64,000 nt of DNA, taken from an uncultured Pelagibacteraceae bacterium. Lineage in GTDB: Bacteria > Pseudomonadota > Alphaproteobacteria > Pelagibacterales > Pelagibacteraceae. This document shows positions 1-64,000 of this stretch, one piece after another. Location of the stretch: positions 1-64,000 of the forward strand of contig CACBGZ010000002.1 in NCBI GenBank assembly GCA_902538915.1, in the 5' to 3' direction. Both the position numbers and the translations under genes were made by a program. The number at the start of each line of letters is the position of its first letter. The first letter of the stretch is position 1. Under the pieces are notes generated by a model that saw only the letters and a list, made by a program, of their open reading frames with translations, made no database searches and was not told the origin of the DNA.

Positions 1-5
1 TCATT

Positions 6-416
6 TTAAACAAACCTTTTTATTGTTTTTGTTTTAATAGGTAATTTTGCTGAAGCTTTATATAAAGCTTCTTTTGCTATTTGTTCGGAAACGCCGTCAA
101 CTTCAAATAAGATTCTTCCAGGCTTTACTCTGCAAGCATAAAACTCTGGACTTCCTTTGCCTTTACCCATCCTAACCTCAATAGGTTTTTTTGATACTGG
201 AATATTTGGAAATATTCTTGTCCATACTCTTCCTTGTCTTTTCATATGTCTTGTTAATGCAACTCTTGCTGCCTCTATTTGTTTGCCTGTAACTCTCTCT
301 GGAGTTAGAGCTTTTAACGCATACGCTCCATAATTTATAAAATTTGCTCTAGATGCATTACCATGTATCCTACCTTTGTGGGCTTTTCTCCATTTAGTTC
401 TTACTGGTTGCAACAT
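6..416 (-). CDS. rplP: 50S ribosomal protein L16
   Basis: L16 sits in the large subunit near the peptidyl-transferase centre and helps position A-site tRNA. The 136-residue product equals the E. coli length and has the family core ([16 protein letters not shown], then [11 protein letters not shown]). Its start overlaps the rpsC stop by one base (ATG within TAATG-type coupling), so the two are translationally coupled. Two bases past its stop, at positions 4-2, an ATG on the minus strand is the expected start of rpmC (L29), cut off by the window edge. This is the last complete gene of the S10-type ribosomal block here. Confidence 0.97.
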
Positions 417-1096
417 TATATTTTTACCTCTTTAGGAGTGTTTTTGTTTGTCTCCTGACTAAATTCTTTCGCAAAAACCTCACCTTTATATATCCAAACT
501 TTGATACCTATAATTCCATATGTTGTTAATGCCTCTGCTTCAGCATAATCAATATCAGCTCTTAACGTATGTGATGGTATGCTCCCATCTCTTAACCATT
601 CTGTTCTTGCGATTTCATTTCCACCCAATCTTCCACTAATTGATACTTTAATTCCCTTAGCACCTAATCTTAAGCAAGATTGCATTGATCTTTTCATAGC
701 TCTTCTATATGAAATTCTTTTGACTAATTGTTGAGCAATATTTTCTGCAACTAAATATGCATTAGTCTCCGGTTTTTTAACTTCTTTTATATTTAATGTG
801 ACCTCATTACTTGTAAATTTTGATAAGTTATTTTTTATTTTGTCTATATCACTGCCCTTTTTACCAATTACAAATCCTGGCCGTGAAGTATAAATTGTAA
901 CATAACACTTGTTAGACGTTCTCTCTATCATAACTTTAGAAACTCCAGAATTAATAACGTTTTTTTTTATGTATTCTCTAATTTTAAAATCTTCTATTAG
1001 ATAATTACCAAAATCTTTTTTCTTTGCGTACCAAACAGAGTCCCAGCCTCTGTTTACTCCCAATCTAAAACCTACTGGATTAACTTTTTGACCCAT
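416..1096 (-). CDS. rpsC: 30S ribosomal protein S3
   Basis: S3 lines the mRNA entry channel of the small subunit. The 226-residue protein opens with the family signature [13 protein letters not shown]. It has a KH domain with the GxxG loop IGKKG at residues 77-81, followed by the C-terminal S3 domain ([12 protein letters not shown]). Length is normal for the family. The start lies inside the 3' end of rplV (17-base overlap) and the stop overlaps rplP by one base, so translation is tightly coupled. Confidence 0.97.
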
Positions 1097-1478
1097 GACT
1101 CTCCATTTTTTTTGCCTCTGATAAAATTATTGTAACACTTGAATAAGGTTTTAATATTGGTGCAGCTCTACCTTTTGCTCTGGGTCGAAATCTTTTCATT
1201 GTAATCTTTTTTCCACAATATGCTTCTTTTATTATCAATTTATCAATGTCATATTGAAAATTATTTTCTGCATTGGCAACTGCAGAGTCGATAGTTTTTT
1301 TAATATCTTTTGTTATCCTTTTCTCAGAAAATTCCAAACTTCTTCTTGCAATTTCAACTTTTTTTCCAACAATTTCTTTTAGAATTGGATTTAGTTTTCT
1401 TACACTGGATCTAATATTATTGTTAATAGACCTCACAGTTTTCTCATTGTTCTTATTATTTTTTTTCTTTTTACTCAT
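1080..1478 (-). CDS. rplV: 50S ribosomal protein L22
   Basis: L22 lines the nascent-peptide exit tunnel. The 132-residue product carries the conserved C-terminal hairpin sequence ([27 protein letters not shown]). It is about 20 residues longer than typical bacterial L22 because of a very lysine/asparagine-rich N-terminus (KKKKNNKNN). An internal start is possible but no internal ATG fits well before the conserved IRSSVRKLN segment. It lies 2 bases after rpsS and overlaps rpsC by 17 bases. Confidence 0.95.
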
Positions 1479-1480
1479 AA

Positions 1481-1780
1481 TTATTTTTTATCACCTTCCT
1501 CTGCTGGTTTTGCTTTTTTATCAGCTGGTGTGTGACCAAAGAAACTTCTAGTAGGTGAAAACTCACCTAATTTGTGTCCAACCATATCCTCCGAGACAGT
1601 AATAGGAATGAACTTCTTACCATTATAAATTAGGAAACTCACGCCAACAAAGTCTGGTATAATTGTAGACTTTCTAGACCATGTTTTAATAGGAATTTTT
1701 TTTGGATCTGTTTTGTATTTATCCACTTTTTTCATTAAACTTTCTTCTACAAACGGACCTTTCCAAACTGCTCTTGCCAT
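1481..1780 (-). CDS. rpsS: 30S ribosomal protein S19
   Basis: S19 pairs with S13 in the head of the small subunit. The 99-residue protein has the canonical start [15 protein letters not shown] and the family block [18 protein letters not shown]. It has a short extra lysine/glutamate-rich tail compared with the usual 92 residues. The start overlaps the rplB stop by one base. Confidence 0.97.
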
Positions 1781-2619
1781 TACTTGCTATCCTTCCTTTT
1801 ATTTCTTCTTTGTACAATAAATTTATCTGTTCTCTTATTATCTCGAGTTTTTAAACCTTTTGCGGATTGTCCAGTTGGTGAAACCGGATGTCTACCACCA
1901 GCAGACTTACCTTCACCACCACCATGTGGGTGATCAACTGGATTTTTTACAACTCCCCTGGTATGGGGTTTTCTTCCTAGCCATCTTGATCTCCCAGCTT
2001 TTCCAATTTTAATATTTTTTTGATCTGGATTACTTAAAACTCCAATCGTAGCAAGAGATCTGGAGTCAATTTTTCTGACCTCCCCAGAAGCTAATTTAAT
2101 CAAACTATAATTACCATCTAAACCACTTATTGTTACTGAAGTACCAGCTGACCTTGCAATTTTTCCACCTGCCCCTGGCTGAATTTCAACATTATGAATA
2201 TCAATACCCACTGGAATATCCTGTAACGGCATACAGTTACCTATTTTAATTTCTTTTTTTGTGCCATTTTCAATTTTGTCACCAACTTGAATTTTTTGAG
2301 GTGCTAAATAATATGCGTGAGAATTATCCTCAAATTTTACTAGCATTATGTAACATGATCTATTCGGATCATATTCTATTCGCTCAACCGAAGCAGGCAT
2401 ATCAAATTTCTTTCTGTAAAAATCCACATGTCTGTACATTTTTTTATGACCTCCAGACCTGTTTATTGAGGTAATATGACCATTATTATTTCTACCTTTC
2501 ATAGCATTTTTTTTAGATACTAAAGATTTAAACGGCTTACCTTTCCAAAGGTCTTTTCTATCAACTAAAATTGTACCTCTGGTAGATTTTGTATAAGGTT
2601 TGAAAGTCTTTAATGCCAT
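1780..2619 (-). CDS. rplB: 50S ribosomal protein L2
   Basis: L2 is a core large-subunit protein needed for subunit association and peptidyl transfer. The 279-residue product is normal length. It shows [16 protein letters not shown] at the N-terminus, the RNA-binding domain, and the highly conserved C-terminal [13 protein letters not shown] segment containing the functionally important histidine. The gene follows rplW with one base between the rplW stop and this start. Confidence 0.97.
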
Positions 2620-2620
2620 A

Positions 2621-2914
2621 TTATACTCCAGTCGTAAGATCTATACTTTGACCTTTTTTAAGTGTCACAATTGCCTTCTTAAATCCAGAAACTTTTACTT
2701 TTCTGCCCCTAGTTAATTTTATTCTGTTCTTTTTATTAATCATATTGATTTTTGTTACATTCACTTTGAATATTTTCTCTATATTAGTTTTTAAATTTTT
2801 TTTATTTGCATTAGTTGGTACTCTAAATACAATTTTATTTTGCTCTGAGAGGTTCGTAGATTTTTCAGTCACCAAAGGAGACAAAATTTTATCAAATAAA
2901 TGTAACTTATTCAT
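2621..2914 (-). CDS. rplW: 50S ribosomal protein L23
   Basis: L23 sits at the exit of the peptide tunnel and is the docking site for trigger factor and SRP. The preferred start is the ATG at 2914 (MNKLHLFDKILSPLVTEK), one base after the rplD stop, giving a 97-residue protein of normal length. An in-frame ATG at 2935 would add MKRGILK and overlap rplD by 20 bases; the shorter form matches the family N-terminus better. The conserved ILSPLVTEKS and KKAIVTLKKGQSIDL segments are present. Confidence 0.94.
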   Translation of the reverse strand: MNKLHLFDKILSPLVTEKSTNLSEQNKIVFRVPTNANKKNLKTNIEKIFKVNVTKINMINKKNRIKLTRGRKVKVSGFKKAIVTLKKGQSIDLTTGV

Positions 2915-2915
2915 T

Positions 2916-3539
2916 TTAAGAATACCTCTTTTCAAGTTCTTTTACTGAACTTTCTGTAAAAATAACTTTTTTAAATTTAACCAAATCGTATGCACTAAAA
3001 TGATTGATGTCCGTAACTTTAATATTTGGAATATTTCTAATTGATTTTTCAATTTTTTCTTTAGAATTTTTGTCTAATATTATTAAAGAATGCTTCATCT
3101 CAAATTTTTTAAAAATTAGAAACATTTCTTTAGTTTTTTTTATTTCAGAATTAAAATCGCTAAATATTAATAAATTTTTGTTCTTAACTTTTTCACTAAT
3201 TAAAGAAGTAATGCTTTGTTTTTTTTCACTTTTATTAAGTTTTCTTTTTTTATAAGCTAATTCTCCTTTTGGTCCGTGTGCTACTCCACCACCAACGAAA
3301 ATTGGGGCTTTTTTACTTGCATGTCGAGCATTACCTGTACCTTTTTGAGCATAGATTTTTGAAGTAGGCCCTGAAACCTCATTTTGTTGCTTAGTTTTTG
3401 CATGACGTTTTTTATAATTAGCATTAGTTTTGTATAAAACAGTACTAACTAATTTTTTATTTATCTTAGCAGAAAATACCTTATCTGTAACTTCAATAGA
3501 TCCCTTTTTTCCATCTAATTTTATTGTTTCAACTTTCAT
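2916..3539 (-). CDS. rplD: 50S ribosomal protein L4
   Basis: L4 reaches into the exit tunnel and in enterobacteria also represses its own operon. The 207-residue product has the expected extended loop (QKGTGNARHASKKAPIFVGGG) that enters the tunnel, flanked by the globular domain. Its start overlaps the rplC stop by one base. No leader resembling the enterobacterial L4-regulated S10 leader is visible, because rpsJ follows fusA directly. Confidence 0.96.
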   Translation of the reverse strand: MKVETIKLDGKKGSIEVTDKVFSAKINKKLVSTVLYKTNANYKKRHAKTKQQNEVSGPTSKIYAQKGTGNARHASKKAPIFVGGGVAHGPKGELAYKKRKLNKSEKKQSITSLISEKVKNKNLLIFSDFNSEIKKTKEMFLIFKKFEMKHSLIILDKNSKEKIEKSIRNIPNIKVTDINHFSAYDLVKFKKVIFTESSVKELEKRYS

Positions 3540-4249
3540 TATTTTTTCTTTTTATCAGGGGTTTTTTTTGCTTTTTCAGTTAATTCTATTTTTTCTAAAA
3601 TTGTTAATTTGTTAATATTTTTTACAGATTTTTTAACAAAAACTTCAGAATTTTTAGAGCCTGGTATCGAACCTTTCAAATACAAAAGAGCGTTGTCTAA
3701 ATCTGTTTTGATAATTTCAATGTTTTGCATTGTTCGAATTTTATCACCCATATGACCAGCCATTTTTTTTCCTTTAAAGACTTTACCGGGGTCTTGTCTT
3801 TGACCAGTTGAGCCGTGAGATCTATGAGAAATTGATACACCATGAGATGCTCTCAAACCACCAAAATTATGTCTTTTCATTGCTCCAGCAAAACCCTTTC
3901 CTATAGTTCTTGATCTAGTATCAACAAATTTAACATCCTTAAAGATCTCAAGTCCAAATTCGTTTCCTTCCTTATAATTTTCAATATTTGAGACCCTAAA
4001 TTCCTTTAACTTCTTTTTTGCCTCAGTATTTTTTTTTGCAAAATAACCTTTCATAGACTTTGTAATTTTTGAATTTTTTATTTTTCCGTATCCAAGTTGA
4101 ACAGCTCTGTAGCCTCTTTTTTCAACATCAATAATTTGTATAACTCTTGCCTTTTCCATTTTAAGTACTGTTACAGGCACCAACTGACCAGTTTTGTAAA
4201 ATTCTCTGGTCATGCCAACTTTTTTTCCTATTAACGCAATTTCACTCAT
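3539..4249 (-). CDS. rplC: 50S ribosomal protein L3
   Basis: L3 is an early assembly protein contacting the peptidyl-transferase centre. The 236-residue product has the family core with STGQRQDPGKVFKGKKM, which includes the glutamine methylated by PrmB in E. coli. It carries a lysine-rich C-terminal extension of about 25 residues beyond the usual end. The gene starts 2 bases after the rpsJ stop. Confidence 0.96.
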   Translation of the reverse strand: MSEIALIGKKVGMTREFYKTGQLVPVTVLKMEKARVIQIIDVEKRGYRAVQLGYGKIKNSKITKSMKGYFAKKNTEAKKKLKEFRVSNIENYKEGNEFGLEIFKDVKFVDTRSRTIGKGFAGAMKRHNFGGLRASHGVSISHRSHGSTGQRQDPGKVFKGKKMAGHMGDKIRTMQNIEIIKTDLDNALLYLKGSIPGSKNSEVFVKKSVKNINKLTILEKIELTEKAKKTPDKKKK

Positions 4250-4251
4250 AT

Positions 4252-4560
4252 CTAAATTTTTATCTCCACATCTACACCTGATGCTAGATCTAATTTCATC
4301 AAAGCTTCTACTGTTTGAGGGGTTGGCTCAATAATATCTATTAACCTTTTATGTGTTCTCGATTCAAATTGTTCTCTGCTTTTTTTGTCTATATGAGGTG
4401 ACCTTAATACCGTGTACCTTTCGATCCTTGTAGGAAGAGGTATTGGCCCTTTAATTGTAGCCCCTGTTCTTTTTACAGTGTTTACAATTTCTTCTGTAGA
4501 TGCATCCAATATTTTATTATCGTAAGCTCTAAGTTTGATTCTAATATTTTGTTTTTCCAT
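4252..4560 (-). CDS. rpsJ: 30S ribosomal protein S10
   Basis: S10 is a small-subunit head protein and the NusE partner of NusB in antitermination. The start is placed at the ATG at 4560 ([15 protein letters not shown]), giving 102 residues, the normal length, and leaving one base after the fusA stop. The upstream in-frame ATG at 4572 would add four residues inside fusA. The conserved [19 protein letters not shown] segment is present. Direct fusion of the str and S10 operons, with no promoter-sized gap, is seen here. Confidence 0.96.
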
Positions 4561-4561
4561 T

Positions 4562-6640
4562 TTATCCTGCAATTTTTTTTGTTACTTCGTCCTGTACATT
4601 CTGAGGTACTTTTGAATAATGATCAAAGAACATTGAATACTGAGCTCTTCCTTGAGACATTGATCTCAAATTGTTAATATATCCAAACATATTTGCTAAA
4701 GGAACCATCGCTGTGATTACAGTGGCATTACCCCTTTGCTCTTGTGTATTGATTTGACCCCTTCTACTATTTAAATCTCCAATTACATCACCCATATAAT
4801 CCTCCGGTGTTACAACTTCAACTCTCATAACAGGCTCTAATAATTTTAGATTACCTTTTGTACATGCTTCTTTAAAACAAGCTCTGCTTGCTAATTCAAA
4901 AGCCAAAACACTAGAATCAACATCGTGATGAAGTCCATCTAATATTGTAACTTTATAATCAATCATTGGAAATCCTGCTAAGATCCCTCCATCAGAAACA
5001 GTTTCGATTCCTTTTTCGACACCAGGAATAAATTCTTTTGGTATTGCGCCACCTTTAATCTTGCTTTCAACTAATCTGCCTGAGCCAGGCTCCTGAGGCT
5101 CAACTAGAAGCTTAACTTTAGCAAATTGTCCAGCGCCTCCACTTTGTTTTTTATGCGTATATTCTACCTCCGAAGTATTTTCTAGTGTTTCTCTATAAGC
5201 TACTTGTGGCGCTCCTACATTTGCCTCTACTTTGAACTCTCTTTTCATTCTATCAACAATAATATCTAAGTGAAGTTCTCCCATGCCCTTGATAATTGTT
5301 TGTCCAGACTCTTCATCAGATGTTACTCTAAATGATGGATCCTCTTTAGCTAATCTACCTAATGCTTCTCCCATTTTTTCTTGGTCAGCTTTTGTCTTTG
5401 GTTCTACTGCTATTTCTATTACAGGATCTGGAAATTCCATAGGTTCAAGTAAAACAGCCTTATCTTTCTCACATAATGTATGCCCTGTAATTGTATTTTT
5501 TAGACCTGCTAATGCTACAATATCACCTGAATTTGCTTCTTTAATATCCTCTCTTGAATTTGCATGCATTAATAGCATTCTTCCAACTCTTTCCTCTTTT
5601 TCTTTAGATGAATTGTAAACAGCAGTTCCTGTCTTAATTGTACCAGAATATATTCTAATAAATGTTAAAGAACCTACAAAAGGATCATTTGCTACTTTAA
5701 AAGCTAAAGCAGAAAACGGCGCATTATCATCAAACTTCATTTCTAATTCTTCCTCGCCGCCTATCTTTGTTCCTTTAATTGAGCCAATATCTACTGGACT
5801 TGGTAGATAGTTTACAACAGCATCTAATAATGGCTGAACTCCCTTATTTTTAAATGCTGAACCAGTCAAAACTGGAACAAAACTAAATTCTAAAGTCCCT
5901 TTCCTAATACACTTAATTAAATCTTCCTCTATTATTTCATCACCATTTAAATAAGCTTCCATTAATTTTTCGTCTTGTTCGACTGCTAATTCAACTAATT
6001 CTGTCCTATATTTTTGAGAAATTTCTTTTAGATCCTCTGGAATATCTTTATATTCCCACTCTGCTCCTAAAGCCTCATTTTTCCAAACTTGTGCTTTCAT
6101 TTTTACTAGGTCTACAACACCAGTTAGTGAAGCTTCTATTCCAATTGGAACTTGTAAAACTAAAGGTTTGGCACCCAACCTATCTTTAATCATATCAACA
6201 CATCTAAAAAAGTCTGCACCAGTTCTGTCAAGTTTGTTAACAAAACAAATTCTAGGCACTTTATATTTGTCTGCTTGTCTCCATACAGTTTCTGATTGGG
6301 GTTCTACACCGGCTACACCATCAAATACAGCCACTGCTCCATCTAAAACCTTAAGTGATCTTTCAACTTCAATGGTAAAATCTACATGACCTGGTGTATC
6401 TATTATGTTTATTCTATGATCTTGCCAAAAACATGTAGTTGCAGCTGAGGTGATTGTAATACCTCTTTCCTGCTCTTGCTCCATCCAATCCATTGTTGCA
6501 GCTCCATCATGAACTTCTCCAATTTTATGACTCTTGCCAGTATAATATAAAACTCTTTCAGTAGTTGTTGTTTTACCTGCATCTATGTGTGCCATAATTC
6601 CAATGTTTCTGTACTTATCTAAAGAATGTGACCTAGCCAT
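4562..6640 (-). CDS. fusA: translation elongation factor G
   Basis: EF-G is the GTPase that drives ribosomal translocation. With the start at 6640 ([20 protein letters not shown]) the protein has 692 residues, the standard length; an in-frame ATG at 6652 would add MVKN inside rpsG. The G motifs are intact: AHIDAGKTT (residues 17-25), DTPGHVDF, and NKLDR. Domain IV/V sequences such as [15 protein letters not shown] are present. It lies between rpsG and rpsJ as in the classical str operon, but tuf is not here: it lies upstream of secE. Confidence 0.97.
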
Positions 6641-6645
6641 ATTTT

Positions 6646-7116
6646 TTACCATCTAAAATGTGCAAAAGCTTTATTAGACTCTGCCATTTTATGAACATCC
6701 TCTCTTTTTTTTACTGCAGATCCTTTTTTTTCAAATGCATCGTACAGCTCATTAAAAATTTTATCAGACATGTGTTTGTCTTTTCTTTTTCTTGCTGATT
6801 CCACTAGCCACCGAATAGCTAACGCCTGAGCTCTTTTACTCTTAACTTCTACTGGAACCTGATAGGTTGCACCACCAACTCTCCTAGATCTTACTTCAAC
6901 AGTAGGTTTAATGTTATTGATCGCCTCGTTAAAAATATTAATAGGTTCTTCTTTTGTCTTTGTCTTGATTTTTTCTATAGCATCATAAACAATTTTTTCT
7001 GCTACGCCTCTTTTACCATCATACATAATATTGTTTATTAACTTTGGAATAATTACAGAATTAAATTTAGGATCAGGAGTAATTTTTTTTTTTGGTTGAG
7101 TTTTTTTTCTAGACAT
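6646..7116 (-). CDS. rpsG: 30S ribosomal protein S7
   Basis: S7 nucleates the small-subunit head and contacts E-site tRNA. The 156-residue product is normal length, with [19 protein letters not shown] and [10 protein letters not shown] as family blocks and AFAHFRW at the C-terminus. The gene starts 2 bases after rpsL. The N-terminal [11 protein letters not shown] is longer and more lysine-rich than usual, typical of this AT-rich genome. Confidence 0.97.
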
Positions 7117-7118
7117 CT

Positions 7119-7490
7119 TTATTTACCCTTTTTTGTACCGTAAAGAGATCTTCTTTTTTTTCTGTTTGCAACACCTTGTGTATCTAGATTACCCCTTAAA
7201 ATATGATATCTGACTCCAGGTAAATCTTTTACACGACCGCCTCTTATTAAAACAACAGAGTGTTCCTGTAAGTTATGACCCTCACCAGGAATATAGGCAG
7301 TAACCTCAAAACCATTAGACAGCCTAACCCTTGCAACTTTTCTAAGAGCTGAATTAGGTTTTTTTGGTGTAGTTGTATAAACTTTAACACAAACACCTCT
7401 TTTAAGAGGTTGTTTTTGAAGCGCAGGAACTTTGTTCCTATTTATTTGTTTAACTCTTTTTTTTCTTAACAACTGGTTAATCGTTGGCAT
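7119..7490 (-). CDS. rpsL: 30S ribosomal protein S12
   Basis: S12 controls decoding accuracy at the A site. The 123-residue product has the two loops tied to streptomycin response, [12 protein letters not shown] and [10 protein letters not shown], both with the wild-type lysines. It is the first gene of the str block and is separated from rpoC by 161 bases, the longest spacer in the ribosomal supercluster, so a promoter probably lies there. Confidence 0.97.
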
Positions 7491-7553
7491 AATTTTTATC
7501 TAAATTTAATAATATTTTTGAGTGAAATAACTGACAGGTTATTTGTGGCAGCG

Positions 7554-7612
7554 TTTAGTACATAAAGTACTACATTCCAACCAAAAACATCGCCAAATTA
7601 CTTATTAATTGG
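7554..7612 (-). promoter_or_regulatory. rpoC-rpsL spacer with two small inverted repeats
   Basis: The 161-base spacer 7491-7651 holds two inverted repeats. One is TAGTAC/GTACTA at 7556-7572 with a 5-base loop. The other is an imperfect CCAAATTA/TAATTGG pair at 7593-7612. They lie downstream of rpoC and upstream of rpsL on the minus strand. They could be a weak terminator or processing site plus the str promoter region. No clear T-tract directly follows either stem, so the role is unproven. Confidence 0.3.
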
Positions 7613-7651
7613 TTTTTGTCAAACTAAAACTGTTGATTTTAATGGTTTTTT

Positions 7652-10600
7652 TTATTGATTTGCTTGAGAATCTGAAGGTTCAATTTTTTCTTGCTCAGAA
7701 AGGAATTTATTATCATCATCTATAGCTTTTTTATTCCAATTATTCTTGATATTTCCTGTGCCTGCTGGAACCAGTCTACCAACAATAACATTTTCTTTTA
7801 AGCCATTCAAAGGATCAATTTTTCCTTTAATTGCTGCATCCGTTAAAACTCTAGTGGTTTCTTGGAAAGAAGCTGCGGAAATAAATGACTCCGTTTGCAA
7901 GGAGGCTTTAGTGATACCCATTAATACTCTTTCTGCTGTTGCTGGAGTTTTGCCCTCAGACTTTAATTTTTCATTATTGGTATCAAATTTTATTCTATCT
8001 ACTATTTCACCAGGTAAGTAACTTGAGTCTCCTGTTGTTTTCACCTCTACTTTCTTTAACATCTGTCTTAAAATTGTCTCAATATGTTTATCATTAATTA
8101 TGACCCCTTGTAATCTGTAAACTTCTTGAACCTGATTAACAAAATATTCGGTCAAATCTTTAATACCCATAATACGCAAAATATCATGCGGTAGTGGTTG
8201 TCCATCTAGAAGATATTCGCCTTTTTTTATTGTTTCTCCCTGATTAAAATTTATGTGTTTTCCTTTTGGAATTAAGTAGTTTGATGGTTCGGACCCATCC
8301 GTTGGAACAATAGAAATTTTCTGTTTCCCTCTTACCTCTTTTCCAAAGACTACTTGACCATCATTTTCTGCAATTATTGCACTATCTTTAGCTTTTCTAG
8401 CTTCAAATAGTTCTGCAACTCTTGGTAATCCACCTGTAATATCTTTTGTTTTGGTTGTTTCCTTAGGTAATCTTGCAATTACATCACCTGCTGAAACTTT
8501 TTGTCCATCCTTCACGGATAAGATAGAGTCTGGAACTAAATAATATCTTGCCTCGTTATCATCAGCTTTTTTAATTACATTTCCTTTTTCATCTCTTAGA
8601 GTTATCCTAGGTTTTAAGTCAGAACTTTTTGACTGTGATCTCCAATCAAGGACTGACTTGGATGATATACCTGTTGCATCATCGGTTGTTTCTTGAATTG
8701 AAACTCCATCAATTAAATCAACAAAAGTCGCTATACCACTTTTTTCTGCAATCACCGGTGTAGTGTAAGGATCCCATTCACAAATTTTTGTATTTGCTTT
8801 TATCTTATCACCATTATTAAAAAATAATCTTGAACCATAAGCCACTTTATAAACTGCAATTTGAACTCCATTATCATCTTCAATAGAAAGCTGTGTATTT
8901 CTTCCCATTACAATTAAATTTTTTTTTGAATCTTCGAGAATATTAGAATTAATAATTTTAAGAGTACCCTCGTTTTTACAAATAATTTGAGAATCTTGTT
9001 TTACCGAAGCCGTTCCACCTACGTGGAAAGTTCTCATTGTTAGCTGAGTTCCGGGTTCTCCAATAGATTGTGCAGAGATCATTCCTATTGCCTCACCCAC
9101 ATGAACCATTTGTCCCCTAGACAAATCTCTTCCATATGAGGTGGCACAAACACCCTCTTTAGATCCACACGTCATCACGGAATAAACTTTAACTGATTTT
9201 ATTCCAGCAGCATCAATCTTATCACATCCAGCTTCATCAATCATTGTAGATTTTTTAATTATAACTTCGCCAGTTATAGGATGTTTCACTTCATTAAAAG
9301 TAACTCTTCCTAAAGCTCTTTCTGATAGACTTACTACAACGTTACCACCCTCTAAAATTTCTGAAAGTTCAATAAACCCAGGATTTTTACAATCACATTC
9401 TTTTTTAGTAACAGTTAAATCTTGAGCGACATCACAAAGTCTTCTTGTTAAATAACCTGAACTAGCCGTTTTTAATGCTGTATCTGCTAACCCTTTTCTG
9501 GCTCCATGTGTTGAATTAAAATATTCTAGAGCTGTTAATCCCTCTTTAAAATTTGAGGTAATTGGACTTTCAATAATCTCTCCTGATGGTTTAGCAATCA
9601 AACCTCTCATTCCAGCTAATTGTTTCATCTGTGCCGCAGAGCCTCTGGCTCCACTATCAGCCATCATAAATACTGAGTTTATCTTAAGTCCTTCGGATGT
9701 CCTCTCTGTTGCTGAAATACCTTTCATCATTTCTGAAGCTACTTGATCAGTACATTTTGACCATGCATCTACAACTTTATTATATTTTTCTCCTCTAGTA
9801 ATAAGTCCCTCAGAATATTGAGTTTCATAGTCAGCTATGAGTTTTTTTGTATCATCGATAAGTTTATTTTTACTCTCTGGAATAACCAAATCATCTTTTC
9901 CAAAAGAAATTCCTGCTTTAAAAGCATGTTTAAAGCCTAAATCTTTAAGTTTATCACAAAATATTACTGTTGTTTTTTGACCACAAAATCTAAAAACGAT
10001 ATCTATAATTTCTGAAACAGTTTTCTTGGGAAGTAATCTATCTATTAAAGAAAATTTAATATTAAAATTTTTAGGTAGTAAATTAGCTAATAAAAATCTT
10101 CCTGCAGTTGAAGTGTATTTTTCAAATTTCTTCTTTCCTTCCGCATCGATTGTTTCAAATCTAGATATAATTGTACTATGAACTTTGATTTGATCTGAAG
10201 ATAAAGCAAACTCTATTTGATCTGCATCAACAAAATATCCAGCTGGTTTGTCTGTAAGTGGCTCTTGAGATAAATAGTAAATTCCTAAGATCATATCCTG
10301 ACTTGGTACTATAATAGGCTTACCATTAGACGGAGATAAGATATTATTTGTTGATAACATCAAAATTCTTGCTTCTAACTGTGCTTCAAGGCTTAAAGGA
10401 ACGTGGACTGCCATCTGATCTCCATCAAAGTCGGCGTTAAATGCTGCACAAGTAAGAGGGTGTAATTCAATAGCATCACCCTCAATTAATTTAGGCTCAA
10501 AAGCTTGAACTCCGAGTCTATGGAGTGTGGGAGCTCTATTTAATAATACAGGGTGTTCCCTTACGATTAATTCTAAAGCATCCCAAACTGCATTAGTTTC

Positions 10601-11821
10601 TTTATCCACAAGTTTTTTAGCTTGTTTAATAGTTGAGGCTAGTCCTAATTTATTAAGTCTAGCATATAAAAAAGGTTTAAATAATTCTAACGCCATTTTT
10701 TTTGGTAAACCACACTCATGTAATTTTAGATCAGGACCAACAACAATTACAGATCGACCAGAATAGTCGACTCTTTTTCCTAACAAATTTTGTCTAAATC
10801 TTCCTTGTTTTCCTTTTAACATTTCGGCTAACGATTTGAGTGGTCTTTTTCCAGTTCCAGTAATAACTCTTCCACGTCTTCCATTATCAAACAAAGCATC
10901 AACCGACTCTTGAAGCATACGCTTTTCGTTTCGCACAATTATATCTGGAGCCTTAAGATCCATTAATCTTTTTAAACGATTATTTCTGTTAATTACTCTT
11001 CTATACAAATCGTTAAGATCTGAAGTAGCAAATCTACCTCCATCTAGTGGGACCAAAGGTCGTAACTCAGGTGGAATTACTGGAACAACAGTCATAATCA
11101 TCCATTCTGGTTTTTGACCTGTTTCAATAAAAGATTCTATTAGTTTCAATCTTTTAATTGCTCTTTCCTCGTTAACTTTAGATTTTGTTTCTTTAATATA
11201 ATTTACTAAATTTTTTCTTTCTAATTCTAAGTCTAAAGATTTTAACATTTCTAATACTGCCTCAGCACCTATACCAGCTGAAAATGCTTCATCACCAAAC
11301 TCATCCTGATATTTAGCAAGTTCCTCTTCATTTAGAAGTTGATTTTTCTTTAAACCAGTTAATCCTGGCTCAATAACAATAAAGTTTTCAAAATACAAAA
11401 CTCTTTCAACTTCCTTGAGTTTCATATCTACAGCTAAAGCTATCCTGCTAGGAAGAGATTTTAAAAACCAAATATGTGCCACTGGTGTTGCTAAATTAAT
11501 GTGACCCATTCTTTCTCTTCTTACATTCGACTTGGTGACTTCGACACCACATTTTTCACATATAATTCCTCTAAACTTCATCCTTTTATATTTACCACAC
11601 AGACACTCATAATCTTTGATTGGGCCAAATATTCTTGAACAAAATAGCCCATCCTTTTCTGGTCTAAAGGTTCTATAATTAATTGTTTCAGGCTTTTTAA
11701 TTTCACCATATGTCCAAGATTTTATCTTTTCAGGACTTGCTAAAGATATTTTAATACTATTAAAATTTTGGGCCTCTGAAATTTCCGAATTCTTAAATAA
11801 ATCTGTTAATTCTTTTTTCAT
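7652..11821 (-). CDS. rpoC: RNA polymerase subunit beta-prime
   Basis: The largest RNA polymerase subunit, 1389 residues, normal for alphaproteobacteria. It has the N-terminal zinc-ribbon cysteines ([20 protein letters not shown]), the catalytic magnesium-binding loop [12 protein letters not shown] in the middle of the N-terminal half, the trigger-loop region, and the second zinc-site cysteines including ECDCKNPG. The start ATG overlaps the rpoB stop by one base. Confidence 0.98.
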
Positions 11822-14800
11822 TAGTTTAGCTCCACATTTAATGCCAATGATTTAATCTCTTTAACTAGAACGTTAAACGACTCGGGTATTCCTGATTCAA
11901 AATTTTCCTCACCTTTGACTATTGTCTCATAAACTTTAACTCTTCCTGCTACATCATCTGATTTTACAGTTAAAATTTCCTGCAAAGTATAAGATGCACC
12001 ATAAGCCTCAAGTGCCCATACCTCCATTTCTCCGAATCTCTGCCCCCCTAGTTGTGCTTTCCCTCCTAGAGGTTGTTGGGTCACTAAACTATATGGTCCA
12101 GTTGATCTCGCATGTATCTTATCCTCTACAAGGTGATGTAATTTTAACATGTAAATTATTCCAACCGTAACTGGTCTATCAAATTTTTCACCAGTTCTTC
12201 CGTCCCACAGATAGGTTTGACCTGAACCAGGAAGTTTTGCTAATTCTAGCATTTCAGTGACATTTTTTTCCTTAGCACCATCGAAAACTGGAGTTGATAT
12301 TGCGACACCGTTTTGAAGATTTTCACACAAGTCTTTAAACTCAGTCTTACTTAACTTCTCCACTTTTTCATTATAAATTTCATCTCCATAAACTGATTTT
12401 AAAAATTTTGTTATTTTTTCGGTTTTCTCTATTTTTTTTTGATTTTCGTTAACTAATCTTTTTATCTCTTCACCAAATTCTTTACATGCCCATCCCAAAT
12501 GAGTTTCTAAAATCTGACCAACATTCATTCTACTTGGAACTCCAAGTGGATTAAGTACTATGTCTACTGGTCTTCCATCTTCTCTGTAAGGCATATCTTC
12601 AACTGGAACTATCTTACTTACTACTCCTTTATTACCGTGTCTTCCTGACATTTTATCGCCCGGTCTCAATCTTCTTTTAATTGCAACAAAAACTTTTACC
12701 ATTTTCATAACACTAGGAAGTAGGTCATCTCCACTTCTTATTTTTAGAACTTTATCTTCAAACCTTTCAGTTATATCCTGTTTTGCTTGAGTATATTGTT
12801 CTTTTAACTGTGCTAATGCTGATTCGTGATCTTTATTTCCATCTGTGATCTTGAAAATATCATTTATTGATATGTTGTTAATTATCTCTAAATTAAGCTC
12901 AGAACCTTGATCTAAATCTTTCAATTTTTTACTTAATTTTGAACCAGATAAGATTTGTGATGCTCTTTGTTTTATACTTCTCTCTAAAATCTCTTCCTCC
13001 ACAATCTTATCTTGCTGTACTTGATCTATCTCAGCTCTTTCTATTGTGATTGATCTCTCGTCTTTTTCAATTCCATGTCTATTAAAAACTCTTACATCTA
13101 CAACAGTTCCACTGCTTCCTCTTGACATTCTCAAAGATGTATCTGTCACGTCAATAGCCTTTTCTCCAAAAATAGATCTTAAAAGTTTTTCCTCAGGTCC
13201 AGATGCTGAGTCTCCTTTAGGCGTAACTTTTCCAACTAAGATATCTCCAGCATTTACCTCTGCTCCAATGTAAACAACACCTGACTCATCAAGATTTTTT
13301 AATGCTTCCTCGTTAACATTCGGTATATCTCTAGTAATTTCCTCCTCACCTAATTTTGTGTCTCTTGCCATTATCTCATATTCAACAATGTGGACAGAAG
13401 TAAATACGTCATCAGTTACACATCTTTCAGATATAAGAATTGAGTCTTCGAAATTGTATCCTTGCCATGGCATAAAGGCTACAGTAACATTTTTTCCAAG
13501 TGCTAATTCACCTAATTTTGTTGAGGGTCCATCGGCTATAATATCACCTGTTTTAACTTTATCACCTACTCTAACCAGAGGTCTTTGGTTAATACATGTA
13601 TTTTGATTTGATCTTTTAAATTTTTGTAAATTATAAATATCTACACCTGATTTACTAAAATCTGTTTCCTCAGTTGCTTTAATAACAATTCTTTTGCCGT
13701 CAATTTTATCTACTACACCCTCTCTTTTTGCAACTATAGTTACACCTGAGTCTAGAGCAACATCGCTTTCGATTCCTGTTCCAACTAGTGGAGACTCTGG
13801 TTTTAACAATGGTACAGCTTGTCTCATCATATTTGAACCCATTAACGCTCTATTGGCATCATCATTTTCTAAAAAAGGAATTAGAGAAGCAGCAACTGAA
13901 ACCAATTGTTTTGGAGAGACATCAATATAATCAATAGTTTCAGGTTTTGATAATAGAAAATTTAAATTTTGACGACATGAAACTAATTCCTCGACTATTT
14001 TTCCATTTTTATCTAATTTAGTATTGGCTTGGGCTATTGTGTACTTTGTTTCTTCCATAGCTGATAAATACTCAACTTTATTTTGAACAACGCCTTCTTT
14101 TACTCTCTTATATGGGCTTTCTATAAATCCATACTTATTGATTTTTGCGTAAGTAGATAAGCTATTAATTAGTCCAATATTTGGGCCCTCGGGGGTTTCA
14201 ATCGGGCAGATTCTACCATAATGAGTTGGATGCACGTCTCTGACCTCAAAACCAGCTCTTTCTCTTGTTAACCCACCCGGACCTAAAGCCGAAACTCTTC
14301 TTTTATGGGTGATTTCAGATAAAGGATTAGTTTGGTCCATGAATTGAGATAATTGTGAACTTGCGAAAAAATCTTTCAATGAAACAGTTAAAGGTTTTGC
14401 ATTTATTAAATCTTGAGGCATAGCCGACTCTACATCTAAAGTTGTCATCTTTTCTTTTATGGCTCTCTCCATCCTGTAAACACCAATTCGAGCTTGATTT
14501 TCAACAAGTTCACCTACAGATCTAACTCTTCGATTACCCAGATGATCAATATCGTCTACTTCATCTTTACCATCTCTTAGGTCCAACATCTTATGGATAA
14601 TTGAAATAATATCATCATTTCTTAGGATTGTAATTTTATCTGAACACTCCAAATCTAATCTTGAATTCATCTTTACTCTACCAACATCAGAGAGGTCGTA
14701 TCTATCTGAGCTAAAAAATAAGTTATTAAAAATTTGAGTTGCTATTTCAATTGTTGGTGGTTCACCTGGCCTTAACATTTTGTAAATTTCTGTAATGGCT

Positions 14801-15909
14801 TCATCTTTATTATTATTTTTATCGTTTAAAATAGTATTGAGTAAATATGGTCCTTTATTAATAGAGTTAGTTATTGAAATTTTGATTTTATATATTTCTG
14901 CATCTAAAATCTTTTGAATGATTGTATCATTAACTTCAGTTCCTATGTCAAAAGTTCCACCTTCTTCATCACTTAATTTTATTTCTGCGTGTAAAAATTT
15001 ACCTAACAAAGAATCTTGAGAAACTAGTATATCTTTCAACCCATCATTAGCTAATTTTTTGGCATTAAGAAAATTTATCTTATCTCCAGAATTTATTACA
15101 ACTTTGCCAGTTTTGGCATCAATAACCTCTTCAGAAAAATTTTTTGTTTTATAATTATCTGGATTAAATTTAGTTTTCCATTTATTTGAGTTTTTATCAT
15201 ATAAGTAATCCTCACTCTCATAAAATTCATTTGCTATTTCAGTTTTTGTATAACCGAGAGCCAATAATAAAGTAGATGCTAAAATTTTCTTTTTTCTATC
15301 TATTTTAAAATATAAAAAATCTTTAACATCAAACTCAAAGTCAAGCCATGACCCTCTATTTGGTATTACTCTACAATTAAATAAAAGTTTCCCACTTGCA
15401 TGAGTTTTGCCCTTATCGTGATCAAAAAATACTCCTGGACTACGATGCATTTGGTTCACTACAACCCTTTGAACACCATTAGTAATAAATGTTCCACTAT
15501 TTGTCATCATTGGAACATCACCCATGTAAACTTCTTGCTCTTTTGCTGATAAAATATCTTTTGTATTTTTTTCTTGATCTATTTCGTAAACTACTAGTCT
15601 TAGAGTACATTTTAGAGCTGAGGAATATGTCAAACCTCTAGCAATACACTCCTCAACATCAAATTTAGGCTTTTCTAGTCTATAAGAAACATATTCAAGG
15701 GTAGCTTTATCATTTAAATCTTCTATAGGAAAAATACTTTTAAAAACTCTATCAAAACCTTTGGTAAGATTATCTTCTTGAATATTTAGTTCTGTGAGTT
15801 CTTTATAAGAATTTTTTTGGACCTCAATCAAATTTGGTATTGATAGACCCTCTTTTAATTTGCCAAAACTCTTTCTAATATTTTTCTTTTCAGTAAAAGA
15901 TAATTGCAT
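11821..15909 (-). CDS. rpoB: RNA polymerase subunit beta
   Basis: The beta subunit, 1362 residues. The rifampicin-binding cluster reads [21 protein letters not shown] followed by RVSALGPGG, so the aspartate, histidine and serine most often changed in resistant mutants are wild type. The C-terminal [25 protein letters not shown] region is also intact. The gene starts 56 bases after rplL, behind a possible stem-loop. Confidence 0.98.
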
Positions 15910-15920
15910 CTATTTATTAA

Positions 15921-15946
15921 AGTGCTGACACAATACAACCAACACT
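15921..15946 (-). promoter_or_regulatory. possible stem-loop in rplL-rpoB spacer
   Basis: On the minus-strand transcript AGUGUUG (15946-15940) can pair with CAGCACU (15927-15921), seven pairs including one G-U, with a 12-base loop. It sits where enterobacteria place an attenuator and RNase III site between rplL and rpoB. There is no strong T-run, so a processing or attenuation role is only a possibility. Confidence 0.35.
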
Positions 15947-15965
15947 TAATTAATTCCTTGTTAAT

Positions 15966-16331
15966 TTACTTAAGTTCTACTTTTGCGCCTGCAGCTTCTA
16001 ACTTAGCTTTAATTTCCTCAGCTTCTTTTTTTGGAACACCCGCTTTAACTTCTTTAGGCGCTCCCTCTACTAAATCTTTAGCTTCTTTTAATCCAAGAGA
16101 AGTAGCTGCTCTTACTTCTTTTATTACGTTAATTTTTTTATCTCCTGCAGAAACAAGCATAATTGAAAAATCATCTTTATCTTCTGCTGCTGCTGCTGCA
16201 CCCGCTGCTGCTGGAGCTGCTGCTGCCATCGGGGTAACTCCCCATTTTTCCTCTAATTGTTTTGATAAGTCTGCTGCCTCTGCAACAGTAAGTTTTGATA
16301 AGTCATCTATTATTTTATTTAAATCAGGCAT
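15966..16331 (-). CDS. rplL: 50S ribosomal protein L7/L12
   Basis: The L7/L12 stalk protein recruits translational GTPases. The 121-residue product has the N-terminal dimerisation domain (residues 1-30), an alanine-rich hinge (about residues 37-50, encoded by GCN repeats) and the conserved C-terminal domain ([24 protein letters not shown]). It follows rplJ after 3 bases. Confidence 0.97.
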
Positions 16332-16334
16332 TTT

Positions 16335-16856
16335 TTACTCTTTGGGTTTAGTTTCAGAATTTTCTGTGGGTAAACTACTCATTTTTTTTGATCGTGCAAG
16401 CAAAATACTCACTATTTTTGACGCTGAAGCATTAAGAATTCCAATGATTTTTGCCCTAGCCTCATCTAGCGTTGGTAAATTTGCTACATTTTGAACTCCC
16501 TCTTGATCCAAAATTTCATTTTCCATAATTCCACCAATTAATTTCAAATTTTGGTTATCTTTGGCAAAATTAGAAAGAATTCTTGCAGACATAATTGCAT
16601 CTTCACTGAAAGCAACAGCTGTAGGACCGCTAAACAAATTTGACAAGTCTTTACACCTTGTTTTTTCTAAAGCTAGCTTTGTAATTCTGTTTTTAGTTAT
16701 TTTAAAAACTATACCATGTTCTCTCATTTTAGATCTTAGTTCATCCAACTGTGGCATTGTCAATCCCTGGTAATGTGTAACCATTACAGCTTTACTGTTT
16801 TCGAATTGATTAGTCATCTCAGTAATATAGTTTTTCTTTTGTTCTTTATTCATCAT
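16335..16856 (-). CDS. rplJ: 50S ribosomal protein L10
   Basis: L10 anchors the L7/L12 stalk to the ribosome. The 173-residue product has the family N-terminus (VMVTHYQGLTMPQLDELRSKMR) and the C-terminal helix that holds L12 dimers. Starts at 16856 and 16853 (ATGATG) are both possible. Only 4 bases separate it from rplA, so the long autoregulatory L10 leader of E. coli is absent. Confidence 0.96.
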   Translation of the reverse strand: MMNKEQKKNYITEMTNQFENSKAVMVTHYQGLTMPQLDELRSKMREHGIVFKITKNRITKLALEKTRCKDLSNLFSGPTAVAFSEDAIMSARILSNFAKDNQNLKLIGGIMENEILDQEGVQNVANLPTLDEARAKIIGILNASASKIVSILLARSKKMSSLPTENSETKPKE

Positions 16857-16860
16857 AAAA

Positions 16861-17550
16861 TTATATAATTTTACCTAATTTAAGTTTATATGATATTCCC
16901 ATTGTAGACGTTATGAAAGCAGATTTAATCAAATCACCTTTGAGGGTATTATTAGATTTTTCTTTTTCTAAAGCATCTAAAATAGCATTAAAATTTTTAA
17001 TTAATTGATCATTATTAAAAGATTTTTTTCCTATACTAACACCAATATTTCCATCTTTATCATTTCTAATTTCTGCCTGGCCTGATTTTGCATCTGCTAT
17101 TGCTTTATTCAAATCTTGAGTAACAGACCCAAGTTTTGGATTTGGCATCAAGCCTTTTGGTCCTAGGACTTTTCCAAGTTTCGATAATTTTATCATCATA
17201 CTTGGTGTACAGATTAGTTTTTCAAAGTTCATCTCTCCATTTTTAATCTTGTCAATAAATTCATCTCCACCTACTAAATCAGCTCCGGCATTTTTAGCTT
17301 CTGAAGTTTTGCTCTCCTCACAAACTACAGCTACTTTAATATTTTTACCCGTTCCTCCTGGAAGATTTACAACTGTTCTAATATTAATTTCACCTTTTTT
17401 TTGTTTATTATTTATTTGTAAATTTAAGTCTACAGACTCATCAAATTTTGTTGTGCAATTTTTTTTAATTGTAGGCAATAATTTTTCAATCAACTCTGAG
17501 TTCAAGTTTTCAGTTTTTTCGGAAAGTTTTTTATACCTTTTTGATCTCAT
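16861..17550 (-). CDS. rplA: 50S ribosomal protein L1
   Basis: L1 forms the mobile stalk on the E-site side. The 229-residue protein carries the signature KLGKVLGPKGLMPNPKLGSVT and ends with the conserved TSTMGISYKLKLGKI-type segment. Its start overlaps the rplK stop by one base. Confidence 0.97.
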   Translation of the reverse strand: MRSKRYKKLSEKTENLNSELIEKLLPTIKKNCTTKFDESVDLNLQINNKQKKGEINIRTVVNLPGGTGKNIKVAVVCEESKTSEAKNAGADLVGGDEFIDKIKNGEMNFEKLICTPSMMIKLSKLGKVLGPKGLMPNPKLGSVTQDLNKAIADAKSGQAEIRNDKDGNIGVSIGKKSFNNDQLIKNFNAILDALEKEKSNNTLKGDLIKSAFITSTMGISYKLKLGKII

Positions 17551-17981
17551 TATTCTTTTACCTCAATACCCATAGATCTAGCAGAACCAGAAATTATCTT
17601 AATTGCTTGCTCAAGATCTAAAGCATTTAGATCTTCCATTTTTTGTTTAGCTATATCCTCAGCTTGTTTTTTAGTGATTGAAGCGACTATGTTTCGTCCA
17701 GGTTCCTGAGATCCACTTTTTAATTTGGCTGCCTCTTTTATATAATAAGATGCAGGAGGGGATTTGATTTTAAAATCAAATTTTTTATCTTTGTAAACTG
17801 TTATTTCTACTGGCACTGGTTTACCTGCTAATGATTTGGTTTTATCATTAAACGCTTTACAAAATTCCATTATATTGACTCCTCTTTGACCTAATGCAGG
17901 ACCCACAGGAGGAGCCGGGTTAGCTTGCCCACCTTTGATTTGTAGTTTTATAAAACCGCTTATTTCTTTTTTTGCTGCCAT
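17550..17981 (-). CDS. rplK: 50S ribosomal protein L11
   Basis: L11 is part of the GTPase-associated centre and the stringent-response sensor site. The 143-residue product shows the conserved [21 protein letters not shown]-like N-terminus with the proline motif and [13 protein letters not shown]. Its C-terminus carries the [10 protein letters not shown] signature. One-base overlaps with nusG and rplA. Confidence 0.97.
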
Positions 17982-18511
17982 TAACTAACTTTCTCAACTT
18001 GGTTATATTCTAAATCAACAGGTGTAGGTCGACCAAAAATAGACACTGATACTTTTAATCTAGATTTTTCTTCATCAATACCCTCTACCATTCCACTGAA
18101 TGAAGCGAACGGACCATCTACAACTTGAACTTTTTCACCTACACTATACTCTATACCAGATTTTGGTTGGGCCACACCATCTTTAATTTGACCTAAAATT
18201 TTTTCTATTTCTTTATCTGAAACTGGAACTGGCATGCCTTTGGTGCCCAAAAAACCACTCACTCTTTTAAGCTTTTTAATCATATGGTAAATGTTATTGT
18301 CCATTTCACTTTTTATTAAGACATAACCTGGAAAGTATTTTTTTTTTCTTTGGACTCTTTTTCCCCTCTTAACCTCTGTCACATCGTGTGTAGGTACTAT
18401 AATTTCCTCAAATTTTTCAGCTATTTTTGCTTTTTCAGCTTCTTCTTTAATAAGTCCCGCTACTTTATTCTCAAAGCTTGAGTGAGACTGAACAATGTAC
18501 CAATTTTTCAT
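17981..18511 (-). CDS. nusG: transcription antitermination factor NusG
   Basis: NusG binds elongating RNA polymerase and couples it to the ribosome or Rho. The 176-residue product has the NGN domain (starting [19 protein letters not shown], with FPGYVLIK) and a C-terminal KOW domain ([20 protein letters not shown]). Length is normal. It overlaps secE by one base. Confidence 0.97.
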
Positions 18512-18702
18512 TATAAACTCACCTTTAATAATATGTCTAAAAAAAATTTTAATACCTGATCAATTAACAAAAAAAATAATGACATAGCAAGAGCCATCAA
18601 AAAAACCATTATCGCGCCTTGAAGCGTTTCTTTTCCAGTTGGCCATGTAACTTTAAAGGCTTCTTGCTTTACTTCTTGTATAAATTTAATCGGGTTTTTC
18701 AT
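18511..18702 (-). CDS. secE: preprotein translocase subunit SecE
   Basis: SecE clamps the SecY channel in the inner membrane. The protein is a short single-transmembrane form (63 residues from the ATG at 18702, MKNPIKFIQEVKQEAFKVTWP). An upstream ATG at 18717 would add five residues. The amphipathic helix with VTWPTGKE precedes one hydrophobic span (AIMVFLMALAMSLFFLLIDQ). It lies between tRNA-Trp and nusG. Confidence 0.94.
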   Translation of the reverse strand: MKNPIKFIQEVKQEAFKVTWPTGKETLQGAIMVFLMALAMSLFFLLIDQVLKFFLDILLKVSL

Positions 18703-18718
18703 AATTTTTAGTTTCAAT

Positions 18719-18794
18719 TGGCAGGAGCGGAGGGACTCGAACCCTCAGCCTCCGGTTTTGGAGACCGGCGCTCTACCAATTGAGCTACACTCCT
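18719..18794 (-). tRNA. tRNA-Trp (anticodon CCA)
   Basis: A complete cloverleaf with seven-pair acceptor (AGGAGTG), anticodon loop CTCCAAA giving anticodon CCA, T-loop GGTTCGAGTCC, and an encoded 3' CCA at 18721-18719. It sits between tuf and secE, so it is probably excised from the same transcript. Confidence 0.97.
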
Positions 18795-18803
18795 ATATAG
18801 AGT

Positions 18804-19994
18804 TTACTCTATAATTTTAGTTACAACTCCTGCTCCCACAGTTCTACCACCTTCACGAATTGCAAAATTCAATTTTTCTGACATTGCAATTGGAGTAATT
18901 AATTTTACTGTAAATTTAGCATCATCTCCCGGCATAACCATCTCTGTTCCAGCAGGAAGCTCTACTTCTCCAGTCACATCTGTTGTTCTGAAATAAAACT
19001 GAGGTCTGTATTTAGTAAAAAATGGTGTATGCCTTCCACCCTCTTCTTTCTTAAGTACATAAGCCTGAGCTTCAAATTTAGTGTGTGGCGTAACAGATCC
19101 TGGTTTACAAAGAACTTGACCTCTCTCAATATCGGTTCTCTCTACACCCCTTAAAAGCACTCCAACATTATCACCTGCCTCACCTGAGTCTAACAATTTT
19201 CTAAACATTTCCACACCAGTACAAACTGATTTTTTTGTTTCTCTAATTCCAACGATTTCAAGTTCATCTCCAGTTTTAAGAACACCTGACTCTACCCTTC
19301 CAGTTGCAACAGTTCCTCTTCCTGAAATTGAAAATACATCTTCAACTGGCATCAAAAAATCTTTATCTTTTGGTCTATCAGGTTGAGGAATAAACTCATC
19401 TACGTTTTTCATTAATTCTAAAATAGAATTTTTTCCAATTTCATCATCTCTTCCTTCCACAGCAGCAAGAGCTGAGCCTTTAGCTATTGGAGTTTTATCT
19501 CCAGGAAACTTATAAGAGGTTAGTAACTCTTTAATTTCCTCCTCAACAAGATCTATCATTTCTTTGTCATCAACTTGATCTACTTTATTCAAATACACAC
19601 AAATTGCTGGGACACCTACTTGTCTTGCTAGAAGAATATGTTCCCTAGTTTGTGGCATTGGCCCGTCAGCAGCGTTAACAACCAAAATCGCACCATCCAT
19701 TTGTGCGGCTCCTGTTATCATGTTTTTAACATAGTCAGCATGGCCAGGACAATCTACATGAGCATAATGTCTTTTCTCAGTTTCATATTCAACATGCGCA
19801 GTAGAAATAGTAATCCCTCTTTCTTTCTCCTCCGGAGCCTTATCAATTTGATCATAAGCTACAGCTTGGGCTCCACCAGTCTCAGATAATACTTTCGTAA
19901 TAGCTGCTGTTAAAGTAGTTTTTCCATGATCGACATGACCAATTGTACCAATATTACAATGTGGTTTATTCCTTACAAATTTTTCTTTTGACAT
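18804..19994 (-). CDS. tuf: translation elongation factor Tu
   Basis: EF-Tu delivers aminoacyl-tRNA to the ribosome. The 396-residue product has all G motifs: [21 protein letters not shown] and NKVDQ, plus the switch-I block EKERGITI. It is placed between tRNA-Gly and tRNA-Trp upstream of secE, like tufB of enterobacteria. No second tuf is present after fusA in this window. Confidence 0.98.
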
Positions 19995-20036
19995 TACTTT
20001 TATTCCTCACATTCTTTATTTAATAAATTTATTTCT

Positions 20037-20110
20037 TGGAGCGGGTAAAGGGAATCGAACCCTTACATCCAGCTTGGAAGGCTAGCGTTCTACCATTGAA
20101 CTACACCCGC
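20037..20110 (-). tRNA. tRNA-Gly (anticodon TCC)
   Basis: A 74-base cloverleaf with acceptor GCGGGTG/TACCCGC, anticodon loop CTTCCAA (anticodon TCC), T-arm GGGTTCGATTCCC, discriminator T and an encoded CCA. It lies 42 bases upstream of tuf and downstream of tRNA-Tyr, so a shared primary transcript is likely. Confidence 0.97.
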
Positions 20111-20156
20111 ACAACCCCAAGAGTAACACTCCAGTATTATTCAAAGTTTTATTGAG

Positions 20157-20242
20157 TGGTGGAGGGGGAAAGATTCGAACTTTCGAAGACCGAAGTCAAC
20201 GGGTTTACAGCCCGCCCCATTTGACCGCTCTGGAACCCCTCC
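20157..20242 (-). tRNA. tRNA-Tyr (anticodon GTA)
   Basis: A class II tRNA of 86 bases with long variable arm, acceptor GGAGGGG, anticodon loop CTGTAAA (anticodon GTA), T-arm AGTTCGAATCT and encoded CCA. It is the first gene of the tRNA-Tyr, tRNA-Gly, tuf series. A five-pair hairpin GGGGA/TCCCC at 20246-20259 lies 4 bases upstream of its 5' end and may be involved in processing. Confidence 0.97.
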
Positions 20243-20245
20243 TTT

Positions 20246-20259
20246 GGGGAAGTGTCCCC
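20246..20259 (-). other. small GC hairpin just upstream of tRNA-Tyr
   Basis: GGGGA-AGTG-TCCCC forms a five-pair stem with a four-base loop in an otherwise AT-rich spacer, 4 bases from the mature tRNA 5' end. It could be part of the leader cleaved by RNase P, or a pause site. No role is shown by sequence alone. Confidence 0.3.
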
Positions 20260-20371
20260 TTGTTCAATAAAGCTTCAAACAACATGCGTTTTATATATTT
20301 TATTTGTGCAATTGCAATATGTGATTTTTTGGGAAAATAATCAAAAAAACGTGTAAAACTAAGGTAATTTT

Positions 20372-21109
20372 ATGAACAAATCACCTTTTTTTATAATTGG
20401 TCAACATGCAGTAATCGAAGCTTTGCGCAACCCTAAAAGAAAAGTTTTGAGGGTATTTTTAACAGAAGAAAGTAAGAAAAATATTCATAAAAAAAGTCCA
20501 AATAACAACTTGTTAAATAATGTCAAAATATATTTTAAAACAAAAAAAGAACTTGATAAATACAGCACAAAAGAAAAACTACAGCATCAAGGTTATGTTG
20601 CAGAGATTGAGCATTTGCAGAAACCAAACCTTAAAGAATACATAAAAAATAAAAATAATATCACATTAATTTGTCTTGATGGTGTTACAGACCCAAGAAA
20701 TATAGGTTCTGTAATCAGAAGTGCAGCCTCATTTAACATTGATGGAATGATTATTAAAGAAAGAAATTTTCCAAGAAATAGTAAACTTATGTATAAAGCA
20801 GCAAGTGGAACAATTGAATATGTAAATATATTTGAGGTCTCTAACATTAATTCGACATTAAAAAATTTAAAAGAAAAAAATTTCTGGGTATATGGCTTTG
20901 ATGGTAATGGAAAAAAACATTTTACCGATGTTGAGTGGAAAGGAAACAATATATTATTATTTGGATCTGAGGGCTCAGGAATGCATAGACATACATCAAA
21001 ATATGCTGATTTTATAGTTAAGATAGATATAAATAAAAAAGTTGATAGTTTAAACATATCAAATAGTGCTGCAATTGTATTTCACCACTTAAGTTATTTA
21101 AAAAAATAG
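20372..21109 (+). CDS. rlmB: TrmH/SpoU-family rRNA 2'-O-methyltransferase (RlmB-like)
   Basis: Likely methylates a guanosine ribose in 23S rRNA with SAM. The 245-residue protein has the N-terminal substrate-binding domain (GQHAVIEALRNPKRK) and the three SpoU knot motifs: DGVTDPRNIGSVIRSAASF near residue 105, LLFGSEGSGM near residue 190, and LNISNSAAIVFHHL at the end. It starts after an AAGG ribosome-binding site and is divergent from tRNA-Tyr. A tRNA-targeting TrmH activity is less likely because of the RlmB-like N-terminal domain. Confidence 0.88.
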   Translation: MNKSPFFIIGQHAVIEALRNPKRKVLRVFLTEESKKNIHKKSPNNNLLNNVKIYFKTKKELDKYSTKEKLQHQGYVAEIEHLQKPNLKEYIKNKNNITLICLDGVTDPRNIGSVIRSAASFNIDGMIIKERNFPRNSKLMYKAASGTIEYVNIFEVSNINSTLKNLKEKNFWVYGFDGNGKKHFTDVEWKGNNILLFGSEGSGMHRHTSKYADFIVKIDINKKVDSLNISNSAAIVFHHLSYLKK

Positions 21110-21146
21110 TTGATTAAATCAAAAATAATTAATAGTTATTGTGCAT

Positions 21147-21219
21147 GCCCTTGTAGCTCAGCTGGTAGAGCAATTGATTTGTAATCAATAGGTCCGCGGT
21201 TCGAATCCGTGCGGGGGCA
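21147..21219 (+). tRNA. tRNA-Thr (anticodon TGT)
   Basis: A 73-base cloverleaf with acceptor GCCCTTG/CGGGGGC, anticodon loop TTTGTAA (anticodon TGT) and T-arm CGGTTCGAATCCG. The next bases are CCG, so the 3' CCA is not fully encoded, unlike the other four tRNAs in the window. It follows rlmB on the same strand after 37 bases. Confidence 0.95.
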
Positions 21220-21233
21220 CCGTAAAATTTCAA

Positions 21234-22043
21234 TTACTTGAAATACTTTTTAAATTTTTTTAAACTTTTGTTATTAAAATTTCTGATTTTAAAAATTCCA
21301 TATATTCTATTAATTTTTCTTAAAATTTTAAGTTTTTTAAAAATTTGTCTCTCAAATAAATTTGTTTTAAAATCATATCTCAAATCTTTGATATTATGAT
21401 TTTTTTTATCATTTGTTATAATCTTATTAAAATGGCATAGATCTCTATTAATTTCAAAAACAACTATACTTTCAAAAAATTGAACCGAGTAAATATAATC
21501 ATTGAGTGAATATTTAAATCTACCTAAATTTGGAAATTTAAAATTTATATCATCAATAATTTTTTTACTAAAATTTATAAATGAAAATTTATTTGGATTA
21601 CCAAATTCATGCATATAACTACAATGTACATCCTCTGTTATCAATAAACCTCCATTATTTAAATGTGGTATGCAACAAACCGCTGTATTTATCTGTTGAG
21701 AATTAGTGTGACCACCATCATCTATTATAACATCAACATTATTGTGTTTGTTAAAAAATTTTTCCCAAAATTCTTCAGAATTTTGATTTCCAATCTCAAT
21801 AATATAACCATCTTTTTCAAATCTTTTGCAATCCTCATTAATATCAATTCCAATTATTTTTGCTTTAGGTAAGTATTTTTTCCATATATGTAAGCTACCA
21901 CCATTATGAATACCAACTTCAACTAAAGTTATTTCTTTATCTTTAAATCTTGATAATAGTTTTTCATAAACTGAAAAATATTTTTCATGCTTTATTGAAA
22001 AATTTTCACTTTCGTAAAAATATTTTTTTATAATATTATTCAT
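21234..22043 (-). CDS. class I SAM-dependent methyltransferase-like protein
   Basis: A 269-residue protein with a Rossmann methyltransferase core: LVEVGIHNGGSLHIWKKY (motif I, residues about 40-57), IIGIDIN (motif II), and VDVIIDDGGHTNSQQ. This arrangement is seen in sugar-O-methyltransferase and CmcI-like families that act on polysaccharides or secondary products. It overlaps the upstream glycosyltransferase-like gene by 8 bases, suggesting a two-gene unit for a surface glycan modification. The very Phe/Lys/Asn-rich composition is typical of variable SAR11 surface genes. The substrate is unknown. Confidence 0.65.
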   Translation of the reverse strand: MNNIIKKYFYESENFSIKHEKYFSVYEKLLSRFKDKEITLVEVGIHNGGSLHIWKKYLPKAKIIGIDINEDCKRFEKDGYIIEIGNQNSEEFWEKFFNKHNNVDVIIDDGGHTNSQQINTAVCCIPHLNNGGLLITEDVHCSYMHEFGNPNKFSFINFSKKIIDDINFKFPNLGRFKYSLNDYIYSVQFFESIVVFEINRDLCHFNKIITNDKKNHNIKDLRYDFKTNLFERQIFKKLKILRKINRIYGIFKIRNFNNKSLKKFKKYFK

Positions 22044-22845
22044 TTTTTCCCCAAACTTGCTCTGATTTTACCCTCTTATTTTTGTTAGAAAAAGTTAAAT
22101 ATTTTCGTATATGATTATCGGATATTAGAAATTTATCTTGATTTGCATATGCAAATGTTTGGCTGTCTCTCATTTTGTTTAAACTAAATTTTTTTCCATT
22201 TCTATTAATAATAAATATATTGTATTTTTTTTTTAAAAAAAAATTAGTAAGACTATTATAACCGCTTTCTATTAAGAAAGATTTGAGTTTTGAGTCAACA
22301 AATTTATCTTTAATAAATTCTAAAAAATCTTTTGATTTTATAAGAAACCCATTAGTTCGAACATGGCAATTAGGAAATTTGGGCACAGTAAAAAAAAAAT
22401 ATAGAATTTTGAAAAATGTATTGAAATAATTGTCTTGATGATGTCTATAAAATGAATTGCTATAGTGACTTGAGCATGAGCCAGAAGTACCTAAAAATCG
22501 ATTCTCCTTGTAATGTTTCATAATAATTTTGAGCCAATTTTTTTTTTCAGGAGAGCCATAGTCATTCATCCAAAAAATAATTCTATTTTTTTTTAATTTA
22601 CAAAGTCTTTTTAATGTTCCCCATTCATGGTCATTTTTTTCGTTTTCATCAAAAAAAATTTCTACTTTCATATCTTTTATTAATTTTAATCTTTTATCTT
22701 TTTCTACTCTGTCAAGTTTTTTGAAACATATTACTAATTCATAAGGATAACCTGGATTAAATCTTTTAAAATTGTATAAAAAATTTTTTAAACAGTTTAT
22801 TTTGACATAACTAGATGATAAATAACCGATGACAACTCTTTTCAT
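22036..22845 (-). CDS. putative glycosyltransferase-like protein
   Basis: A 269-residue protein without transmembrane segments. The N-terminus (VVIGYLSSSYVKINCLKNFLYNF, then PYELVICFK) resembles the first beta-alpha units of GT-A type glycosyltransferases, and IIFWMNDYGSPEKKNWL fits the position where a nucleotide-sugar site is found. No classical DXD is clear, so assignment is tentative. It is coupled by overlap to the downstream methyltransferase; together they look like a surface polysaccharide tailoring pair between tRNA-Thr and nadK. Confidence 0.4.
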   Translation of the reverse strand: MKRVVIGYLSSSYVKINCLKNFLYNFKRFNPGYPYELVICFKKLDRVEKDKRLKLIKDMKVEIFFDENEKNDHEWGTLKRLCKLKKNRIIFWMNDYGSPEKKNWLKIIMKHYKENRFLGTSGSCSSHYSNSFYRHHQDNYFNTFFKILYFFFTVPKFPNCHVRTNGFLIKSKDFLEFIKDKFVDSKLKSFLIESGYNSLTNFFLKKKYNIFIINRNGKKFSLNKMRDSQTFAYANQDKFLISDNHIRKYLTFSNKNKRVKSEQVWGKNE

Positions 22846-22872
22846 TTAACTAATTTAACTAATATTTAAATA

Positions 22873-23643
22873 TTATTTAGTCTCATTTCTTAATTGTTCA
22901 ATCTTAATCTTTTTTTGGAGACTTTTATTTTTATCATATAAAAGATTAAATCTTATTTTATGATTTGTTCTTATAAAAATATTTTTTGCATTTCTAACTT
23001 CAATATTGTCAGCAACAGCGCTGATAGGTCTTTTTTTTGAATTTAAATTTCTTATAATTATTTTTGATTTATCACTCACTATTTTCCCCTTCCATCTTCT
23101 GGGTCTAAACGCGCTTATCGGTGCAATTGATAATTTTTTAGAGTTCAAGCTTAGTATAGGACCATGCACTGAGAGATTATAAGCTGTGCTTCCAGCTGGT
23201 GTTGAAACCAGTACACCATCAGAAACAAGTTTTTTTATGACTTGCTTAGATCCATGATAAATAGATAAAGAGGCGGCTTGCCTACTTTGTCTTAAAATTG
23301 AAACTTCATTTATAGCTATATGTTTTTTAGTTTGATTTTTGTTATTTTTAATAACCATCTCTAGTGGAGAGATGGTTATCATTCTTGCTTTATGTAAATT
23401 ACTTATAATATTTTTTGATGAAAATTTATTCATCAAAAATCCATAACTTCCAGAATTTATGCCATAAAAAGTTTTTTTTGATTTTCTATTCTTCTTTAGT
23501 GTTTGCAGCATGAAACCATCACCACCAATAACAATTGTTATATTGGATCTTTTAACTTTATTTTGATTAATCTTTTTTTGGATTACTGATTTTATTTTTA
23601 AAGATCTTTGATTTTTATCAGATATAAGTTGAATCTTATTCAT
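22873..23643 (-). CDS. nadK: NAD kinase
   Basis: Phosphorylates NAD to NADP. The 256-residue protein carries the diacylglycerol-kinase-like GGDGFML motif (about residues 41-47) and the second signature VSTPAGSTAYNLSVHGPIL. Length is slightly short but usual for alphaproteobacteria. It starts 4 bases downstream of the tRNA-Leu 3' end, so it may be read from the tRNA promoter. Confidence 0.94.
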   Translation of the reverse strand: MNKIQLISDKNQRSLKIKSVIQKKINQNKVKRSNITIVIGGDGFMLQTLKKNRKSKKTFYGINSGSYGFLMNKFSSKNIISNLHKARMITISPLEMVIKNNKNQTKKHIAINEVSILRQSRQAASLSIYHGSKQVIKKLVSDGVLVSTPAGSTAYNLSVHGPILSLNSKKLSIAPISAFRPRRWKGKIVSDKSKIIIRNLNSKKRPISAVADNIEVRNAKNIFIRTNHKIRFNLLYDKNKSLQKKIKIEQLRNETK

Positions 23644-23647
23644 TTAG

Positions 23648-23733
23648 TGGTGCCCTCGGCCAGACTCGAACTGGCACTCCGCAAGCGGCAAGGATTTTAA
23701 GTCCTTTGTGTCTACCAATTTCACCACGAGGGC
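23648..23733 (-). tRNA. tRNA-Leu (anticodon TAA), island integration target
   Basis: A complete 86-base class II tRNA: acceptor GCCCTCG/CGAGGGC, anticodon loop CTTAAAA (anticodon TAA), long variable arm, T-arm AGTTCGAGTCT and encoded CCA. Its 5' half, from the anticodon loop through the acceptor and the upstream leader, is repeated at 25518 and 29165. This marks it as the attachment site of two tandem modules on its 5' side. The gene is regenerated intact by the incoming module's own copy. Confidence 0.97.
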
Positions 23734-23802
23734 ATTAATGAATTTCATGAGTATTTATGCTAATATTTATAATTGAACAAGATGAATAAGTAAATTTTTT
23801 TT
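23695..23802. repeat. att copy 1: tRNA-Leu 5' half plus promoter block
   Basis: The first of three direct copies of a roughly 108-bp block. It contains the anticodon loop (TTTTAAG), the rest of the tRNA 5' half to 23734, and 68 more bases covering the likely tRNA promoter. It differs from copy 2 (25518-25625) at one position, near 23782. Identity between copies begins at 23695; upstream of it this copy reads AAGGA (anticodon stem) whereas copies 2 and 3 read CGCC or TGCC. Confidence 0.93.
23752..23780 (-). promoter_or_regulatory. likely promoter of tRNA-Leu
   Basis: On the minus strand TTGTTC (23780-23775) is followed after 17 bases by TAAATA (23757-23752). This places a start about 12 bases before the tRNA. 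The same sequence is present in both other att copies, so each integrated module brings a promoter able to drive the rebuilt tRNA. The boxes match sigma-70 consensus only moderately. Confidence 0.5.
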
Positions 23803-23816
23803 AATTTATCTCTCTA

Positions 23817-23837
23817 GGTACTAGTTTAGTACTAGTT
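23817..23837. repeat. module A left copy of 21-bp direct repeat
   Basis: Two GTACTAGTT units 11 bases apart (starting 23818 and 23829). An identical 21-bp copy is at 25373-25393, so the repeat brackets the two cargo genes. The unit start is 123 bases from the crossover loop. Module B has GCTTCTAGTT units at the equivalent places. Confidence 0.85.
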
Positions 23838-23854
23838 ATCCTATAAAATCCTAT
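23838..23854. repeat. inverted end motif of module A, left
   Basis: ATCCTATAAAATCCTAT. The reverse complement of the motif at 25451-25467 matches it at 16 of 17 positions. The two therefore form an inverted pair near the ends of the module. It abuts the 21-bp repeat directly and lies 2 bases from the lipoprotein stop codon. Confidence 0.75.
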
Positions 23855-23856
23855 AA

Positions 23857-24405
23857 TTATTTTTGTCTACAGTTTGTGTGAACAATCTTACTACTACCAA
23901 CTCTTTGCGAAACACAATACATTCTAGGAGTTGAAGTATTTGCTGTTGTACCATATTTAGCATCAACAATAGCATTTAATATTTCATCACCATGATTGTA
24001 TAAAACCCAGGCAGCAGATTCCCAAAATTTCTTTAAAAAACCGTCCTTGTTAGTTTTTTCAATTTTTTCTCCATTTGAATTTTCATAACTAAATGTAAGT
24101 TCAATATTTTCTTTTTCTTTAGCCTCTTTTTGTAAAATATATTCTTGTACAGAAACATAGTCAGAAATAGATTTATCAGATTTGTTTAAAAGATATTGCT
24201 TATGAATATCATTCCCTATTTTAAAATGTTTTGCCATGCATTTGTGCCACGGAGAACCCCAGCTTTTATCTGCCTCGCTAACACCAATATTTCTACAAGA
24301 GTTTGCAGCAAATGCTCTTGTTTTGTCTCCAGAATAATCCATCTCTTTTCCAAAACAACCAGATAAAAGAAAAGCTAAAAGAGTAAAAATTGTAATTTTT
24401 TTCAT
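23857..24405 (-). CDS. predicted lipoprotein of unknown function (module A cargo)
   Basis: A 182-residue protein with a type II signal peptide: KKITIFTLLAFLLSGC, lipobox LSGC with Cys at residue 17, so it should be anchored in a membrane facing the periplasm or surface. The mature part has four more cysteines (in NSCRNIG, WHKCMAKH, MYCVSQ and TNCRQK), allowing disulfides. I do not recognise the family. It starts 8 bases after the DUF4268 stop. It is also flanked by 15-bp direct repeats (23840-23854, 24413-24427), so it may be a separately gained cassette. In a defence module a surface lipoprotein could act in phage exclusion, which is conjecture. Confidence 0.7.
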   Translation of the reverse strand: MKKITIFTLLAFLLSGCFGKEMDYSGDKTRAFAANSCRNIGVSEADKSWGSPWHKCMAKHFKIGNDIHKQYLLNKSDKSISDYVSVQEYILQKEAKEKENIELTFSYENSNGEKIEKTNKDGFLKKFWESAAWVLYNHGDEILNAIVDAKYGTTANTSTPRMYCVSQRVGSSKIVHTNCRQK

Positions 24406-24412
24406 TAGATAA

Positions 24413-24427
24413 CCTATAAAATCCTAT
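24413..24427. repeat. 15-bp direct repeat between module A genes
   Basis: CCTATAAAATCCTAT, identical to 23840-23854 in the same orientation. It overlaps the last codons and stop of the DUF4268 gene. The lipoprotein gene is thereby bracketed by two copies. Confidence 0.7.
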
Positions 24428-25355
24428 CTAATTCTTTTATCGGACCTTTGAAAGCTTTTTCTAATTTAATCAAATGATCTACTAAAAAATTGTGAATATC
24501 TTCCCATGTTTCTTCATCTTGAAAACCTCCTAAATCAGATTTAAATGTTATTCTACAAGCCCTAGAGTCATCTAGTCTTTTCCATTCTAATTCATTACCA
24601 AAATCTTTTTCAATAGATGTTTTATGCTTTTCCAAATGATTATAAATTTTTAAATTTGCCTCTTTACCTTCTTCTTTTCCTCTATCAATGTATATTTCTA
24701 CTTGACCAGATCTATTCATTGCAGCAACAAGATAATTAACCCCTCTTACACCAGCACTTACACCCATATAATTTCTGCCTTTTGGAGCTGTATTACTGTA
24801 GATATTACTTTTTTGTTTTAATTTTTCATAAAAAGCTGACCAAAAATTAAATTTAATTTTCTCTTTTTCCGAGTCTTCTTCCTTAATTTTTCCAACCTTT
24901 GTAATATTTTCATCTGGTCCTGATAATAAAAAAAATTGAGCTCCAGGCTCGCTATCTTTGATTTTAAAAACTTGAATTTTTACTAAAAAAAATAAACATG
25001 TTTTTACATTGGCATTGAGCCATTCAATTGCTCTGTGGTGCTCTGGTTTAACATCTTCTACTATCCAAATAGCTTTTTTTGTATTTTCCACATTACTTAT
25101 ATAGGTTAATAACTTACCTAAATGATCGTGATCAGATTTTTCAAATTGATTTTCAATTATTACTTTTCCCTGATCATCCTCAGCTACTATATCTACTTTA
25201 AAAGTATCTAATTTTTTTTCACTTTCAGGATCTTGAATATTTAATCCTAGATCTTCATTAAGTAATGCAATGTTCTGGACTAACCATGGTGTAAAATCTC
25301 TATCTTCTGTCTTCCAGATATCTCTTATTTTTTGTTTTTTAAGTCTTGAAACCAT
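24414..25355 (-). CDS. DUF4268 domain protein with PD-(D/E)XK nuclease-like fold (module A cargo)
   Basis: A 313-residue protein. The N-terminal part has the pattern D55 ... E68-N-Q70 (FKVDIV, then VIIENQ) followed by SDHDHLGKLLTY. This is the PD-(D/E)XK nuclease-like core with glutamine in place of the usual lysine that characterises these proteins. The C-terminal half (NFWSAFYEKLKQKS to the end) matches the DUF4268 domain, often found in mobile and defence loci. A role in restriction or DNA repair is likely but not shown; no methyltransferase partner is adjacent. The start lies 18 bases from a 21-bp module repeat that could carry its promoter or operator. Confidence 0.75.
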   Translation of the reverse strand: MVSRLKKQKIRDIWKTEDRDFTPWLVQNIALLNEDLGLNIQDPESEKKLDTFKVDIVAEDDQGKVIIENQFEKSDHDHLGKLLTYISNVENTKKAIWIVEDVKPEHHRAIEWLNANVKTCLFFLVKIQVFKIKDSEPGAQFFLLSGPDENITKVGKIKEEDSEKEKIKFNFWSAFYEKLKQKSNIYSNTAPKGRNYMGVSAGVRGVNYLVAAMNRSGQVEIYIDRGKEEGKEANLKIYNHLEKHKTSIEKDFGNELEWKRLDDSRACRITFKSDLGGFQDEETWEDIHNFLVDHLIKLEKAFKGPIKELDRIL

Positions 25356-25517
25356 AAATATTTATCTCTTAAGGTACTAGTTTAGTACTAGTTTGACAAA
25401 AATAATTATTAAGAATTTTAAATAAAATAATCTTTATATTTTCAGAACTTATAGGATTTTAAAGGATTTAGACTGCTCTGGACTACTATGGACTGACTTT
25501 TACTTCTATCCCTCGCC
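25356..25517. other. module A right arm
   Basis: A gene-free stretch. It holds the 21-bp repeat, an AT-rich segment, ATAGGATTTTAAAGGAT at 25451-25467 (inverted partner of 23838-23854), and three GACT units at 25471, 25481 and 25491. The GACT units are spaced one helical turn apart and the last is 27 bases from the crossover loop. It resembles a recombinase arm or accessory-protein region. Confidence 0.65.
25373..25393. repeat. module A right copy of 21-bp direct repeat
   Basis: Perfect copy of 23817-23837. Its first GTACTAGTT unit starts at 25374, 144 bases before the crossover loop of att copy 2. On the minus strand it lies just upstream of the DUF4268 gene, overlapping the region expected for its promoter. 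Confidence 0.85.
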
Positions 25518-25625
25518 TTTTAAGTCCTTTGTGTCTACCAATTTCACCACGAGGGCATTAATGAATTTCATGAGTATTTATGCTAATATTTATAATTGAA
25601 CAAGATTAATAAGTAAATTTTTTTT
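25518..25625. repeat. att copy 2: partial tRNA-Leu plus promoter block
   Basis: Direct copy of 23695-23802 with a single mismatch. It contains only the tRNA 5' half, so it is not a functional tRNA. It forms the junction between modules A and B. Upstream of the loop it reads CTCGCC instead of the anticodon stem. Confidence 0.93.
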
Positions 25626-25638
25626 ATTTTATCTATCT

Positions 25639-25660
25639 GGCTTCTAGTTAGCTTCTAGTT
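25639..25660. repeat. module B left tandem repeat
   Basis: Two GCTTCTAGTT units 11 bases apart, starting 25640 and 25651; the first lies 122 bases from the crossover loop, against 123 in module A. It is directly followed by ATCCTACAAAATCCTAG (25661-25677), the counterpart of the module A end motif; the stop codon of the small gene (25674-25676) lies inside this motif. Confidence 0.75.
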
Positions 25661-25673
25661 ATCCTACAAAATC

Positions 25674-26012
25674 CTAGAGCCAATCACTACACCAGGTAAA
25701 TACATCTGCTTCAAATTTTATATCATTAAATTTAAGCAGTTGTTTGTATCTTTCTAATCTATGCTTTTTATCAAACTTAGTGAGGAAATTGTATATTTTA
25801 TCATAATTTAATCCCTTCAGATCTGTTTTTTTTATATCTACATATTCTTCATAATCTAAACCACATATAGAAAATTTTTTTTTAGGATCAATATGTTCTG
25901 AGTAGCTAATGGTGTCTTTACTCTCTTTTAATATATCATAATAATGAGCCACTTCATTATTTCTCTCAAAAAGATAATCTTTTCTGAAATCAAACAGTTC
26001 AAGTTGTTGCAT
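25674..26012 (-). CDS. small hypothetical protein with sliding-clamp-like motif (module B cargo)
   Basis: With the ATG at 26012 the product has 112 residues and begins MQQLELFDFRKDYLFERN. A TTG start at 26051 would add 13 residues, but the ATG is more credible. Residues 3-7, QLELF, fit the bacterial beta-clamp-binding consensus (QL[SD]LF) at an exposed N-terminus. The rest is charged and soluble with no recognised domain (SICGLDYEEYVDIKKTDL in the middle). It lies downstream of the large restriction-modification gene by about 100 bases, so it could be a partner, an anti-host factor or a replication-targeting protein. Function unknown. Confidence 0.6.
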   Translation of the reverse strand: MQQLELFDFRKDYLFERNNEVAHYYDILKESKDTISYSEHIDPKKKFSICGLDYEEYVDIKKTDLKGLNYDKIYNFLTKFDKKHRLERYKQLLKFNDIKFEADVFTWCSDWL

Positions 26013-26112
26013 ATATTTGGAATTGTTAAAGTTAGAAATAAACTTTAACAATAATTAATATAATTAGCAAAAATGGCAGAAGTTTGGTTGATCAATCAAA
26101 ATATTAAAAAAT

Positions 26113-28992
26113 TTACAAAAGGTTATTATTAAATATTTCATCTACAAATTGTAAAGCTTCCTCATGATTTTTAAACTTAAAAAACTTTTCTTTCATTTTT
26201 TTACTAATTAATTGTCTGATTTCTATTTCTGGATAAGGGATTTTGAAACTCTTCAGTGTAGGTTGGTTAATACCACCCTGACCTCCTTTGGTTGATGCGT
26301 AATTAATATATTTTCTAAAGTTTGATGAATACAAGTATGCAAATGTATACCAATAATCTAATTCCGGTTTTAGTCTCAATATAAATACATGTTCATTGAC
26401 AATAGCTTTTTGCTGTAAGTTATTATGCACTAAAATTGTTTTACCCGACCTAGCTCCATCTTTTGTAATTAAAATGTCATTTTTTTTAATAGTCCATTTA
26501 GCTGGACAAGTTGAAAAGTATTCTTCACTTACAAATTCTTTTGATGATAAATCAAATTCACCCCCTTCACCAAGATGTCCTCCACCAATAGACAATACAC
26601 CTTTTTCTATTCTACCAGTGCCTCCTTTTGGTCTTTTACCAGATATCAAATCATCGAGAATAAATTCTTTTAGAGGTATAAAATCGCAATTAAAATTAGG
26701 TGTTAAATCCTCTTCCAAAAAGGGATTAAAAGTACCATCTTTAGAAACAAATTTTTTAAAGTCTAGATATAGTAAAATATCTTTAAATTTATCATTTTTT
26801 GATTTTGAGTTTTTAAAATATTTTTCTAAATTTTCACCTAAAAGTATTTTTTTTACATAATAAGAAATATAATTCTCATCATTAGTTTTTTCTTCATTGA
26901 ATAAAATACCATCATTAAAAGTTTGAATGCCCTCAAATCCACGCCTTTCAGAAAACTCATAACCAAGTAATTTTTTTTGTTTTTTTGATTTTTTGTCATC
27001 AGGTGGATCCAAATCAGCAATCAAAATTTTATCATTATTGGGTTTATTTTTTCTGATCATAAACAAAATCATTGTTCTCATAGGGGTTTTTCTGAATGCT
27101 TTGTCCCCAAGTTTTATCAACGCTTTAATTTCAAAATTCTCTAAAAGAAACTCTCTGGTATTAGAATTAATTTCATCAGTTGTAGTTAATAAGGACCTTG
27201 GTACAATTACCCCAATAATTCCATTTTCCTTTAAAAGCTGTTTTGCCCTCTCTAAAAATAAACATTCAATTTTATCACTAGTAGGGCTTAAATATTTATA
27301 TAATGAAAAATTATTTTCCCCATCGATAATTCTATTTTTAAAATTATCAACTGAGTATGGGGGATTTGCTACAATTATATCAAACACTTGATTATTTTGA
27401 TCGCTCTTTTCAGATTTTAATAATTTTTTATAATCATGGTTATAGAATGGAAGTAAACCATCGGTGCAAAAAGTATTTGCATCACCATCTCCATTGAGAA
27501 ATGAATTTACTTTTGTTGTTTTTGCTAGTCTGTAATCTTTTTCAATTGCATAAACATATTCATTGCACCATTTATAATTCTTTTTATTCTGAGTGAAATT
27601 ATCAACAGCAGTTTTTCCTCCCTCAATCTCTTTAATGTTTAACTCATCAATTACTTTTTGAATTAATGAAATCATTTCAGTAATAAAATGACCACTACCT
27701 GATGCATAATCAATTACATAAGGTAAGAAATTTATATCCTTATTTTTATTCTTATTTTTAATAATATTTTCAATAGGAATACTATTACAAATAAAAGATG
27801 CTAAAGGTATTGGCGTAAAAAATTGTCCAGATTCTTGTTTAATCCCTGTATCTAAAATTTTTTCAAAAAAGTCACCAAGATATTGATGCTTTGTACTGTA
27901 TTTAAGTTTATAAGTTTGTAAAAGTTGAACAATTGATTTTACAATAAATGCATTTTCTTCAAAAGTTTTTTTGTTAAAAATTTCTTTGAATTCAAATTCA
28001 TTAGAAACAATTGATGTATTTTCATTTAATTTAAGGTACTTTTTGAAGCTATTTAAATTCTTAAAATCATCTTCAATTAAATTATTTTTACTATCAAAAA
28101 TATCAACATTTAAATAATTTTTTGTGCCTTTTATATAAAGATCTTTTAATCTTTTAATAAACGAAGTGTAGTCGTCACTTTCTAACCACTGAAAATCTAA
28201 AGATTTTTTAAAGTTTTGATCCTCATCAAAAATTTTACAAATAAATAAATTAAAAATCTTATTAAATGCATTTGTTTTATCAGAAACAATATTCCTCCTT
28301 AATATTTCAGCAAATTGGTTAAAAATGTAACCACCATCATCTGAATTTATATCCCTTAAATCACTATAGTCTAATCTTTCTATACCTAGTTCGTAAGGTT
28401 TTTTACCCTCTTCAAATAAACCTTTAGATATAAAAATTTTGTCCCATTTTTCGTATAAATCTTTCAAATTTTTTGAGGATGACATTTCTTTGGTTGGAAG
28501 AAAATAATCGTATTGTCTTTGAATAGTGTCTTTTTCAAATTTTGATGTATAAATAGAAACAATCTTAGTATCTTTTTCATTTAAAAAATAACTGAGTAAT
28601 TGGTTTTTCTTCCAATCAGTTGTTGTTTTTTCTTTTGAATTATTAAACTCTTTACCAAAAGTCTTACAATCAATTAAGGCCCAAGATTTTTTTTTATTGT
28701 CTAAAATTTGTACATCACAATAACCAGCGCCAGCATTATGCCCAAGAGAAAAAGGTTTTTCTAAAACTATATTCTCACTGTTATAGCCAATATTTAGTAG
28801 TTTAATTACAAATTCTAAAACAACTAAATTTTCCTGTTTTTCTTTTAAATCATTTATTGTCTTTCGGTGAATTTTTATATCACCATAATCAATTACGAAA
28901 TCTTCTGAAACATATATTTTATTTTTTCCTTTTGAGAATAAATAAGAATTCTCTTTTTCTTTAAAATTTAATAAAGATAAATATTTTTTCAT
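26113..28992 (-). CDS. single-chain restriction-modification enzyme (nuclease + N6-adenine methylase + specificity domain)
   Basis: A 959-residue protein that appears to combine all three restriction functions. Residues about 60-110 form a PD-(D/E)XK-like nuclease (E60, D93 in YCDVQIL, D108-C-K110). Residues about 370-560 are an N6-adenine methyltransferase: GQFFTP (389-394), motif I DYASGSGHF (428-436) and catalytic NPPY (543-546). Residues about 765-945 resemble one HsdS-type target-recognition domain (FIPLKEFI, WTIKKNDILITKDGARSGK, GGINQPTLKSFKIP). This is a type IIG / fused type I-like layout that cuts unmodified DNA and protects its own. No separate hsdR, M or S gene is nearby. It starts 29 bases from the module repeat pair. 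Confidence 0.85.
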   Translation of the reverse strand: MKKYLSLLNFKEKENSYLFSKGKNKIYVSEDFVIDYGDIKIHRKTINDLKEKQENLVVLEFVIKLLNIGYNSENIVLEKPFSLGHNAGAGYCDVQILDNKKKSWALIDCKTFGKEFNNSKEKTTTDWKKNQLLSYFLNEKDTKIVSIYTSKFEKDTIQRQYDYFLPTKEMSSSKNLKDLYEKWDKIFISKGLFEEGKKPYELGIERLDYSDLRDINSDDGGYIFNQFAEILRRNIVSDKTNAFNKIFNLFICKIFDEDQNFKKSLDFQWLESDDYTSFIKRLKDLYIKGTKNYLNVDIFDSKNNLIEDDFKNLNSFKKYLKLNENTSIVSNEFEFKEIFNKKTFEENAFIVKSIVQLLQTYKLKYSTKHQYLGDFFEKILDTGIKQESGQFFTPIPLASFICNSIPIENIIKNKNKNKDINFLPYVIDYASGSGHFITEMISLIQKVIDELNIKEIEGGKTAVDNFTQNKKNYKWCNEYVYAIEKDYRLAKTTKVNSFLNGDGDANTFCTDGLLPFYNHDYKKLLKSEKSDQNNQVFDIIVANPPYSVDNFKNRIIDGENNFSLYKYLSPTSDKIECLFLERAKQLLKENGIIGVIVPRSLLTTTDEINSNTREFLLENFEIKALIKLGDKAFRKTPMRTMILFMIRKNKPNNDKILIADLDPPDDKKSKKQKKLLGYEFSERRGFEGIQTFNDGILFNEEKTNDENYISYYVKKILLGENLEKYFKNSKSKNDKFKDILLYLDFKKFVSKDGTFNPFLEEDLTPNFNCDFIPLKEFILDDLISGKRPKGGTGRIEKGVLSIGGGHLGEGGEFDLSSKEFVSEEYFSTCPAKWTIKKNDILITKDGARSGKTILVHNNLQQKAIVNEHVFILRLKPELDYWYTFAYLYSSNFRKYINYASTKGGQGGINQPTLKSFKIPYPEIEIRQLISKKMKEKFFKFKNHEEALQFVDEIFNNNLL

Positions 28993-29164
28993 TTATTAAC
29001 CATATATTTTTATCCCTACAGCTTCTAGTGTACTTCTAGTTTGAGAGAATTTACTAACCATATTTTTCAATAAAAATAAGTGTGAGTTTTTAAAAGTGTA
29101 AGATTTTGTGATTTTAAGATTGTATGAGACTACCAGAGACTAACTAAATTGTGAATCCTCTGCC
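28993..29164. other. module B right arm
   Basis: Gene-free. It holds the repeat pair GCTTCTAGT / ACTTCTAGT (29021-29042, first unit 144 bases from the loop, as in module A). GATTTT at 29102 is 63 bases from the loop, as in module A. GAGACTA units at 29126 and 29136 are 10 bases apart, with GAC 27 bases from the loop, as in module A. The sequence between these signals differs from module A. Confidence 0.65.
29021..29042. repeat. module B right tandem repeat
   Basis: GCTTCTAGT followed 11 bases later by ACTTCTAGTTT. It is an imperfect partner of 25639-25660 and brackets the module B cargo. Confidence 0.7.
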
Positions 29165-29271
29165 TTTTAAGTCCTTTGTGTCTACCAATTTCACCACGAG
29201 GGCATCTGTTATTTTCATGAGTGTTTATGCTAATATTTATAATTTAACAAGATGAATAAGTAAATTTTTTT
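29165..29271. repeat. att copy 3: displaced chromosomal tRNA-Leu 5' half
   Basis: The outermost copy. The 40 bases of the tRNA half are identical to copies 1 and 2, while the leader differs at several places just beyond the acceptor (TCTGTTAT instead of TTAATGAA). No tandem repeat or ATCC motif follows it, so it is probably the original chromosomal end of attB. From 29272 to the next gene nothing recognisable is seen. Confidence 0.88.
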
Positions 29272-29297
29272 ATACTACTAATTATCATTAGTATAAA

Positions 29298-29990
29298 TTA
29301 TAAATTGTAAACTTTTGCCAATATCTCTCTTTTTTCATAATCATTAACTCGACCCAAAATATCAAAAAAAATAATTTTTAACGCATTCTTATAATGTTGA
29401 GATTTTTTTTCATTTCCTACATTGGTAAAATTAAATGAAGAAAGTTTAATTTCTGACTCATTAGGTATTGAAGAAATTTTAATAAATGCTTTTCCATTCA
29501 TTATATGACTACTCAAAATTAAAAAATTTATATCCCTTACCTTTTTAGGCCAGACTTTGTCAGGCGTCTTACTATTAAGCTTTTCTGCTATACCAATATT
29601 GTCCTGAAAAGTGACTTCAATTTTTTCTTTTTTTTCAATCTCAGACGCAATTTTTTTTTCAATAATTTCTAAATAGAATTCTGGGTTTTCTATTTTTAAC
29701 TCATTAATTATAACGAGACTTTTAAAAAGATATGAATTCAAGTCTAAATTAAAAAAAATTTTATCTGCTTTAAAAGTGTTATTATAAAATTTAGTATTAT
29801 TATTACGTACTTTTAGTCCATATACAGTTATTGAACCTGGAAAATTATATTTAAATTCATCAAAATTTATCTCTCTTTCTAACCAATTAGATAATTTATA
29901 ATAAACATATTTCTCTACAATTTTTTCATTAAAAGATATTGTTAAAATTAAGAAAAACACAGTAACAAAAAACCAGTTTATTTTTTTCAT
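29298..29990 (-). CDS. AsmA/DUF748-like envelope protein (short)
   Basis: A 230-residue protein with one N-terminal hydrophobic anchor (residues about 6-20) followed by a beta-rich stretch. The pattern in FKYNFPGSITVYGLKVRNNN and ADKIFFNLDLNSYLFKSLVIINELKIENPEFYLE resembles the N-terminal repeat of AsmA/TamB/DUF748 proteins, which move or organise lipids across the envelope. It is much shorter than full AsmA proteins. It is a single gene right beside the island boundary. Assignment is by pattern only. Confidence 0.5.
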   Translation of the reverse strand: MKKINWFFVTVFFLILTISFNEKIVEKYVYYKLSNWLEREINFDEFKYNFPGSITVYGLKVRNNNTKFYNNTFKADKIFFNLDLNSYLFKSLVIINELKIENPEFYLEIIEKKIASEIEKKEKIEVTFQDNIGIAEKLNSKTPDKVWPKKVRDINFLILSSHIMNGKAFIKISSIPNESEIKLSSFNFTNVGNEKKSQHYKNALKIIFFDILGRVNDYEKREILAKVYNL

Positions 29991-30170
29991 ACCTAATAAT
30001 TTAAATTATAACAGAATGAATTTTATAAATATTTTTCACAACAATTAATCATTAATTCCTCATAAAAATTAGAGAAATGAGTGTTAAAATTTAAAACATT
30101 ACAGTTGAAATGTCTAGGTAGGACAAAATTCATGATGAATAAATATCTCAAATAATTATGATAATATTTA

Positions 30171-30380
30171 ATGAAAAAAAATATTGTTAAATCTCACTTA
30201 AAAAAAAAGTACCAGGCAAAGCTTGCTTTATCAATCAGCCTATTTATTGTGCTTTTAACTGCAACTGGATACCTCTTTAATTCTAAAGAAGTAATTTTTC
30301 TATTCTATATTTCTTGTTTTGTATTTTTTTACAATTTGGTAATCCAATTTTTATTAGAAAGGTTTGATATTAAATCATGA
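30171..30380 (+). CDS. small two-helix membrane protein
   Basis: A 69-residue protein with a basic N-terminus (KKNIVKSHLKKKYQ) and two hydrophobic spans (LALSISLFIVLLTATGYLF and VIFLFYISCFVFFYNLVIQFLL). No family recognised. Its stop overlaps the start of the next small gene (ATGA), so they are translationally coupled. The 180 bases upstream (29991-30170) contain nothing recognisable besides promoter-sized AT-rich sequence. Confidence 0.6.
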   Translation: MKKNIVKSHLKKKYQAKLALSISLFIVLLTATGYLFNSKEVIFLFYISCFVFFYNLVIQFLLERFDIKS

Positions 30381-30508
30381 TAAAAACACTTGTTAAATTA
30401 AAGATATTAAAATTAATACTAATTGGTGGGGTATCAACTGCCTATGTTTTTAAAAAATACTGTGATGAAAAAAATGAAGTTAAAAGTAAAAAAGAAAAAA
30501 ACTTTTAA
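30377..30508 (+). CDS. micro-protein (43 residues), coupled to upstream membrane protein
   Basis: Reads MIKTLVKLKILKLILIGG and ends in a charged tail (EVKSKKEKNF). One hydrophobic segment is followed by a lysine-rich end. The ATG shares the ATGA junction with the preceding gene, and its stop overlaps the convergent gene's stop by 4 bases. Overlap at both ends supports a real gene. It was too short for standard length cut-offs. Confidence 0.5.
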   Translation: MIKTLVKLKILKLILIGGVSTAYVFKKYCDEKNEVKSKKEKNF

Positions 30509-30894
30509 ATTAAAAGAAATACCAAACAAATCATTTGGACAAAATTAATTACTACAGATATAAAGTGTGAATATTTAAATTTCTTATCCTGTTTTTCGTC
30601 TCTATATTTATTAATTAATGGCATTAATAAATAGTTTGATGTGGCGAATAAGATTGTGATCAATAAGATTAGATAAAAATCGATACCTAATTTACTTAAA
30701 AATAAAAATGTTAGTAGGACAACAAAGCTAATCGCTAGATTAACATTATAGTAAAAAGGAAATATTCGTCTAATAAACTTTCGAGCATTATCTTCATCTA
30801 GAGTAGTGAATACTACTGGAGCAATCACAAACGAGAAAAATAACATTATCCCTAAAATCATTGCTATTAAATAAATACTAAGTTGTTCAATCAT
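30505..30894 (-). CDS. DUF4149-family membrane protein
   Basis: A 129-residue protein with four hydrophobic segments. The motif FSFVIAPVVFTTLDEDNARKFIRRIFPFYY is characteristic of the DUF4149 / TMEM205-like family, small inner-membrane proteins of unknown function widespread in proteobacteria. Full length, with no sign of truncation. Confidence 0.75.
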   Translation of the reverse strand: MIEQLSIYLIAMILGIMLFFSFVIAPVVFTTLDEDNARKFIRRIFPFYYNVNLAISFVVLLTFLFLSKLGIDFYLILLITILFATSNYLLMPLINKYRDEKQDKKFKYSHFISVVINFVQMICLVFLLI

Positions 30895-30897
30895 AAT

Positions 30898-30978
30898 TTA
30901 ATTTTCAATTGAATTTTCTTCTTTCATTATTATTAGTCTTCCATGATGAGCAGTATTAAATCTTTTAATCTCTATCAT
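30898..30978 (-). CDS. possible 26-residue micro-ORF
   Basis: Reads MIEIKRFNTAHHGRLIIMK and ends EENSIEN. It overlaps the 3' end of the DUF6492-like gene by 14 bases and stops 4 bases before the DUF4149 start. In a genome with almost no empty space it may be a real peptide or a coupling ORF. There is no other support. Confidence 0.25.
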   Translation of the reverse strand: MIEIKRFNTAHHGRLIIMKEENSIEN

Positions 30979-31945
30979 AAACTTTTTCTCTCCAAATAGA
31001 TCTTTTTTCCTCAAGGTGGATATTCTCATCTTTTTTCTTTGTGTGCCTGATATTCGTTTCAAATGATAAAGAAGAAGGAAGTAGCTGATAATTTTTATCT
31101 ATAAAATTTAATATAGACGAATAGGACGGATAAAAGTCTTTTTTTTCGTCAAAATTACTAAATTTCTTGTATTTTCTTGAAAATAAACCATTGCCATCAT
31201 CATAAAATCTTTCTGTGGTTAAACCATATTTTTCATAAGGATAATAATTTAGATCATCTTTATTTATATGATTTACCCAACTGGCATAAGTCCAATATTC
31301 ACCAAAAGAACCATATATATTTGCAGCTTTTATTACTAACTCAATCCAATTTTGATCTGATTTGAAATGATCTTTAAATTTTAACTTAAGACTTTTTAAA
31401 TACTTTTTATTAAAAACCATATGATGTGAAGTAAATGTTCCTCTGACGTCCTCAACAGGATTTATTTCCAATATATTGGTAATTAAATTTTTCCATGAAT
31501 TTAAAATATCTTGATTTCCATATGATTTATCCTGTAATAAAGCAAACTTTTCCTTTTTTTTATCAAGTATAGGCCATGATCTTACTGGTAATAAATCTGC
31601 ATCCCATATTAAAAAAACATCGTCTAATTCATCTATAATATCACTAGCTCCTAATTTAATAATCTGTTGATACAACCATCCAGGAGAGTAATTAGGTTTG
31701 TTTTGAGTAATTTGAGAAACGATATCTTTTTTTGTTAAACCATATTTATTTAAAAAAAAATTATCCTCATCCAGCAATGTTAAATTTTCAATATCCCAAG
31801 AATTAGATTTATCTTTAAAAATTTTTATCTCATGATCCGATGTTACGACATAAATTTGTTTAGGTTTATATTTTTGAGAAATTCCCTCGAGAACTGATCT
31901 TGTACTCCAATTCACATGGTGAATTGGAATCACAAATTGGTACAT
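30965..31945 (-). CDS. DUF6492-like / glycosyltransferase-like protein
   Basis: A 326-residue soluble protein. The N-terminus FVIPIHHVNWSTRSVLEGI and IYVVTSDHEIKIF look like a nucleotide-sugar fold. WLYQQIIKLGASDIIDELDDVFLIWDADLLPVRSW carries an acidic WDAD motif in the position of a GT-A metal-binding DXD. This matches the DUF6492 type. It starts 4 bases after the sugar-phosphate cyclase, so the two form an operon and may make a glycosylated cyclitol or surface sugar. Confidence 0.6.
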   Translation of the reverse strand: MYQFVIPIHHVNWSTRSVLEGISQKYKPKQIYVVTSDHEIKIFKDKSNSWDIENLTLLDEDNFFLNKYGLTKKDIVSQITQNKPNYSPGWLYQQIIKLGASDIIDELDDVFLIWDADLLPVRSWPILDKKKEKFALLQDKSYGNQDILNSWKNLITNILEINPVEDVRGTFTSHHMVFNKKYLKSLKLKFKDHFKSDQNWIELVIKAANIYGSFGEYWTYASWVNHINKDDLNYYPYEKYGLTTERFYDDGNGLFSRKYKKFSNFDEKKDFYPSYSSILNFIDKNYQLLPSSLSFETNIRHTKKKDENIHLEEKRSIWREKVYDRD

Positions 31946-31949
31946 TTTA

Positions 31950-33575
31950 TTAATTTAATTTCGCTTCTTTTTCTATATTTTCATCTGCTTTAAAAACAGT
32001 GACTGGATCTTCAAGACCTGCGTCTGAACAAAGAGGTTCAACACCCAATCCTTTTCTAGGGTATTTTAAAACTACTTGTTTATATTCTTGTATGATTTCT
32101 TTTAATTCAGGTTTTGTTAAATCATTAATATATTTACATTTTCCGATAGCAATTGGAACTGGAATAGCTAGGTTGCCTCCTCTTTTTTGAAGTATCTTAT
32201 CAAAACCTTCATTCATGCATTTTTCGTCTAACAATATGTCATGCCATAAACTTAATTCATATTCACTAAATAATTTTAAAATTCTATGCAAATCTTTTTC
32301 ACTTAACCAGCCTCTTTTATAAGACATAAAAGAGCTTAAGGTCATTTCAACACTAATGGCATGACCATGTAATAATCCTGCTTTAAGTTCAAAGTTTGCA
32401 CTTAATCCATGGCCAAATGCATGATCTCTGATGCTGTGAACTTCGTGTAAATTATCATATTCACTCTCAACATAGCTCTTTAAAGACAGTCCAATAATTT
32501 TTTTTGATTTAGATACTATTTCATCTTGAGAATTACAATTTATTGTACCAAAGTGAGTTTTCATCAAATCAAGTCCTGTATCCTCAAGTAAAGTAAATAA
32601 TTCTTCGTCTCTAATAACTGCCATTTTATGAATTTCCGCAATCCCGTGTCTAACCCAAGAAGTTTTTAAACTTTTAAAGAATGATCGATCAGATATATTT
32701 AGCACTGGAGCATGAAAAGAGCCTAAGAGGTTTTTAAATCCACCAGCATCACAACATGATCTTGGACTGGGTCCACTATCTATTGCACTAACAACTGATG
32801 TTGATAACATTATATACGGAGTACTTCGATGATAAATAGATGCAGCAAAAGCTCCAATATCTCCAATAACTCCTCCTCCAACTATTAAAATAGGTTCATT
32901 TCTATTTACACCTAATTTTCTAAAATCCTCTACTATTTTTTCCACATTTTTAATATGCTTATCAACCTCCATAGCTCTATAAACCAATTTCTCTAATATA
33001 ATAGAATGATGATTAAAATAATTTTCGATTTTTAATCCATAGTTATCCTCAATATTTTGATCTATTAAACAAACACATCTTCCAAATGATTTGTAATTAT
33101 CTCTTAAGAGGTGATTATCGACATTTAAGGTGTCCTCTTCCACTTTAATTGAAGTAAATGTATTCAAGTTCATTGTTGCTTCTATTTGTTGATAATCATT
33201 CGAGCTAACAACATGTCCATTTGAATTTCTATAACTGGAAGTTGGATACAAAGCTAAGGGATTTTTCTGCTCATAATTTAAAATAAGCTGTTTATAAAAA
33301 TCATGTTTGGAGCTATTAAGTAAATTTGAAATTAATTTAGAGTTTCCAAACTCTGTATCGCTAATACTTGAAGATAAAAAATTTAAATTTTTTGATAAAT
33401 TTTTATTAAAGGGTAAAACTAAATGTGAAAGTTCAAGAAAAAATCTTTCAGTTGTTAAATTTAGAGAAGTTTTTAAAATTCTTAAATGAGGTAGTGAGGA
33501 AATAGCATTTAATTTTGAAAACTCATTTGCTATTCTTTCATCATAGGGATTTATTTCTGTAAGATCTATCAACAA
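31950..33575 (-). CDS. sugar-phosphate cyclase (DHQ-synthase / EEVS-like) with N-terminal extension
   Basis: A 541-residue protein. Residues about 140-500 form a dehydroquinate-synthase-like cyclase: GGGVIGD at 233-239, KNLLGSFHAP near 281-290, and candidate metal ligands in GIAEIHKM, RDHAFGHG and LLHGHAISVEM. SFHAP favours the sedoheptulose-7-phosphate cyclases (EEVS group) over true AroB, yet DSGPSPR replaces the usual VGGK/VGIK segment, so the substrate is uncertain. Residues 1-140 match nothing I know. The assigned start is TTG without a clear Shine-Dalgarno. The frame stays open and protein-like for 23 more codons upstream (ENFVNNNYFENLL) with no ATG/GTG, so the start is doubtful. Confidence 0.7.
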   Translation of the reverse strand: MLIDLTEINPYDERIANEFSKLNAISSLPHLRILKTSLNLTTERFFLELSHLVLPFNKNLSKNLNFLSSSISDTEFGNSKLISNLLNSSKHDFYKQLILNYEQKNPLALYPTSSYRNSNGHVVSSNDYQQIEATMNLNTFTSIKVEEDTLNVDNHLLRDNYKSFGRCVCLIDQNIEDNYGLKIENYFNHHSIILEKLVYRAMEVDKHIKNVEKIVEDFRKLGVNRNEPILIVGGGVIGDIGAFAASIYHRSTPYIMLSTSVVSAIDSGPSPRSCCDAGGFKNLLGSFHAPVLNISDRSFFKSLKTSWVRHGIAEIHKMAVIRDEELFTLLEDTGLDLMKTHFGTINCNSQDEIVSKSKKIIGLSLKSYVESEYDNLHEVHSIRDHAFGHGLSANFELKAGLLHGHAISVEMTLSSFMSYKRGWLSEKDLHRILKLFSEYELSLWHDILLDEKCMNEGFDKILQKRGGNLAIPVPIAIGKCKYINDLTKPELKEIIQEYKQVVLKYPRKGLGVEPLCSDAGLEDPVTVFKADENIEKEAKLN

Positions 33576-33781
33576 ATTTTCAAAATAATTGTTATTTACA
33601 AAATTTTCTATTAAATCTTTATTAATTACAAAATTTTTTTTTACCTAAAATAAAATGTTCTGAAAATTTATTAATCGAACTTAAAATCACAAATCTTATT
33701 TAAAATATATAAAATTTTAGTCAAACTGCACTATGTCTCATGTTTGTATATCTCAACTCACAAATTCGTCCTCTACTAGAA

Positions 33782-33800
33782 ATTATTAATAGTTAATAAT
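33782..33800. terminator. weak AT-only hairpin downstream of the ABC permease
   Basis: ATTATTAA/TTAATAAT with a 3-base loop, 18 bases after the permease stop. The spacer 33576-33817 holds no gene. The stem lacks G-C pairs and a clean T-run, so termination is uncertain. Confidence 0.3.
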
Positions 33801-33817
33801 ATTTTGATTGATTAGTA

Positions 33818-35011
33818 TTACTCTTTTACACTACCAGCTGTTAGACCACTGACTAAATATTTTTCAAAATATATGAAAATAAAAAGTACAGGTAAAGTTA
33901 CAATTACTGAACCTGCCATTAAGTATTGACGCGGTGTTTCTGCATCCCCGCTTAGATATTGAATGGCTCTTGATAAGGTAAATGATTTAGGACTATCCAA
34001 AAACATCAAAGAAAAAAGGAATTCATTCCAAGCAATCATAAATACATAAAGTGCAACGGATGCAATAGCTGGCAAACTTAAAGGAATAATAATCTTTAAA
34101 ATTATGCCAAACCAATTTTGACCATCCATAATACCGGCATCTTCAATTTCTTTTGGAATACTTTTAAAATAACCTTGCAACATATAAATAGCAACCGGCA
34201 AGGTTGTGGCCGTATAAACAATCAATAGACCAAAGATTGAGTTTCTTAATCCCAGTTGACTAAACACAGTATATAAAGGGATCACTAAAACAATAGCTGG
34301 AAACATGTAAATAATTAAGATCGAAGTTGATAAAAAGTTTTTGCCAAAGAAATTTAATCTAGCAACAGCATAAGCCGCTGGTATTGCAAATAACAATGTG
34401 ACAATAACAGTTCCGATAGAAACTACTGAGCTAATTAAGATGTATCTGCCAAAATTATAAGTTTCAAAGATTACAAAATAAGATTTGAATAACTCAGTTA
34501 AACTTTTTGTGAAATCAAGACTAAAGTCTAAAGGATTAACTAATAAAGCTATTTGAGTTTTAAAACTTGTAACCAACATAATGTAAAACGGAAATAAGAT
34601 TACAAATGCAAAGAAAACAATGCCAAATAAAGTGATAAAATCAAAAATAATTTTTTCAGATATAAAATCTTCCTTTAGAGATTGGATACTGTATTTCTTG
34701 AGTTTGTTGGTAAAAAATAAAGTAATTAAGAAAACTCCAAGAATATACCATAATGGAGATGCTTCATTTAAGTAAAAATATAAAATTGAAGATATAAATG
34801 ATAATGAAAAAATCTTTATTAAGTGATTAATCTTATTACCAATTAAGACAAATGCTAAAGATAATAGAATACCAATCAAAAAAATAGGAGTGACGTTTAG
34901 ATTGGTAAAACTTAAACCTTGCAGTGTAGCCATGATTTTCCAAATTGACAAAATACATGTCAGAAAAAAAGATGAAATGATCAAAAAAATTGCAAGAGAT
35001 TTAAATCTCAT
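33818..35011 (-). CDS. ABC sugar/osmolyte importer, inner-membrane permease 2 (MalG-like)
   Basis: A 397-residue permease from the ATG at 35011 (MRFKSLAIFLII); a TTG at 35026 is possible. The C-terminal 260 residues are a MalG-type domain with EAA loop (EIEDAGIMDGQNWFGIILKIIIPLSLP). The N-terminus has about four extra hydrophobic segments (to residue about 115) not found in MalG. It overlaps the upstream permease by 11 bases and belongs to the binding-protein operon. Substrate inferred from the glucosylglycerate genes across the divergent promoter. Confidence 0.85.
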   Translation of the reverse strand: MRFKSLAIFLIISSFFLTCILSIWKIMATLQGLSFTNLNVTPIFLIGILLSLAFVLIGNKINHLIKIFSLSFISSILYFYLNEASPLWYILGVFLITLFFTNKLKKYSIQSLKEDFISEKIIFDFITLFGIVFFAFVILFPFYIMLVTSFKTQIALLVNPLDFSLDFTKSLTELFKSYFVIFETYNFGRYILISSVVSIGTVIVTLLFAIPAAYAVARLNFFGKNFLSTSILIIYMFPAIVLVIPLYTVFSQLGLRNSIFGLLIVYTATTLPVAIYMLQGYFKSIPKEIEDAGIMDGQNWFGIILKIIIPLSLPAIASVALYVFMIAWNEFLFSLMFLDSPKSFTLSRAIQYLSGDAETPRQYLMAGSVIVTLPVLFIFIYFEKYLVSGLTAGSVKE

Positions 35012-36260
35012 TAGCCCTCTTTCCAATTAATCTGAAATAAATAATCATAAAACTTAGAAGTAACATGACAATAACTATTGAAACAGCAGAGCCCATCCCA
35101 ATATCTGATACTGCAAAGCCTTGTTGATAAACATTGATAGGTAAAGTTCTTGTACCTGATGCCCCACCGGTTAATAAAAAAATATCTTCAAATTTATTAA
35201 AGTTCCAAATAAACCTAATCATGAATAAAATTGAGATGATGGCTGTAATTTGAGGCAGTGTAATATGGATAAATTTTTGAATTGGACTTGCTCCATCAAC
35301 TTCCGCTGCTTCATACAAACTTTGTGGTATTGCTTGTAATCTTGCTAAAATAAAGAGAAAAGCGAGTGGGAAATAGCGCCAAATTTCAAAAAAGATAACT
35401 GTCGTTAATGCCAACCTTAATTTAAATTCAAATCCTAAAATACTCATTGTTATGTATTTTTGGCCTAATAAATTTATTGGTTGTTCAATAATATTAAAAT
35501 TCACTAATAATGCATTTAAAGTTCCACTATTAGGATCCAATAATAAAGTCCAAGTATAAGCTAAAGCAACTACAGGGCCTACATAAGGAAAAAGTAAAAT
35601 ACCTCGCATATAGGTTCGACCTTGAATGTTTTGATTAACTAATTGTGCTGCCAAAATTCCAAAGATAATTGCACCTACTGTGCCAAAAAAAGTGAAGTAA
35701 AATGTTGTTAAAAGTAATTCAACAAAATTATTTTCATAAAAAACTTTTTTAAAATTTTCTAAAGTAAAATTTGTAGTCAGTAGTGGATTATCTGCTTTCC
35801 CACTTAAAATTGGTTTTTGAGATTTAATTATTTTTTTGTCAATTATTTCACCATTGTTACTCTGAATAATTATCTCAAAATTTTCTCTATATTTTGCCTG
35901 CCAATTGCCAAAATTACAAACGATCTTTTTGGATTGAAAATTACATCTTGGATCAAGATTAATTGGTGAAACATTTGTAGGAAGTTTATCTTGAAACTGT
36001 ACATTTCTTATTTCTTGAATTAACGAACTATTTCGTAATTTATAAATAATTTTTAATTCTGATTGATTTTCTGGAATTGATTTAACAATTTTCTTTGCTC
36101 TAGGTTCTGGAATTCTAATATCTTTTAATTCAATGTCTTTGAAACTAATCCAAACATTGGCAAATATGGGAAATAATACAATAGCAAAAACTAATAGAAC
36201 TGCAGGTAAAACTAAAGTGAAAGCAGTTCTTTTTTCTAATTTTGATAATGAAACACTCAT
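35001..36260 (-). CDS. ABC sugar/osmolyte importer, inner-membrane permease 1 (MalF-like) with periplasmic insert
   Basis: A 419-residue permease. TM1 (residues about 12-34) is followed by about 125 residues of soluble sequence. This includes LPTNVSPINLDPRCNF ... KKIVCNFGNWQAKYRENFEIII, which resembles a DUF11-type Ig-like beta-sandwich. The standard permease domain with EAA loop (YEAAEVDGASPIQKFIHITLPQ) follows. The insert is placed like the P2 domain of E. coli MalF and should face the periplasmic binding protein. The gene follows a terminator-like hairpin after the binding-protein gene. Confidence 0.85.
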   Translation of the reverse strand: MSVSLSKLEKRTAFTLVLPAVLLVFAIVLFPIFANVWISFKDIELKDIRIPEPRAKKIVKSIPENQSELKIIYKLRNSSLIQEIRNVQFQDKLPTNVSPINLDPRCNFQSKKIVCNFGNWQAKYRENFEIIIQSNNGEIIDKKIIKSQKPILSGKADNPLLTTNFTLENFKKVFYENNFVELLLTTFYFTFFGTVGAIIFGILAAQLVNQNIQGRTYMRGILLFPYVGPVVALAYTWTLLLDPNSGTLNALLVNFNIIEQPINLLGQKYITMSILGFEFKLRLALTTVIFFEIWRYFPLAFLFILARLQAIPQSLYEAAEVDGASPIQKFIHITLPQITAIISILFMIRFIWNFNKFEDIFLLTGGASGTRTLPINVYQQGFAVSDIGMGSAVSIVIVMLLLSFMIIYFRLIGKRANEI

Positions 36261-36267
36261 AATAAAA

Positions 36268-36292
36268 AGCGGATAATAAAATATTATCCGCT
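36268..36292 (-). terminator. hairpin between binding-protein and permease genes
   Basis: An 11-bp perfect stem, AGCGGATAATA / TATTATCCGCT, with a 3-base loop, followed on the minus strand by TTTTTATT. It lies between the binding-protein stop and the first permease start. This is a typical position for a partial terminator or 3' stabiliser that keeps binding protein in excess over permease. Confidence 0.8.
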
Positions 36293-36309
36293 CTTTATAA
36301 ATTTATTAT

Positions 36310-37638
36310 TTAAAACTTAGCTAATTCAGCGTTAATTCTCTTAACCGCTTCATCAACTGAGATTTGATCATCAATATATTCTCTAGTGATTCTGTTTAAG
36401 AATTGAGAGTTAATGATCTTTGATGCTCGAGATAGTTCACCTTCTTTAACACCCCATCTGTTTGCAGTATCTAGACCTGCAACGATGTTATCAATAACAT
36501 CTGCAGAATAAAGATCAGTTAAAGGAGCTTTTCTATCAACACCTACTGGTAATTTACTCCAAGCTTTAGTGTAAGCACTAGGATCACTCTTATTTCCTCT
36601 TCTTACTGGAAATTTTCCCTCTGGAGCAATTCCTAATGTAGCCGTATATCCTTCACTCATAGAATACTCTATGAATTTTTTAGCTTCATCAGTGTCTGCA
36701 TCCGCAGTTATTCCAAAATATCTTACATCTGCCCAAGCAGCTCCTTTTCTATTGTTAGGTCCACTAAAATTTGTGATGAAACCTGTTTTAGAAGCTAACT
36801 CTGATGATGTTGGATCACTGTTTATTGTAGGCGGAGCAGAGTCTCTTAAACCTGCTAATTCATCCATAATAAATGGTGACCAAATAATCATTGGTGTTTT
36901 GCCAGCAAAGTATAAAGCTCTTGATTGTTTCCAGAATAATTCTCCTGGAGGACTAGCTTTAGCGATTACTTTATAAAATTCTAAAGAATTCTTTAAAGCT
37001 TTCCCTTGCTTTTTAGTTCCACCTTTTTTAACAAAATTAACTCCATTAGCTAAAAGTACATGCTCAAGCACTTGGCTCATAAAGTTTTCATCTGTTTTTG
37101 TGGCAGCTACAAAGCCAAACATGTCATTACTTGATAATGCGTTAACTGCTTTAACTATGTTTGCATATGAAGTTGGTGGCTCTAAACCAGCTGCAGCAAA
37201 TAGATCTTTTCTATAAACAACCATTTGTGTCCAGCCATCAACTGGTACAGCTGCAATTTTTCCACCCTTCTTAGCCATATTTAATGCACCCGGCGCAAAT
37301 GTTTTCTTACCTAAGGATTTAACTACAGCGTTATTTGCATCTACATCTAATATGCCTGCTTCTGCCCATGGTAAAACATATTGTAGAGTGTGATAAATTA
37401 CATCTGGCAGATCTCCCGCTGCTGCTGCTGCAGTAGCTCTTGTGCCAAGATCTTTTTCTTCAATAGGAATGACTTCAACTTTGATGCCTGTTTTAGCTTC
37501 AAAAGCTTTTGCCATCTCCTCTTGTTTTGCCATTCTTGCTGGTTGGACCTCTGTAGTCCAAAATTTAATATCTGCAAAACTAGTGTTAGAAATTAGAAAT
37601 ACTAGAGCAAATATATTAATTATGATTTTTCTAATCAT
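36310..37638 (-). CDS. ABC importer periplasmic substrate-binding protein (family 1)
   Basis: A 442-residue protein with a signal peptide ending near SFADI (cleavage about residue 22-23). DIKFWTTEVQPARMAKQEEMAKAFEAKTGIKVEV and the following AAAGDLPDVIYH are typical of extracellular solute-binding family 1 (sugars, glycerol-phosphate, glucosylglycerol). It is the first gene of the importer operon and divergent from the ATPase gene across a 139-bp spacer. Ligand is unknown; context suggests glucosylglycerate, glucosylglycerol or a disaccharide. Confidence 0.9.
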   Translation of the reverse strand: MIRKIIINIFALVFLISNTSFADIKFWTTEVQPARMAKQEEMAKAFEAKTGIKVEVIPIEEKDLGTRATAAAAAGDLPDVIYHTLQYVLPWAEAGILDVDANNAVVKSLGKKTFAPGALNMAKKGGKIAAVPVDGWTQMVVYRKDLFAAAGLEPPTSYANIVKAVNALSSNDMFGFVAATKTDENFMSQVLEHVLLANGVNFVKKGGTKKQGKALKNSLEFYKVIAKASPPGELFWKQSRALYFAGKTPMIIWSPFIMDELAGLRDSAPPTINSDPTSSELASKTGFITNFSGPNNRKGAAWADVRYFGITADADTDEAKKFIEYSMSEGYTATLGIAPEGKFPVRRGNKSDPSAYTKAWSKLPVGVDRKAPLTDLYSADVIDNIVAGLDTANRWGVKEGELSRASKIINSQFLNRITREYIDDQISVDEAVKRINAELAKF

Positions 37639-37777
37639 ACGTTCCCCCTCTTATATTGTTCCTCTCTGATATTTGATTTTATCTGATGCTCGCGATTTTT
37701 TCATTGCGATAAATCTAGCAGTGTAATAAATTTTTAACAACACCAATGATTAGTCAAAATCCTTTTAAATCTCACAA
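37639..37777. promoter_or_regulatory. divergent promoter region of the importer / glucosylglycerate genes
   Basis: 139 bases between the divergent binding-protein and ATPase genes, so both promoters must lie here. I see no convincing operator palindrome. A GGGGG-type Shine-Dalgarno (GGGGGAACG on the minus strand) precedes the binding-protein start. Confidence 0.4.
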
Positions 37778-38830
37778 ATGTCAAAAATTATTATTAAAAA
37801 TTTAGAGAAATCTTTTGGTAATAATAAAGTCATTGATAATTTTAACATAGACATAAAAGATCAAGAATTTATTGTATTAGTAGGTCCGTCTGGTTGTGGA
37901 AAATCAACTTTATTAAGGATGATATCTGGACTAGAAAGTATTGACGAGGGAGAAATTTTTTTAGACGGTAAATTAATTAATAATTTAATTCCCTCTAAAC
38001 GTAAAATCGCAATGGTCTTTCAATCCTACGCTTTATATCCGCACATGAATGTTTACGAAAATATGTCTTTTGGATTAAAGATGGAAAAAATTCCAAAAGA
38101 TGAGATTAACAAAAAAGTAAACCAAGCAGCTAATATACTTCAAATTCAAGATTTACTTGAAAGAAAACCAAAACAGCTTTCTGGAGGTCAAAAACAAAGG
38201 GTCGCGATTGGTAGAGCGATAACGAGAAGCCCTAAAGTTTTTTTATTTGATGAGCCCTTATCTAATCTTGATGCAGCTTTAAGATCAGAAATGAGAGTTG
38301 AAATATCTAAACTTCATAAAAAAATCAATTCGAACATGATTTATGTAACTCACGACCAAGTCGAAGCAATGACATTAGCTGATAGAATAGTGGTCTTAAA
38401 TAAAGGAATTATTGAACAATTTGGAACGCCTAATGATATTTATACAAATCCAAACAATATTTTTGTAGCTGAATTTATTGGATCTCCAAAAATGAACATT
38501 CTAAAAGTTGAAAAAAAACAAATTATTAATTCAAACACTTTAAATTTGTTCAATAATAATATTAATTTTAGTAATCACATTTTTAAAGATGAAATTTATC
38601 TTGGTATAAGACCTGAAGATATAAGTCTTAGAGATGATCATGAGATTAAATTAGAGGTGAAAATAGAACATACAGAGAATTTAGGATTTGAAAAAATTAT
38701 TCATACAAAAATTTCTGATAATGAAATCGTAATTAAATCTTCTGAAAACGTAAACAAACACTCCCTAAAAATTTCTTTCTCAAAAGATAAAGTGTTATTT
38801 TTTGACAAATCTAAAAATAGGATGAGATAG
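37778..38830 (+). CDS. ABC importer ATPase (MalK/UgpC-type)
   Basis: A 350-residue ATPase energising the divergent permease pair. Walker [10 protein letters not shown] (about residues 37-45), Q-loop [11 protein letters not shown], signature LSGGQKQR, Walker [13 protein letters not shown] and the H-loop VTHDQ are all present. The last 110 residues form the OB-type regulatory domain (YLGIRPEDI). It is first in a run with the phosphatase, synthase and phosphorylase, 5 bases before the next start. Confidence 0.93.
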
Positions 38831-38835
38831 ATCCG

Positions 38836-39642
38836 TTGAGAAAAAAATTTTCACTTATTATTTTTACTGATCTTGATGGCTCACTACTACATAGGGAAAC
38901 CTTTAAATTTGATCCAATTAAAGATTACATTAAAAATCTTGTCGAAAGTGGAATAATTATAATCCCAAATTCTAGTAAAACTGAAAAAGAAATAGATAAA
39001 TTCAATGAAGAACTAGGTATTAAACTTCCATATATTTCAGAGAATGGATCCTCGATACATGGATTAAATTTAATTAATTCTAATTTTCCTAATAAGATTA
39101 TTCTTAGCAGAGAAAAAGAGGAGTTATTAAAAGTATTTGAGTCAAAAGTACCAGAAAATATAATAAATAAATGTCTCTTAATTTCAAAACTAGACAAAAA
39201 AAAACAGGAAAAAATATTTGGCCAGAAAGATACAAAACTTAAAGATGTTTTAGATAGAAAATATACTTTACCTTTTTTATTTACTGGAGAAAAAAAAGAG
39301 AAAAATAGATTATTAAAAATTTTAAATGCTAACTCATTAACGCTACAGGAAGGTGGACGTGTTTCAAATCTTTGTGACAATGTTGATAAAGTAAAATCTA
39401 TGAACAAAGTTATTAGAATTTTAAAAAAAACCGAGGATAAAATAAAAACAATTGCAGTTGGTGATAATTATAATGATTTAGATATGCTTAAAAATAGTGA
39501 TGTCCCTTGTTTAGTATTCAATGATCAATTTAAACTTGATCAAATTAATATTGCTAATCTTGTATTTTCTAATCAGCCATCTCCAGAGGGCTGGGCTGAT
39601 GTGATTAAAATGGCTCTAGCTAAATTAAATTATAATGTCTAA
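38836..39642 (+). CDS. HAD phosphatase, glucosyl/mannosyl-3-phosphoglycerate phosphatase
   Basis: A 268-residue HAD-family phosphatase starting at TTG. The nucleophile loop is FTDLDGSLL (D12 and D14) and the metal-binding loop is GDNYNDLDML. The overall pattern (PNSSKTEKEI, SENGSSIHG) matches the mannosyl-3-phosphoglycerate phosphatase group. Next to a GpgS-like gene it should dephosphorylate glucosyl-3-phosphoglycerate to glucosylglycerate, a nitrogen-free compatible solute. Confidence 0.85.
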   Translation: MRKKFSLIIFTDLDGSLLHRETFKFDPIKDYIKNLVESGIIIIPNSSKTEKEIDKFNEELGIKLPYISENGSSIHGLNLINSNFPNKIILSREKEELLKVFESKVPENIINKCLLISKLDKKKQEKIFGQKDTKLKDVLDRKYTLPFLFTGEKKEKNRLLKILNANSLTLQEGGRVSNLCDNVDKVKSMNKVIRILKKTEDKIKTIAVGDNYNDLDMLKNSDVPCLVFNDQFKLDQINIANLVFSNQPSPEGWADVIKMALAKLNYNV

Positions 39643-39650
39643 ACTTTATT

Positions 39651-40871
39651 ATGAGTGAATTTTCTCAAAATGGAATAATTTCTACCCTACACGACTTTGG
39701 AACTAGATCTACAGCCGAAATTGAAAAAGACTTATTAAAATTTTCTAAAGAGAGAAAAATGGAATTAATTTTACCTTGTCTTTATTCAGAATTAGAGGGG
39801 AATGCTTTACCAAATATTGTAGAGGAAATCAGCAAAACAAAATATTTAGATCATATTATAGTTGGTCTTGATAAGGCGAATGAAAAGCAAGCAAAAAAAG
39901 CCTGGAAGTTTTTTAAAAAATTAAAAACACCCTTTTCTTTATTATGGAATGATGGACCTGCATTAAAAAAACTTGATAAAGAATTAAAGAAAAAAGATCT
40001 TTCACCGAGCGAACTTGGCAAAGGAAGAAATGTTTGGTATTGCATAGGAATGTCTATAGCAAGAGACACAGCACGATCTGTTGCTCTTCACGATTGTGAT
40101 ATAAAAACTTACGATAGAAGAATGCTGGCAAAACTTTTTTATCCGGTTGTAAATCCTCTTTTTAACTTTGAATTTTGTAAAGGATATTATCCAAGAATTG
40201 CCAATGGAAAGATGAATGGTCGTGTTGCAAGATTATTAGTTTTTCCATTGTTAACAGCTTTAGAGAAGACAATTGGCGCAAGTGATTACTTAGAATTTAT
40301 GAAGTCTTTTAAATATCCGTTAGCCGGAGAATTTTCATTTAGACGGAACGTTTTACCTGAATTAAGAATTTCATCGGATTGGGGTATTGAAGTTGGGATT
40401 TTATCTGAGATGCAAAGAAGCTTTTCTCCACAAAATATTTGTCAGGTAGATTTAGCTGATACTTATGATCACAAACACCAGATTTTATCTAGTGATGATG
40501 AGACCAAAGGTTTATCTAGAATGTCAATTGATATTATTAAAACATTTATAAAAAAGTTAGCAACTCAAGGAAATACTTTCAGTAGAGAAAAGTTTAGATC
40601 TCTTAAAGCAACTTATTATAGATCAGCTTTAGATTTAATCGATATCTATAGAAGTGATGCTTACATGAATGGTCTAAAATTTGACTCTCATATTGAGGAA
40701 AAAGCTGTTGAATTATTTGCAGTTAATATTATGAAAGCAGGTGAAGCTTTTATTCTTAATCCAATGGATACACCTTTTATACCTACGTGGAGTAGAGTTA
40801 AAAGTGCAATACCAGATTTTTTATCAAGATTAAAAGAAGTTGTTAATGAAGATAACAAAAAATATTCTTAA
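39651..40871 (+). CDS. gpgS: glucosyl-3-phosphoglycerate synthase-like glycosyltransferase
   Basis: A 406-residue protein resembling the GpgS enzymes of cyanobacteria and Persephonella. NGIISTLHDFGTRSTAEIE and LILPCLYSELEGNALPNIVEEI are diagnostic, and the metal site is probably HDCDI. It should transfer glucose from a nucleotide sugar to 3-phosphoglycerate. It starts 8 bases after the phosphatase and overlaps the GH13 gene by one base. A mannosyl donor cannot be excluded. Confidence 0.85.
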   Translation: MSEFSQNGIISTLHDFGTRSTAEIEKDLLKFSKERKMELILPCLYSELEGNALPNIVEEISKTKYLDHIIVGLDKANEKQAKKAWKFFKKLKTPFSLLWNDGPALKKLDKELKKKDLSPSELGKGRNVWYCIGMSIARDTARSVALHDCDIKTYDRRMLAKLFYPVVNPLFNFEFCKGYYPRIANGKMNGRVARLLVFPLLTALEKTIGASDYLEFMKSFKYPLAGEFSFRRNVLPELRISSDWGIEVGILSEMQRSFSPQNICQVDLADTYDHKHQILSSDDETKGLSRMSIDIIKTFIKKLATQGNTFSREKFRSLKATYYRSALDLIDIYRSDAYMNGLKFDSHIEEKAVELFAVNIMKAGEAFILNPMDTPFIPTWSRVKSAIPDFLSRLKEVVNEDNKKYS

Positions 40872-42592
40872 TGATCATTCAAAAGGATCAAAAAAAAATT
40901 ATATCTATACTAAAAAAAATCTATCGACAGATTTTAACTAAACAAAATATAGATTTATTAAAAAATGAAATAGTGCAATTAATCGAAGACTTTAATAAAA
41001 AAAATCGATTAAATAAGATAAATATCTCTGAAAAAACTTCATTAATTATTAGCTATGGAGATAATATTTATTCAAGTCAATCAAGTTCAATGAAAATTTT
41101 TCAAAAATTTTTTCAAAAAAATTTAGAAAAATTATTTGATACAATTCATTTCTTGCCCTTTTATCCCTCAAGCAGCGATAGTGGTTTTGCCGTAAAGGAC
41201 CATTACCAGATTGATAGAAAAATTGGAAATTGGTCTGATTTAAAAAAAATTTCCAAATCAAAAAAAATTATGGCTGATGTGGTTATTAACCATGCTTCAG
41301 CGAGAGGTTTATGGTTTAAAAATTTTTTAAAAAGAAAAAGACCTGGTAAAGATTATTTTTTAACAGTTAACTCAAAGTTTAATACTTCTAAAGTAGTAAG
41401 GCCAAGAGACCACAAATTACTAAAAAAAATTAAAATTTTTGAAAAAAATGATTATCTTTGGCGTACTTTTAGTCCAGATCAAATAGATCTAAATTTTAAA
41501 AATCCCTCTGTGTTGCTAAGATTTATTAAAATTATAATCCATCTTATTAATAATGGTGTTACAATTTTTAGACTAGATGCTATTGCTTATCTATGGAAAC
41601 AAAATGACACTAAGTGTATTAATTTAAGTCAAACCCATGAAATCATTAAACTTTTAAGAGTTGTAACTAGTCTTCTTAATATACAAACATTAATTATTAC
41701 AGAAACAAACTTACCTGAAAAAGAAAATTTAAGTTACTTTGGAAAAAATAATGAGGCAAATTGGGTTTATAATTTTTCTCTGCCACCGTTGTTAATTCAC
41801 GCATTCCTATTTGAAAATAGCTTATATTTAAATCAATGGAGCAGAAAACTTCCATCTACAAAGCACGGAAATTGTTATCTAAATTTTATAGCTTCTCATG
41901 ACGGTATAGGTATTAGGCCTACTGAGGGAATACTTAACGAAAAAACATTAAGCAGTTTCCTAAAAAGGTTAAAAAAAAATGGATCAAAATTTTCTTACAG
42001 AAAAGTTCAAAATAAATCAAAAAAAGTATACGAAGCTAATATTACGGTTTTTGATGCATTAAAAAAATCTGATTTTGATCCAAAAGGTTTGTTTTTTTTA
42101 GAAAGGTACATCTCTGCGCACGCTATAATGATCTCTTTTGAGGGTGTCCCAGCGGTTTATTTCAATTCTTTATTTGGTAAATCCAATGATGAAGCAAAAT
42201 ATATAATTACTGGGAACAATAGAGACGTTAATAGGTATAAGTGGAATTTTAATAATATTACTACAAAGCTTAGGGATAAAAAATCTAAACAAAGTATTTT
42301 CTATCGAAATATTGGAGCTTTATTAAAAATAAAAAGAAAACAAAAAGCTTTTCATCCCAATGCCTCAAGAATTAATATCAATTTAGGATCAAAAATATTT
42401 TGTTTTAAAAGAATAAGTAAAGATAAAAAACAATCAATTATTTGTATGACTAACTTATCATCAAAGATACAAACTCCAAATTTTAAAAAAATTGGTAATC
42501 ATAGGGATCTGTTAAATTCAAATTTAAAATTTAGAGAAGGAACCTCATTAATTTTAAAACCGTTCCAAACAGTATGGTTAACAAATAACTAA
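40871..42592 (+). CDS. GH13_18 sucrose/glucosylglycerate phosphorylase
   Basis: A 573-residue alpha-amylase-superfamily enzyme. Conserved regions: DVVINHAS, FRLDAIAYLWK with the nucleophile aspartate, ITETNLP with the acid/base glutamate, and IASHDGIGIRP with the transition-state aspartate. This is the sucrose-phosphorylase subfamily. Next to GpgS, its phosphatase and an importer, glucosylglycerate phosphorylase (as E. coli YcjM) is the most likely activity. It would release glucose-1-phosphate and glycerate when osmolyte is recycled. Convergent with the next gene (7-base gap). Confidence 0.82.
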   Translation: MIIQKDQKKIISILKKIYRQILTKQNIDLLKNEIVQLIEDFNKKNRLNKINISEKTSLIISYGDNIYSSQSSSMKIFQKFFQKNLEKLFDTIHFLPFYPSSSDSGFAVKDHYQIDRKIGNWSDLKKISKSKKIMADVVINHASARGLWFKNFLKRKRPGKDYFLTVNSKFNTSKVVRPRDHKLLKKIKIFEKNDYLWRTFSPDQIDLNFKNPSVLLRFIKIIIHLINNGVTIFRLDAIAYLWKQNDTKCINLSQTHEIIKLLRVVTSLLNIQTLIITETNLPEKENLSYFGKNNEANWVYNFSLPPLLIHAFLFENSLYLNQWSRKLPSTKHGNCYLNFIASHDGIGIRPTEGILNEKTLSSFLKRLKKNGSKFSYRKVQNKSKKVYEANITVFDALKKSDFDPKGLFFLERYISAHAIMISFEGVPAVYFNSLFGKSNDEAKYIITGNNRDVNRYKWNFNNITTKLRDKKSKQSIFYRNIGALLKIKRKQKAFHPNASRININLGSKIFCFKRISKDKKQSIICMTNLSSKIQTPNFKKIGNHRDLLNSNLKFREGTSLILKPFQTVWLTNN

Positions 42593-42599
42593 AATTTTT

Positions 42600-43001
42600 T
42601 TAACCTACTAATGCCTTTTCGAGATACTTTTTATCTAAATCACAATCCTTGTAGCCACGCTTAACCACATTCAAATATCTTTCTGTTGGAAACCTAAATG
42701 GAGTTTTTTCAACCATTGTATAAGTCATTACTTTTTTTCCATTATAATTAAAATAAAATTTTTTATAAAGAACCGGAAAATCTTCATAAATATCTAATTT
42801 CTTTTCATCACTTTTAGAAATTTCGAATAATCCTCCTGGCACAACTGAATTTTTATTCGGCTCAATATCAGCTGCGCGGTATTTGCTCCTAAAAGTCAAT
42901 CTGAAGTCTTTTAAATTTATCTTTTTGAGGAAGATGCTATCTTTACATCTTTTTTTCATTTGAAAATGATGAAGATTACTGCCGTAAGCAAAATAAAGCA
43001 T
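42600..43001 (-). CDS. gamma-glutamylcyclotransferase-like (AIG2 fold) protein
   Basis: A 133-residue protein starting MLYFAYGSNLH, the YGSN substrate loop of the GGCT/AIG2 fold, with VPGGLFEIS and the acidic segment DEKKLDIYEDFP around the usual catalytic glutamate. It may cleave a gamma-glutamyl compound such as a glutathione breakdown product. It lies one base after the cinA-like stop-to-start junction. Confidence 0.75.
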   Translation of the reverse strand: MLYFAYGSNLHHFQMKKRCKDSIFLKKINLKDFRLTFRSKYRAADIEPNKNSVVPGGLFEISKSDEKKLDIYEDFPVLYKKFYFNYNGKKVMTYTMVEKTPFRFPTERYLNVVKRGYKDCDLDKKYLEKALVG

Positions 43002-43751
43002 CTAGCGATCTACGATTTCTATTTTTTTTTCTTTAATAAATTCTAAAATTTGAGAACTACAATTATCTATTTTAGATTGATTTTCAGATCTAAGAACAAC
43101 CGACACTCCTAATTTTCCTGCATGAAAAAAAGGATAGCTACCAATTTCAACATCTTGATTTTGATTTTGAACTTGTTTTAGTGATTTTGCAATTTCACTT
43201 TCTACTGTTTTAAAATTTAATGTGTGACTTAATATAGGTTCGCCTCCAACAATTTTATTTGTTAAGCCACCTAGCATAGATTTCATTATTGAGGGCACAC
43301 CTGGCAAACAAAATACATTTTTTACACTAAATCCTGGAGCACCGCTTGTAGGATTTAAGATCAATTCAGCATTTTCAGGCATCCAAGCCATTCTTTGTCT
43401 ACCTTCATTAAATTCACCAGGTTGATAGTAAGATTCTAAAATTTTAAATGCCTCTTTATGTACTTCATATTTTAAACCAAAAGTTTTAGCCACAGACTCA
43501 GCGGTAATATCATCGTGAGTAGGTCCTATCCCACCAGTTGTAAAAACATAATTATTTTCATTTCTTAAAACACTAAGGGTATCAATAATAATTTTTTCAA
43601 CATCAGGTATAACTCTTACCTCATTAACTTTTACTCCAATTGAATTTAACCAAGTTGCTAAAGTACTAGTATTAGTATCTTGTGTTCGACCAGAAAGAAT
43701 TTCATTACCTATAATTAGGATCGCAGCATTTACTTTTGTGTTTTTTGTCAT
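43002..43751 (-). CDS. CinA N-terminal / molybdopterin-binding domain protein
   Basis: A 249-residue protein of the MoaB/MogA fold: AAILIIGNEILSGRTQDTN and FTTGGIGPTHDDIT. It corresponds to the CinA N-terminal domain alone, without the C-terminal nicotinamide-nucleotide amidase domain. In related single-domain proteins the activity is ADP-ribose or FAD-type pyrophosphatase, or unknown. Divergent from sfsA. Confidence 0.85.
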   Translation of the reverse strand: MTKNTKVNAAILIIGNEILSGRTQDTNTSTLATWLNSIGVKVNEVRVIPDVEKIIIDTLSVLRNENNYVFTTGGIGPTHDDITAESVAKTFGLKYEVHKEAFKILESYYQPGEFNEGRQRMAWMPENAELILNPTSGAPGFSVKNVFCLPGVPSIMKSMLGGLTNKIVGGEPILSHTLNFKTVESEIAKSLKQVQNQNQDVEIGSYPFFHAGKLGVSVVLRSENQSKIDNCSSQILEFIKEKKIEIVDR

Positions 43752-43771
43752 TTTATATGTATAATTTGAAA

Positions 43772-44470
43772 ATGAAATTTACCAAGTCTTTATTAAAAGG
43801 TAAACTAATCAAAAGATACAAGCGTTTTTTTGTTGATGTTCAATTAAATAAAGAAACTGTTACGGCTCATTGTCCAAATACTGGCTCTATGAAAGGCCTT
43901 CTAGATGAAGGTAATGAGGTTTATTTACTTAAAAATGACGATCCAAAAAGAAAATTAAAATACGGCTTAGAAATTATTAAAGCTAAAAATAATTTAGTTG
44001 GAGTTAATACTCATATGGCTAACAAGATTGTAAATCATGGATTATCGAATAATTTAATTAAAGAATTGAATAAAAATGACTCAATTAAATCTGAGGTTTT
44101 TTATAACAAAGAAACTAGATTTGATTTCTTAGTCGAGAAAAATAAGCAAAAAAGTTTTATTGAAGTTAAAAATGTAACCCTTTTTAGAGATAAAAAAACT
44201 GCTGAATTTCCTGATGCAATTACAACAAGAGGCTCTAAACATCTTCTTACCCTTATTGATGCCATAAAAAAAGGGTATAAAACATATTTAATATTCCTGG
44301 TTCAAATTCAAAATATGGAATATTTTAAAATAGCTAAAGATATTGATGATGAATACCATAAGAATTATTTGAAAGCTAAAAAAGCAGGTGTTAATTTTTT
44401 AGCTTATAGGTGTAAAATTAATTCAAAAGAAATTTTAATAGAAAAGAAATTAAAAATTATTAATGGCTGA
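43772..44470 (+). CDS. sfsA: SfsA family sugar-fermentation-stimulation protein homolog
   Basis: A 232-residue protein from the ATG at 43772 (MKFTKSLLKGKLIKRYKRF). An upstream in-frame ATG at 43736 overlaps the divergent gene and is less likely. Family motifs CPNTGSMKGLL, NKETRFDFLV, EVKNVTLF and PDAITTRGSKHL suggest a nuclease-like fold. Cellular role is not settled in any organism. It overlaps map by 8 bases. Confidence 0.9.
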   Translation: MKFTKSLLKGKLIKRYKRFFVDVQLNKETVTAHCPNTGSMKGLLDEGNEVYLLKNDDPKRKLKYGLEIIKAKNNLVGVNTHMANKIVNHGLSNNLIKELNKNDSIKSEVFYNKETRFDFLVEKNKQKSFIEVKNVTLFRDKKTAEFPDAITTRGSKHLLTLIDAIKKGYKTYLIFLVQIQNMEYFKIAKDIDDEYHKNYLKAKKAGVNFLAYRCKINSKEILIEKKLKIING

Positions 44471-45236
44471 TTATTCAGAAAAGTTTGAAAAGATGAGGAT
44501 TGCTGGAAAGCTTGCTGCTCAAACACTTGATATGCTTACAGAAAATATCAAAGAAGGTATTTCAACAGCAAATATTGATAAACTTGGATACGAGTTCATA
44601 AGAGACAACGGTGGTTACTCTGCTCCTCAATACTATCGAGGATTTACTAAATCATTATGTACATCTCTTAATCATGTTGTTTGTCATGGTATACCTTCAG
44701 AAGATAGAATTTTGGAAGAAGGCGATGCAGTGAATGTTGATGTAACAGCTATAGTTAATGATTACTATGGGGATACAAGCAGAATGTTTTGCATTGGGAA
44801 TACTTCTGTAAAGTTAAACAATCTTATTAATGCAACTTATGACTCAATGATGAAGGCTATTAAAATTTTAAAACCTGGAATTAAGATGGGAGACATAGGT
44901 TACGAAATTCAATCGAATGTTGAGGAAAAAGGTTTTTCTGTGGTAAGAGATTTTTGTGGACACGGAATCGGTTCTGTTTTTCATGAGCCACCAAATGTTT
45001 TACACTATGGCAAAAAAAACACTGGTATGGAATTAAAGCCTGGAATGACTTTTACAATAGAACCTATGATTAACGAAGGTAAATTTGATACAAAATTGCT
45101 TAATGATGGTTGGACCGCAGTTACTAAAGATAAATCTTTATCTGCACAATTTGAACATACAGTAGGAATTACAGAAAATGGTTATGAAATCTTTACAGAA
45201 TCTGCTAAAGGTTATTCAAAGCCCCCATACTTATAA
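44463..45236 (+). CDS. map: methionine aminopeptidase type I
   Basis: Removes the initiator methionine. The 257-residue protein shows the five metal ligands in VNVDVTAIVNDYYGDTSR (two Asp), CGHGIGSVFHE (His), TIEPMI (Glu) and QFEHTVGIT (Glu). Length is normal for type Ia. It overlaps the sfsA end and is 3 bases from purB. Confidence 0.96.
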   Translation: MADYSEKFEKMRIAGKLAAQTLDMLTENIKEGISTANIDKLGYEFIRDNGGYSAPQYYRGFTKSLCTSLNHVVCHGIPSEDRILEEGDAVNVDVTAIVNDYYGDTSRMFCIGNTSVKLNNLINATYDSMMKAIKILKPGIKMGDIGYEIQSNVEEKGFSVVRDFCGHGIGSVFHEPPNVLHYGKKNTGMELKPGMTFTIEPMINEGKFDTKLLNDGWTAVTKDKSLSAQFEHTVGITENGYEIFTESAKGYSKPPYL

Positions 45237-45239
45237 TTA

Positions 45240-46532
45240 ATGATAAAAAGATACTCAAGAAAAGAACTCACTGATATTTGGTCAGAGGAAAATAAATATA
45301 AAATCTGGCTAGATGTTGAGATTGCGGCAGCTCAAGCAATGGAAAAGCTAGGTCAAATACCAAAAGGTGTATCATCAGTTGTCAGAAAAAAAGCAAGAAT
45401 TAATGTCAAAAGAATTCATCAAATTGAAAATCAAGTAAAACATGATGTAATTGCTTTTTTAACTTCGCTTACTGAAAAAGCAGGAATTAAAGCAAGATAT
45501 CTTCATCAAGGCATGACTTCATCTGATGTTTTAGATACAAGTTATAATATTCAACTAGTTCAATCAGGAAAAATAATCCTTAAAGACCTAGACCAAATTT
45601 TAAAAGTTCTAAAAAAACAAGCAAAAAAATACAAATTCACACCTTGTATGGGAAGAAGTCATGGAATTCATGCTGAACCAATTACATTTGGTTTAAAACT
45701 TGCATCTTTTTATGAGGAATTTAAAAGAAATAAAAAAAGATTAATAAGTGCAATAGATGAAGTATCAACATGTGCAATATCAGGTGCTGTTGGAACTTTT
45801 GCAAACATTCATCCAAATGTTGAAAAACATGTTGCCAAAAAACTTAATCTAAAAATTGAACCAATTTCAACTCAAGTAATCCCCAGGGATAGACATGCTT
45901 TCTATTTCTCAGTTTTAGGAATTATCGCTGGTTCGATAGAGCGAGCTGCTACTGAGATAAGACATCTTCAAAGAACAGAGGTTTATGAGATGCAAGAATT
46001 TTTTTCAAAAAATCAAAAAGGTTCTTCTGCTATGCCTCATAAAAAAAATCCAATCTTGAGTGAAAATTTAACAGGTCTTGCAAGAATGATAAGAAGCGCA
46101 GTTGTTCCTGCGTTAGAAAATATAGCTTTATGGCATGAAAGAGATATTTCTCACTCAAGTGTAGAGAGAAATATTGGCCCAGATGCCAACATCACTCTAG
46201 ATTTTGCGTTGGTTAGATTGTCAAATATTTTAGACAATATGGTTGTTTATCCAAATAAAATGCTTGAGAATTTAAATATCACAAAGGGTTTAATTTTTTC
46301 TCAAGAATTGATGCTTGAGCTTACGAAAACTGGTTTAACTAGAGAAAAATCTTATAAAATGGTTCAAACATATTCAAAAAGATGTTTTTCTGAAAATCTA
46401 AATTTGTATGAAGCTATTCAATCGGATAAATATATAACAAGTAAAATCTCGTCAAAAAGATTAAGATCTATTTTTAGTTACTCTAAGCATTTTAAGAATA
46501 TAAATTTAATTTTTAGAAGAGTATTTAAATAA
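45240..46532 (+). CDS. purB: adenylosuccinate lyase
   Basis: Acts twice in purine synthesis, cleaving SAICAR and adenylosuccinate. The 430-residue protein has the superfamily signature [20 protein letters not shown] and the HGMTSSDV-type loop ([14 protein letters not shown]). Its stop overlaps the purC start (TAATG). Confidence 0.95.
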
Positions 46533-47317
46533 TGAAAAAAGGAAAAAAATTATACGAGGGTAAAGCAAAGATTATTTATGCAACACAAGATAAAAATTTG
46601 GTGATACAATATTTTAAAGATGACGCTACAGCGTTTAATAACCAAAAAAAATCTACAATCGAGGGAAAAGGAGTTTTAAATAATAGAATTTCAGAACATA
46701 TTCTCTCAAATCTCTCACAAATAGGAATCAAAAATCACTTAGTCAAAAGATTAAATATGCGTGAACAAATAATAAAGTTTGTTGAAATTTTGCCAATCGA
46801 ATTTGTCGTCAGAAATGTTGCTACTGGTTCGTTAACCAAAAGACTTGGTATAGAAGATGGAACTGTTCTCAAAGAACCCTTAATTGAGTATTGCTTGAAA
46901 GACGACAAACTTGGAGATCCATTGATAGCTGAAGAGCATATTTATGCTTTTGAATGGGCAACAAAAAAAGAAATAGATAAAGTTAAAAAAATGATACTAA
47001 GAATAAACGATTTCATGATTGGTATGTTTAGAGGAGTTGGTATTAACCTTATTGATTTCAAATTAGAATTTGGAAGAATAAAAATTAATGGAAAAAATGA
47101 AATAATTCTAGCTGATGAAATAAGTCCAGATACTTGTAGATTGTGGGACTCAATAACTGACAAAAAACTCGATAAAGATAGATTTAGAAAAGATTTAGGA
47201 GGATTAATACCTGCTTACACTGAAGTTGCTAAAAGATTAGGGATATTGCATGAACAGTCTAATATATCTGCTGTGAATGTAACAAAATTATCATCCGTAA
47301 AGAAAAAAAATAAATGA
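46532..47317 (+). CDS. purC: SAICAR synthase
   Basis: Condenses CAIR with aspartate. The 261-residue protein shows [14 protein letters not shown], the motif [14 protein letters not shown] and [12 protein letters not shown]. It overlaps purS by 4 bases. The last 15 residues are a short lysine-rich extension. Confidence 0.95.
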
Positions 47318-47556
47318 AAATATCTGCAATAATAACATTAAAAAAAGATGTTTTAGATCCCCAAGGAAAAGTAATACATCAAACTTTGGAAGGTATGAAT
47401 TTTAAAAATGTTAATGAGGTCAGACAAGGAAAATATTTTGAAATTGATGTTAACGAAAATGATCCAAAAAAAGCTAAAGAGATTGTAGAAGATATGTGTG
47501 AGAAACTTTTGGCTAATCTTGTCATTGAAAATTATAAAATTATTGAGATACAATAA
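47314..47556 (+). CDS. purS: FGAM synthase subunit PurS
   Basis: The 80-residue subunit of the three-part FGAM synthase. [19 protein letters not shown] and [11 protein letters not shown] are typical. Its presence with small purL and separate purQ shows the multi-subunit enzyme rather than the single large gammaproteobacterial PurL. Confidence 0.93.
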
Positions 47557-47559
47557 TTA

Positions 47560-48243
47560 ATGAAATCATCAGTAATTACCTTTCCTGGTTCAAATTGCGA
47601 TAGAGATATGGATGTTGCTTTAAAAAAGTTTGGTTTTAAAAATAAAATGATTTGGCATAACGATAATGAATTACCTAAAAGTGATTTAGTCGTTTTACCA
47701 GGTGGGTTCTCATATGGGGATTACCTGCGTTGTGGTAGTGTTGCTTCTAAATCTAAAATTATGCAATCAGTAATTAATTTTGCTAAATCAGGAGGTTTAG
47801 TAATGGGTATTTGCAACGGTTTTCAAATATTAGTTGAAACTGGTCTGGTCCCAGGAGTTTTATTAAGAAATAAATATTTAGAATTTATTTGTAAGAACGT
47901 ATTTGTAAAAATTGACAATAAAGACAATCCTTACTTCAAAAATCTTGAAAAAGATATTTTTGAACTTCACATTGCACACAACGAGGGAAACTATTTTTGT
48001 ACTGAAGACCAATTAAAAGAAATTAAAGATAATAATCAGGTAGCAATCTATTATTGTAACAATGATGGCAAAATAGAGGAAGAATTTAATCCAAATGGTT
48101 CAATTAAAAATATTGCTGGAATTTTAAATAAAGAAAAAAATGTATTAGGAATGATGCCTCACCCTGAGCGAATGATTGACAGTTGTTTATCTGGTGAAGA
48201 TGGTTCCTTATTTTTTAAAAACCTTCTTAATAATATTAAATAA
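47560..48243 (+). CDS. purQ: FGAM synthase glutaminase subunit PurQ
   Basis: Supplies ammonia from glutamine to PurL. The 227-residue class I amidotransferase has SYGDYLRCG, the nucleophile cysteine in GICNGFQIL, and MMPHPERM with the His-Glu pair. It follows purS by 3 bases and overlaps purL by one. Confidence 0.95.
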
Positions 48244-50432
48244 TGCAAGTAAATGAAAAATTAGCGGTAGAACATGGACTTAAAGTTGAAGAATACAAAC
48301 TTATTTGTAAATTACTTAAAAGAACTCCCAATCTTACAGAGCTTGGCATATTTTCAGCCATGTGGAACGAGCATTGCTCGTATAAATCCTCTAGACTTCA
48401 TTTAAAGAAATTACCCACTAAAGGAAAAAAAGTTATTCAGGGACCTGGTGAAAACGCTGGGGTAATTGATATTGAAGATGGGGATGCAATTGTTTTCAAA
48501 ATTGAAAGTCATAATCATCCCTCTTTCATTGAGCCTTATCAAGGAGCAGCAACTGGAGTAGGTGGAATAATGAGAGATGTATTTACAATGGGAGCAAGAC
48601 CAATAGCAAACTTAAACTCTATTCATTTTGGATCTACACAACATAAAAAAACTAAAAATTTATTGAGAGGTGTGGTTCATGGTATTGGAGGGTACGGAAA
48701 TTGTATGGGTGTTCCTACTATTGGAGGTCAAACTTGTTTTGATAGATCATACAATGGAAACATTTTAGTTAATGCAATGACTTTAGGATTAGTTAAAAAA
48801 AATAAAATTTTTTATTCTAAGGCAGCAGGGCTTAATAAGCCTGTCATATATGTTGGTTCTAAAACTGGAAGAGATGGCATCCACGGTGCTAGTATGGCAT
48901 CAGCAAGCTTTGATGATAAAATTGAGGAAAAAAAACCTACCGTGCAAGTGGGAGACCCTTTCACAGAAAAACTTTTATTAGAAGCTTGCTTAGAACTAAT
49001 GGCGGGAGACTCTATAATAGCTATTCAAGACATGGGGGCTGCTGGATTGACATCATCTAGTATTGAAATGGCGTCTAAGGGTAAATTAGGAATTGAAATT
49101 AATTTAGATAAAGTTCCTTGCAGAGAAACCAAAATGACACCATATGAAATCATGTTATCTGAAAGCCAGGAAAGAATGCTAATTGTATTAGAAAATGGAA
49201 AAGAAAATTTAGCCAAAAAAATATTTGATAAATGGGGTTTAGATTTTGCAGTTATTGGAAAAACCACAAATACAAAAAATATAGAACTATTTTTTAACTC
49301 AGAACAAGTGGCAAAAATACCTATTAATATACTAGTAGAAAATTCCCCAATGTATGATCGTAAATGGAAAAAAACAAAATTACCAAAAAAAAATAAAATT
49401 CAAAAAAAAGACCTTAAAAATTTAAAAATTTTAGACATTTTAAAAAAGATGATATCAAATCCAAATGTATGTAGCAAAAAATGGATATGGGAACAATATG
49501 ATCACACTGTAATGGGTGATACAATTCAAAAACCTGGGGGTAATTCTGGTGTTGTTAGGGTTCATGGAACAAACAAAGCCGTAGCCGCAGCTGTAGACTC
49601 TTCTGCAGTTTATTGTTGGGCTCATCCACTTACTGGTGGAAAACAAATAGTGTGCGAAAGTTGGAGAAACTTAATTTCTGTTGGCGCTAAACCTGTGGCA
49701 ATTACAAATTGTCTTAATTTTGGAAGCCCTGAAAAAGAGGAAAATATGGGTGAGTTTGTTGAATGCGTTGAAGGTATTGGCGAGGCTTCAAAATACTTAG
49801 CTTTTCCTGTGGTCTCAGGAAATGTTTCTTTTTACAATCAAACTAAGGAAATTGGAATTAAACCAACTCCTGTAATAGGTGGAGTGGGATTAATAAAAGA
49901 TTACACTAAAATGATTACGATGAATTTTAAGAGTGAGGGAAACCTGGTTTTGGTCATAGGTAAAACAGAGGGTCATTTAGATCAAAGTTTATTTGCTAGA
50001 ACAATTTTAGATGAAAAAAATGGTCCACCTCCTGAGATAAACTTGTTTAATGAAAAAAATAATGGCGAAACTATTTTAAAATTAATTGAGGATAACTATA
50101 TAAAAAGTGCGCATGATGTATCTTTAGGAGGAATTTTAATGGGAGTTTCAAAAATGTGTATTGAGGGAAATATAGGGATTGAGATAAAAAAACCTAATTC
50201 GTTATTAAATGAATTTGAATACTTTTTTAGCGAAGACCAAGGAAGATACATTATAGAAATTTCAAAATCTGATATAAAAAAGGTAACCAGTATTTTAGAA
50301 AAAAACGCAGTTCATTATGATGAAATTGGAACATTAGTTGGAAAATCAGTAAGTTTTAATGAAAAGACAATTGTTCCAGTTGACGAATTAAAGTCATACA
50401 ATAATAATTGGTTAAAAGATTATATGAGATAA
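48243..50432 (+). CDS. purL: FGAM synthase large subunit PurL (small type)
   Basis: ATP-dependent FGAM synthase, 729 residues, the small form that needs PurS and PurQ. It shows [12 protein letters not shown], the ATP site [24 protein letters not shown], and [11 protein letters not shown]. Last gene of the purB-C-S-Q-L run. Confidence 0.96.
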
Positions 50433-50436
50433 TAAA

Positions 50437-50589
50437 ATGGCGATGGATTTAAAAGAAATTGAAAGGTTAATAAAGGAAGCATTTTCGGATGCCACTGTTG
50501 AAATACAAGATTTAGCTGGTGATGGTAATCATTATTCAGCAACAGTTACTTCGTCAAAATTTTCTGGTAAAAGTAAGATTGAACAATAA
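50437..50589 (+). CDS. short BolA-family protein (C-terminally truncated)
   Basis: A 50-residue product: MAMDLKEIERLIKEAFSDAT, then VEIQDLAGDGNHYSATVTSS and a FSGKSKIEQ end. This is the first two thirds of a BolA/IbaG domain, which normally runs about 75-80 residues and ends with an HR/VY helix. The final TAA overlaps the ATG of grxD (TAATG). BolA partners CGFS glutaredoxins in [2Fe-2S] handling, so the neighbour fits. Whether the short form is functional is open. It was below usual length cut-offs. Confidence 0.7.
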   Translation: MAMDLKEIERLIKEAFSDATVEIQDLAGDGNHYSATVTSSKFSGKSKIEQ

Positions 50590-50924
50590 TGGATGAACAA
50601 GTAAAATCTTTAATACAAAATCACATAGACAATAATGAGGTTTGTTTGTTTATGAAAGGAACCCCTGATGCTCCTCAATGTGGATTTTCGATGGCAGTTG
50701 CAAATATACTCAAAATTCTTGAAGTAAATTACAAAGGTATTAATGTTTTGGAAGATCAATCTTTAAGGGATGGTATAAAAACTTTTAGTGATTGGCCAAC
50801 AATACCGCAGCTCTATATTAAAAAAGAATTTGTCGGTGGTTGTGACATTGTTAAAGAAATGTATGCAAGCGGAGAACTTGCAAAGCTCTTTGGGGACAAA
50901 AATATTCAGTATAAAAAGTCTTAA
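50589..50924 (+). CDS. grxD: monothiol glutaredoxin (CGFS type)
   Basis: A 111-residue Grx4-type protein with the CGFS active site (PDAPQCGFSMAVANIL) and TIPQLYIKKEFVGGCDIV glutathione-binding region. It carries or transfers [2Fe-2S] clusters, usually with BolA. It is joined to a short bolA upstream by a one-base overlap and convergent with the autotransporter gene (4-base overlap of stops). Confidence 0.95.
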   Translation: MDEQVKSLIQNHIDNNEVCLFMKGTPDAPQCGFSMAVANILKILEVNYKGINVLEDQSLRDGIKTFSDWPTIPQLYIKKEFVGGCDIVKEMYASGELAKLFGDKNIQYKKS

Positions 50925-53359
50925 AACTTGTTAACAACTTCTATTTTTGCACCGTAATTATCTATTTCGCTTAATAAATCATAGTTTGAACTTAATTTTA
51001 TATCAAAACCGTTTATGACTCGATTATAATTAATCTGTGCAGTTTCATTTTCCAACTCTAAAACAAACTCTTCATTCCTATGAGTAACATATCCAGTTAA
51101 CAAATATAAAGTATCACTATGACTATTCTTAGTTTGAAATCTCTCATAAAAAAACATCATTGAAAGACCTGTATCATTTAATATATCAAAACCAATTTTG
51201 CCTTTAATACTCTCATCGTCTTCTTGATCAATAGATTTAGTATATTTTGTGTTAGGATCTGACACATAATTTAAAGAAACATCGGAACTTGGACTAAGAT
51301 CATAACCAAGGTCTAAAGCCATAGAGGGTCTTAAAATGTAATCCTCTTTTAAAATTTCATTACTTATAATAAAACCTCCAGATATTCCTAACGTTTCAAC
51401 AGTTTGTTTGTCGTACTGAAGAGCATTAATTCCTTTTTCACTATAATCATCTAAAGTTGTATGACTAATATCTAGTTTAAAGTTTGGGGATATATCTCTA
51501 TTTTTTTTTTTGAAAGTATTTATATAATGCAAGGACCCAAAAACTTGATTTCCGTTTCTATCACCATTTAAAGTATTGTTGCCATCTTTTCTTATATTTT
51601 TGAAATCGAGTCTACTTAATCCTAAAATTCCTTCTAAATATTTATTTTTTCCAATGTTGAGTGTTCTATAAGTTGAAAAACTGTATGCATCAATATCTGT
51701 AGATGTACCCTTATTACCCACATCTACATCCTCGTCGGTATAAGTAATAGTGTAACCTTGTACAGTTTTTTCGTCAGTTTTCTTATCAAATCCTAATGTT
51801 ATTGCTTTTGAAGAAATATCCTTTCTTGATGAATTTTTAGTGCTACCAACTCCTCCAACACTCACACTACCCTCACTCCAAAATAACCATCTTTCTTTTA
51901 TATTTTTTTGAGGTTTGTTATAATTGACTGACTGAAAAAGTATTTCTGAAATTTTTTCTAATTTAGGATCAACAAAATTTAGATTAATACTTTGAGGTTT
52001 TAAATCTTCTTCCAAGCTATAACCTCTTATCCAATTAAGTCTGTTGAAAATTGGGCTGATTACATGTGAAAGTATTTTTTTAGGTGCACTAGTTTGAGCT
52101 TCGATCAATCCTACTACATCTTTATTATTCAATGGATTTGATCTTGTGGTTCCAGTTGAAAAATTATATGTGGTTGTATCGTCACTTGGTATCCCAGCGT
52201 AATTATTTCTTGAAATATCTATGATTGCAGTTGCATCTATCTGAACGTAATAATCTGAATTTATCTCTAAATCAGATGATGGGTTTAAAGTTATTTGAGT
52301 ATTGCTTGATAAAGTTGCATCAGTTGCAACATTAAAAGTTTGCACAACGCTGTTATCACTAGCTTTTTTTAAAGTAATATTTCCACTTCCAATTTTAATA
52401 ATTTCACTGAAATTCAAAACTATATTTGTAGAACAATCTACATCTGTTTCATTATCACTTGGTGAAGATGAACTTAATGTTGGGGCAGTTCCTGGAAAAT
52501 CATCTTTATCCCAAGTAGGGCTATTAATAAGTGTTCCATCATTATTATTTACCTCTCCAAATAATGTGGATGAGCCTGTTCCATTATTTTCACCATTTAC
52601 TTCGTCATCCATTGACCAATACTCACTTAAAGATCCTGATGAGGTATAATCACCATAGTTCTCACCTGCATACAAAGTTTCTCCTCCATTATACAATTGT
52701 ACTATTTCTGCTGCAGAGAGTGTTGAACTCCATATAGCCACCTCATCTATTTTGCCGTTAAAATGATATTTTACTCTATTGTCAGCATCATTTGGAATGT
52801 GAGGATATTTGTTAGTTCTACCAGCCCCTATGTACAATCTTTGATTTGTATTTTCAACAATTGGAACTTTACCATTATTGTCAGCAACTAATGCAACACC
52901 ATCAACATAAAGTTTCATTACGTTAGTAGATTCTTGAAATGTAACGGTCTGCATTTGCCAGGTTCCTATATTTATGTCTGTGCTGGAATTCACTTGTGCC
53001 CAGGTATCATCATCAGCTCCATCACCTGCCCAAAAAGACCATTCTTCATCAGCTGCTATATAAACCATAAAGCCACCTCCTTCATCTCCATTAATCGTGT
53101 CTGTTCGAGATGTCACTGATGACTGAAAATCACTTGAAGCTCCTGTTTTAACCCAAACGTTTACTGAAAAATCACCAGTTGGATTCATTGACGCGTCAAA
53201 AGGAAAGTCTACATAATTTGTTGAGCCATCAAAACTTAATGAATAATCAGCTGAAAAAGTATGATTTTGTAAATCAAAAAAAGAAACTAAAAGTAAAATT
53301 ATAAAATTATTTTTGTATTTACGAAAATATTTAAAATATAAATTTGAAAAAAATTTCAT
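50921..53359 (-). CDS. autotransporter-like outer-membrane protein with LamG and Ig-like domains
   Basis: An 812-residue secreted protein from the ATG at 53359 (a TTG at 53368 is less likely). There is a signal peptide to about residue 37, then a LamG/concanavalin-like domain (about 40-235, with GNVYVDF-like and KLYVDGVALV strands). An Ig-like Big_5-type domain follows (about 288-405: SPSDNETDVDCSTNIVLNFSE). A C-terminal beta-barrel of about 330 residues ends in Phe (VVNKF). It should display adhesion or carbohydrate-binding domains on the cell surface. The gene is solitary and convergent with grxD. Confidence 0.75.
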   Translation of the reverse strand: MKFFSNLYFKYFRKYKNNFIILLLVSFFDLQNHTFSADYSLSFDGSTNYVDFPFDASMNPTGDFSVNVWVKTGASSDFQSSVTSRTDTINGDEGGGFMVYIAADEEWSFWAGDGADDDTWAQVNSSTDINIGTWQMQTVTFQESTNVMKLYVDGVALVADNNGKVPIVENTNQRLYIGAGRTNKYPHIPNDADNRVKYHFNGKIDEVAIWSSTLSAAEIVQLYNGGETLYAGENYGDYTSSGSLSEYWSMDDEVNGENNGTGSSTLFGEVNNNDGTLINSPTWDKDDFPGTAPTLSSSSPSDNETDVDCSTNIVLNFSEIIKIGSGNITLKKASDNSVVQTFNVATDATLSSNTQITLNPSSDLEINSDYYVQIDATAIIDISRNNYAGIPSDDTTTYNFSTGTTRSNPLNNKDVVGLIEAQTSAPKKILSHVISPIFNRLNWIRGYSLEEDLKPQSINLNFVDPKLEKISEILFQSVNYNKPQKNIKERWLFWSEGSVSVGGVGSTKNSSRKDISSKAITLGFDKKTDEKTVQGYTITYTDEDVDVGNKGTSTDIDAYSFSTYRTLNIGKNKYLEGILGLSRLDFKNIRKDGNNTLNGDRNGNQVFGSLHYINTFKKKNRDISPNFKLDISHTTLDDYSEKGINALQYDKQTVETLGISGGFIISNEILKEDYILRPSMALDLGYDLSPSSDVSLNYVSDPNTKYTKSIDQEDDESIKGKIGFDILNDTGLSMMFFYERFQTKNSHSDTLYLLTGYVTHRNEEFVLELENETAQINYNRVINGFDIKLSSNYDLLSEIDNYGAKIEVVNKF

Positions 53360-53414
53360 TTTATTCAAACATAAACTAAAAATATAAATTTTTAATTAAT
53401 ATTTTTTTAACAAT

Positions 53415-54032
53415 CTATCTAGAATAATACTCGATTACCAAATTAGGTTCCATAACGATTGGATAAGGAACCTCTTCAAATTTAGGGATTCTTACAAATT
53501 TAAGTTTTTTATTTTTTTCATCCATTTGAATATATTCAGGGATTTCTCTCTCTTTATTTGCCATAGCTATATCTATAATAGCTAGCTGTTTTGATTTGTC
53601 CTTAATCTCAATTGAGTCTTCCTCTTTTACTAAGTAACTAGAAATGTTTACTCTTTTACCATTAACCTTAACATGTCCGTGATTAATTAATTGTCTTGCA
53701 GAAAAAATAGTAGTTGCAAATTTTGCTCTATAAATAATTGCATCTAATCTTCTTTCTAATAAACCTATTAAATTTTCACCGGTATCACCTCTTTGCATAC
53801 TTGCTTTTTTATAAATATTTCTAAATTGTCTCTCGTTAATATTACCATAATAAGCTTTGAGTTTTTGTTTAGCTTGTAATTGAATTCCATAATCTGAGGG
53901 CTTAGAAGTTTTTGTTTGACCATGTTGACCCGGGCCATATGCTCTTGTGTTAAATGGACTTTTGGGCCTTCCCCATAAGTTAACTTTTAATCTTCTATCA
54001 ATTTTATGTTTAGAGTTTAATCTTTTTGTCAT
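53415..54032 (-). CDS. rpsD: 30S ribosomal protein S4
   Basis: S4 binds 16S rRNA early and sits by the mRNA entry. The 205-residue product has [36 protein letters not shown] (S4 RNA-binding domain) and the usual C-terminus. It stands alone here, apart from the other ribosomal operons, as in many alphaproteobacteria. Confidence 0.97.
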
Positions 54033-54072
54033 TTAGTAAAGGGTCTTATAAACTTACTCATTATTTTGTCAA

Positions 54073-54786
54073 TCAGCGTTTTTTACCAAGACTTGCAAAT
54101 ACACTTGATAAAATACGAGTTTCTTTATCTGAAAGTTCCATTCTATAAAAAATATTTCTTAAATTCTCAAGCATTATAGGTTTTTTCTCTTTTGGTTTAA
54201 AAAAGTTTATTTCGTTGAGATTATTTAGACATAAATTAATCATAGATTGAATTTCTTTTTTTGAGGCTTTCTTTACCTTTTTGGATTTTTTAAACTGGTT
54301 TGATTTAAAGCTTAATAAACTTGATATAAATTGTGCAATAATAATAAGGCTGTGAGATAAATTCAAAGATTTAAAATTAATATTTGTTGGAATTTGTAAA
54401 GTGTAATTTGCATAACTAACTTCTTTATTTGATAAACCTGATGCTTCTGAGCCAAATAAAAATCCAATTTTTTTTCTAAAATCTATTTTTTTTAAACCCT
54501 CAAGATTAATATGTTTCACATTTTTGTTTCTAAATCTTGCAGATGTAGCAATCAATATATCAATATCTCCCAAGGAACTTTCTAAATTATTAAATACTTT
54601 ACTTTTTTTTATAATATCTTTTGCCCCAACGGATGTCGCTAATATCTTATCATTAGGAAAAATAGGTTTTGGATCAATCAGATAGAGCTTTTGAAAATTA
54701 AAATTCTTTAATGCTCTTGCGCAAGCACCAATATTTTCTGAAAGCTGAGGTTTGTGTAAAATAAATGTAACTTTGTTTTTGTTCAT
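54073..54786 (-). CDS. trmJ: tRNA/rRNA ribose methyltransferase (TrmJ-like)
   Basis: A 237-residue SpoU-class protein. Motif 1 KPQLSENIGACARALKNF at the N-terminus, motif 2 FLFGSEASGLSN and motif 3 SLNLSHSLIIIAQF are diagnostic of TrmJ-type 2'-O-methyltransferases acting at tRNA position 32. The C-terminal domain is basic. It starts after the DUF1989 gene and precedes rpsD. Confidence 0.85.
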   Translation of the reverse strand: MNKNKVTFILHKPQLSENIGACARALKNFNFQKLYLIDPKPIFPNDKILATSVGAKDIIKKSKVFNNLESSLGDIDILIATSARFRNKNVKHINLEGLKKIDFRKKIGFLFGSEASGLSNKEVSYANYTLQIPTNINFKSLNLSHSLIIIAQFISSLLSFKSNQFKKSKKVKKASKKEIQSMINLCLNNLNEINFFKPKEKKPIMLENLRNIFYRMELSDKETRILSSVFASLGKKR

Positions 54787-55647
54787 TTATTTGATGCCGT
54801 GATTTCTATTATAATTTGACAATTTAGATGAATTAATTCCTTTTAGAAATTTTTGATCAACATCCCATATTGAAACCTTTAACGGATAACACTTTGCAAC
54901 ATCAGATGAATGCTCTGATCCACAGTCTCCACCTGGGCAAGCAGATAAAGCTCCTAATAAATCTGTTTCTGCAAAAAATTCTAAATAATCACCAGGTCTT
55001 ACTGGACTTGACTTCATAAAATATTGCTTAGTGTCATTAGTAAAACCAGTAAGCATGAATACATTTAGTACATCATGTACAATTTTTTCTGCGTCATCTA
55101 ATTTGACATTTTTTTCTTTAACTAAAGCTCTTGTCAAATTTGAGTGACAACAATAATGATAATCGTTGTTTGATGTTAGCTTATACGTATAAGGATCACA
55201 TCTAGTACCAATGACATCATGAACCGAGCCCCCATCTTTATCATAACCATACCAATCTAATGTATCCCACGTAATTGTAGCTAATGATCTTAAATATGGA
55301 AAACTGCTGAACATTTTATCTCCAACTGAAATATGTGTTCCATATAGAGCTCTAGTTTTTCCTGAATAAAATTTTTCATTTAAATTATCGGCTTGAAATA
55401 AGTTTAAATCTCCAACTTGTGGTCCTTCAACACTTTCAATTCTAAAAAAATTACCTGATTTGACATTAAAAGTTTTAGCATCTCTTGGAGGAACAATAAC
55501 TTGATCGATTTGTTTAATATGTTTTCTCGCTTCATGTAATATTTCAAGATTATTATTTATGCTTTCATTTGGATAACAAACTACAGGCTCTGCTCCTACT
55601 CTACTTTTGATATCAGTAGGTTTCATAGAGAACTTCTTAATTTTCAT
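54787..55647 (-). CDS. DUF1989 (urea carboxylase-associated family) protein
   Basis: A 286-residue protein. VVPPRDAKTF-like start of the domain (VIVPPRDAKTFNVKSGNFFRI), QVGDLNLFQADN, and DCGSEHSSDVAKCYPLKVSI mark the DUF1989 fold. It has many conserved Cys/His (HYCCHSNLTR, CPGGDCGSEH) suggesting a metal site. The family is often linked to urea or guanidine-related degradation. Here it is joined one base from cimA, with no urea genes nearby, so the role is unclear. Confidence 0.8.
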   Translation of the reverse strand: MKIKKFSMKPTDIKSRVGAEPVVCYPNESINNNLEILHEARKHIKQIDQVIVPPRDAKTFNVKSGNFFRIESVEGPQVGDLNLFQADNLNEKFYSGKTRALYGTHISVGDKMFSSFPYLRSLATITWDTLDWYGYDKDGGSVHDVIGTRCDPYTYKLTSNNDYHYCCHSNLTRALVKEKNVKLDDAEKIVHDVLNVFMLTGFTNDTKQYFMKSSPVRPGDYLEFFAETDLLGALSACPGGDCGSEHSSDVAKCYPLKVSIWDVDQKFLKGINSSKLSNYNRNHGIK

Positions 55648-57249
55648 TTATTTACTTGCAGGTGCTTTATCCTTAAATAACTTAAAATCTAAACTATCGA
55701 TAAGAGCTTTAAACGATGCATCAATTATGTTCGGAGATACGCCAATAGTAAACCAATTTTTTCCTTGAGAGTCTGTGCTTTCAATAGATACTCTTGTAGT
55801 AGCTTCAGTTCCTGTATTTAAAATTCTTACCTTATAGTCAACTAGTTTTAAATCTTTTAAATATTCAGAGTATTTTTCTAACTTAGTAACATTATTTCTT
55901 ATAGCGTTGTCTAAAGCATGAACGGGTCCATTACCTTCACCTTCACAGACTATTTGCTCACCATCAACTTCTAATTTTGCTTTTGCTTTTGAAACTATTT
56001 TATCTTGATCGTTTTTTGAAACTGAAACGTCGTATTCTTTTATTGAGATATATCTTGGAATTTCTCCCATTACTCTTCTTGCCAGTAACTCAAAAGATGC
56101 GTCGGCTCCATCATAACTGTAACCAATGAACTCTCTATCTTTAACTTCTTCTAATAGTTTTTTAACCTTAGGATCATTTTCCTGAATATCGATTCCAATA
56201 GTTTTAAGTCTAGACAAGATATTTGATTTACCTGACTGATCAGAAACAACTATATTTCTGTTATTACCAACTTCTTCAGGATTAATGTGCTCATAAGTTT
56301 TAGGATCTTTTTGAACAGCAGATACATGTAAACCGCCTTTATGTGAAAACGCAGCAGCACCAACATATGGTAAATGCTTATTCGGTTTTCTGTTAAGTAT
56401 CTCATCAAGCAACCTTGAACATTGCGTAATATGTTTGATATTTTTTTCTTTAATACTTATTTCAAATTTATCTGATAACTCTTTCTTAAGATGAAAAGTT
56501 GGAATAATTGACATTAAATTAGCATTACCGCATCTTTCACCTAAGCCATTTATAGTGCCTTGAATTTGTCTCGCTCCTGATAAGACAGCTGCTATTGAGT
56601 TTGCAACAGCGTTACCAGTATCATTATGTGCATGAATACCTAAATTTTCACCAGGTATGTGTTCAGAAACTTCTTTTACTATCTTAGTTACTTCATGAGG
56701 AAGTGTGCCGCCATTAGTATCGCATAGAACTATCCATTTAGCTCCGTTATCATAAGCAGCTTTGATACAAGCTAAAGCATATTCAGGGTTTGCCTTGTAG
56801 CCATCAAAGAAGTGTTCTGCATCAAACATGAACTCTTTATTATTTTTTACAAAATGCTTTGTTGTTTCTTTTATGTTTTCTAAATTTTCCTCTTTAGATA
56901 TTCCTAAAGCAACATCGACATGAAAATCCCAAGACTTTCCAACTAAACAAACAGATTTAGTATTAGAATTTAAAATTGCTGACAAACCTGGATCATTTTC
57001 AGCACTTCGTCCCGCTTTTTTTGTCATACCAAAAGCGGTAAAGGTAGAGTTCTTTAAATCTAAACCTTTCTGAAAAAATTCTGTATCAGACGGATTAGCA
57101 CCTGGCCAACCACCTTCGATGTAATCTACACCAAGATCATCTAAAGCATGCGCAATTTTTGCTTTTTCATCAATTGAAAAATGCACACCTTGAGTTTGCG
57201 CTCCATCTCTAAGTGTTGTGTCAAATATGTATAATCTTTCTTTACTCAT
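55648..57249 (-). CDS. cimA: (R)-citramalate synthase
   Basis: Condenses acetyl-CoA and pyruvate to citramalate, the threonine-independent route to isoleucine. The 533-residue protein has DTTLRDGAQTQGV, the metal-site HAHND, GLGERCGNANL and a C-terminal regulatory domain (LVDYKVRILNTGTEATTRV), matching CimA rather than LeuA. It overlaps cysS by 4 bases. Confidence 0.9.
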   Translation of the reverse strand: MSKERLYIFDTTLRDGAQTQGVHFSIDEKAKIAHALDDLGVDYIEGGWPGANPSDTEFFQKGLDLKNSTFTAFGMTKKAGRSAENDPGLSAILNSNTKSVCLVGKSWDFHVDVALGISKEENLENIKETTKHFVKNNKEFMFDAEHFFDGYKANPEYALACIKAAYDNGAKWIVLCDTNGGTLPHEVTKIVKEVSEHIPGENLGIHAHNDTGNAVANSIAAVLSGARQIQGTINGLGERCGNANLMSIIPTFHLKKELSDKFEISIKEKNIKHITQCSRLLDEILNRKPNKHLPYVGAAAFSHKGGLHVSAVQKDPKTYEHINPEEVGNNRNIVVSDQSGKSNILSRLKTIGIDIQENDPKVKKLLEEVKDREFIGYSYDGADASFELLARRVMGEIPRYISIKEYDVSVSKNDQDKIVSKAKAKLEVDGEQIVCEGEGNGPVHALDNAIRNNVTKLEKYSEYLKDLKLVDYKVRILNTGTEATTRVSIESTDSQGKNWFTIGVSPNIIDASFKALIDSLDFKLFKDKAPASK

Positions 57250-58607
57250 TTAATTTTCCACAGTGTTTTACCATCTTTATCTTCTATTAAAACACCTTTG
57301 TGTAACAACTCATTTCTAATTTTATCAGCTAATTCATAATCTTTATTATCTCTCGCTAGATTTCTTTCTTCAATTTTTTTTAAAATATCTTTTTCAGAAA
57401 GTTTTAAATTTTGTTTCTTAAAATTATCCCATTCCTCTTTAGACTGACACAATAGACCAATAAATTTACAAGCAGTTGTAAATTTTTGTTTTTTTTCTTG
57501 ATTACCATCTTTAGCTTTATCATAAAGTTTATGTAATACAGCAATATATCCTGGTGTATTTAGGTCATCGTATAAGGGTTTTAAGTCATCATCTTCTATC
57601 AAAATCTTTTCTTTAACGGGCGTATAACAATTATACCATTTGTTAATAGTTTTTTCACAATTATCCATAAGTTTTTCGTTCCAGTCGAGAGGCTGACTAT
57701 AATGAGAGCTAATTAATGCCAGCCTTAAAACTTGACCATTAAATTTTTTTTTAAACTCACTTATCTTTAAAATATTTCCTTGTGATTTAGCCATTTTTTC
57801 TTTTGACATTGTGATGAAATTATTATGCACCCAATAATTTGCAAATTTTTTTGTTTTATTGGCGCATACCGACTGTGCTATCTCATTTTCATGATGTGGA
57901 AATATTAAGTCTCTACCCCCACCATGAATGTCAAACGTATTTCCAAGATATTTTTTTGACATTGCTGAACATTCTAAATGCCAACCCGGTCTTCCCTTGC
58001 CCCAGGGCGAGTCCCATGAAGGCTCATTATTTATGGATGGTTTCCATAATACAAAGTCCTCTGGACTTTGCTTTTTATCTGATGGTTCGATTCTTGAACC
58101 TGCAATCAAATCATCAATATTTTTATTTGATAGCTTCCCATAATCCTCAAATTTTTTTACCTTAAAATATACATGTTTTTCATTTTCATAGGCAAATTGA
58201 CCTTTGATTAATTCATTTATCATATCAATCATTAATTCAATATTTTCTGTAGCCTTAGGTTCATAAGTTGGGGGTTCACAATTTAAATAATTACAATCCT
58301 CATGAAACTTTTTTGTAACATTAGTAGTCAATTCAGTTATAGAAATTTTTTTTTCTTCAGATGACTTGATAATTTTATCGTCAATATCTGTAATATTACG
58401 CACGTAGGTAACAGATTTATGTCCGTACTTGCATTTTAATAACTTAAATAAAATATCAAAAACTATTAAAGGTCTTGCATTTCCAATATGTGGATCATCA
58501 TAAACAGTAGGACCACAAACATACATTCCAATATTTTTTGGATCAATCGGATTAAATTTTTCTTTTTTATTTCCTAAACTATTAGATAAGAATATATCTT
58601 GATTCAT
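57246..58607 (-). CDS. cysS: cysteinyl-tRNA synthetase
   Basis: Class I synthetase of 453 residues. The HIGH motif reads HIGN (DDPHIGNARPL), the zinc-site cysteine is in MYVCGPTVYDD, and the KMSKS loop is KMAKSQGN. Immediately downstream of nadE and upstream of cimA with overlaps. Confidence 0.96.
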   Translation of the reverse strand: MNQDIFLSNSLGNKKEKFNPIDPKNIGMYVCGPTVYDDPHIGNARPLIVFDILFKLLKCKYGHKSVTYVRNITDIDDKIIKSSEEKKISITELTTNVTKKFHEDCNYLNCEPPTYEPKATENIELMIDMINELIKGQFAYENEKHVYFKVKKFEDYGKLSNKNIDDLIAGSRIEPSDKKQSPEDFVLWKPSINNEPSWDSPWGKGRPGWHLECSAMSKKYLGNTFDIHGGGRDLIFPHHENEIAQSVCANKTKKFANYWVHNNFITMSKEKMAKSQGNILKISEFKKKFNGQVLRLALISSHYSQPLDWNEKLMDNCEKTINKWYNCYTPVKEKILIEDDDLKPLYDDLNTPGYIAVLHKLYDKAKDGNQEKKQKFTTACKFIGLLCQSKEEWDNFKKQNLKLSEKDILKKIEERNLARDNKDYELADKIRNELLHKGVLIEDKDGKTLWKIK

Positions 58608-60266
58608 TTAGTTCCAATTTCTAAATCCACTTGTAAGCGGAAATCTTCTATCTCTACCGAAAGCTTTTGATGTTACCTTTGGTCCAGGTGCTGCTTGAAA
58701 CCTTTTATATTCAGATCTAGCTAATAATTGAGCTGTTTTTTCAACAATTTTTCTTTCAAAACCTTTTGATATAATCTCTTCTACTGAAATTTCTCTTTCT
58801 ACTAAACCTTTTAAAATTTCATCTAAGATTTCATACTCTGGCAAGTTATCAGTATCTTTTTGGTTTTCTTTTAATTCAGCTGTCGGAGCCTTAGTAATTA
58901 TATTATCAGGAATAACTTTTCCTTTAGGTCCTTTAAATAACTCAGAAAAATTTTCATTTCTCCACTTACATAACTTAAAAACATCTGTTTTCCATACATC
59001 TTTGATAGGGGCAAAACCTCCACACATATCACCATACAATGTTGAATACCCAACGGCATACTCGGATTTATTACCAGTTGCAAGTACCATGTAACCATAT
59101 CTGTTTGACAGGGCCATAAGCAATAATCCTCTTAACCTTGATTGAATATTTTCCTCTGTAACACCAGGTGAAAAATTTTTCCCATTAAATTTTCCTAAAG
59201 TTTTATCAATAATTTTCATGGCTTCATTTATTTCTAAATTAGAAAATTTAATTTTCAAAAAATTAGCAGTATCATTTGCGTCATTTAAACTCTCTTTTCC
59301 TGTAAAAGGGCTTGGAAGCATAATAGCTTGCACTTTTTCAGGTCCAAAAGCATCAGTTGCTATTGCTGCAACAAGAGCAGAGTCAATTCCACCAGATAAA
59401 CCTAAAACAACACCAGAAAATTTATTATTATTAACATAATCCCTTAATCCAAGAACTAGAGCTTTATACAGTCTCTCTATATCAGAGGTATTTTTATTTA
59501 GATTTCCACTACCAACCCATTTTTCATTTTGTTTTTCAAAATTTATAAATGAAACTTCCTCTTTAAACTCTGAGGAACAAAAAAATTTATTTCCATCATG
59601 ATTTAAAGCAAAAGAAGAACCATCAAATATTAGCTCATCTTGTCCGCCTGTTCTATTAAGGTAAATTAGTGGAAGTTCAGTTTCTTTTACTCGCGATAAA
59701 GCTATACGCTCTCTTTCAAAACTCTTAGTAATGGTAAATGGCGATGCATTTATTGCAATAATAATCTCTGCTCCAGATTTTGATAGTTTTTCGAGAACTG
59801 TTTTTTCCCAAATATCTTCACAAATTGGTAATCCGAACTTAATATTTTTTATGTCCGCACAATCCTCCAATTTACCTTGAGTGAATATTCTTTGTTCGTC
59901 AAAAACTCCAGTATTTGGAAGTTCAAATTTATCTTTAATTGCAACTATTCTACCGTTTTCGACAACATAAACTGAATTTTTTATTGATATCTTATCTTTT
60001 CTGGGTGCCCCAAATATCAATGCTGATTTTCTATCTTTTGTAATTTCTACAAGTCTTTTTATTTCACTTTCAACTAAATTTAAAAAATCCTCTCTTAAAA
60101 CTAAATCATCTATAGGGTATCCAGAAACATAAAGTTCTGGTGCAACTAATAAATCGACATCACTATCTAATTTTGATCTGATAGTTATTAATTTATTTAC
60201 ATTACCAGTAACATCACCCACTAAAGGATTTAATTGTGCTAGTGCAATTTTTAGTTTTTTAGTCAT
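58608..60266 (-). CDS. nadE: glutamine-dependent NAD synthetase
   Basis: Last step of NAD synthesis. A 552-residue two-domain enzyme: N-terminal nitrilase-type glutaminase (residues 1-260, with PELYVSGYP and nucleophile Cys in LPICEDIW) and C-terminal synthetase with the PP-loop LSGGIDSALVA. The glutaminase domain lets it use glutamine, not only ammonia. Confidence 0.95.
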   Translation of the reverse strand: MTKKLKIALAQLNPLVGDVTGNVNKLITIRSKLDSDVDLLVAPELYVSGYPIDDLVLREDFLNLVESEIKRLVEITKDRKSALIFGAPRKDKISIKNSVYVVENGRIVAIKDKFELPNTGVFDEQRIFTQGKLEDCADIKNIKFGLPICEDIWEKTVLEKLSKSGAEIIIAINASPFTITKSFERERIALSRVKETELPLIYLNRTGGQDELIFDGSSFALNHDGNKFFCSSEFKEEVSFINFEKQNEKWVGSGNLNKNTSDIERLYKALVLGLRDYVNNNKFSGVVLGLSGGIDSALVAAIATDAFGPEKVQAIMLPSPFTGKESLNDANDTANFLKIKFSNLEINEAMKIIDKTLGKFNGKNFSPGVTEENIQSRLRGLLLMALSNRYGYMVLATGNKSEYAVGYSTLYGDMCGGFAPIKDVWKTDVFKLCKWRNENFSELFKGPKGKVIPDNIITKAPTAELKENQKDTDNLPEYEILDEILKGLVEREISVEEIISKGFERKIVEKTAQLLARSEYKRFQAAPGPKVTSKAFGRDRRFPLTSGFRNWN

Positions 60267-60347
60267 TTTTAAGATATAGTCACTTTTAATTAATATTGTA
60301 TAGAATTAATAGTCATACTTAATAAGCCAATTCAATTAAATAAGCTT

Positions 60348-61727
60348 TTAAGAAGCTGCTTTAATAATGTTTTTTGCGTAATTAGAGTTTTTCTTAATTT
60401 CATCTGAAATTAAAAAAGCCATTTCTAGTGCTTGGTCTGAATTAAGTCTTGGATCACAATGAGTATGATATCTACTTGATAAATCTGCATCAGATATTTT
60501 TCTTGCTCCACCTGTGCATTCAGTCACATCTTGTCCAGTCATTTCTACATGTAATCCACCAGCATATGTTCCCTCTGATTGGTGTATACCAAAAACGTTT
60601 TTAACTTCTGCAACAACATTATTAAATGGTCTAGTTTTAAAACCAGTGGTTGATACAATAGTGTTACCATGCATAGGATCGCAAGACCAAATAACATTTA
60701 AACCCTCTTTTTTTATACCTCTAATTAATTTTGGTAAAAACTTCTCTACATTCTGATGACCGAATCGGGAAATTAAAGTTATTTTACCTTTTTCATTTTT
60801 CGGATTTAAAACTTCGCAAATTTTTGCAATTTCATCTGGTTTAGATGTTGGACCACATTTAATACCTATCGGGTTTTCAATACCTTTACAAAATTCAACA
60901 TGACCCCCATCAAGTTGTCTTGTTCTATCACCAATCCAAACGAAGTGAGCCGACGTATCATGATATTCTCCAGTGGTTGAGTCTACTCTAGTCATGCTTT
61001 CCTCAAAAGGTAGGTGCAAGGCTTCATGTGAAGTCCAAAAATTAACTGTGTATAATCTATTATTGAAGTCTGAAGTTATTCCACAAGCTTCCATAAAAGC
61101 TAGAGCATCAGCAATTTTATCCTCTAAGTCCTTAAACTTTTTAGCCTGGGGGCTTTTTTTAATATAATCTAAATTCCATAAATGAACTTTATTTAGATCT
61201 GCAAATCCACCTTTTGAAAATGCTCTTAATAAGTTAAGTGTAGATGCTGATTGAGAATAAGCTTTAAACATTCTTTTTGGATCTGGTCGTCTGGCTTTCT
61301 CATTAAAATCGATTGCGTTAATGTTATCTCCTAAATAACTTGGTAATTCTTTATCACCTTGTTTTTCTGTGGGCGCACTTCTAGGTTTTGAAAATTGTCC
61401 AGCAATTCTTCCAAGTTTAACAACTGGTAGTGATGCTGAATAAGTTAATATTAAAGACATTTGAAGGATAACTTTAAAAGTATCTCTGATATTGTCCGGA
61501 TGAAACTCTGCAAAACTTTCAGCACAGTCTCCTCCTTGTAGAAGGAATGCTTTACCATCAACAACTTTGGCTAATTGTTCTTTTAGGTGCCTAGTCTCGC
61601 CTGCAAAAACAAGAGGAGGAAAAGTTTTAAGTTTATTTAAAACAGTATTCAATTCCTTCTCGTCATCATACGTGGGTATGTGTTTGACAGGAAATTTTCT
61701 CCAGCTATTTACTTTCCAATTTTTCAT
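60348..61727 (-). CDS. aroG: class II DAHP synthase
   Basis: First step of the shikimate pathway, joining PEP and erythrose-4-phosphate. The 459-residue product (start at 61727, MKNWKVNSWRKFPVKHIP; the ATG at 61733 adds two residues) is the plant-like AroA-II type, with LQGGDCAESFAEF and HVEFCKGIENPIGIKCGP. It does not resemble the E. coli type I enzyme. The symbol is given for function only. Confidence 0.94.
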   Translation of the reverse strand: MKNWKVNSWRKFPVKHIPTYDDEKELNTVLNKLKTFPPLVFAGETRHLKEQLAKVVDGKAFLLQGGDCAESFAEFHPDNIRDTFKVILQMSLILTYSASLPVVKLGRIAGQFSKPRSAPTEKQGDKELPSYLGDNINAIDFNEKARRPDPKRMFKAYSQSASTLNLLRAFSKGGFADLNKVHLWNLDYIKKSPQAKKFKDLEDKIADALAFMEACGITSDFNNRLYTVNFWTSHEALHLPFEESMTRVDSTTGEYHDTSAHFVWIGDRTRQLDGGHVEFCKGIENPIGIKCGPTSKPDEIAKICEVLNPKNEKGKITLISRFGHQNVEKFLPKLIRGIKKEGLNVIWSCDPMHGNTIVSTTGFKTRPFNNVVAEVKNVFGIHQSEGTYAGGLHVEMTGQDVTECTGGARKISDADLSSRYHTHCDPRLNSDQALEMAFLISDEIKKNSNYAKNIIKAAS

Positions 61728-61762
61728 ATTCAACTCAAGATTGTTGTAGCAGAGTTTCTATA

Positions 61763-63583
61763 TTATTCAACGGTTACAGATTTGGCTAAATTTCTAGGCT
61801 TATCTATATCATAACCTTTTTTTAATGCTGAATAATAAGCGAGTTTTTGTAATGGCACTGTTAAAAGAAAAGGTAAAAGATCTGCATTTGTAGTTTCAAC
61901 CTCAATCGTTTCCCAAATATTTTCTGAAATAATTTCATCTTTACTTTTATTTGTTATCAATAAAACTTTCGCACCTCTGGCAATTACTTCCTGCATGTTA
62001 GAAATAGTTTTTTTATAGTAATCATCCCTAGGGGCTAGAACAACTACTGGCATACCCTCCTCGATGAGTGCTAACGGCCCATGTTTCATTTCACCGGCAG
62101 GATAACCTTCTGCGTGGATATAAGATAATTCTTTAAGCTTCAATGCCCCTTCAAGTGCAATCGGATAAGAAAAGCCTCTGCCTAAAAACATTGATCCTTT
62201 TGCCTCATTAAAAGTTTTGGATATTGTTTGAATTTTATTATCAGTTAATAAAGTCTGTTGGACTAAATCGGGCAACTCTTTTAAATCTTTGAGTTTTTTA
62301 TTGAATAATTCTCTCTTGAGATCCTTTCTCAAAAAACCAAGTTTTAAGGCTAATAAATAAAGTATCAAAATTTGTCCTAAAAAAGCTTTAGTCGAAGCAA
62401 CACCAATTTCAATGCCACAATGAATTGGCAATACAAATTCTGAGTCTCTTGCAATTGAGCTTTCAATAACATTAACTACTGAACATGTCTTCATTTCTTT
62501 AGATTTGCATAAGCTTAATGCTGCATAAGTATCAGCCGTTTCACCAGATTGAGAGACAAATACATATAAAGTATCTTTTTTAAATCTATTTTTTCTATAT
62601 CTAAACTCTGAAGCTATATCGACATTAACATTTAAAGTTGTTAGTTCTTCAAACCAATACTTTGCCATCAAGCATGAATGATAAGCTGTACCACAACCTA
62701 TTAATGTAATTGTTGAAATTTCATTTATTTTCCACGGAAAGTTGAAGATATTAATATCATTATTTGATGTATCTAAGTACTCCTTAATTCCATTTTTTAG
62801 AGTAGTTGGTTGTTCCTCTATCTCCTTTGCCATGAAATGTTTATAATCACCTTTGTCATATTTTTCTTCTTCAGATGACAGTTCTAAAACTTTTTTATTT
62901 ATCTTTATTCCGTCTTCATTAAAAAATTCTACGTGATCTTTTTTAATTACACAAAATTCTCCATCACTTAAGTAAGTTATTTTATTGGTCATTGATTTAA
63001 GTGCATAGGAGTCTGAACCTAGATAATTTTCATTTGGACCATAACCCACAGCCAAGGGTGATCCTCTTCTAGCTCCAATAATTAAATCTGGTTGATCTTT
63101 AAATATAATTCCTAAAGCAAAACTGCCATGAAGAGATTTTAAAGTTTTTGTAATTGAGTTAATAATATTTTCTGTTTTTAAATTCTCTGTAATTAAATGA
63201 ACGATTACTTCAGTATCTGTTTGTGATTTAAATTTATGTCCCTTACTAACCAGAAATTTTTTTAACAACGTAGAATTTTCAATTATACCATTGTGAACAA
63301 CCGAGACATTTTGAGAAGAGTGAGGGTGAGCATTTATACTATTAGGAAGACCATGCGTCGCCCATCTTACATGTCCGATCCCAATCGTACCAACCATATT
63401 TTGAACTACAGAATTTTTTTCAAGATTATCAACTCTGCCCTCTAATTTAACTTCATTGATAGATCCAGCAGAAAGAGTTGCGATACCTGCTGAGTCATAG
63501 CCTCTATATTCCAATTTCTTAAGAGAATTTATAATTGAAGCAGAAACCGGTTTCTTGCTGTTGATACCAATAATTCCACACAT
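61763..63583 (-). CDS. glmS: glucosamine-6-phosphate synthase (isomerising)
   Basis: Makes glucosamine-6-phosphate from fructose-6-phosphate and glutamine for cell-wall precursors. The 606-residue protein starts MCGIIGI with the Cys2 nucleophile, has two SIS sugar-isomerase domains (SQSGETADTYAAL, SYIHAEGYPAGEMKHGPLAL), and ends KSVTVE. It starts 2 bases after glmU, so both form one operon. No glmS ribozyme-like leader is seen. Confidence 0.96.
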   Translation of the reverse strand: MCGIIGINSKKPVSASIINSLKKLEYRGYDSAGIATLSAGSINEVKLEGRVDNLEKNSVVQNMVGTIGIGHVRWATHGLPNSINAHPHSSQNVSVVHNGIIENSTLLKKFLVSKGHKFKSQTDTEVIVHLITENLKTENIINSITKTLKSLHGSFALGIIFKDQPDLIIGARRGSPLAVGYGPNENYLGSDSYALKSMTNKITYLSDGEFCVIKKDHVEFFNEDGIKINKKVLELSSEEEKYDKGDYKHFMAKEIEEQPTTLKNGIKEYLDTSNNDINIFNFPWKINEISTITLIGCGTAYHSCLMAKYWFEELTTLNVNVDIASEFRYRKNRFKKDTLYVFVSQSGETADTYAALSLCKSKEMKTCSVVNVIESSIARDSEFVLPIHCGIEIGVASTKAFLGQILILYLLALKLGFLRKDLKRELFNKKLKDLKELPDLVQQTLLTDNKIQTISKTFNEAKGSMFLGRGFSYPIALEGALKLKELSYIHAEGYPAGEMKHGPLALIEEGMPVVVLAPRDDYYKKTISNMQEVIARGAKVLLITNKSKDEIISENIWETIEVETTNADLLPFLLTVPLQKLAYYSALKKGYDIDKPRNLAKSVTVE

Positions 63584-63585
63584 AT

Positions 63586-64000
63586 TTATTTTTTCTTTCT
63601 TTTATAATTTTTAATTTCTGATTGTAAAGTTCGTGTAAGGGCTAGTGTCTTATTATTTACATTCTTTGTTATTACTGAACCTGCACCAACAACGCTATTT
63701 TTACCTATTGTAATTGGAGCAACTAATGCTGAATTTGATCCAACAAAAGCATTATCTTTTATAATCGTTTTATTTTTTTTAATTCCATCATAATTACATG
63801 TAATAGTTCCTGCTCCGACATTAACTGACTTACCTATAGTGCTATCACCGATATATGATAAGTGATTTGCTTTAGATTTTTGTCCTAGTGTAGATTTTTT
63901 TATTTCAACAAAATTACCAACTTTAGATCCTTTTTTTAAAGTTGTGCCAGGTCTTATTCGTGCATAAGGACCAATCTCAACACTGTTCTCAATTTTACAA
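63586..64000 (-). CDS. glmU: bifunctional GlmU, C-terminal acetyltransferase part (partial)
   Basis: The last 138 codons of a left-handed beta-helix protein. Hexapeptide-type repeats ([20 protein letters not shown], then [28 protein letters not shown]) and the C-terminal lysine-rich tail (NYKRKKK) match the acetyltransferase end of GlmU. The gene is cut by the window edge. It precedes glmS on the same transcript, linking glucosamine-1-phosphate acetylation to its synthesis. Confidence 0.9.

Follow-up and report, generated by a model that had tools for sequence, protein, structure and literature searches.

The window, meaning the whole stretch of DNA that was analysed, comprises 64,000 nucleotides from an uncultured Pelagibacteraceae bacterium. 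It contains an intact tRNA-Leu(TAA) gene, two elements lying end to end, and two half-copies of the same gene, one between the elements and one at the far end of the insert. Each element carries short repeats near both ends, here called keys. The features are as follows.

23648..23733, minus strand: intact tRNA-Leu(TAA) gene, identified by ARAGORN and its fold; attL of element 1
23690..23706, no strand assigned: core, consisting of stem AAGGA (23690-23694), loop TTTTAAG (23695-23701) and stem TCCTT (23702-23706)
23694/23695, no strand assigned: left edge of the exchange, from the window copies and junctions in relatives
23695..25517, no strand assigned: element 1, 1823 bp, encoding a DUF4268 protein and a 182-aa protein; no recombinase
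23754..23781, minus strand: conserved block upstream of the tRNA 5' end, also at 25577-25604 and 29224-29251
23817..23838, plus strand: left key of element 1, GGTACTAGTTTAGTACTAGTTA, an 11-bp-spaced repeat
23839..23856, plus strand: left box, TCCTATAAAATCCTATAA, with a near-inverted copy at 25449-25467
24414..25355, minus strand: DUF4268 protein, 313 aa (element 1), PADLOC candidate defence family PDC-S11
25373..25394, plus strand: right key of element 1, GGTACTAGTTTAGTACTAGTT, an 11-bp-spaced repeat identical to the left key
25479..25494, plus strand: near-junction repeats of element 1, TGGACT-N4-TGGACT, 10-bp spacing, presumed arm sites
25518..25557, minus strand: tRNA-Leu half-copy running from the loop to the 5' end, where element 1 meets element 2, from copy comparison
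25518..29164, no strand assigned: element 2, 3647 bp, encoding a 959-aa type IIG-like restriction-modification protein and a 125-aa protein; no recombinase
25640..25661, plus strand: left key of element 2, GCTTCTAGTTAGCTTCTAGTTA, an 11-bp-spaced repeat
26113..28992, minus strand: type IIG-like restriction-methyltransferase, 959 aa (element 2), with N6_Mtase, Eco57I and specificity domains
29020..29041, plus strand: right key of element 2, AGCTTCTAGTGTACTTCTAGTT, an 11-bp-spaced repeat
29126..29141, plus strand: near-junction repeats of element 2, GAGACT-N4-GAGACT, common to the right end of the G208 helper
29165..29204, minus strand: native 5' half of tRNA-Leu, displaced (attR), from the empty site L133

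The tRNA has a 5-bp anticodon stem and a 7-nt anticodon loop. The half-copy at 25518 reads CCCTCGCC followed by TTTTAAG, with CTCGCC just before the loop, and that at 29165 reads CCTCTGCC followed by TTTTAAG, with TCTGCC in the same place. Both break precisely at the left border of the loop. To the right, all three copies are identical over the 40 nt between the loop and the tRNA 5' end, a match that is significant, as a 12-mer by itself in AT-rich DNA is not. Past the tRNA 5' end, identity over 159 nt is 93% for copies 1 and 2 and 72% for copy 3. At attL the 3' part of the tRNA is chromosomal, while the loop and 5' part are supplied by element 1.

Pelagibacteraceae genomes were searched using the tRNA-Leu gene as query; the loci were fetched, the junctions tabulated and repeats removed. 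The gene is present in most members of the genus, many of which have tandem half-copies, and, among named genomes, the sequences matching the half-tRNA exactly come from SAR11 single-cell and metagenome records. In the empty-site allele L133 an ORF starts 97 bp past the intact tRNA, and in the window the same ORF lies 96 bp beyond attR. The insert therefore extends over 23695-29164 and consists of two elements, and the copy at 29165 is the native 5' half. The 78 junctions have 62 distinct 30-nt left ends, in which the number of bases left of the loop matching the intact gene is zero (50 of 62) or one (12 of 62). To the right of the loop all 40 nt match in 45 junctions, and the per-column identity is 95-100% across the 40 nt after the junction. 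At least three right-end types are found at the junctions, showing that the shared edge is not a single event copied many times. The loop is changed to TTTTAAA in 2 of the 78 junctions; these changes were considered as markers of the cut site and rejected, since they could be later mutations.

The original prediction, made from the letters of the window, placed AAGGA-TTTTAAG-TCCTT at 23690-23706, which is correct in both letters and positions. It further stated that identity between the copies starts exactly at the anticodon loop. This held in the window and in the 62 distinct left ends from relatives, which together with L133 place the left exchange edge at the loop border; a breakpoint outside the loop, which would have refuted the prediction, was not seen, the match never reaching beyond one chance base outside the border. 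The statement that everything to the right of TTTTAAG is unchanged held only in part, being true for the 40 nt up to the tRNA 5' end. The flanking inverted repeat of the stem is likewise only partly confirmed. The chromosomal site has it, but none of the left half-sites of the elements reads AAGGA; the elements thus lack one half of the dyad, and the stem symmetry is confined to the chromosomal site. Strand exchange by a tyrosine recombinase at the anticodon loop is supported overall. Only the left exchange point is shown, however. The right-hand cut falls within shared sequence and cannot be read from the alleles, so the 7-bp stagger is merely inferred from known integrases, without binding data.

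The block upstream of the tRNA 5' end has no matches within the window other than the three listed, and it occurs at the same offset in 94 of 124 intact sites and 48 of 78 half sites. It is presumed to be the tRNA promoter, with a copy in each element. A sigma-70 scan upstream of the tRNA gave no canonical match, so that the putative promoter replacement rests on conservation alone.

Neither of the two window elements encodes a recombinase. Anti-phage genes are likely to be present in both, and the 182-aa protein of element 1 has a lipoprotein-like start. Across the Pelagibacteraceae 62 complete elements were delimited, ranging from 781 to 8806 bp, with most between 0.8 and 6 kb. Their cargo includes autotransporters, trypsin-like proteases, restriction-modification genes, transporters and metabolic enzymes. 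A recombinase is encoded by two of the 62 (G208 and G160) and is absent from the other 60, in which no recombinase fragments were detectable either. In these 60 elements 107 of the 116 ORFs of at least 100 aa are on the tRNA strand, a bias that could perhaps be due to a promoter in the right end.

In most elements an 8-10-bp sequence is present twice with 11-bp spacing, at roughly +122 counted from the left edge and again at roughly -145 counted from the right. The repeated sequences in the window are GGTACTAGT (element 1) and GCTTCTAGT (element 2). The key sequence differs widely between elements, with about 25 variants counted by eye, yet it agrees within one element. The summed score of the left/right key match is 1193, compared with a best of 964 in 20,000 permutations, none of which reached the observed value. 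For 49 of 63 elements at most five other right ends match the left key equally well; the remaining 14 are poorly matched, having nine or more such right ends. The key variant and the right-end type are both common to G160 and several cassettes. The positions of the keys suit the arm sites of a lambda-type integrase. The keys are probably binding sites for the N-terminal arm domain of the recombinase that set the pairing of helper and cassette, although this role is inferred and there are no binding data. In the 1067-bp element of L220 (oriented 4709-5775) another repeat, ACTACACTAGA, is situated nearer both ends (+102 and -77).

The two recombinase-bearing elements, here called helpers, are both found in tRNA-Leu. 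G208 (7776 bp) encodes a 545-aa tyrosine recombinase and G160 (8806 bp) one of 551 aa; each also encodes an AEP-type primase-helicase. G208 has in addition a RusA-like protein and a weak AlpA match (E 0.03), and no capsid genes were recognised in it. The right end of G208 is identical to that of window element 2 at 43 of 45 bases, and the end of G160 is identical to that of the cargo element L063 at 43 of 45. The original prediction had proposed looking for a tyrosine recombinase in larger modules with the same ends and in co-occurring phages. Such modules are indeed found in relatives; in both G208 and G160 the integrase lies some 100 bp away from the right junction, and the joined site adjoins tyrosine recombinases in satellite-like contigs and in podophages. 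The podophages, the isolate HTVC105P included, have the same core beside integrases of 282-297 aa.

The helper recombinase has the conserved R, K, R, H and Y positions in the alignment. It matches Pfam Phage_integrase with a weak score (E 3.4e-10) and the PHROG integrase at 4e-21. The best Foldseek matches are lambda integrase complexes, with the integron integrase ranking after them; the arm-binding domains of P4-like integrases match lower and weakly. Three strands and a helix, which might form an N-terminal arm-binding domain, are predicted at residues 73-125. The recombinase is therefore likely to be of the lambda type, but the predicted fold is support and not proof because confidence in the model is low (mean pLDDT 52).

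The viral contig L102, of 7.7-7.8 kb, encodes a 545-aa integrase and a primase-helicase, and beside them lies the joined site. The contig sequence is repeated at the ends, and the contig is therefore probably circular. This fits an excised circle, although a tandem array would look alike. Relatives of the helper integrase occur both in viral-classed contigs (L102, L112, L115 and L117) and in chromosomes. Homologues were found in 6 of 399 genomes of the genus, with close ones in 2 of 399. In G242 a helper-like element, whose integrase is a distant relative, lies at tRNA-Leu and directly adjoins a cassette, the sole such case. The helper integrase had no match in the phage collection searched, nor in the genome from which the window comes (947,620 bases in 24 contigs). 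As that genome is only about 79% complete, the helper could possibly be absent from the assembly. A single tyrosine recombinase match was obtained in this genome; it is a frame of 310 aa and is taken to be Xer on the basis of its size and constancy (about 310-325 aa in most relatives). In the satellite-like viral contig L117 a 966-aa restriction-type helicase with ResIII and Mrr_cat_2 domains is situated just right of the attachment site (9405-12305).

A more distant integrase homologue, in G366, is located in tRNA-Ser(TGA). Identity there begins at TTTCAAG, which is the anticodon loop and again 7 nt long; the junction is followed by a cassette-like left end. A helper-like element in L262 (1455-10551) and the start of a cassette in L275 are situated in tRNA-Ser(TGA), and both break at the edge of the anticodon loop. 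The viral contigs L327 and L328 were considered as tRNA-Ser attachment halves and rejected, each having a whole tRNA-Ser gene. In L271, L280, L287 and L259 cassette-like left ends with 11-bp-spaced repeats follow what appears to be the 5' end of a protein-coding gene (AATAATCGCCAGCTTCCTG...), possibly a third kind of target site. Half-sites in L047 and L032 (oriented 8430 and 4223) have differing right ends, ATCTTTAAAGAA and TTTAAAGGA up to the junction, with TTTTAAA following. The L047 element has plus-strand cargo of two genes, and a search of it for key repeats found none. These half-sites might represent another element type using the same site.

The cassettes were most likely placed at the tRNA-Leu(TAA) loop by a lambda-type recombinase and mobilised in trans by helpers resembling tycheposons or satellites. 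In this view, the site in the window would be used by small integrative cassettes that form a family in SAR11. The recombinase would insert a cassette, in circular form, into the chromosome at the anticodon loop, displacing the native 5' half to the far end of the insert. The regenerated site would be re-used, giving tandem arrays such as the two cassettes in the window. Most cassettes, the window pair included, would be moved by satellite-like helpers, which are rare, 7.7-8.8 kb long and have the same ends, and the keys, once bound by the arm domain, would decide which helper moves which cassette. Directly shown are the junctions, the empty site L133, larger elements that have the same ends and encode the recombinase, and the matching of the end repeats. 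Catalysis is inferred, no excision, integration or binding having been observed. Mobilisation in trans is also inferred, from the lack of a recombinase in most cassettes. A bolder reading, somewhat less likely than not, is that SAR11 populations share a pool of recombinase-free cassettes which rare helpers carry from cell to cell, the approximately 25 key variants being a sorting code for which helper can move which cassette, in every case into the same loop.

One alternative involves the same kind of recombinase, with the overlap further right, inside the 40-nt shared stretch and not at the loop edges. The left edge of identity would then merely mark where element and chromosome must agree. 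This is consistent with a limit visible only on the left, the right side being identical over 40 nt in most junctions, and with the core of the elements, which without AAGGA is not a symmetric dyad around the loop. Against it, identity at tRNA-Ser(TGA) likewise starts at the loop edge, and anticodon-loop exchange is established for such sites (PMC8371274, PMC4383910), making the shifted overlap unlikely.

The cassettes might instead be dead remnants, that is, autonomous elements which have lost their recombinase and are inherited or shuffled by homologous recombination between half-copies. The 60 of 62 elements without a recombinase are in agreement with this, and half-copies could recombine over their 160 bp of partly shared sequence. 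The rarity of close helper homologues also leaves room for the cassettes to be remnants spread by other means. However, no recombinase fragment is detectable in any of the 60, both ends are kept with matched repeats, the cargo is highly variable, and 43 of 45 bases agree between the ends of cassettes and of elements with a recombinase. The remnant explanation is therefore improbable. Mobilisation by HTVC105P-like podophages, which use the same tRNA-Leu site and have the 40-nt core beside their integrase, is very unlikely, since the sequence left of their core is unlike that of the cassettes and their integrase profile matches nothing in the cassettes. Recombination of the tRNA stem-loop as a folded single strand, in the manner of integron attC, would account for the likeness of these tandem, often one- or two-gene, mostly co-oriented cassettes to integron arrays, but it is hardly compatible with the double-stranded arm-like repeats at both ends of each cassette or with a helper recombinase fold closest to lambda Int.

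The preferred reading, cassettes mobilised in trans by helpers, can be compared with several known systems. The attachment site itself is already known. A tRNA-Leu fragment was noted earlier in a pelagiphage (PMC3861242), and cyanophage attP sites match the first half of tRNA-Leu (PMC8776855). The T7-like cyanophages (P-SSP7, S-TIP37) and pelagiphages such as HTVC105P are, however, complete podophages with 282-297-aa integrases; they form no cassette arrays, and the sequence beside their core differs.

The nearest named kind is the tycheposons of Prochlorococcus (Hackl et al. 2023; via PMC10872708), cargo elements of streamlined marine bacteria which likewise insert at tRNA genes and use a tyrosine recombinase. 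Some tycheposons are reportedly described as satellites. The elements described here share the insertion of cargo at tRNA genes in a streamlined marine bacterium, but most of them are 0.8-6 kb long, as against a reported 4-200 kb, lack a recombinase and have matched end repeats. The weak Pfam score of the helper recombinase fits the deep-branching recombinase of tycheposons but proves nothing.

Genomic islands that use the anticodon subsite of a tRNA gene (Williams 2002; Islander, PMC4383910) show the same regenerated tRNA, far-end fragment and anticodon-loop exchange, and two of their features are seen here: the intact target is regenerated with a displaced fragment at the far end, and element-target identity begins at the anticodon loop. 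Islander also requires an integrase gene within the island; G208, G160 and L102 have one, while the window cassettes and 60 of the 62 complete elements do not. The window insert displaces the 5' half, the reverse of the usual case, a 5' displaced fragment being found in 159 of 3919 Islander islands (PMC4383910). In most bacterial integrations the tRNA keeps its original promoter (PMC8371274). The archaeal pTN3-type integrases likewise use the tRNA 5' half as attB, with the element replacing the promoter side (PMC8371274), but are split on insertion, and the text of PMC8371274 bearing on them describes no cassettes.

Reliance of cargo or end-only elements on a helper recombinase is also seen in CALIN arrays and MITEs; these, however, use the integron integrase with folded attC sites and transposases, respectively (PMC11389934). 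The only recombinases found here were the lambda-type and the presumed Xer, attC sites being outside the search. The helper itself resembles phage satellites such as the PICMIs (PMC10803314) in having an integrase, an AlpA-like small protein and a primase-helicase, with no capsid genes found. This is the gene set by which satellites are defined, an integrase, a small regulator and a replication gene without capsid genes, subject to the weakness of its AlpA match. PICMIs have a different host, and data on packaging, a helper phage and induction are lacking for the helper.

No earlier description was found of the cassette arrays, of the matched repeats or of a majority of elements without a recombinase, and the literature on SAR11 variation that was searched, which included few subscription papers, does not describe the cassette system. 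If the proposal is true, it provides a directly testable mechanism, in which both the site and the recombinase are defined and a sequence code would predict pairs of helper and cassette. The likely anti-phage genes in both window cassettes suggest that the system may be a route for the exchange of defence.

Follow-up and report, generated by a model that had tools for sequence, protein, structure and literature searches.

How does a tRNA gene keep a promoter when mobile elements enter it from its 5' side? The question is raised by a 64,000-nt stretch of DNA from an uncultured Pelagibacteraceae bacterium (hereafter the window; its genome comprises about 0.95 Mb in 24 contigs), in which one tRNA-Leu(UAA) gene is associated with two modules, M1 and M2, and in which the 5' half of the gene and the leader in front of it occur three times. 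An earlier note on this DNA had proposed that every insertion rebuilds both the tRNA half and its promoter, with element-borne promoters taking the place of that of the host. The repeated parts are as follows.

23648..23733, minus strand: tRNA-Leu(UAA), chimeric, with its 5' half from M1 and a resident 3' half (ARAGORN)
23695..23733, minus strand: tRNA 5' half, copy 1, 39 nt, GCCCTCGTGGTGAAATTGGTAGACACAAAGGACTTAAAA (copy comparison)
25518..25556, minus strand: tRNA 5' half, copy 2, displaced upon M1 entry (exact repeat of copy 1)
29165..29203, minus strand: tRNA 5' half, copy 3, outermost, the displaced resident copy (exact repeat of copy 1)
23734..23800, minus strand: in-use leader cassette, type A, -1 to -67, putative tRNA promoter carried by M1 (column conservation, copy comparison)
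25557..25623, minus strand: copy 2 leader, M2-derived, now aimed into M1 (copy comparison)
29204..29270, minus strand: copy 3 leader, outermost, also type A, now aimed into M2 (copy comparison)

Read in the direction of the tRNA, the order is leader and half (copy 3), M2, leader and half (copy 2), M1, and leader and intact tRNA (copy 1), the next gene being one with an NAD-kinase domain. The gene at 23648-23733 is the sole intact tRNA-Leu(UAA) copy found, and the complete relative G012, for which 30 tRNAs were read, likewise shows tRNA-Leu(UAA) once. The 39-nt half GCCCTCGTGGTGAAATTGGTAGACACAAAGGACTTAAAA is without any difference across the three copies, which part company exactly after GGACTTAAAA, placing the crossover in the anticodon loop (AAGGA-CTTAAAA-TCCTT), flanked by the anticodon stem AAGGA/TCCTT. 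A loop between stem arms is the usual shape of a tyrosine-recombinase core. A displaced 5' fragment thus lies upstream of an intact tRNA gene in the same orientation, the layout that defines 5'-fragment islands. The repeat of leader and half was present in 45 of the 61 genomes searched, on at least 119 contig stretches, which excludes chance; the relatives sharing it are assigned to Pelagibacteraceae, Pelagibacterales or Ca. Pelagibacter.

We hold it to be highly probable that elements enter the anticodon loop, replace the 5' half of the gene together with its promoter, and stack as modules. An element would integrate by recombination at the anticodon loop of the one tRNA-Leu(UAA) gene, its attP being oriented so that the 5' half, and not the 3' half, is replaced. 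Because such integration parts the gene from its promoter, every attP would carry in succession an element-specific repeat pair, a leader with a promoter, the tRNA 5' half and the core. Integration would put the 3' half already in place behind the leader and 5' half of the element, which would then express the tRNA, and would shift the previous leader and 5' half to the far end of the element; with repeated insertion, modules would stack, each leaving one leader and half behind. Of this, the sequences themselves show the anatomy, where the crossover falls, that leaders are replaced and also occur in free attP sites, that the end repeats match, and that no recognised integrase is present in the modules.

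A neighbouring tRNA gene, tRNA-Thr (21147-21221, plus strand), looks like an ordinary 3'-end integration hotspot, and 46-53 nt of the 3' part of tRNA-Thr recur nearby in G002, G004, G010, G016 and G017.

Extent and conservation of the leader cassette

The 68-base repeat beyond the tRNA that the earlier note described is right within one base: it starts at 23734, not 23735, and ends at about 23801. For the study of its conservation, the columns of type-A leaders were anchored at the tRNA 5' end, within a sample of 242 distinct leader copies coming mostly from relatives. In the 45 type-A in-use copies that are without the element's end motif, conservation ends abruptly at -67; copies with the element's own end (the repeat pair plus GAGAGATAAAATAA) are conserved farther upstream. 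The sharp edge at -67 where the element's end is absent indicates that the 68-bp leader is a real unit. Two boxes lie within it:

23775..23780, minus strand: -35-like TTGTTC, the first five bases invariant in the 70 pair-bearing in-use copies
23752..23757, minus strand: -10-like TAAATA at 17-bp spacing, 99-100% conserved in pair-bearing in-use copies except for the T/C column -20

Most columns of the cassette are about 96-100% conserved, also in the copies that have lost the element's end, and columns -51 to -49, -20, -9, -7, -5, -4 and -3 vary in every group of copies. Since these free columns stand beside near-invariant neighbours, the conservation of the cassette reflects constraint and not recent copying alone. 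Conservation of the type-A leader reaches 0.96, as against 0.48 for tRNA-Thr leaders of the same genomes (a set that was anchored, not aligned), and it takes in the promoter spacer too. The type-A leader is thus conserved beyond an ordinary tRNA promoter and may hold more than a promoter; a second role is possible. The triplet -51 to -49 (window 23782-23784), which varies freely within an otherwise near-invariant leader, is a feature of its own.

Exchange of leaders at the tRNA-Leu(UAA) site

The differences between the three window leaders agree with those reported earlier: a single base, at -51, separates copies 1 and 2 over the 68 bases, and the copy at 29165 differs from copy 1 at eight leader positions (-69, -42, -20, -9, -7, -5, -4, -3). 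Six of the eight fall at variable columns and -69 lies just outside the cassette, leaving only -42 in a conserved block. We therefore rejected the copy 3 differences as a sign of host origin, nearly all of them being in polymorphic columns, and with seven of the eight at variable columns or outside the cassette the window alone gives no proof of a foreign promoter. The claim that an element promoter replaced that of the host finds no support in the window alone, because the displaced copy is also of type A, so that A replaced A.

Other sites are more telling. The replacement test covered 59 occupied sites at which the outermost displaced and the in-use copies were both readable, comparing the last 50 nt of their leaders. 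The two leaders share less than 60% identity at 10 of these sites and at most 70% at 19, and the type changes both ways, from another type to A at L075 and from A to another type at L163. The displaced copy of L095, where the in-use leader is of type A, equals the native-looking leader of L243, L244 and L256, which show no module in the stretch read. In the single-cell genome AG-903-K07 (L356), a 7.8-kb integrase-bearing element sits at the tRNA-Leu(UAA) site with a type-A leader on the displaced copy, and the in-use tRNA stands under the element's own unrelated leader. In SAG-MED01 (L354/L355), the tRNA received an unrelated leader from a 10.2-kb element, along with a 5' half bearing two changes (GTGATGAAATTGGTAGACATAAAGG) that the displaced copies upstream do not have; ARAGORN recognises this tRNA all the same. 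At these elements, as in the 10-19 unrelated swaps among the 59 sites, the element leader becomes the in-use leader on integration, in the manner of pTN3-type elements.

The leader is also found in free attP sites. The L212 sequence, 7.7 kb long with 99-bp terminal repeats and of the same family as L356, has pair, leader and half, and so do the attP sites of L215-L217, free relatives of the L356 element. The phage HTVC105P holds the same tRNA half 82 nt after its integrase gene, preceded by an unrelated leader (TTGAAG-17-TATACA-15 nt). The exact leader and half were not found in viral contigs, six of which match a shorter core pattern. Taken with the unrelated leader pairs, L356 and L354/L355, these free sites bear out the proposal that an element-borne leader and 5' half displace the resident leader, and it is strongly supported that elements bring their own leader.

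Type A itself is no mark of element origin. The TTAATGAA leader is carried by in-use copies without module ends (in G024, G033 and G002, and in the 45 type-A copies without the pair), that is, also in strains with no module end beside the tRNA. Type A as an element-specific leader was rejected on this ground. The presence of TTAATGAA in module-free strains, which the earlier note had counted as refuting, shows only that the type is also resident and does not refute replacement.

Two further observations concern the variety at this site. Leader type E, an unusual one, is common to L200, from another genus of the family, and L112, which suggests from sequence likeness a transfer between genera with elements. 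The in-use tRNA-Leu half at L355:1392-1430 carries the two element-derived substitutions, meaning that elements alter the tRNA sequence besides the promoter.

Cargo modules and their probable mobilisation

The remaining features of M1 and M2 are listed here.

23818..23837, minus strand: M1 proximal direct-repeat pair, GTACTAGTTTA GTACTAGTT on the plus strand, element-specific, putative arm-type site, with GAGAGATAAA on its tRNA side (sequence)
23857..24405, minus strand: M1 ORF, 182 aa, no family found (orphan; ORF and domain search)
24414..25355, minus strand: M1 ORF, 313 aa, DUF4268, candidate defence family PDC-S11 (domain search)
25374..25393, minus strand: M1 distal pair, repeat same as proximal (sequence)
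25394..25517, minus strand: M1 P' arm, AGTC direct repeats adjoining the core (sequence)
25640..25660, minus strand: M2 proximal pair, GCTTCTAGTTA GCTTCTAGTT on the plus strand (sequence)
25674..26051, minus strand: M2 ORF, 125 aa, orphan (ORF)
26113..28992, minus strand: M2 ORF, 959 aa, type IIG restriction-modification, N6_Mtase and specificity domain (domain search)
29021..29041, minus strand: M2 distal pair (sequence)
29042..29164, minus strand: M2 P' arm (sequence)

M1 is about 1.8 kb and M2 about 3.6 kb long, within a module range of 742 bp to 7.7 kb (median 1.9 kb), and arrays reach several modules. The 87 module proteins searched (Pfam, PADLOC, PHROGs) represent mixed cargo, and no integrase is found in the best 25 families listed for them. 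In two other modules, L036 and L066, relatives of the M2 125-aa ORF are found next to restriction-modification ORFs.

A typical module carries two pairs of direct repeats with a period of 11 bp, one near the end closest to the tRNA and the other at the opposite end, 122-128 bp past the core. Pair sequences vary from module to module, but the two ends of a given module agree (54 modules, with 0 of 2000 random pairings as good). We read these pairs as arm-type integrase sites, and their sequences could possibly form an integrase-compatibility code.

Domain searches recognised no integrase gene inside M1 or M2. The one Phage_integrase match of the genome sits on another contig, and the same-genus genomes searched have at most one such protein each, away from the tRNA-Leu site; in one of them it appears as two fragments of one frame. 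The L356 element encodes a 545-aa Phage_integrase protein and a primase-like protein, and the integrase ORF is whole within the element, without the int(N)/int(C) interruption of the pTN3 type. The L354/L355 element encodes a 531-aa protein related to the L212 integrase (31% identity, no Pfam match). Both L212 and L356 have an integrase gene, placed first after the core, and a primase-like gene; M1 and M2 have neither. VEIMEs and tycheposons are phage satellites having an integrase and a replication gene and no structural genes. The 7.7-7.8 kb integrase and primase elements L212, L215-L217 and L356 are likely phage satellites and candidate helpers. With the L212 integrase as query, no match was obtained in 121 genomes of relatives, which suggests that assembled genomes seldom contain such elements (L086/L356 being one). 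Given that the modules are without integrase and that the first 42 nt of the M2 P' arm beside the core are identical to L356, mobilisation of M1 and M2 in trans by an L356-like element would be likeliest. M1 and M2 were probably inserted by the tyrosine recombinase of another element, for example of the 7.8-kb satellite type L356/L212.

An extension of this explanation, to which we give somewhat less than an even chance, is that promoters are exchanged, the element giving the tRNA a promoter and taking the displaced leader for its own cargo, so that the array would act as an integron driven by a tRNA promoter. While the element is still free, its leader would transcribe its genes; after integration this would fall to the displaced leader. 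Module ORFs run in the direction of the tRNA in 113 of 124 cases (p about 2e-22), and the first of them starts at a median of 178 nt past the core (IQR 172-202), so that the displaced leader aims into the cargo. In the window and several other modules this first ORF starts about 30 nt after the distal repeat pair, leaving little space for a private promoter, and the window has no terminator-like site between the displaced leaders and the cargo. The integrase gene comes first past the core in L212 and L356, and the leader of the free circle aims at it. On the other hand, the P' arm, about 125 nt long, AT-rich and partly conserved, could hold a promoter, and 7 of 65 modules open with an opposed ORF. 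A "spare" promoter, as the earlier note had it, may be the wrong word for a leader that aims into module genes and may be in use. More tentatively still, the whole array could be run by an in-trans integrase matched to the arm code, each insertion bringing a new tRNA promoter and the displaced promoter running promoterless, often defence, cargo, like the Pc of integrons.

The leader as a putative promoter, and known systems

We infer that the leader is an active tRNA promoter. The boxes reported before are present as TTGTTC-17-TAAATA, and their match alone is not above chance: in a sigma-70 consensus scan of this AT-rich DNA the window leaders did no better than shuffles, and leaders in general were not consistently above them. 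Most ordinary SAR11 tRNA leaders of the complete relative also fail the scan, which accordingly has little power. A skeleton TTG-N18-20-TAxAxx occurs near the tRNA in 8 of 12 leader types (it was chosen post hoc, and some types are mutually related) and is missing from the other 4; in ordinary tRNA leaders it is enriched, at 10 of 30 as against about 10% by chance. As tRNA-Leu(UAA) is single in G012, the loss of its promoter should be lethal. At L182, L201 and L233, tRNA-Leu adjoins the end of the upstream gene with no leader between, so a nearby promoter is not always needed; this layout is perhaps an older operon arrangement.

An ATG shortly after the -10-like box was noticed in several unrelated leader types, at -15 in the window (23746-23748) and at -27 in the L212 family. 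The ATG shares its frame with an open reading across the tRNA half (ALVVKLVDTKDLK), and the combined motif, noticed post hoc, is absent from 30 ordinary tRNA leaders.

The leader could instead be conserved as part of the attachment site, bound by the integrase or an accessory factor, its likeness to a promoter being incidental. It does lie beside the core and inside attP, and most of -67 to -10 is near-invariant, spacer included. However, unrelated leader sequences hold the same place in attP, the free attP sites of other families having wholly different ones there, in-use copies without the pair retain the leader and lose the adjoining element sequence, and sites with unrelated leaders are equally good targets, which makes this account improbable. 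Stacking by homologous recombination or duplication instead of site-specific integration, for which the lack of an integrase in M1 and M2, the wide sharing of leader variants and the hybrid leaders at L042, L072 and L109 might speak, is very improbable, given copies that diverge exactly at the anticodon loop, matched repeat pairs at the two ends of each element, and circular attP forms and integrase-bearing elements at the same site.

The replacement of the 5' half and its promoter by stacking elements has partial parallels. In the Islander database, 5'-fragment islands number 159 of 3919, the other 3760 being 3'-fragment islands (PMC4383910). They resemble the present modules in their tyrosine-recombinase-type crossover at the anticodon loop and in the intact tRNA with a co-oriented upstream 5' fragment, and differ in that M1 and M2 lack an integrase, modules frequently fall below 2 kb, and arrays of several modules occur. 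Without integrase and often under 2 kb, modules would fail the Islander integrase and length filters; M1 is shorter than the 2 kb minimum, and M2 is longer.

The usual view is that an element entering a tRNA gene leaves it with the promoter it had before (Williams 2002, as cited in PMC8371274), and the same review describes tRNA expression from an element promoter as seldom met in bacteria. Element-supplied tRNA promoters are thus already known but rare. For the pTN3-like archaeal elements, whose attB is a tRNA 5' half, the promoter of the element's integrase reportedly drives the restored tRNA (PMC8371274). As here, the 5' half of the tRNA gene is targeted and the element leader is in use; the present case differs in being bacterial, in its integrase-less cargo modules, and in the many unrelated leader types swapped at one site.

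Among phages, the integrase-bearing T7-like cyanophages P-SSP7 and S-TIP37 target tRNA-Leu, and the accessible portions of the two reports (PMC8776855; PMC3861242) do not discuss promoter replacement. Integrase-bearing pelagiphages and cyanophages share with the elements described here an integrase followed by an attP matching tRNA-Leu, and HTVC105P has the same 5' half with its own promoter-like leader. Such phages differ in being autonomous (42 kb for HTVC105P) and in having another leader and other arms. In the tRNA-dependent lysogeny of mycobacteriophages, a single essential host tRNA is likewise cut off from its normal expression and the element provides the remedy, promoter included, but the phage brings a whole tRNA gene elsewhere (PMC10865867), whereas here promoter and 5' half come within attP itself.

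Relative to the literature examined, what is new is the routine exchange of several unrelated leaders at one SAR11 tRNA gene, the stacked integrase-less cargo modules of 1-4 kb, and the matched arm code, although tycheposons and VEIMEs may overlap with these. SAR11 are among the commonest bacteria of the sea, and in them mobile elements routinely replace the upstream control region of a tRNA gene present once in G012; natural before-and-after sites make promoter replacement directly testable. The finding suggests a route by which cargo of 1-4 kb without integrase or obvious promoter may be maintained. SAR11 cells appear to trade tRNA promoters with each cassette landing, which suggests that tRNA expression may shift with each element gained.

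What the first reader, a model, noticed from the sequence alone, without database searches (positions are those of the whole stretch)
25374..29164. Right arms of both modules have identical motif spacing despite different sequence
Counting back from the crossover loop, the tandem pair starts at 144 bases in both modules, GATTTT at 63 bases in both, and the last GAC repeat at 27 bases in both. The intervening DNA is largely unrelated. Fixed spacing with drifting sequence is the mark of a protein-DNA assembly such as an attachment-site arm with recombinase and bending-protein sites.
Basis: seen in the sequence. Interest (0 to 1): 0.8.

Follow-up and report, generated by a model that had tools for sequence, protein, structure and literature searches.

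The report
SAR11 integrase-less tRNA-inserting defence cassettes
In the ocean bacterium SAR11, small gene cassettes, often carrying anti-phage genes, sit in a row inside one tRNA gene; each has a complete phage-type attachment site but no integrase, and small phage-satellite-like elements with the matching site do carry one, so the cassettes probably borrow it to move.

Summary
The "crossover loop" is the anticodon loop (TTTTAAG) of tRNA-Leu(UAA) in a SAR11 genome. Two modules (M1 23695-25517, M2 25518-29164) are inserted there in tandem, each bringing a new tRNA 5' half and upstream region. The right-arm pair starts at -144 in M1 but -143 in M2; GAC at -27 and -37 is exact in both; the GATTTT match at -63 is coincidental. 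I collected 96 such elements. GAC sits at -47/-37/-27 in 84-93 of 96. The CTAG-type 11-bp arm pair sits at +126 (left) and -138 to -143 (right), although its sequence varies widely. Left and right arms of one element match far better than shuffled arms. 93 of 96 lack an integrase. About 7.8-kb elements with the same attP encode a 545-aa tyrosine integrase plus a primase, and arm sequence tracks the integrase N-terminal domain. Precise empty sites exist, and near-identical modules occur in genomes whose flanks are only 78% identical. Best reading: integrase-less, often defence-bearing cassettes mobilised in trans by satellite integrases, with arm sequence as the matching code. Trans-mobilisation itself is inferred, not shown.

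The parts
23648..23733 (-). intact tRNA-Leu(UAA) gene, the target; its 5' half (23695-23733) and upstream region are supplied by module M1
   Evidence: ARAGORN, Rfam RF00005; 39-nt 5' half repeated at 25518 and 29165
23695..25517 (.). Module M1 (1,823 bp), core to core, no integrase
   Evidence: core copies; arms; integrase check; ORFs
25518..29164 (.). Module M2 (3,647 bp), core to core, no integrase
23695..23701 (.). core/crossover TTTTAAG (anticodon loop), first copy, in the intact tRNA
25518..25556 (-). core plus displaced tRNA-Leu 5' half, second copy (M1/M2 junction)
29165..29203 (-). core plus displaced tRNA-Leu 5' half, third copy (M2/chromosome junction)
23818..23839 (+). M1 left arm: GTACTAGTTTA GTACTAGTTAT (11-bp tandem pair), CTAG at core +126
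25374..25395 (+). M1 right arm: GTACTAGTTTA GTACTAGTTTG, starts 144 bp before core
25640..25661 (+). M2 left arm: GCTTCTAGTTA x2, CTAG at core +126
29022..29043 (+). M2 right arm: CTTCTAGTGTA CTTCTAGTTTG, starts 143 bp before core
23839..23854 (+). M1 left box TCCTATAAAATCCTAT (function unknown, module-specific)
25450..25469 (-). M1 right box, inverted copy (TATAGGATTTTAAAGGATTT on + strand)
25662..25677 (+). M2 left box TCCTACAAAATCCTAG
29099..29116 (-). M2 right box, degenerate (TAAGATTTTGTGATTTTA on + strand)
25470..25497 (+). M1 three 10-bp-spaced GAC(T) repeats at -47, -37, -27 (candidate directionality-factor sites; inference)
29117..29144 (+). M2 10-bp-spaced GA(C/T) repeats at -47, -37, -27
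23752..23780 (-). promoter-like TTGTTC-N17-TAAATA ahead of the tRNA, carried in by the module (inference from sequence)
   Evidence: sequence
23857..24405 (-). M1 cargo ORF, 182 aa, no family
24414..25355 (-). M1 cargo ORF, 313 aa, DUF4268 / PADLOC candidate defence PDC-S11
   Evidence: Pfam E 2.8e-33; PADLOC E 2.9e-105
25674..26051 (-). M2 cargo ORF, 125 aa, no family
26113..28992 (-). M2 cargo ORF, 959 aa, type IIG-like restriction-methyltransferase with specificity domain
   Evidence: Pfam N6_Mtase/Eco57I/Methylase_S; PADLOC REase_MTase_IIG E 7.5e-138

Best explanation
Each module is an integrase-less integrative cassette with a complete bipartite attP: right arm, 10-bp GACT repeats, core (anticodon loop plus tRNA-Leu 5' half), upstream region, left arm. 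Recombination at TTTTAAG splits the host tRNA-Leu gene, gives it the 5' half and upstream region brought by the element, and displaces the old half to the far end. This leaves the site usable again, so modules stack in tandem (shown by sequence and by empty sites). The paired 11-bp repeats are arm-type sites read by the N-terminal domain of a tyrosine integrase (inferred from covariation and position). The integrase is supplied in trans by small satellite-like elements of about 7.8 kb that use the same site (integrase, primase/helicase), and the arm sequence decides which satellite can mobilise which cassette (inferred). The cargo includes many restriction or other defence genes.
For: Empty sites: the right flank of single-copy tRNA genomes aligns contiguously from the core to the flank beyond the last core of occupied genomes, with 2.2-11 kb inserted. 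Spacing and arms in 96 elements. Left and right arms of one element match 19.2/22 against 14.1 permuted, max 15.1 in 20,000 permutations, 77 elements after removing near-duplicate cargo starts. Only 3 of 96 encode an integrase. Satellites L229, L241 and L197 have the same attP and an integrase of about 545-550 aa with R373, K400, R485, H508, Y518 (L212 numbering) invariant in the family alignment. The M2 right end ACTACCAGAGACTAACTAAATTGTGAATCCTCTGCC is shared letter for letter with satellite L229. 30 of 93 integrase-less modules share the 7-mer arm of a known satellite. Arm similarity tracks the integrase N-terminus and not the catalytic domain: partial r 0.54 against -0.04, Mantel r 0.76 for the N-terminus; the N-terminus of L216 resembles L229, its remainder resembles L212. 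Recent transfer: module L044/L160 is 99.9% identical in cargo and nearly identical in attP while the tRNA-side flank is 77.8% identical. In L085/L160 the cargo is 100% identical but both arms changed together, with breakpoints at the arms, as expected if the two arms are contiguous in a circular form.
Against: No circular form of an integrase-less module and no recombination were observed. No satellite with the exact arms of M1 (GTACTAG) or M2 (CTTCTAG) was found. The window genome (79% complete) holds only one PF00589 protein, on another contig, and it was not recovered by the satellite-integrase search. Satellites lack the ATCCTATAAAATCCTAT box that most modules have, so modules are not simply satellites with genes deleted. 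The N-terminal arm-binding fold is only weakly supported (model mean pLDDT 69; PF13356 E 0.041 in one of six). The arm-integrase correlation rests on 11 integrases, some using other target sites.
Confidence: 0.75

Rival explanations
1. The modules are remnants: satellites or prophages that lost integrase and replication genes, kept as fixed defence islands between dead att sites, moving at most in cis with an adjacent active element (accretion, CIME-like).
For: 93 of 96 lack an integrase; modules sit in tandem next to integrase-bearing elements in L230 and L218; some modules have fused or lost cores.
Against: Both arms, cores and spacing are kept intact and matched across very diverse cargo, including 925-bp modules; near-identical modules occur in genomes with about 78% identical flanks; modules share a box that satellites lack.
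Confidence: 0.17
2. Modules spread by ordinary homologous recombination between repeated tRNA halves or conserved flanks, not by site-specific recombination.
For: The repeated 39-nt half and upstream region give homology; cargo-arm exchanges with breakpoints at the arms exist.
Against: Insertion is exact at the anticodon loop; transferred modules are 99.9% identical while adjacent flanks are 77.8%; conserved paired arm sites at near-fixed distance would be unexplained.
Confidence: 0.05
3. The mobilising integrase comes from temperate pelagiphages of the HTVC105P type that use the same tRNA-Leu.
For: HTVC105P and MedDCM-OCT-S35-C6 carry the identical 42-nt tRNA-Leu 5' half next to an integrase gene.
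Against: Their sequence around the core has no 11-bp arm pairs at these distances and no GACT repeats, and the integrase is only 297 aa against about 545 aa in the satellites.
Confidence: 0.03

Closest known systems
attP of tyrosine-integrase phages, e.g. mycobacteriophage cluster K1 (PMC3203893)
   Same: Two pairs of 11-bp arm-type sites flank a core in an RNA gene; arm sequence differs between close relatives in step with the integrase N-terminus.
   Different: There the integrase is next to attP; here 93 of 96 elements have the attP without an integrase, with more than 20 left-arm 7-mers.
P4-like satellites / PICI / PICMI (PMC8628076, PMC10803314; abstracts seen)
   Same: The integrase-bearing L197 and L229 are about 7.8-kb integrative elements with integrase, small unassigned ORFs and primase/helicase.
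   Different: Helper phage dependence is untested; the cargo cassettes lack even integrase and primase.
Tycheposons of Prochlorococcus and Methylophilaceae (PMC10872708)
   Same: tRNA-associated cargo islands in streamlined marine bacteria with a tyrosine recombinase in the system.
   Different: Tycheposons are described as 4-200 kb with their own recombinase; these cassettes have a median of 2.5 kb and none.
CIMEs and tandem ssrA genomic islands of Dehalococcoides (PMC3146451)
   Same: Elements with attL/attR but no integrase, accreted in tandem at one RNA gene.
   Different: Dehalococcoides islands use serine recombinases; paired arms with a sequence code and trans use by many helpers are not described in the passages read.
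Additive flexible genomic islands with tRNA-fragment repeats (PMC10872708, PMC7771536)
   Same: Gene cassettes ending in direct repeats of part of a tRNA gene in marine or freshwater streamlined bacteria.
   Different: No attP arms, helper or integrase specificity appear in the passages read.
CALIN cassette arrays (PMC11389934)
   Same: Integrase-less cassettes in tandem that an integrase encoded elsewhere could mobilise.
   Different: Integron cassettes use attC sites and IntI; these use a full bipartite attP at a tRNA.

Membership tests
lambda-type tyrosine-integrase attachment site | short identity core between element and chromosome, precise insertion | tested here: met
   TTTTAAG plus 39-nt tRNA half at every junction; empty sites align across
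lambda-type tyrosine-integrase attachment site | arm-type repeat sites on both sides of the core | tested here: met
   11-bp tandem pairs at near-fixed distance on both sides
lambda-type tyrosine-integrase attachment site | cognate integrase encoded beside attP | tested here: not met
   absent in 93 of 96, including M1 and M2; present in 3 and in partial satellites
lambda-type tyrosine-integrase attachment site | IHF-type bending sites in the arms | tested here: not met
   no exact WATCAANNNNTTR in the scanned arm stretches of 96 elements; HU or divergent IHF not testable here
P4-like/PICI satellite (applied to L229, L197) | integrase plus primase/helicase, no structural phage genes | tested here: inconclusive
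   integrase and primase found; the small ORFs scanned match no family, so absence of structural genes is not fully shown
P4-like/PICI satellite (applied to L229, L197) | dependence on a helper phage for transfer | not testable with these tools
   needs infection experiments
P4-like/PICI satellite (applied to M1, M2) | integrase and replication module | tested here: not met
   only DUF4268, restriction-methyltransferase and unknown ORFs
CIME (cis-mobilisable element) | attL and attR present, no recombination or transfer genes | tested here: met
CIME (cis-mobilisable element) | mobilised by accretion with an adjacent integrase element | not testable with these tools
   adjacency seen in L230 and L218 only
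Tycheposon | own tyrosine recombinase inside a tRNA-bounded island | tested here: not met
   no recombinase in M1, M2 or 91 further modules
Integron cassette | attC sites and IntI integrase | not tested
   not searched; the tRNA core and paired arms argue for another mechanism

The most novel reading that the evidence does not exclude
SAR11 populations share a two-tier mobile defence system: autonomous satellites diversify the arm-binding domain of their integrase together with their arm sites, and a pool of integrase-less cassettes follows by exchanging whole attP segments as circles, so that arm sequence acts as a lock-and-key code assigning cassettes to satellites. The module-specific inverted ATCCTATAAAATCCTAT boxes are a second signal (replication or packaging) that only the hitchhikers need.
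Probability: 0.35. Interest if true: 0.9.

Novelty: new variant of a known kind. Interest (0 to 1): 0.78.

Why it matters
SAR11 is among the most abundant cell types in the ocean, with a streamlined genome and few recognised mobile elements. A class of roughly 1-12 kb cassettes that reads as mobile without its own integrase would help explain how it exchanges defence genes. The arm code makes it testable which helper moves which cassette, and the diversity of arm and N-terminal-domain pairs is a natural dataset for how tyrosine integrases recognise arm sites, which is known from few model phages. At least two further target sites carry the same layout. None of the papers searched describes this system, though the library is incomplete and most subscription papers are not held.

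Tried and rejected
GATTTT at -63 as a conserved element: rejected, 3 of 96. IHF sites in the arms: none by exact consensus. Pelagiphage HTVC105P as helper: same tRNA half, different flanks. Host Xer-like recombinase as helper: most module genomes carry one PF00589 protein of about 309-325 aa, but its arm use was not tested and satellites give a better match. ATCCTATAAAATCCTAT box as a satellite signal: absent from all satellites checked and from IMG/VR at the strict pattern. The strict arm pattern finds no viral contig; the core pattern does. Excisionase/AlpA-like identity of small satellite ORFs: no family match in PHROGs or Pfam, so the GACT repeats as directionality-factor sites stay inference.
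Full report
What the site is. The window comes from a SAR11 (Pelagibacteraceae-type) genome: AT-rich, rpsL sRNA, and relatives that are all labelled Pelagibacteraceae or Pelagibacterales in the named collection. The 'crossover loop' is TTTTAAG, the anticodon loop of tRNA-Leu(UAA) at 23648-23733 on the minus strand. A 39-nt 5' half of this tRNA recurs at 25518 and 29165. The intact tRNA therefore consists of the host 3' half joined to a 5' half and upstream region carried by M1, while older 5' halves are displaced to the right, one per insertion.

Check of the observation. The right arms start at -144 (M1, 25374) and -143 (M2, 29022); GATTTT is at -63 in both; GAC is at -37 and -27 in both. Ungapped identity is 63/145 over the arm and 28/62 between the pair and the GAC zone.

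Other family members. A pattern of two CTAGT spaced by 11 bp, a gap of 100-130 and TTTTAAGTCCTT, run on 297 genomes of the family, found sites in 26 genomes, none for the reversed-pattern control, with total lengths only 150-155 although the pattern allowed a 31-bp range. Over unique cores, the left pair is at +126 in 118 of 125 and the right pair at -138 to -143. Consecutive cores gave 107 elements, of which 96 longer than 600 bp have the GAC repeats. In these, GAC is at -47, -37 and -27 in 84, 93 and 92. The arm sequence itself is diverse: CTAG, CTGG, CAAG, CGAG and CCAG forms with varied preceding bases. Of seven single-contig genomes, three (G003, G035, G043) carry two copies of the tRNA half.

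The two arms of an element belong together. Left-arm to right-arm identity within an element averages 19.2/22, against 14.1 for permuted pairs with a maximum of 15.1 in 20,000 permutations (77 elements after removing near-duplicate cargo starts). M1 has GTACTAG in both arms and M2 has CTTCTAG in both. One caveat: related elements remain in the set, so the permutation value is not a strict probability.

Integrase-bearing relatives. Four IMG/VR contigs (L197, L212, L216, L218) and genome loci L229 and L241 carry the same attP architecture with a tyrosine integrase of about 545-550 aa and a primase/helicase. L197 is 7.8 kb with the same tRNA core at both ends, consistent with a circular genome; L229 is a 7,776-bp element inserted at tRNA-Leu. 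The alignment keeps R373, K400, R485, H508 and Y518 invariant, and the predicted model, of modest confidence, matches Tn1549, XerH and lambda integrase structures. Such integrases occur in 4 of 297 family genomes and 6 of 399 genus genomes, rarer than the modules. Among the 96 elements only L197, L229 and L241 have an integrase; the other 93 do not by two profiles. The profiles were built from satellite, Xer-like and pelagiphage integrases, so an unrelated recombinase family could be missed.

Why the arms look like integrase sites. Paired 11-bp arm-type sites flanking a core, changing in step with the integrase N-terminus, are described for mycobacteriophages (PMC3203893). Here, over 11 satellite-type integrases, arm similarity correlates with N-terminal similarity (Mantel r 0.76) and, with the catalytic part held constant, partial r is 0.54, while the catalytic part adds nothing once the N-terminus is held constant (-0.04). 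L216 is 81-84% identical to L212, L218 and L197 in residues 111-330 but 46-47% in residues 1-110, where it is 74% identical to L229; its arms (TTACTAG) resemble those of L229 (TTTCTAG) and not the CCTAG arms. 30 of 93 integrase-less modules carry the same arm 7-mer as one of six satellites; no such satellite was found for M1 or M2.

Evidence for movement. Closed genomes with one tRNA copy (G017, G063) align contiguously, from the core on, to the flank beyond the last core of genomes holding 2.2, 3.9 and 11 kb insertions. Module L044/L160 is 99.9% identical in cargo and nearly identical in attP, while the tRNA-side flank is 77.8% identical and the distal flank barely aligns. L085 and L160 share cargo at 100% over 2,314 bp, yet all four arm repeats differ in the same way and the identity stops at the arms on both sides. 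In the inserted form the two arms lie 2.3 kb apart, but in a circle they are contiguous within about 290 bp, so one attP exchange in a circular form explains it; a double crossover swapping the cargo is the alternative.

Cargo. Modules have a median length of 2.5 kb and 212 cargo ORFs of at least 110 aa in 139 clusters, 194 of them on the tRNA strand (these counts include the three satellites). M1 has a DUF4268 protein matching PADLOC candidate PDC-S11, and M2 a type IIG-like restriction-methyltransferase. Across 100 cargo proteins, restriction enzymes and methyltransferases, RT-protease-type, PbeA-like and CHAT proteins occur. The share of modules with a defence gene was not counted. PADLOC names mark similarity, not tested function.

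Unexplained part. Most modules carry TCCTATAAAATCCTAT just inside the left arm and an inverted copy near -50 to -65 on the right. None of the satellites checked has it, apart from modules adjoining them. The same box marks modules at tRNA-Ser and at what looks like a coding-gene target.

How it most likely works. Shown: precise insertion at the tRNA-Leu anticodon loop, restoration of the tRNA by the incoming 5' half, tandem stacking, matched arms at near-fixed distance, absence of a recognisable integrase, and recent transfer between genomes. Inferred: arm pairs bound by the integrase N-terminus, integrase supplied in trans by satellites, GACT repeats as sites for a directionality factor, and a circular stage. 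Not shown: any recombination, helper phage, or packaging.

Novelty. Each ingredient has precedent (arm sites, satellites, CIMEs, CALIN arrays, tRNA cassettes), so I call it a new variant of a known kind. None of nine literature searches found this system described in SAR11, but the library omits most subscription journals.

Noticed in passing
L041 277-1774 (oriented with the tRNA core forward), L045 7764-9747, L252 5191-6694: A second element type at the same tRNA-Leu with arms CTACACTAGAA CTACACTAG at different distances (about +107 and -71), no GACT repeats: probably another integrase family.
   Followed up: partly
L213, L215, L241 (beyond core 8992), L251 6273, L080, L253: Arms of the TAACT/CAACT type (TGGGTAACTC, TGGGCAACTGG) near the same tRNA core; L213 and L215 integrases are 98% identical in the catalytic part and 56% in the N-terminus.
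   Followed up: partly
L267 (tRNA-Ser), L242 8644, L261, L264, L265, L268, L272: The same arm plus ATCCTATAAAATCCTAT layout occurs at tRNA-Ser and at what looks like the 5' end of a protein-coding gene; satellites L231, L239 and L240 carry a similar coding-gene segment.
   Followed up: partly
L046 12060, L036 10273, L049 10719 (oriented with the tRNA core forward): Composite modules with an internal left arm but no core between two cargo genes, suggesting arm-to-arm recombination that fused neighbours.
   Followed up: no
L218 8923-13591: A satellite with ACCCTAG arms is followed directly by a left arm of the same type and a 966-aa restriction helicase gene, so helper and cargo may share the arm code in one array; the far end was not resolved.
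   Followed up: partly
G000 contig C5 10209-10715 (L005); other genomes: Most module genomes have a single PF00589 protein of about 309-325 aa, presumably Xer-like; SAR11 may use one chromosome-dimer recombinase.
   Followed up: no
window 29298-33575: ORFs right of the last core are absent at that place in relative L036, where a 402-aa ORF of the same length as window 33818-35026 follows the core, so this stretch may be another variable insertion.
   Followed up: no
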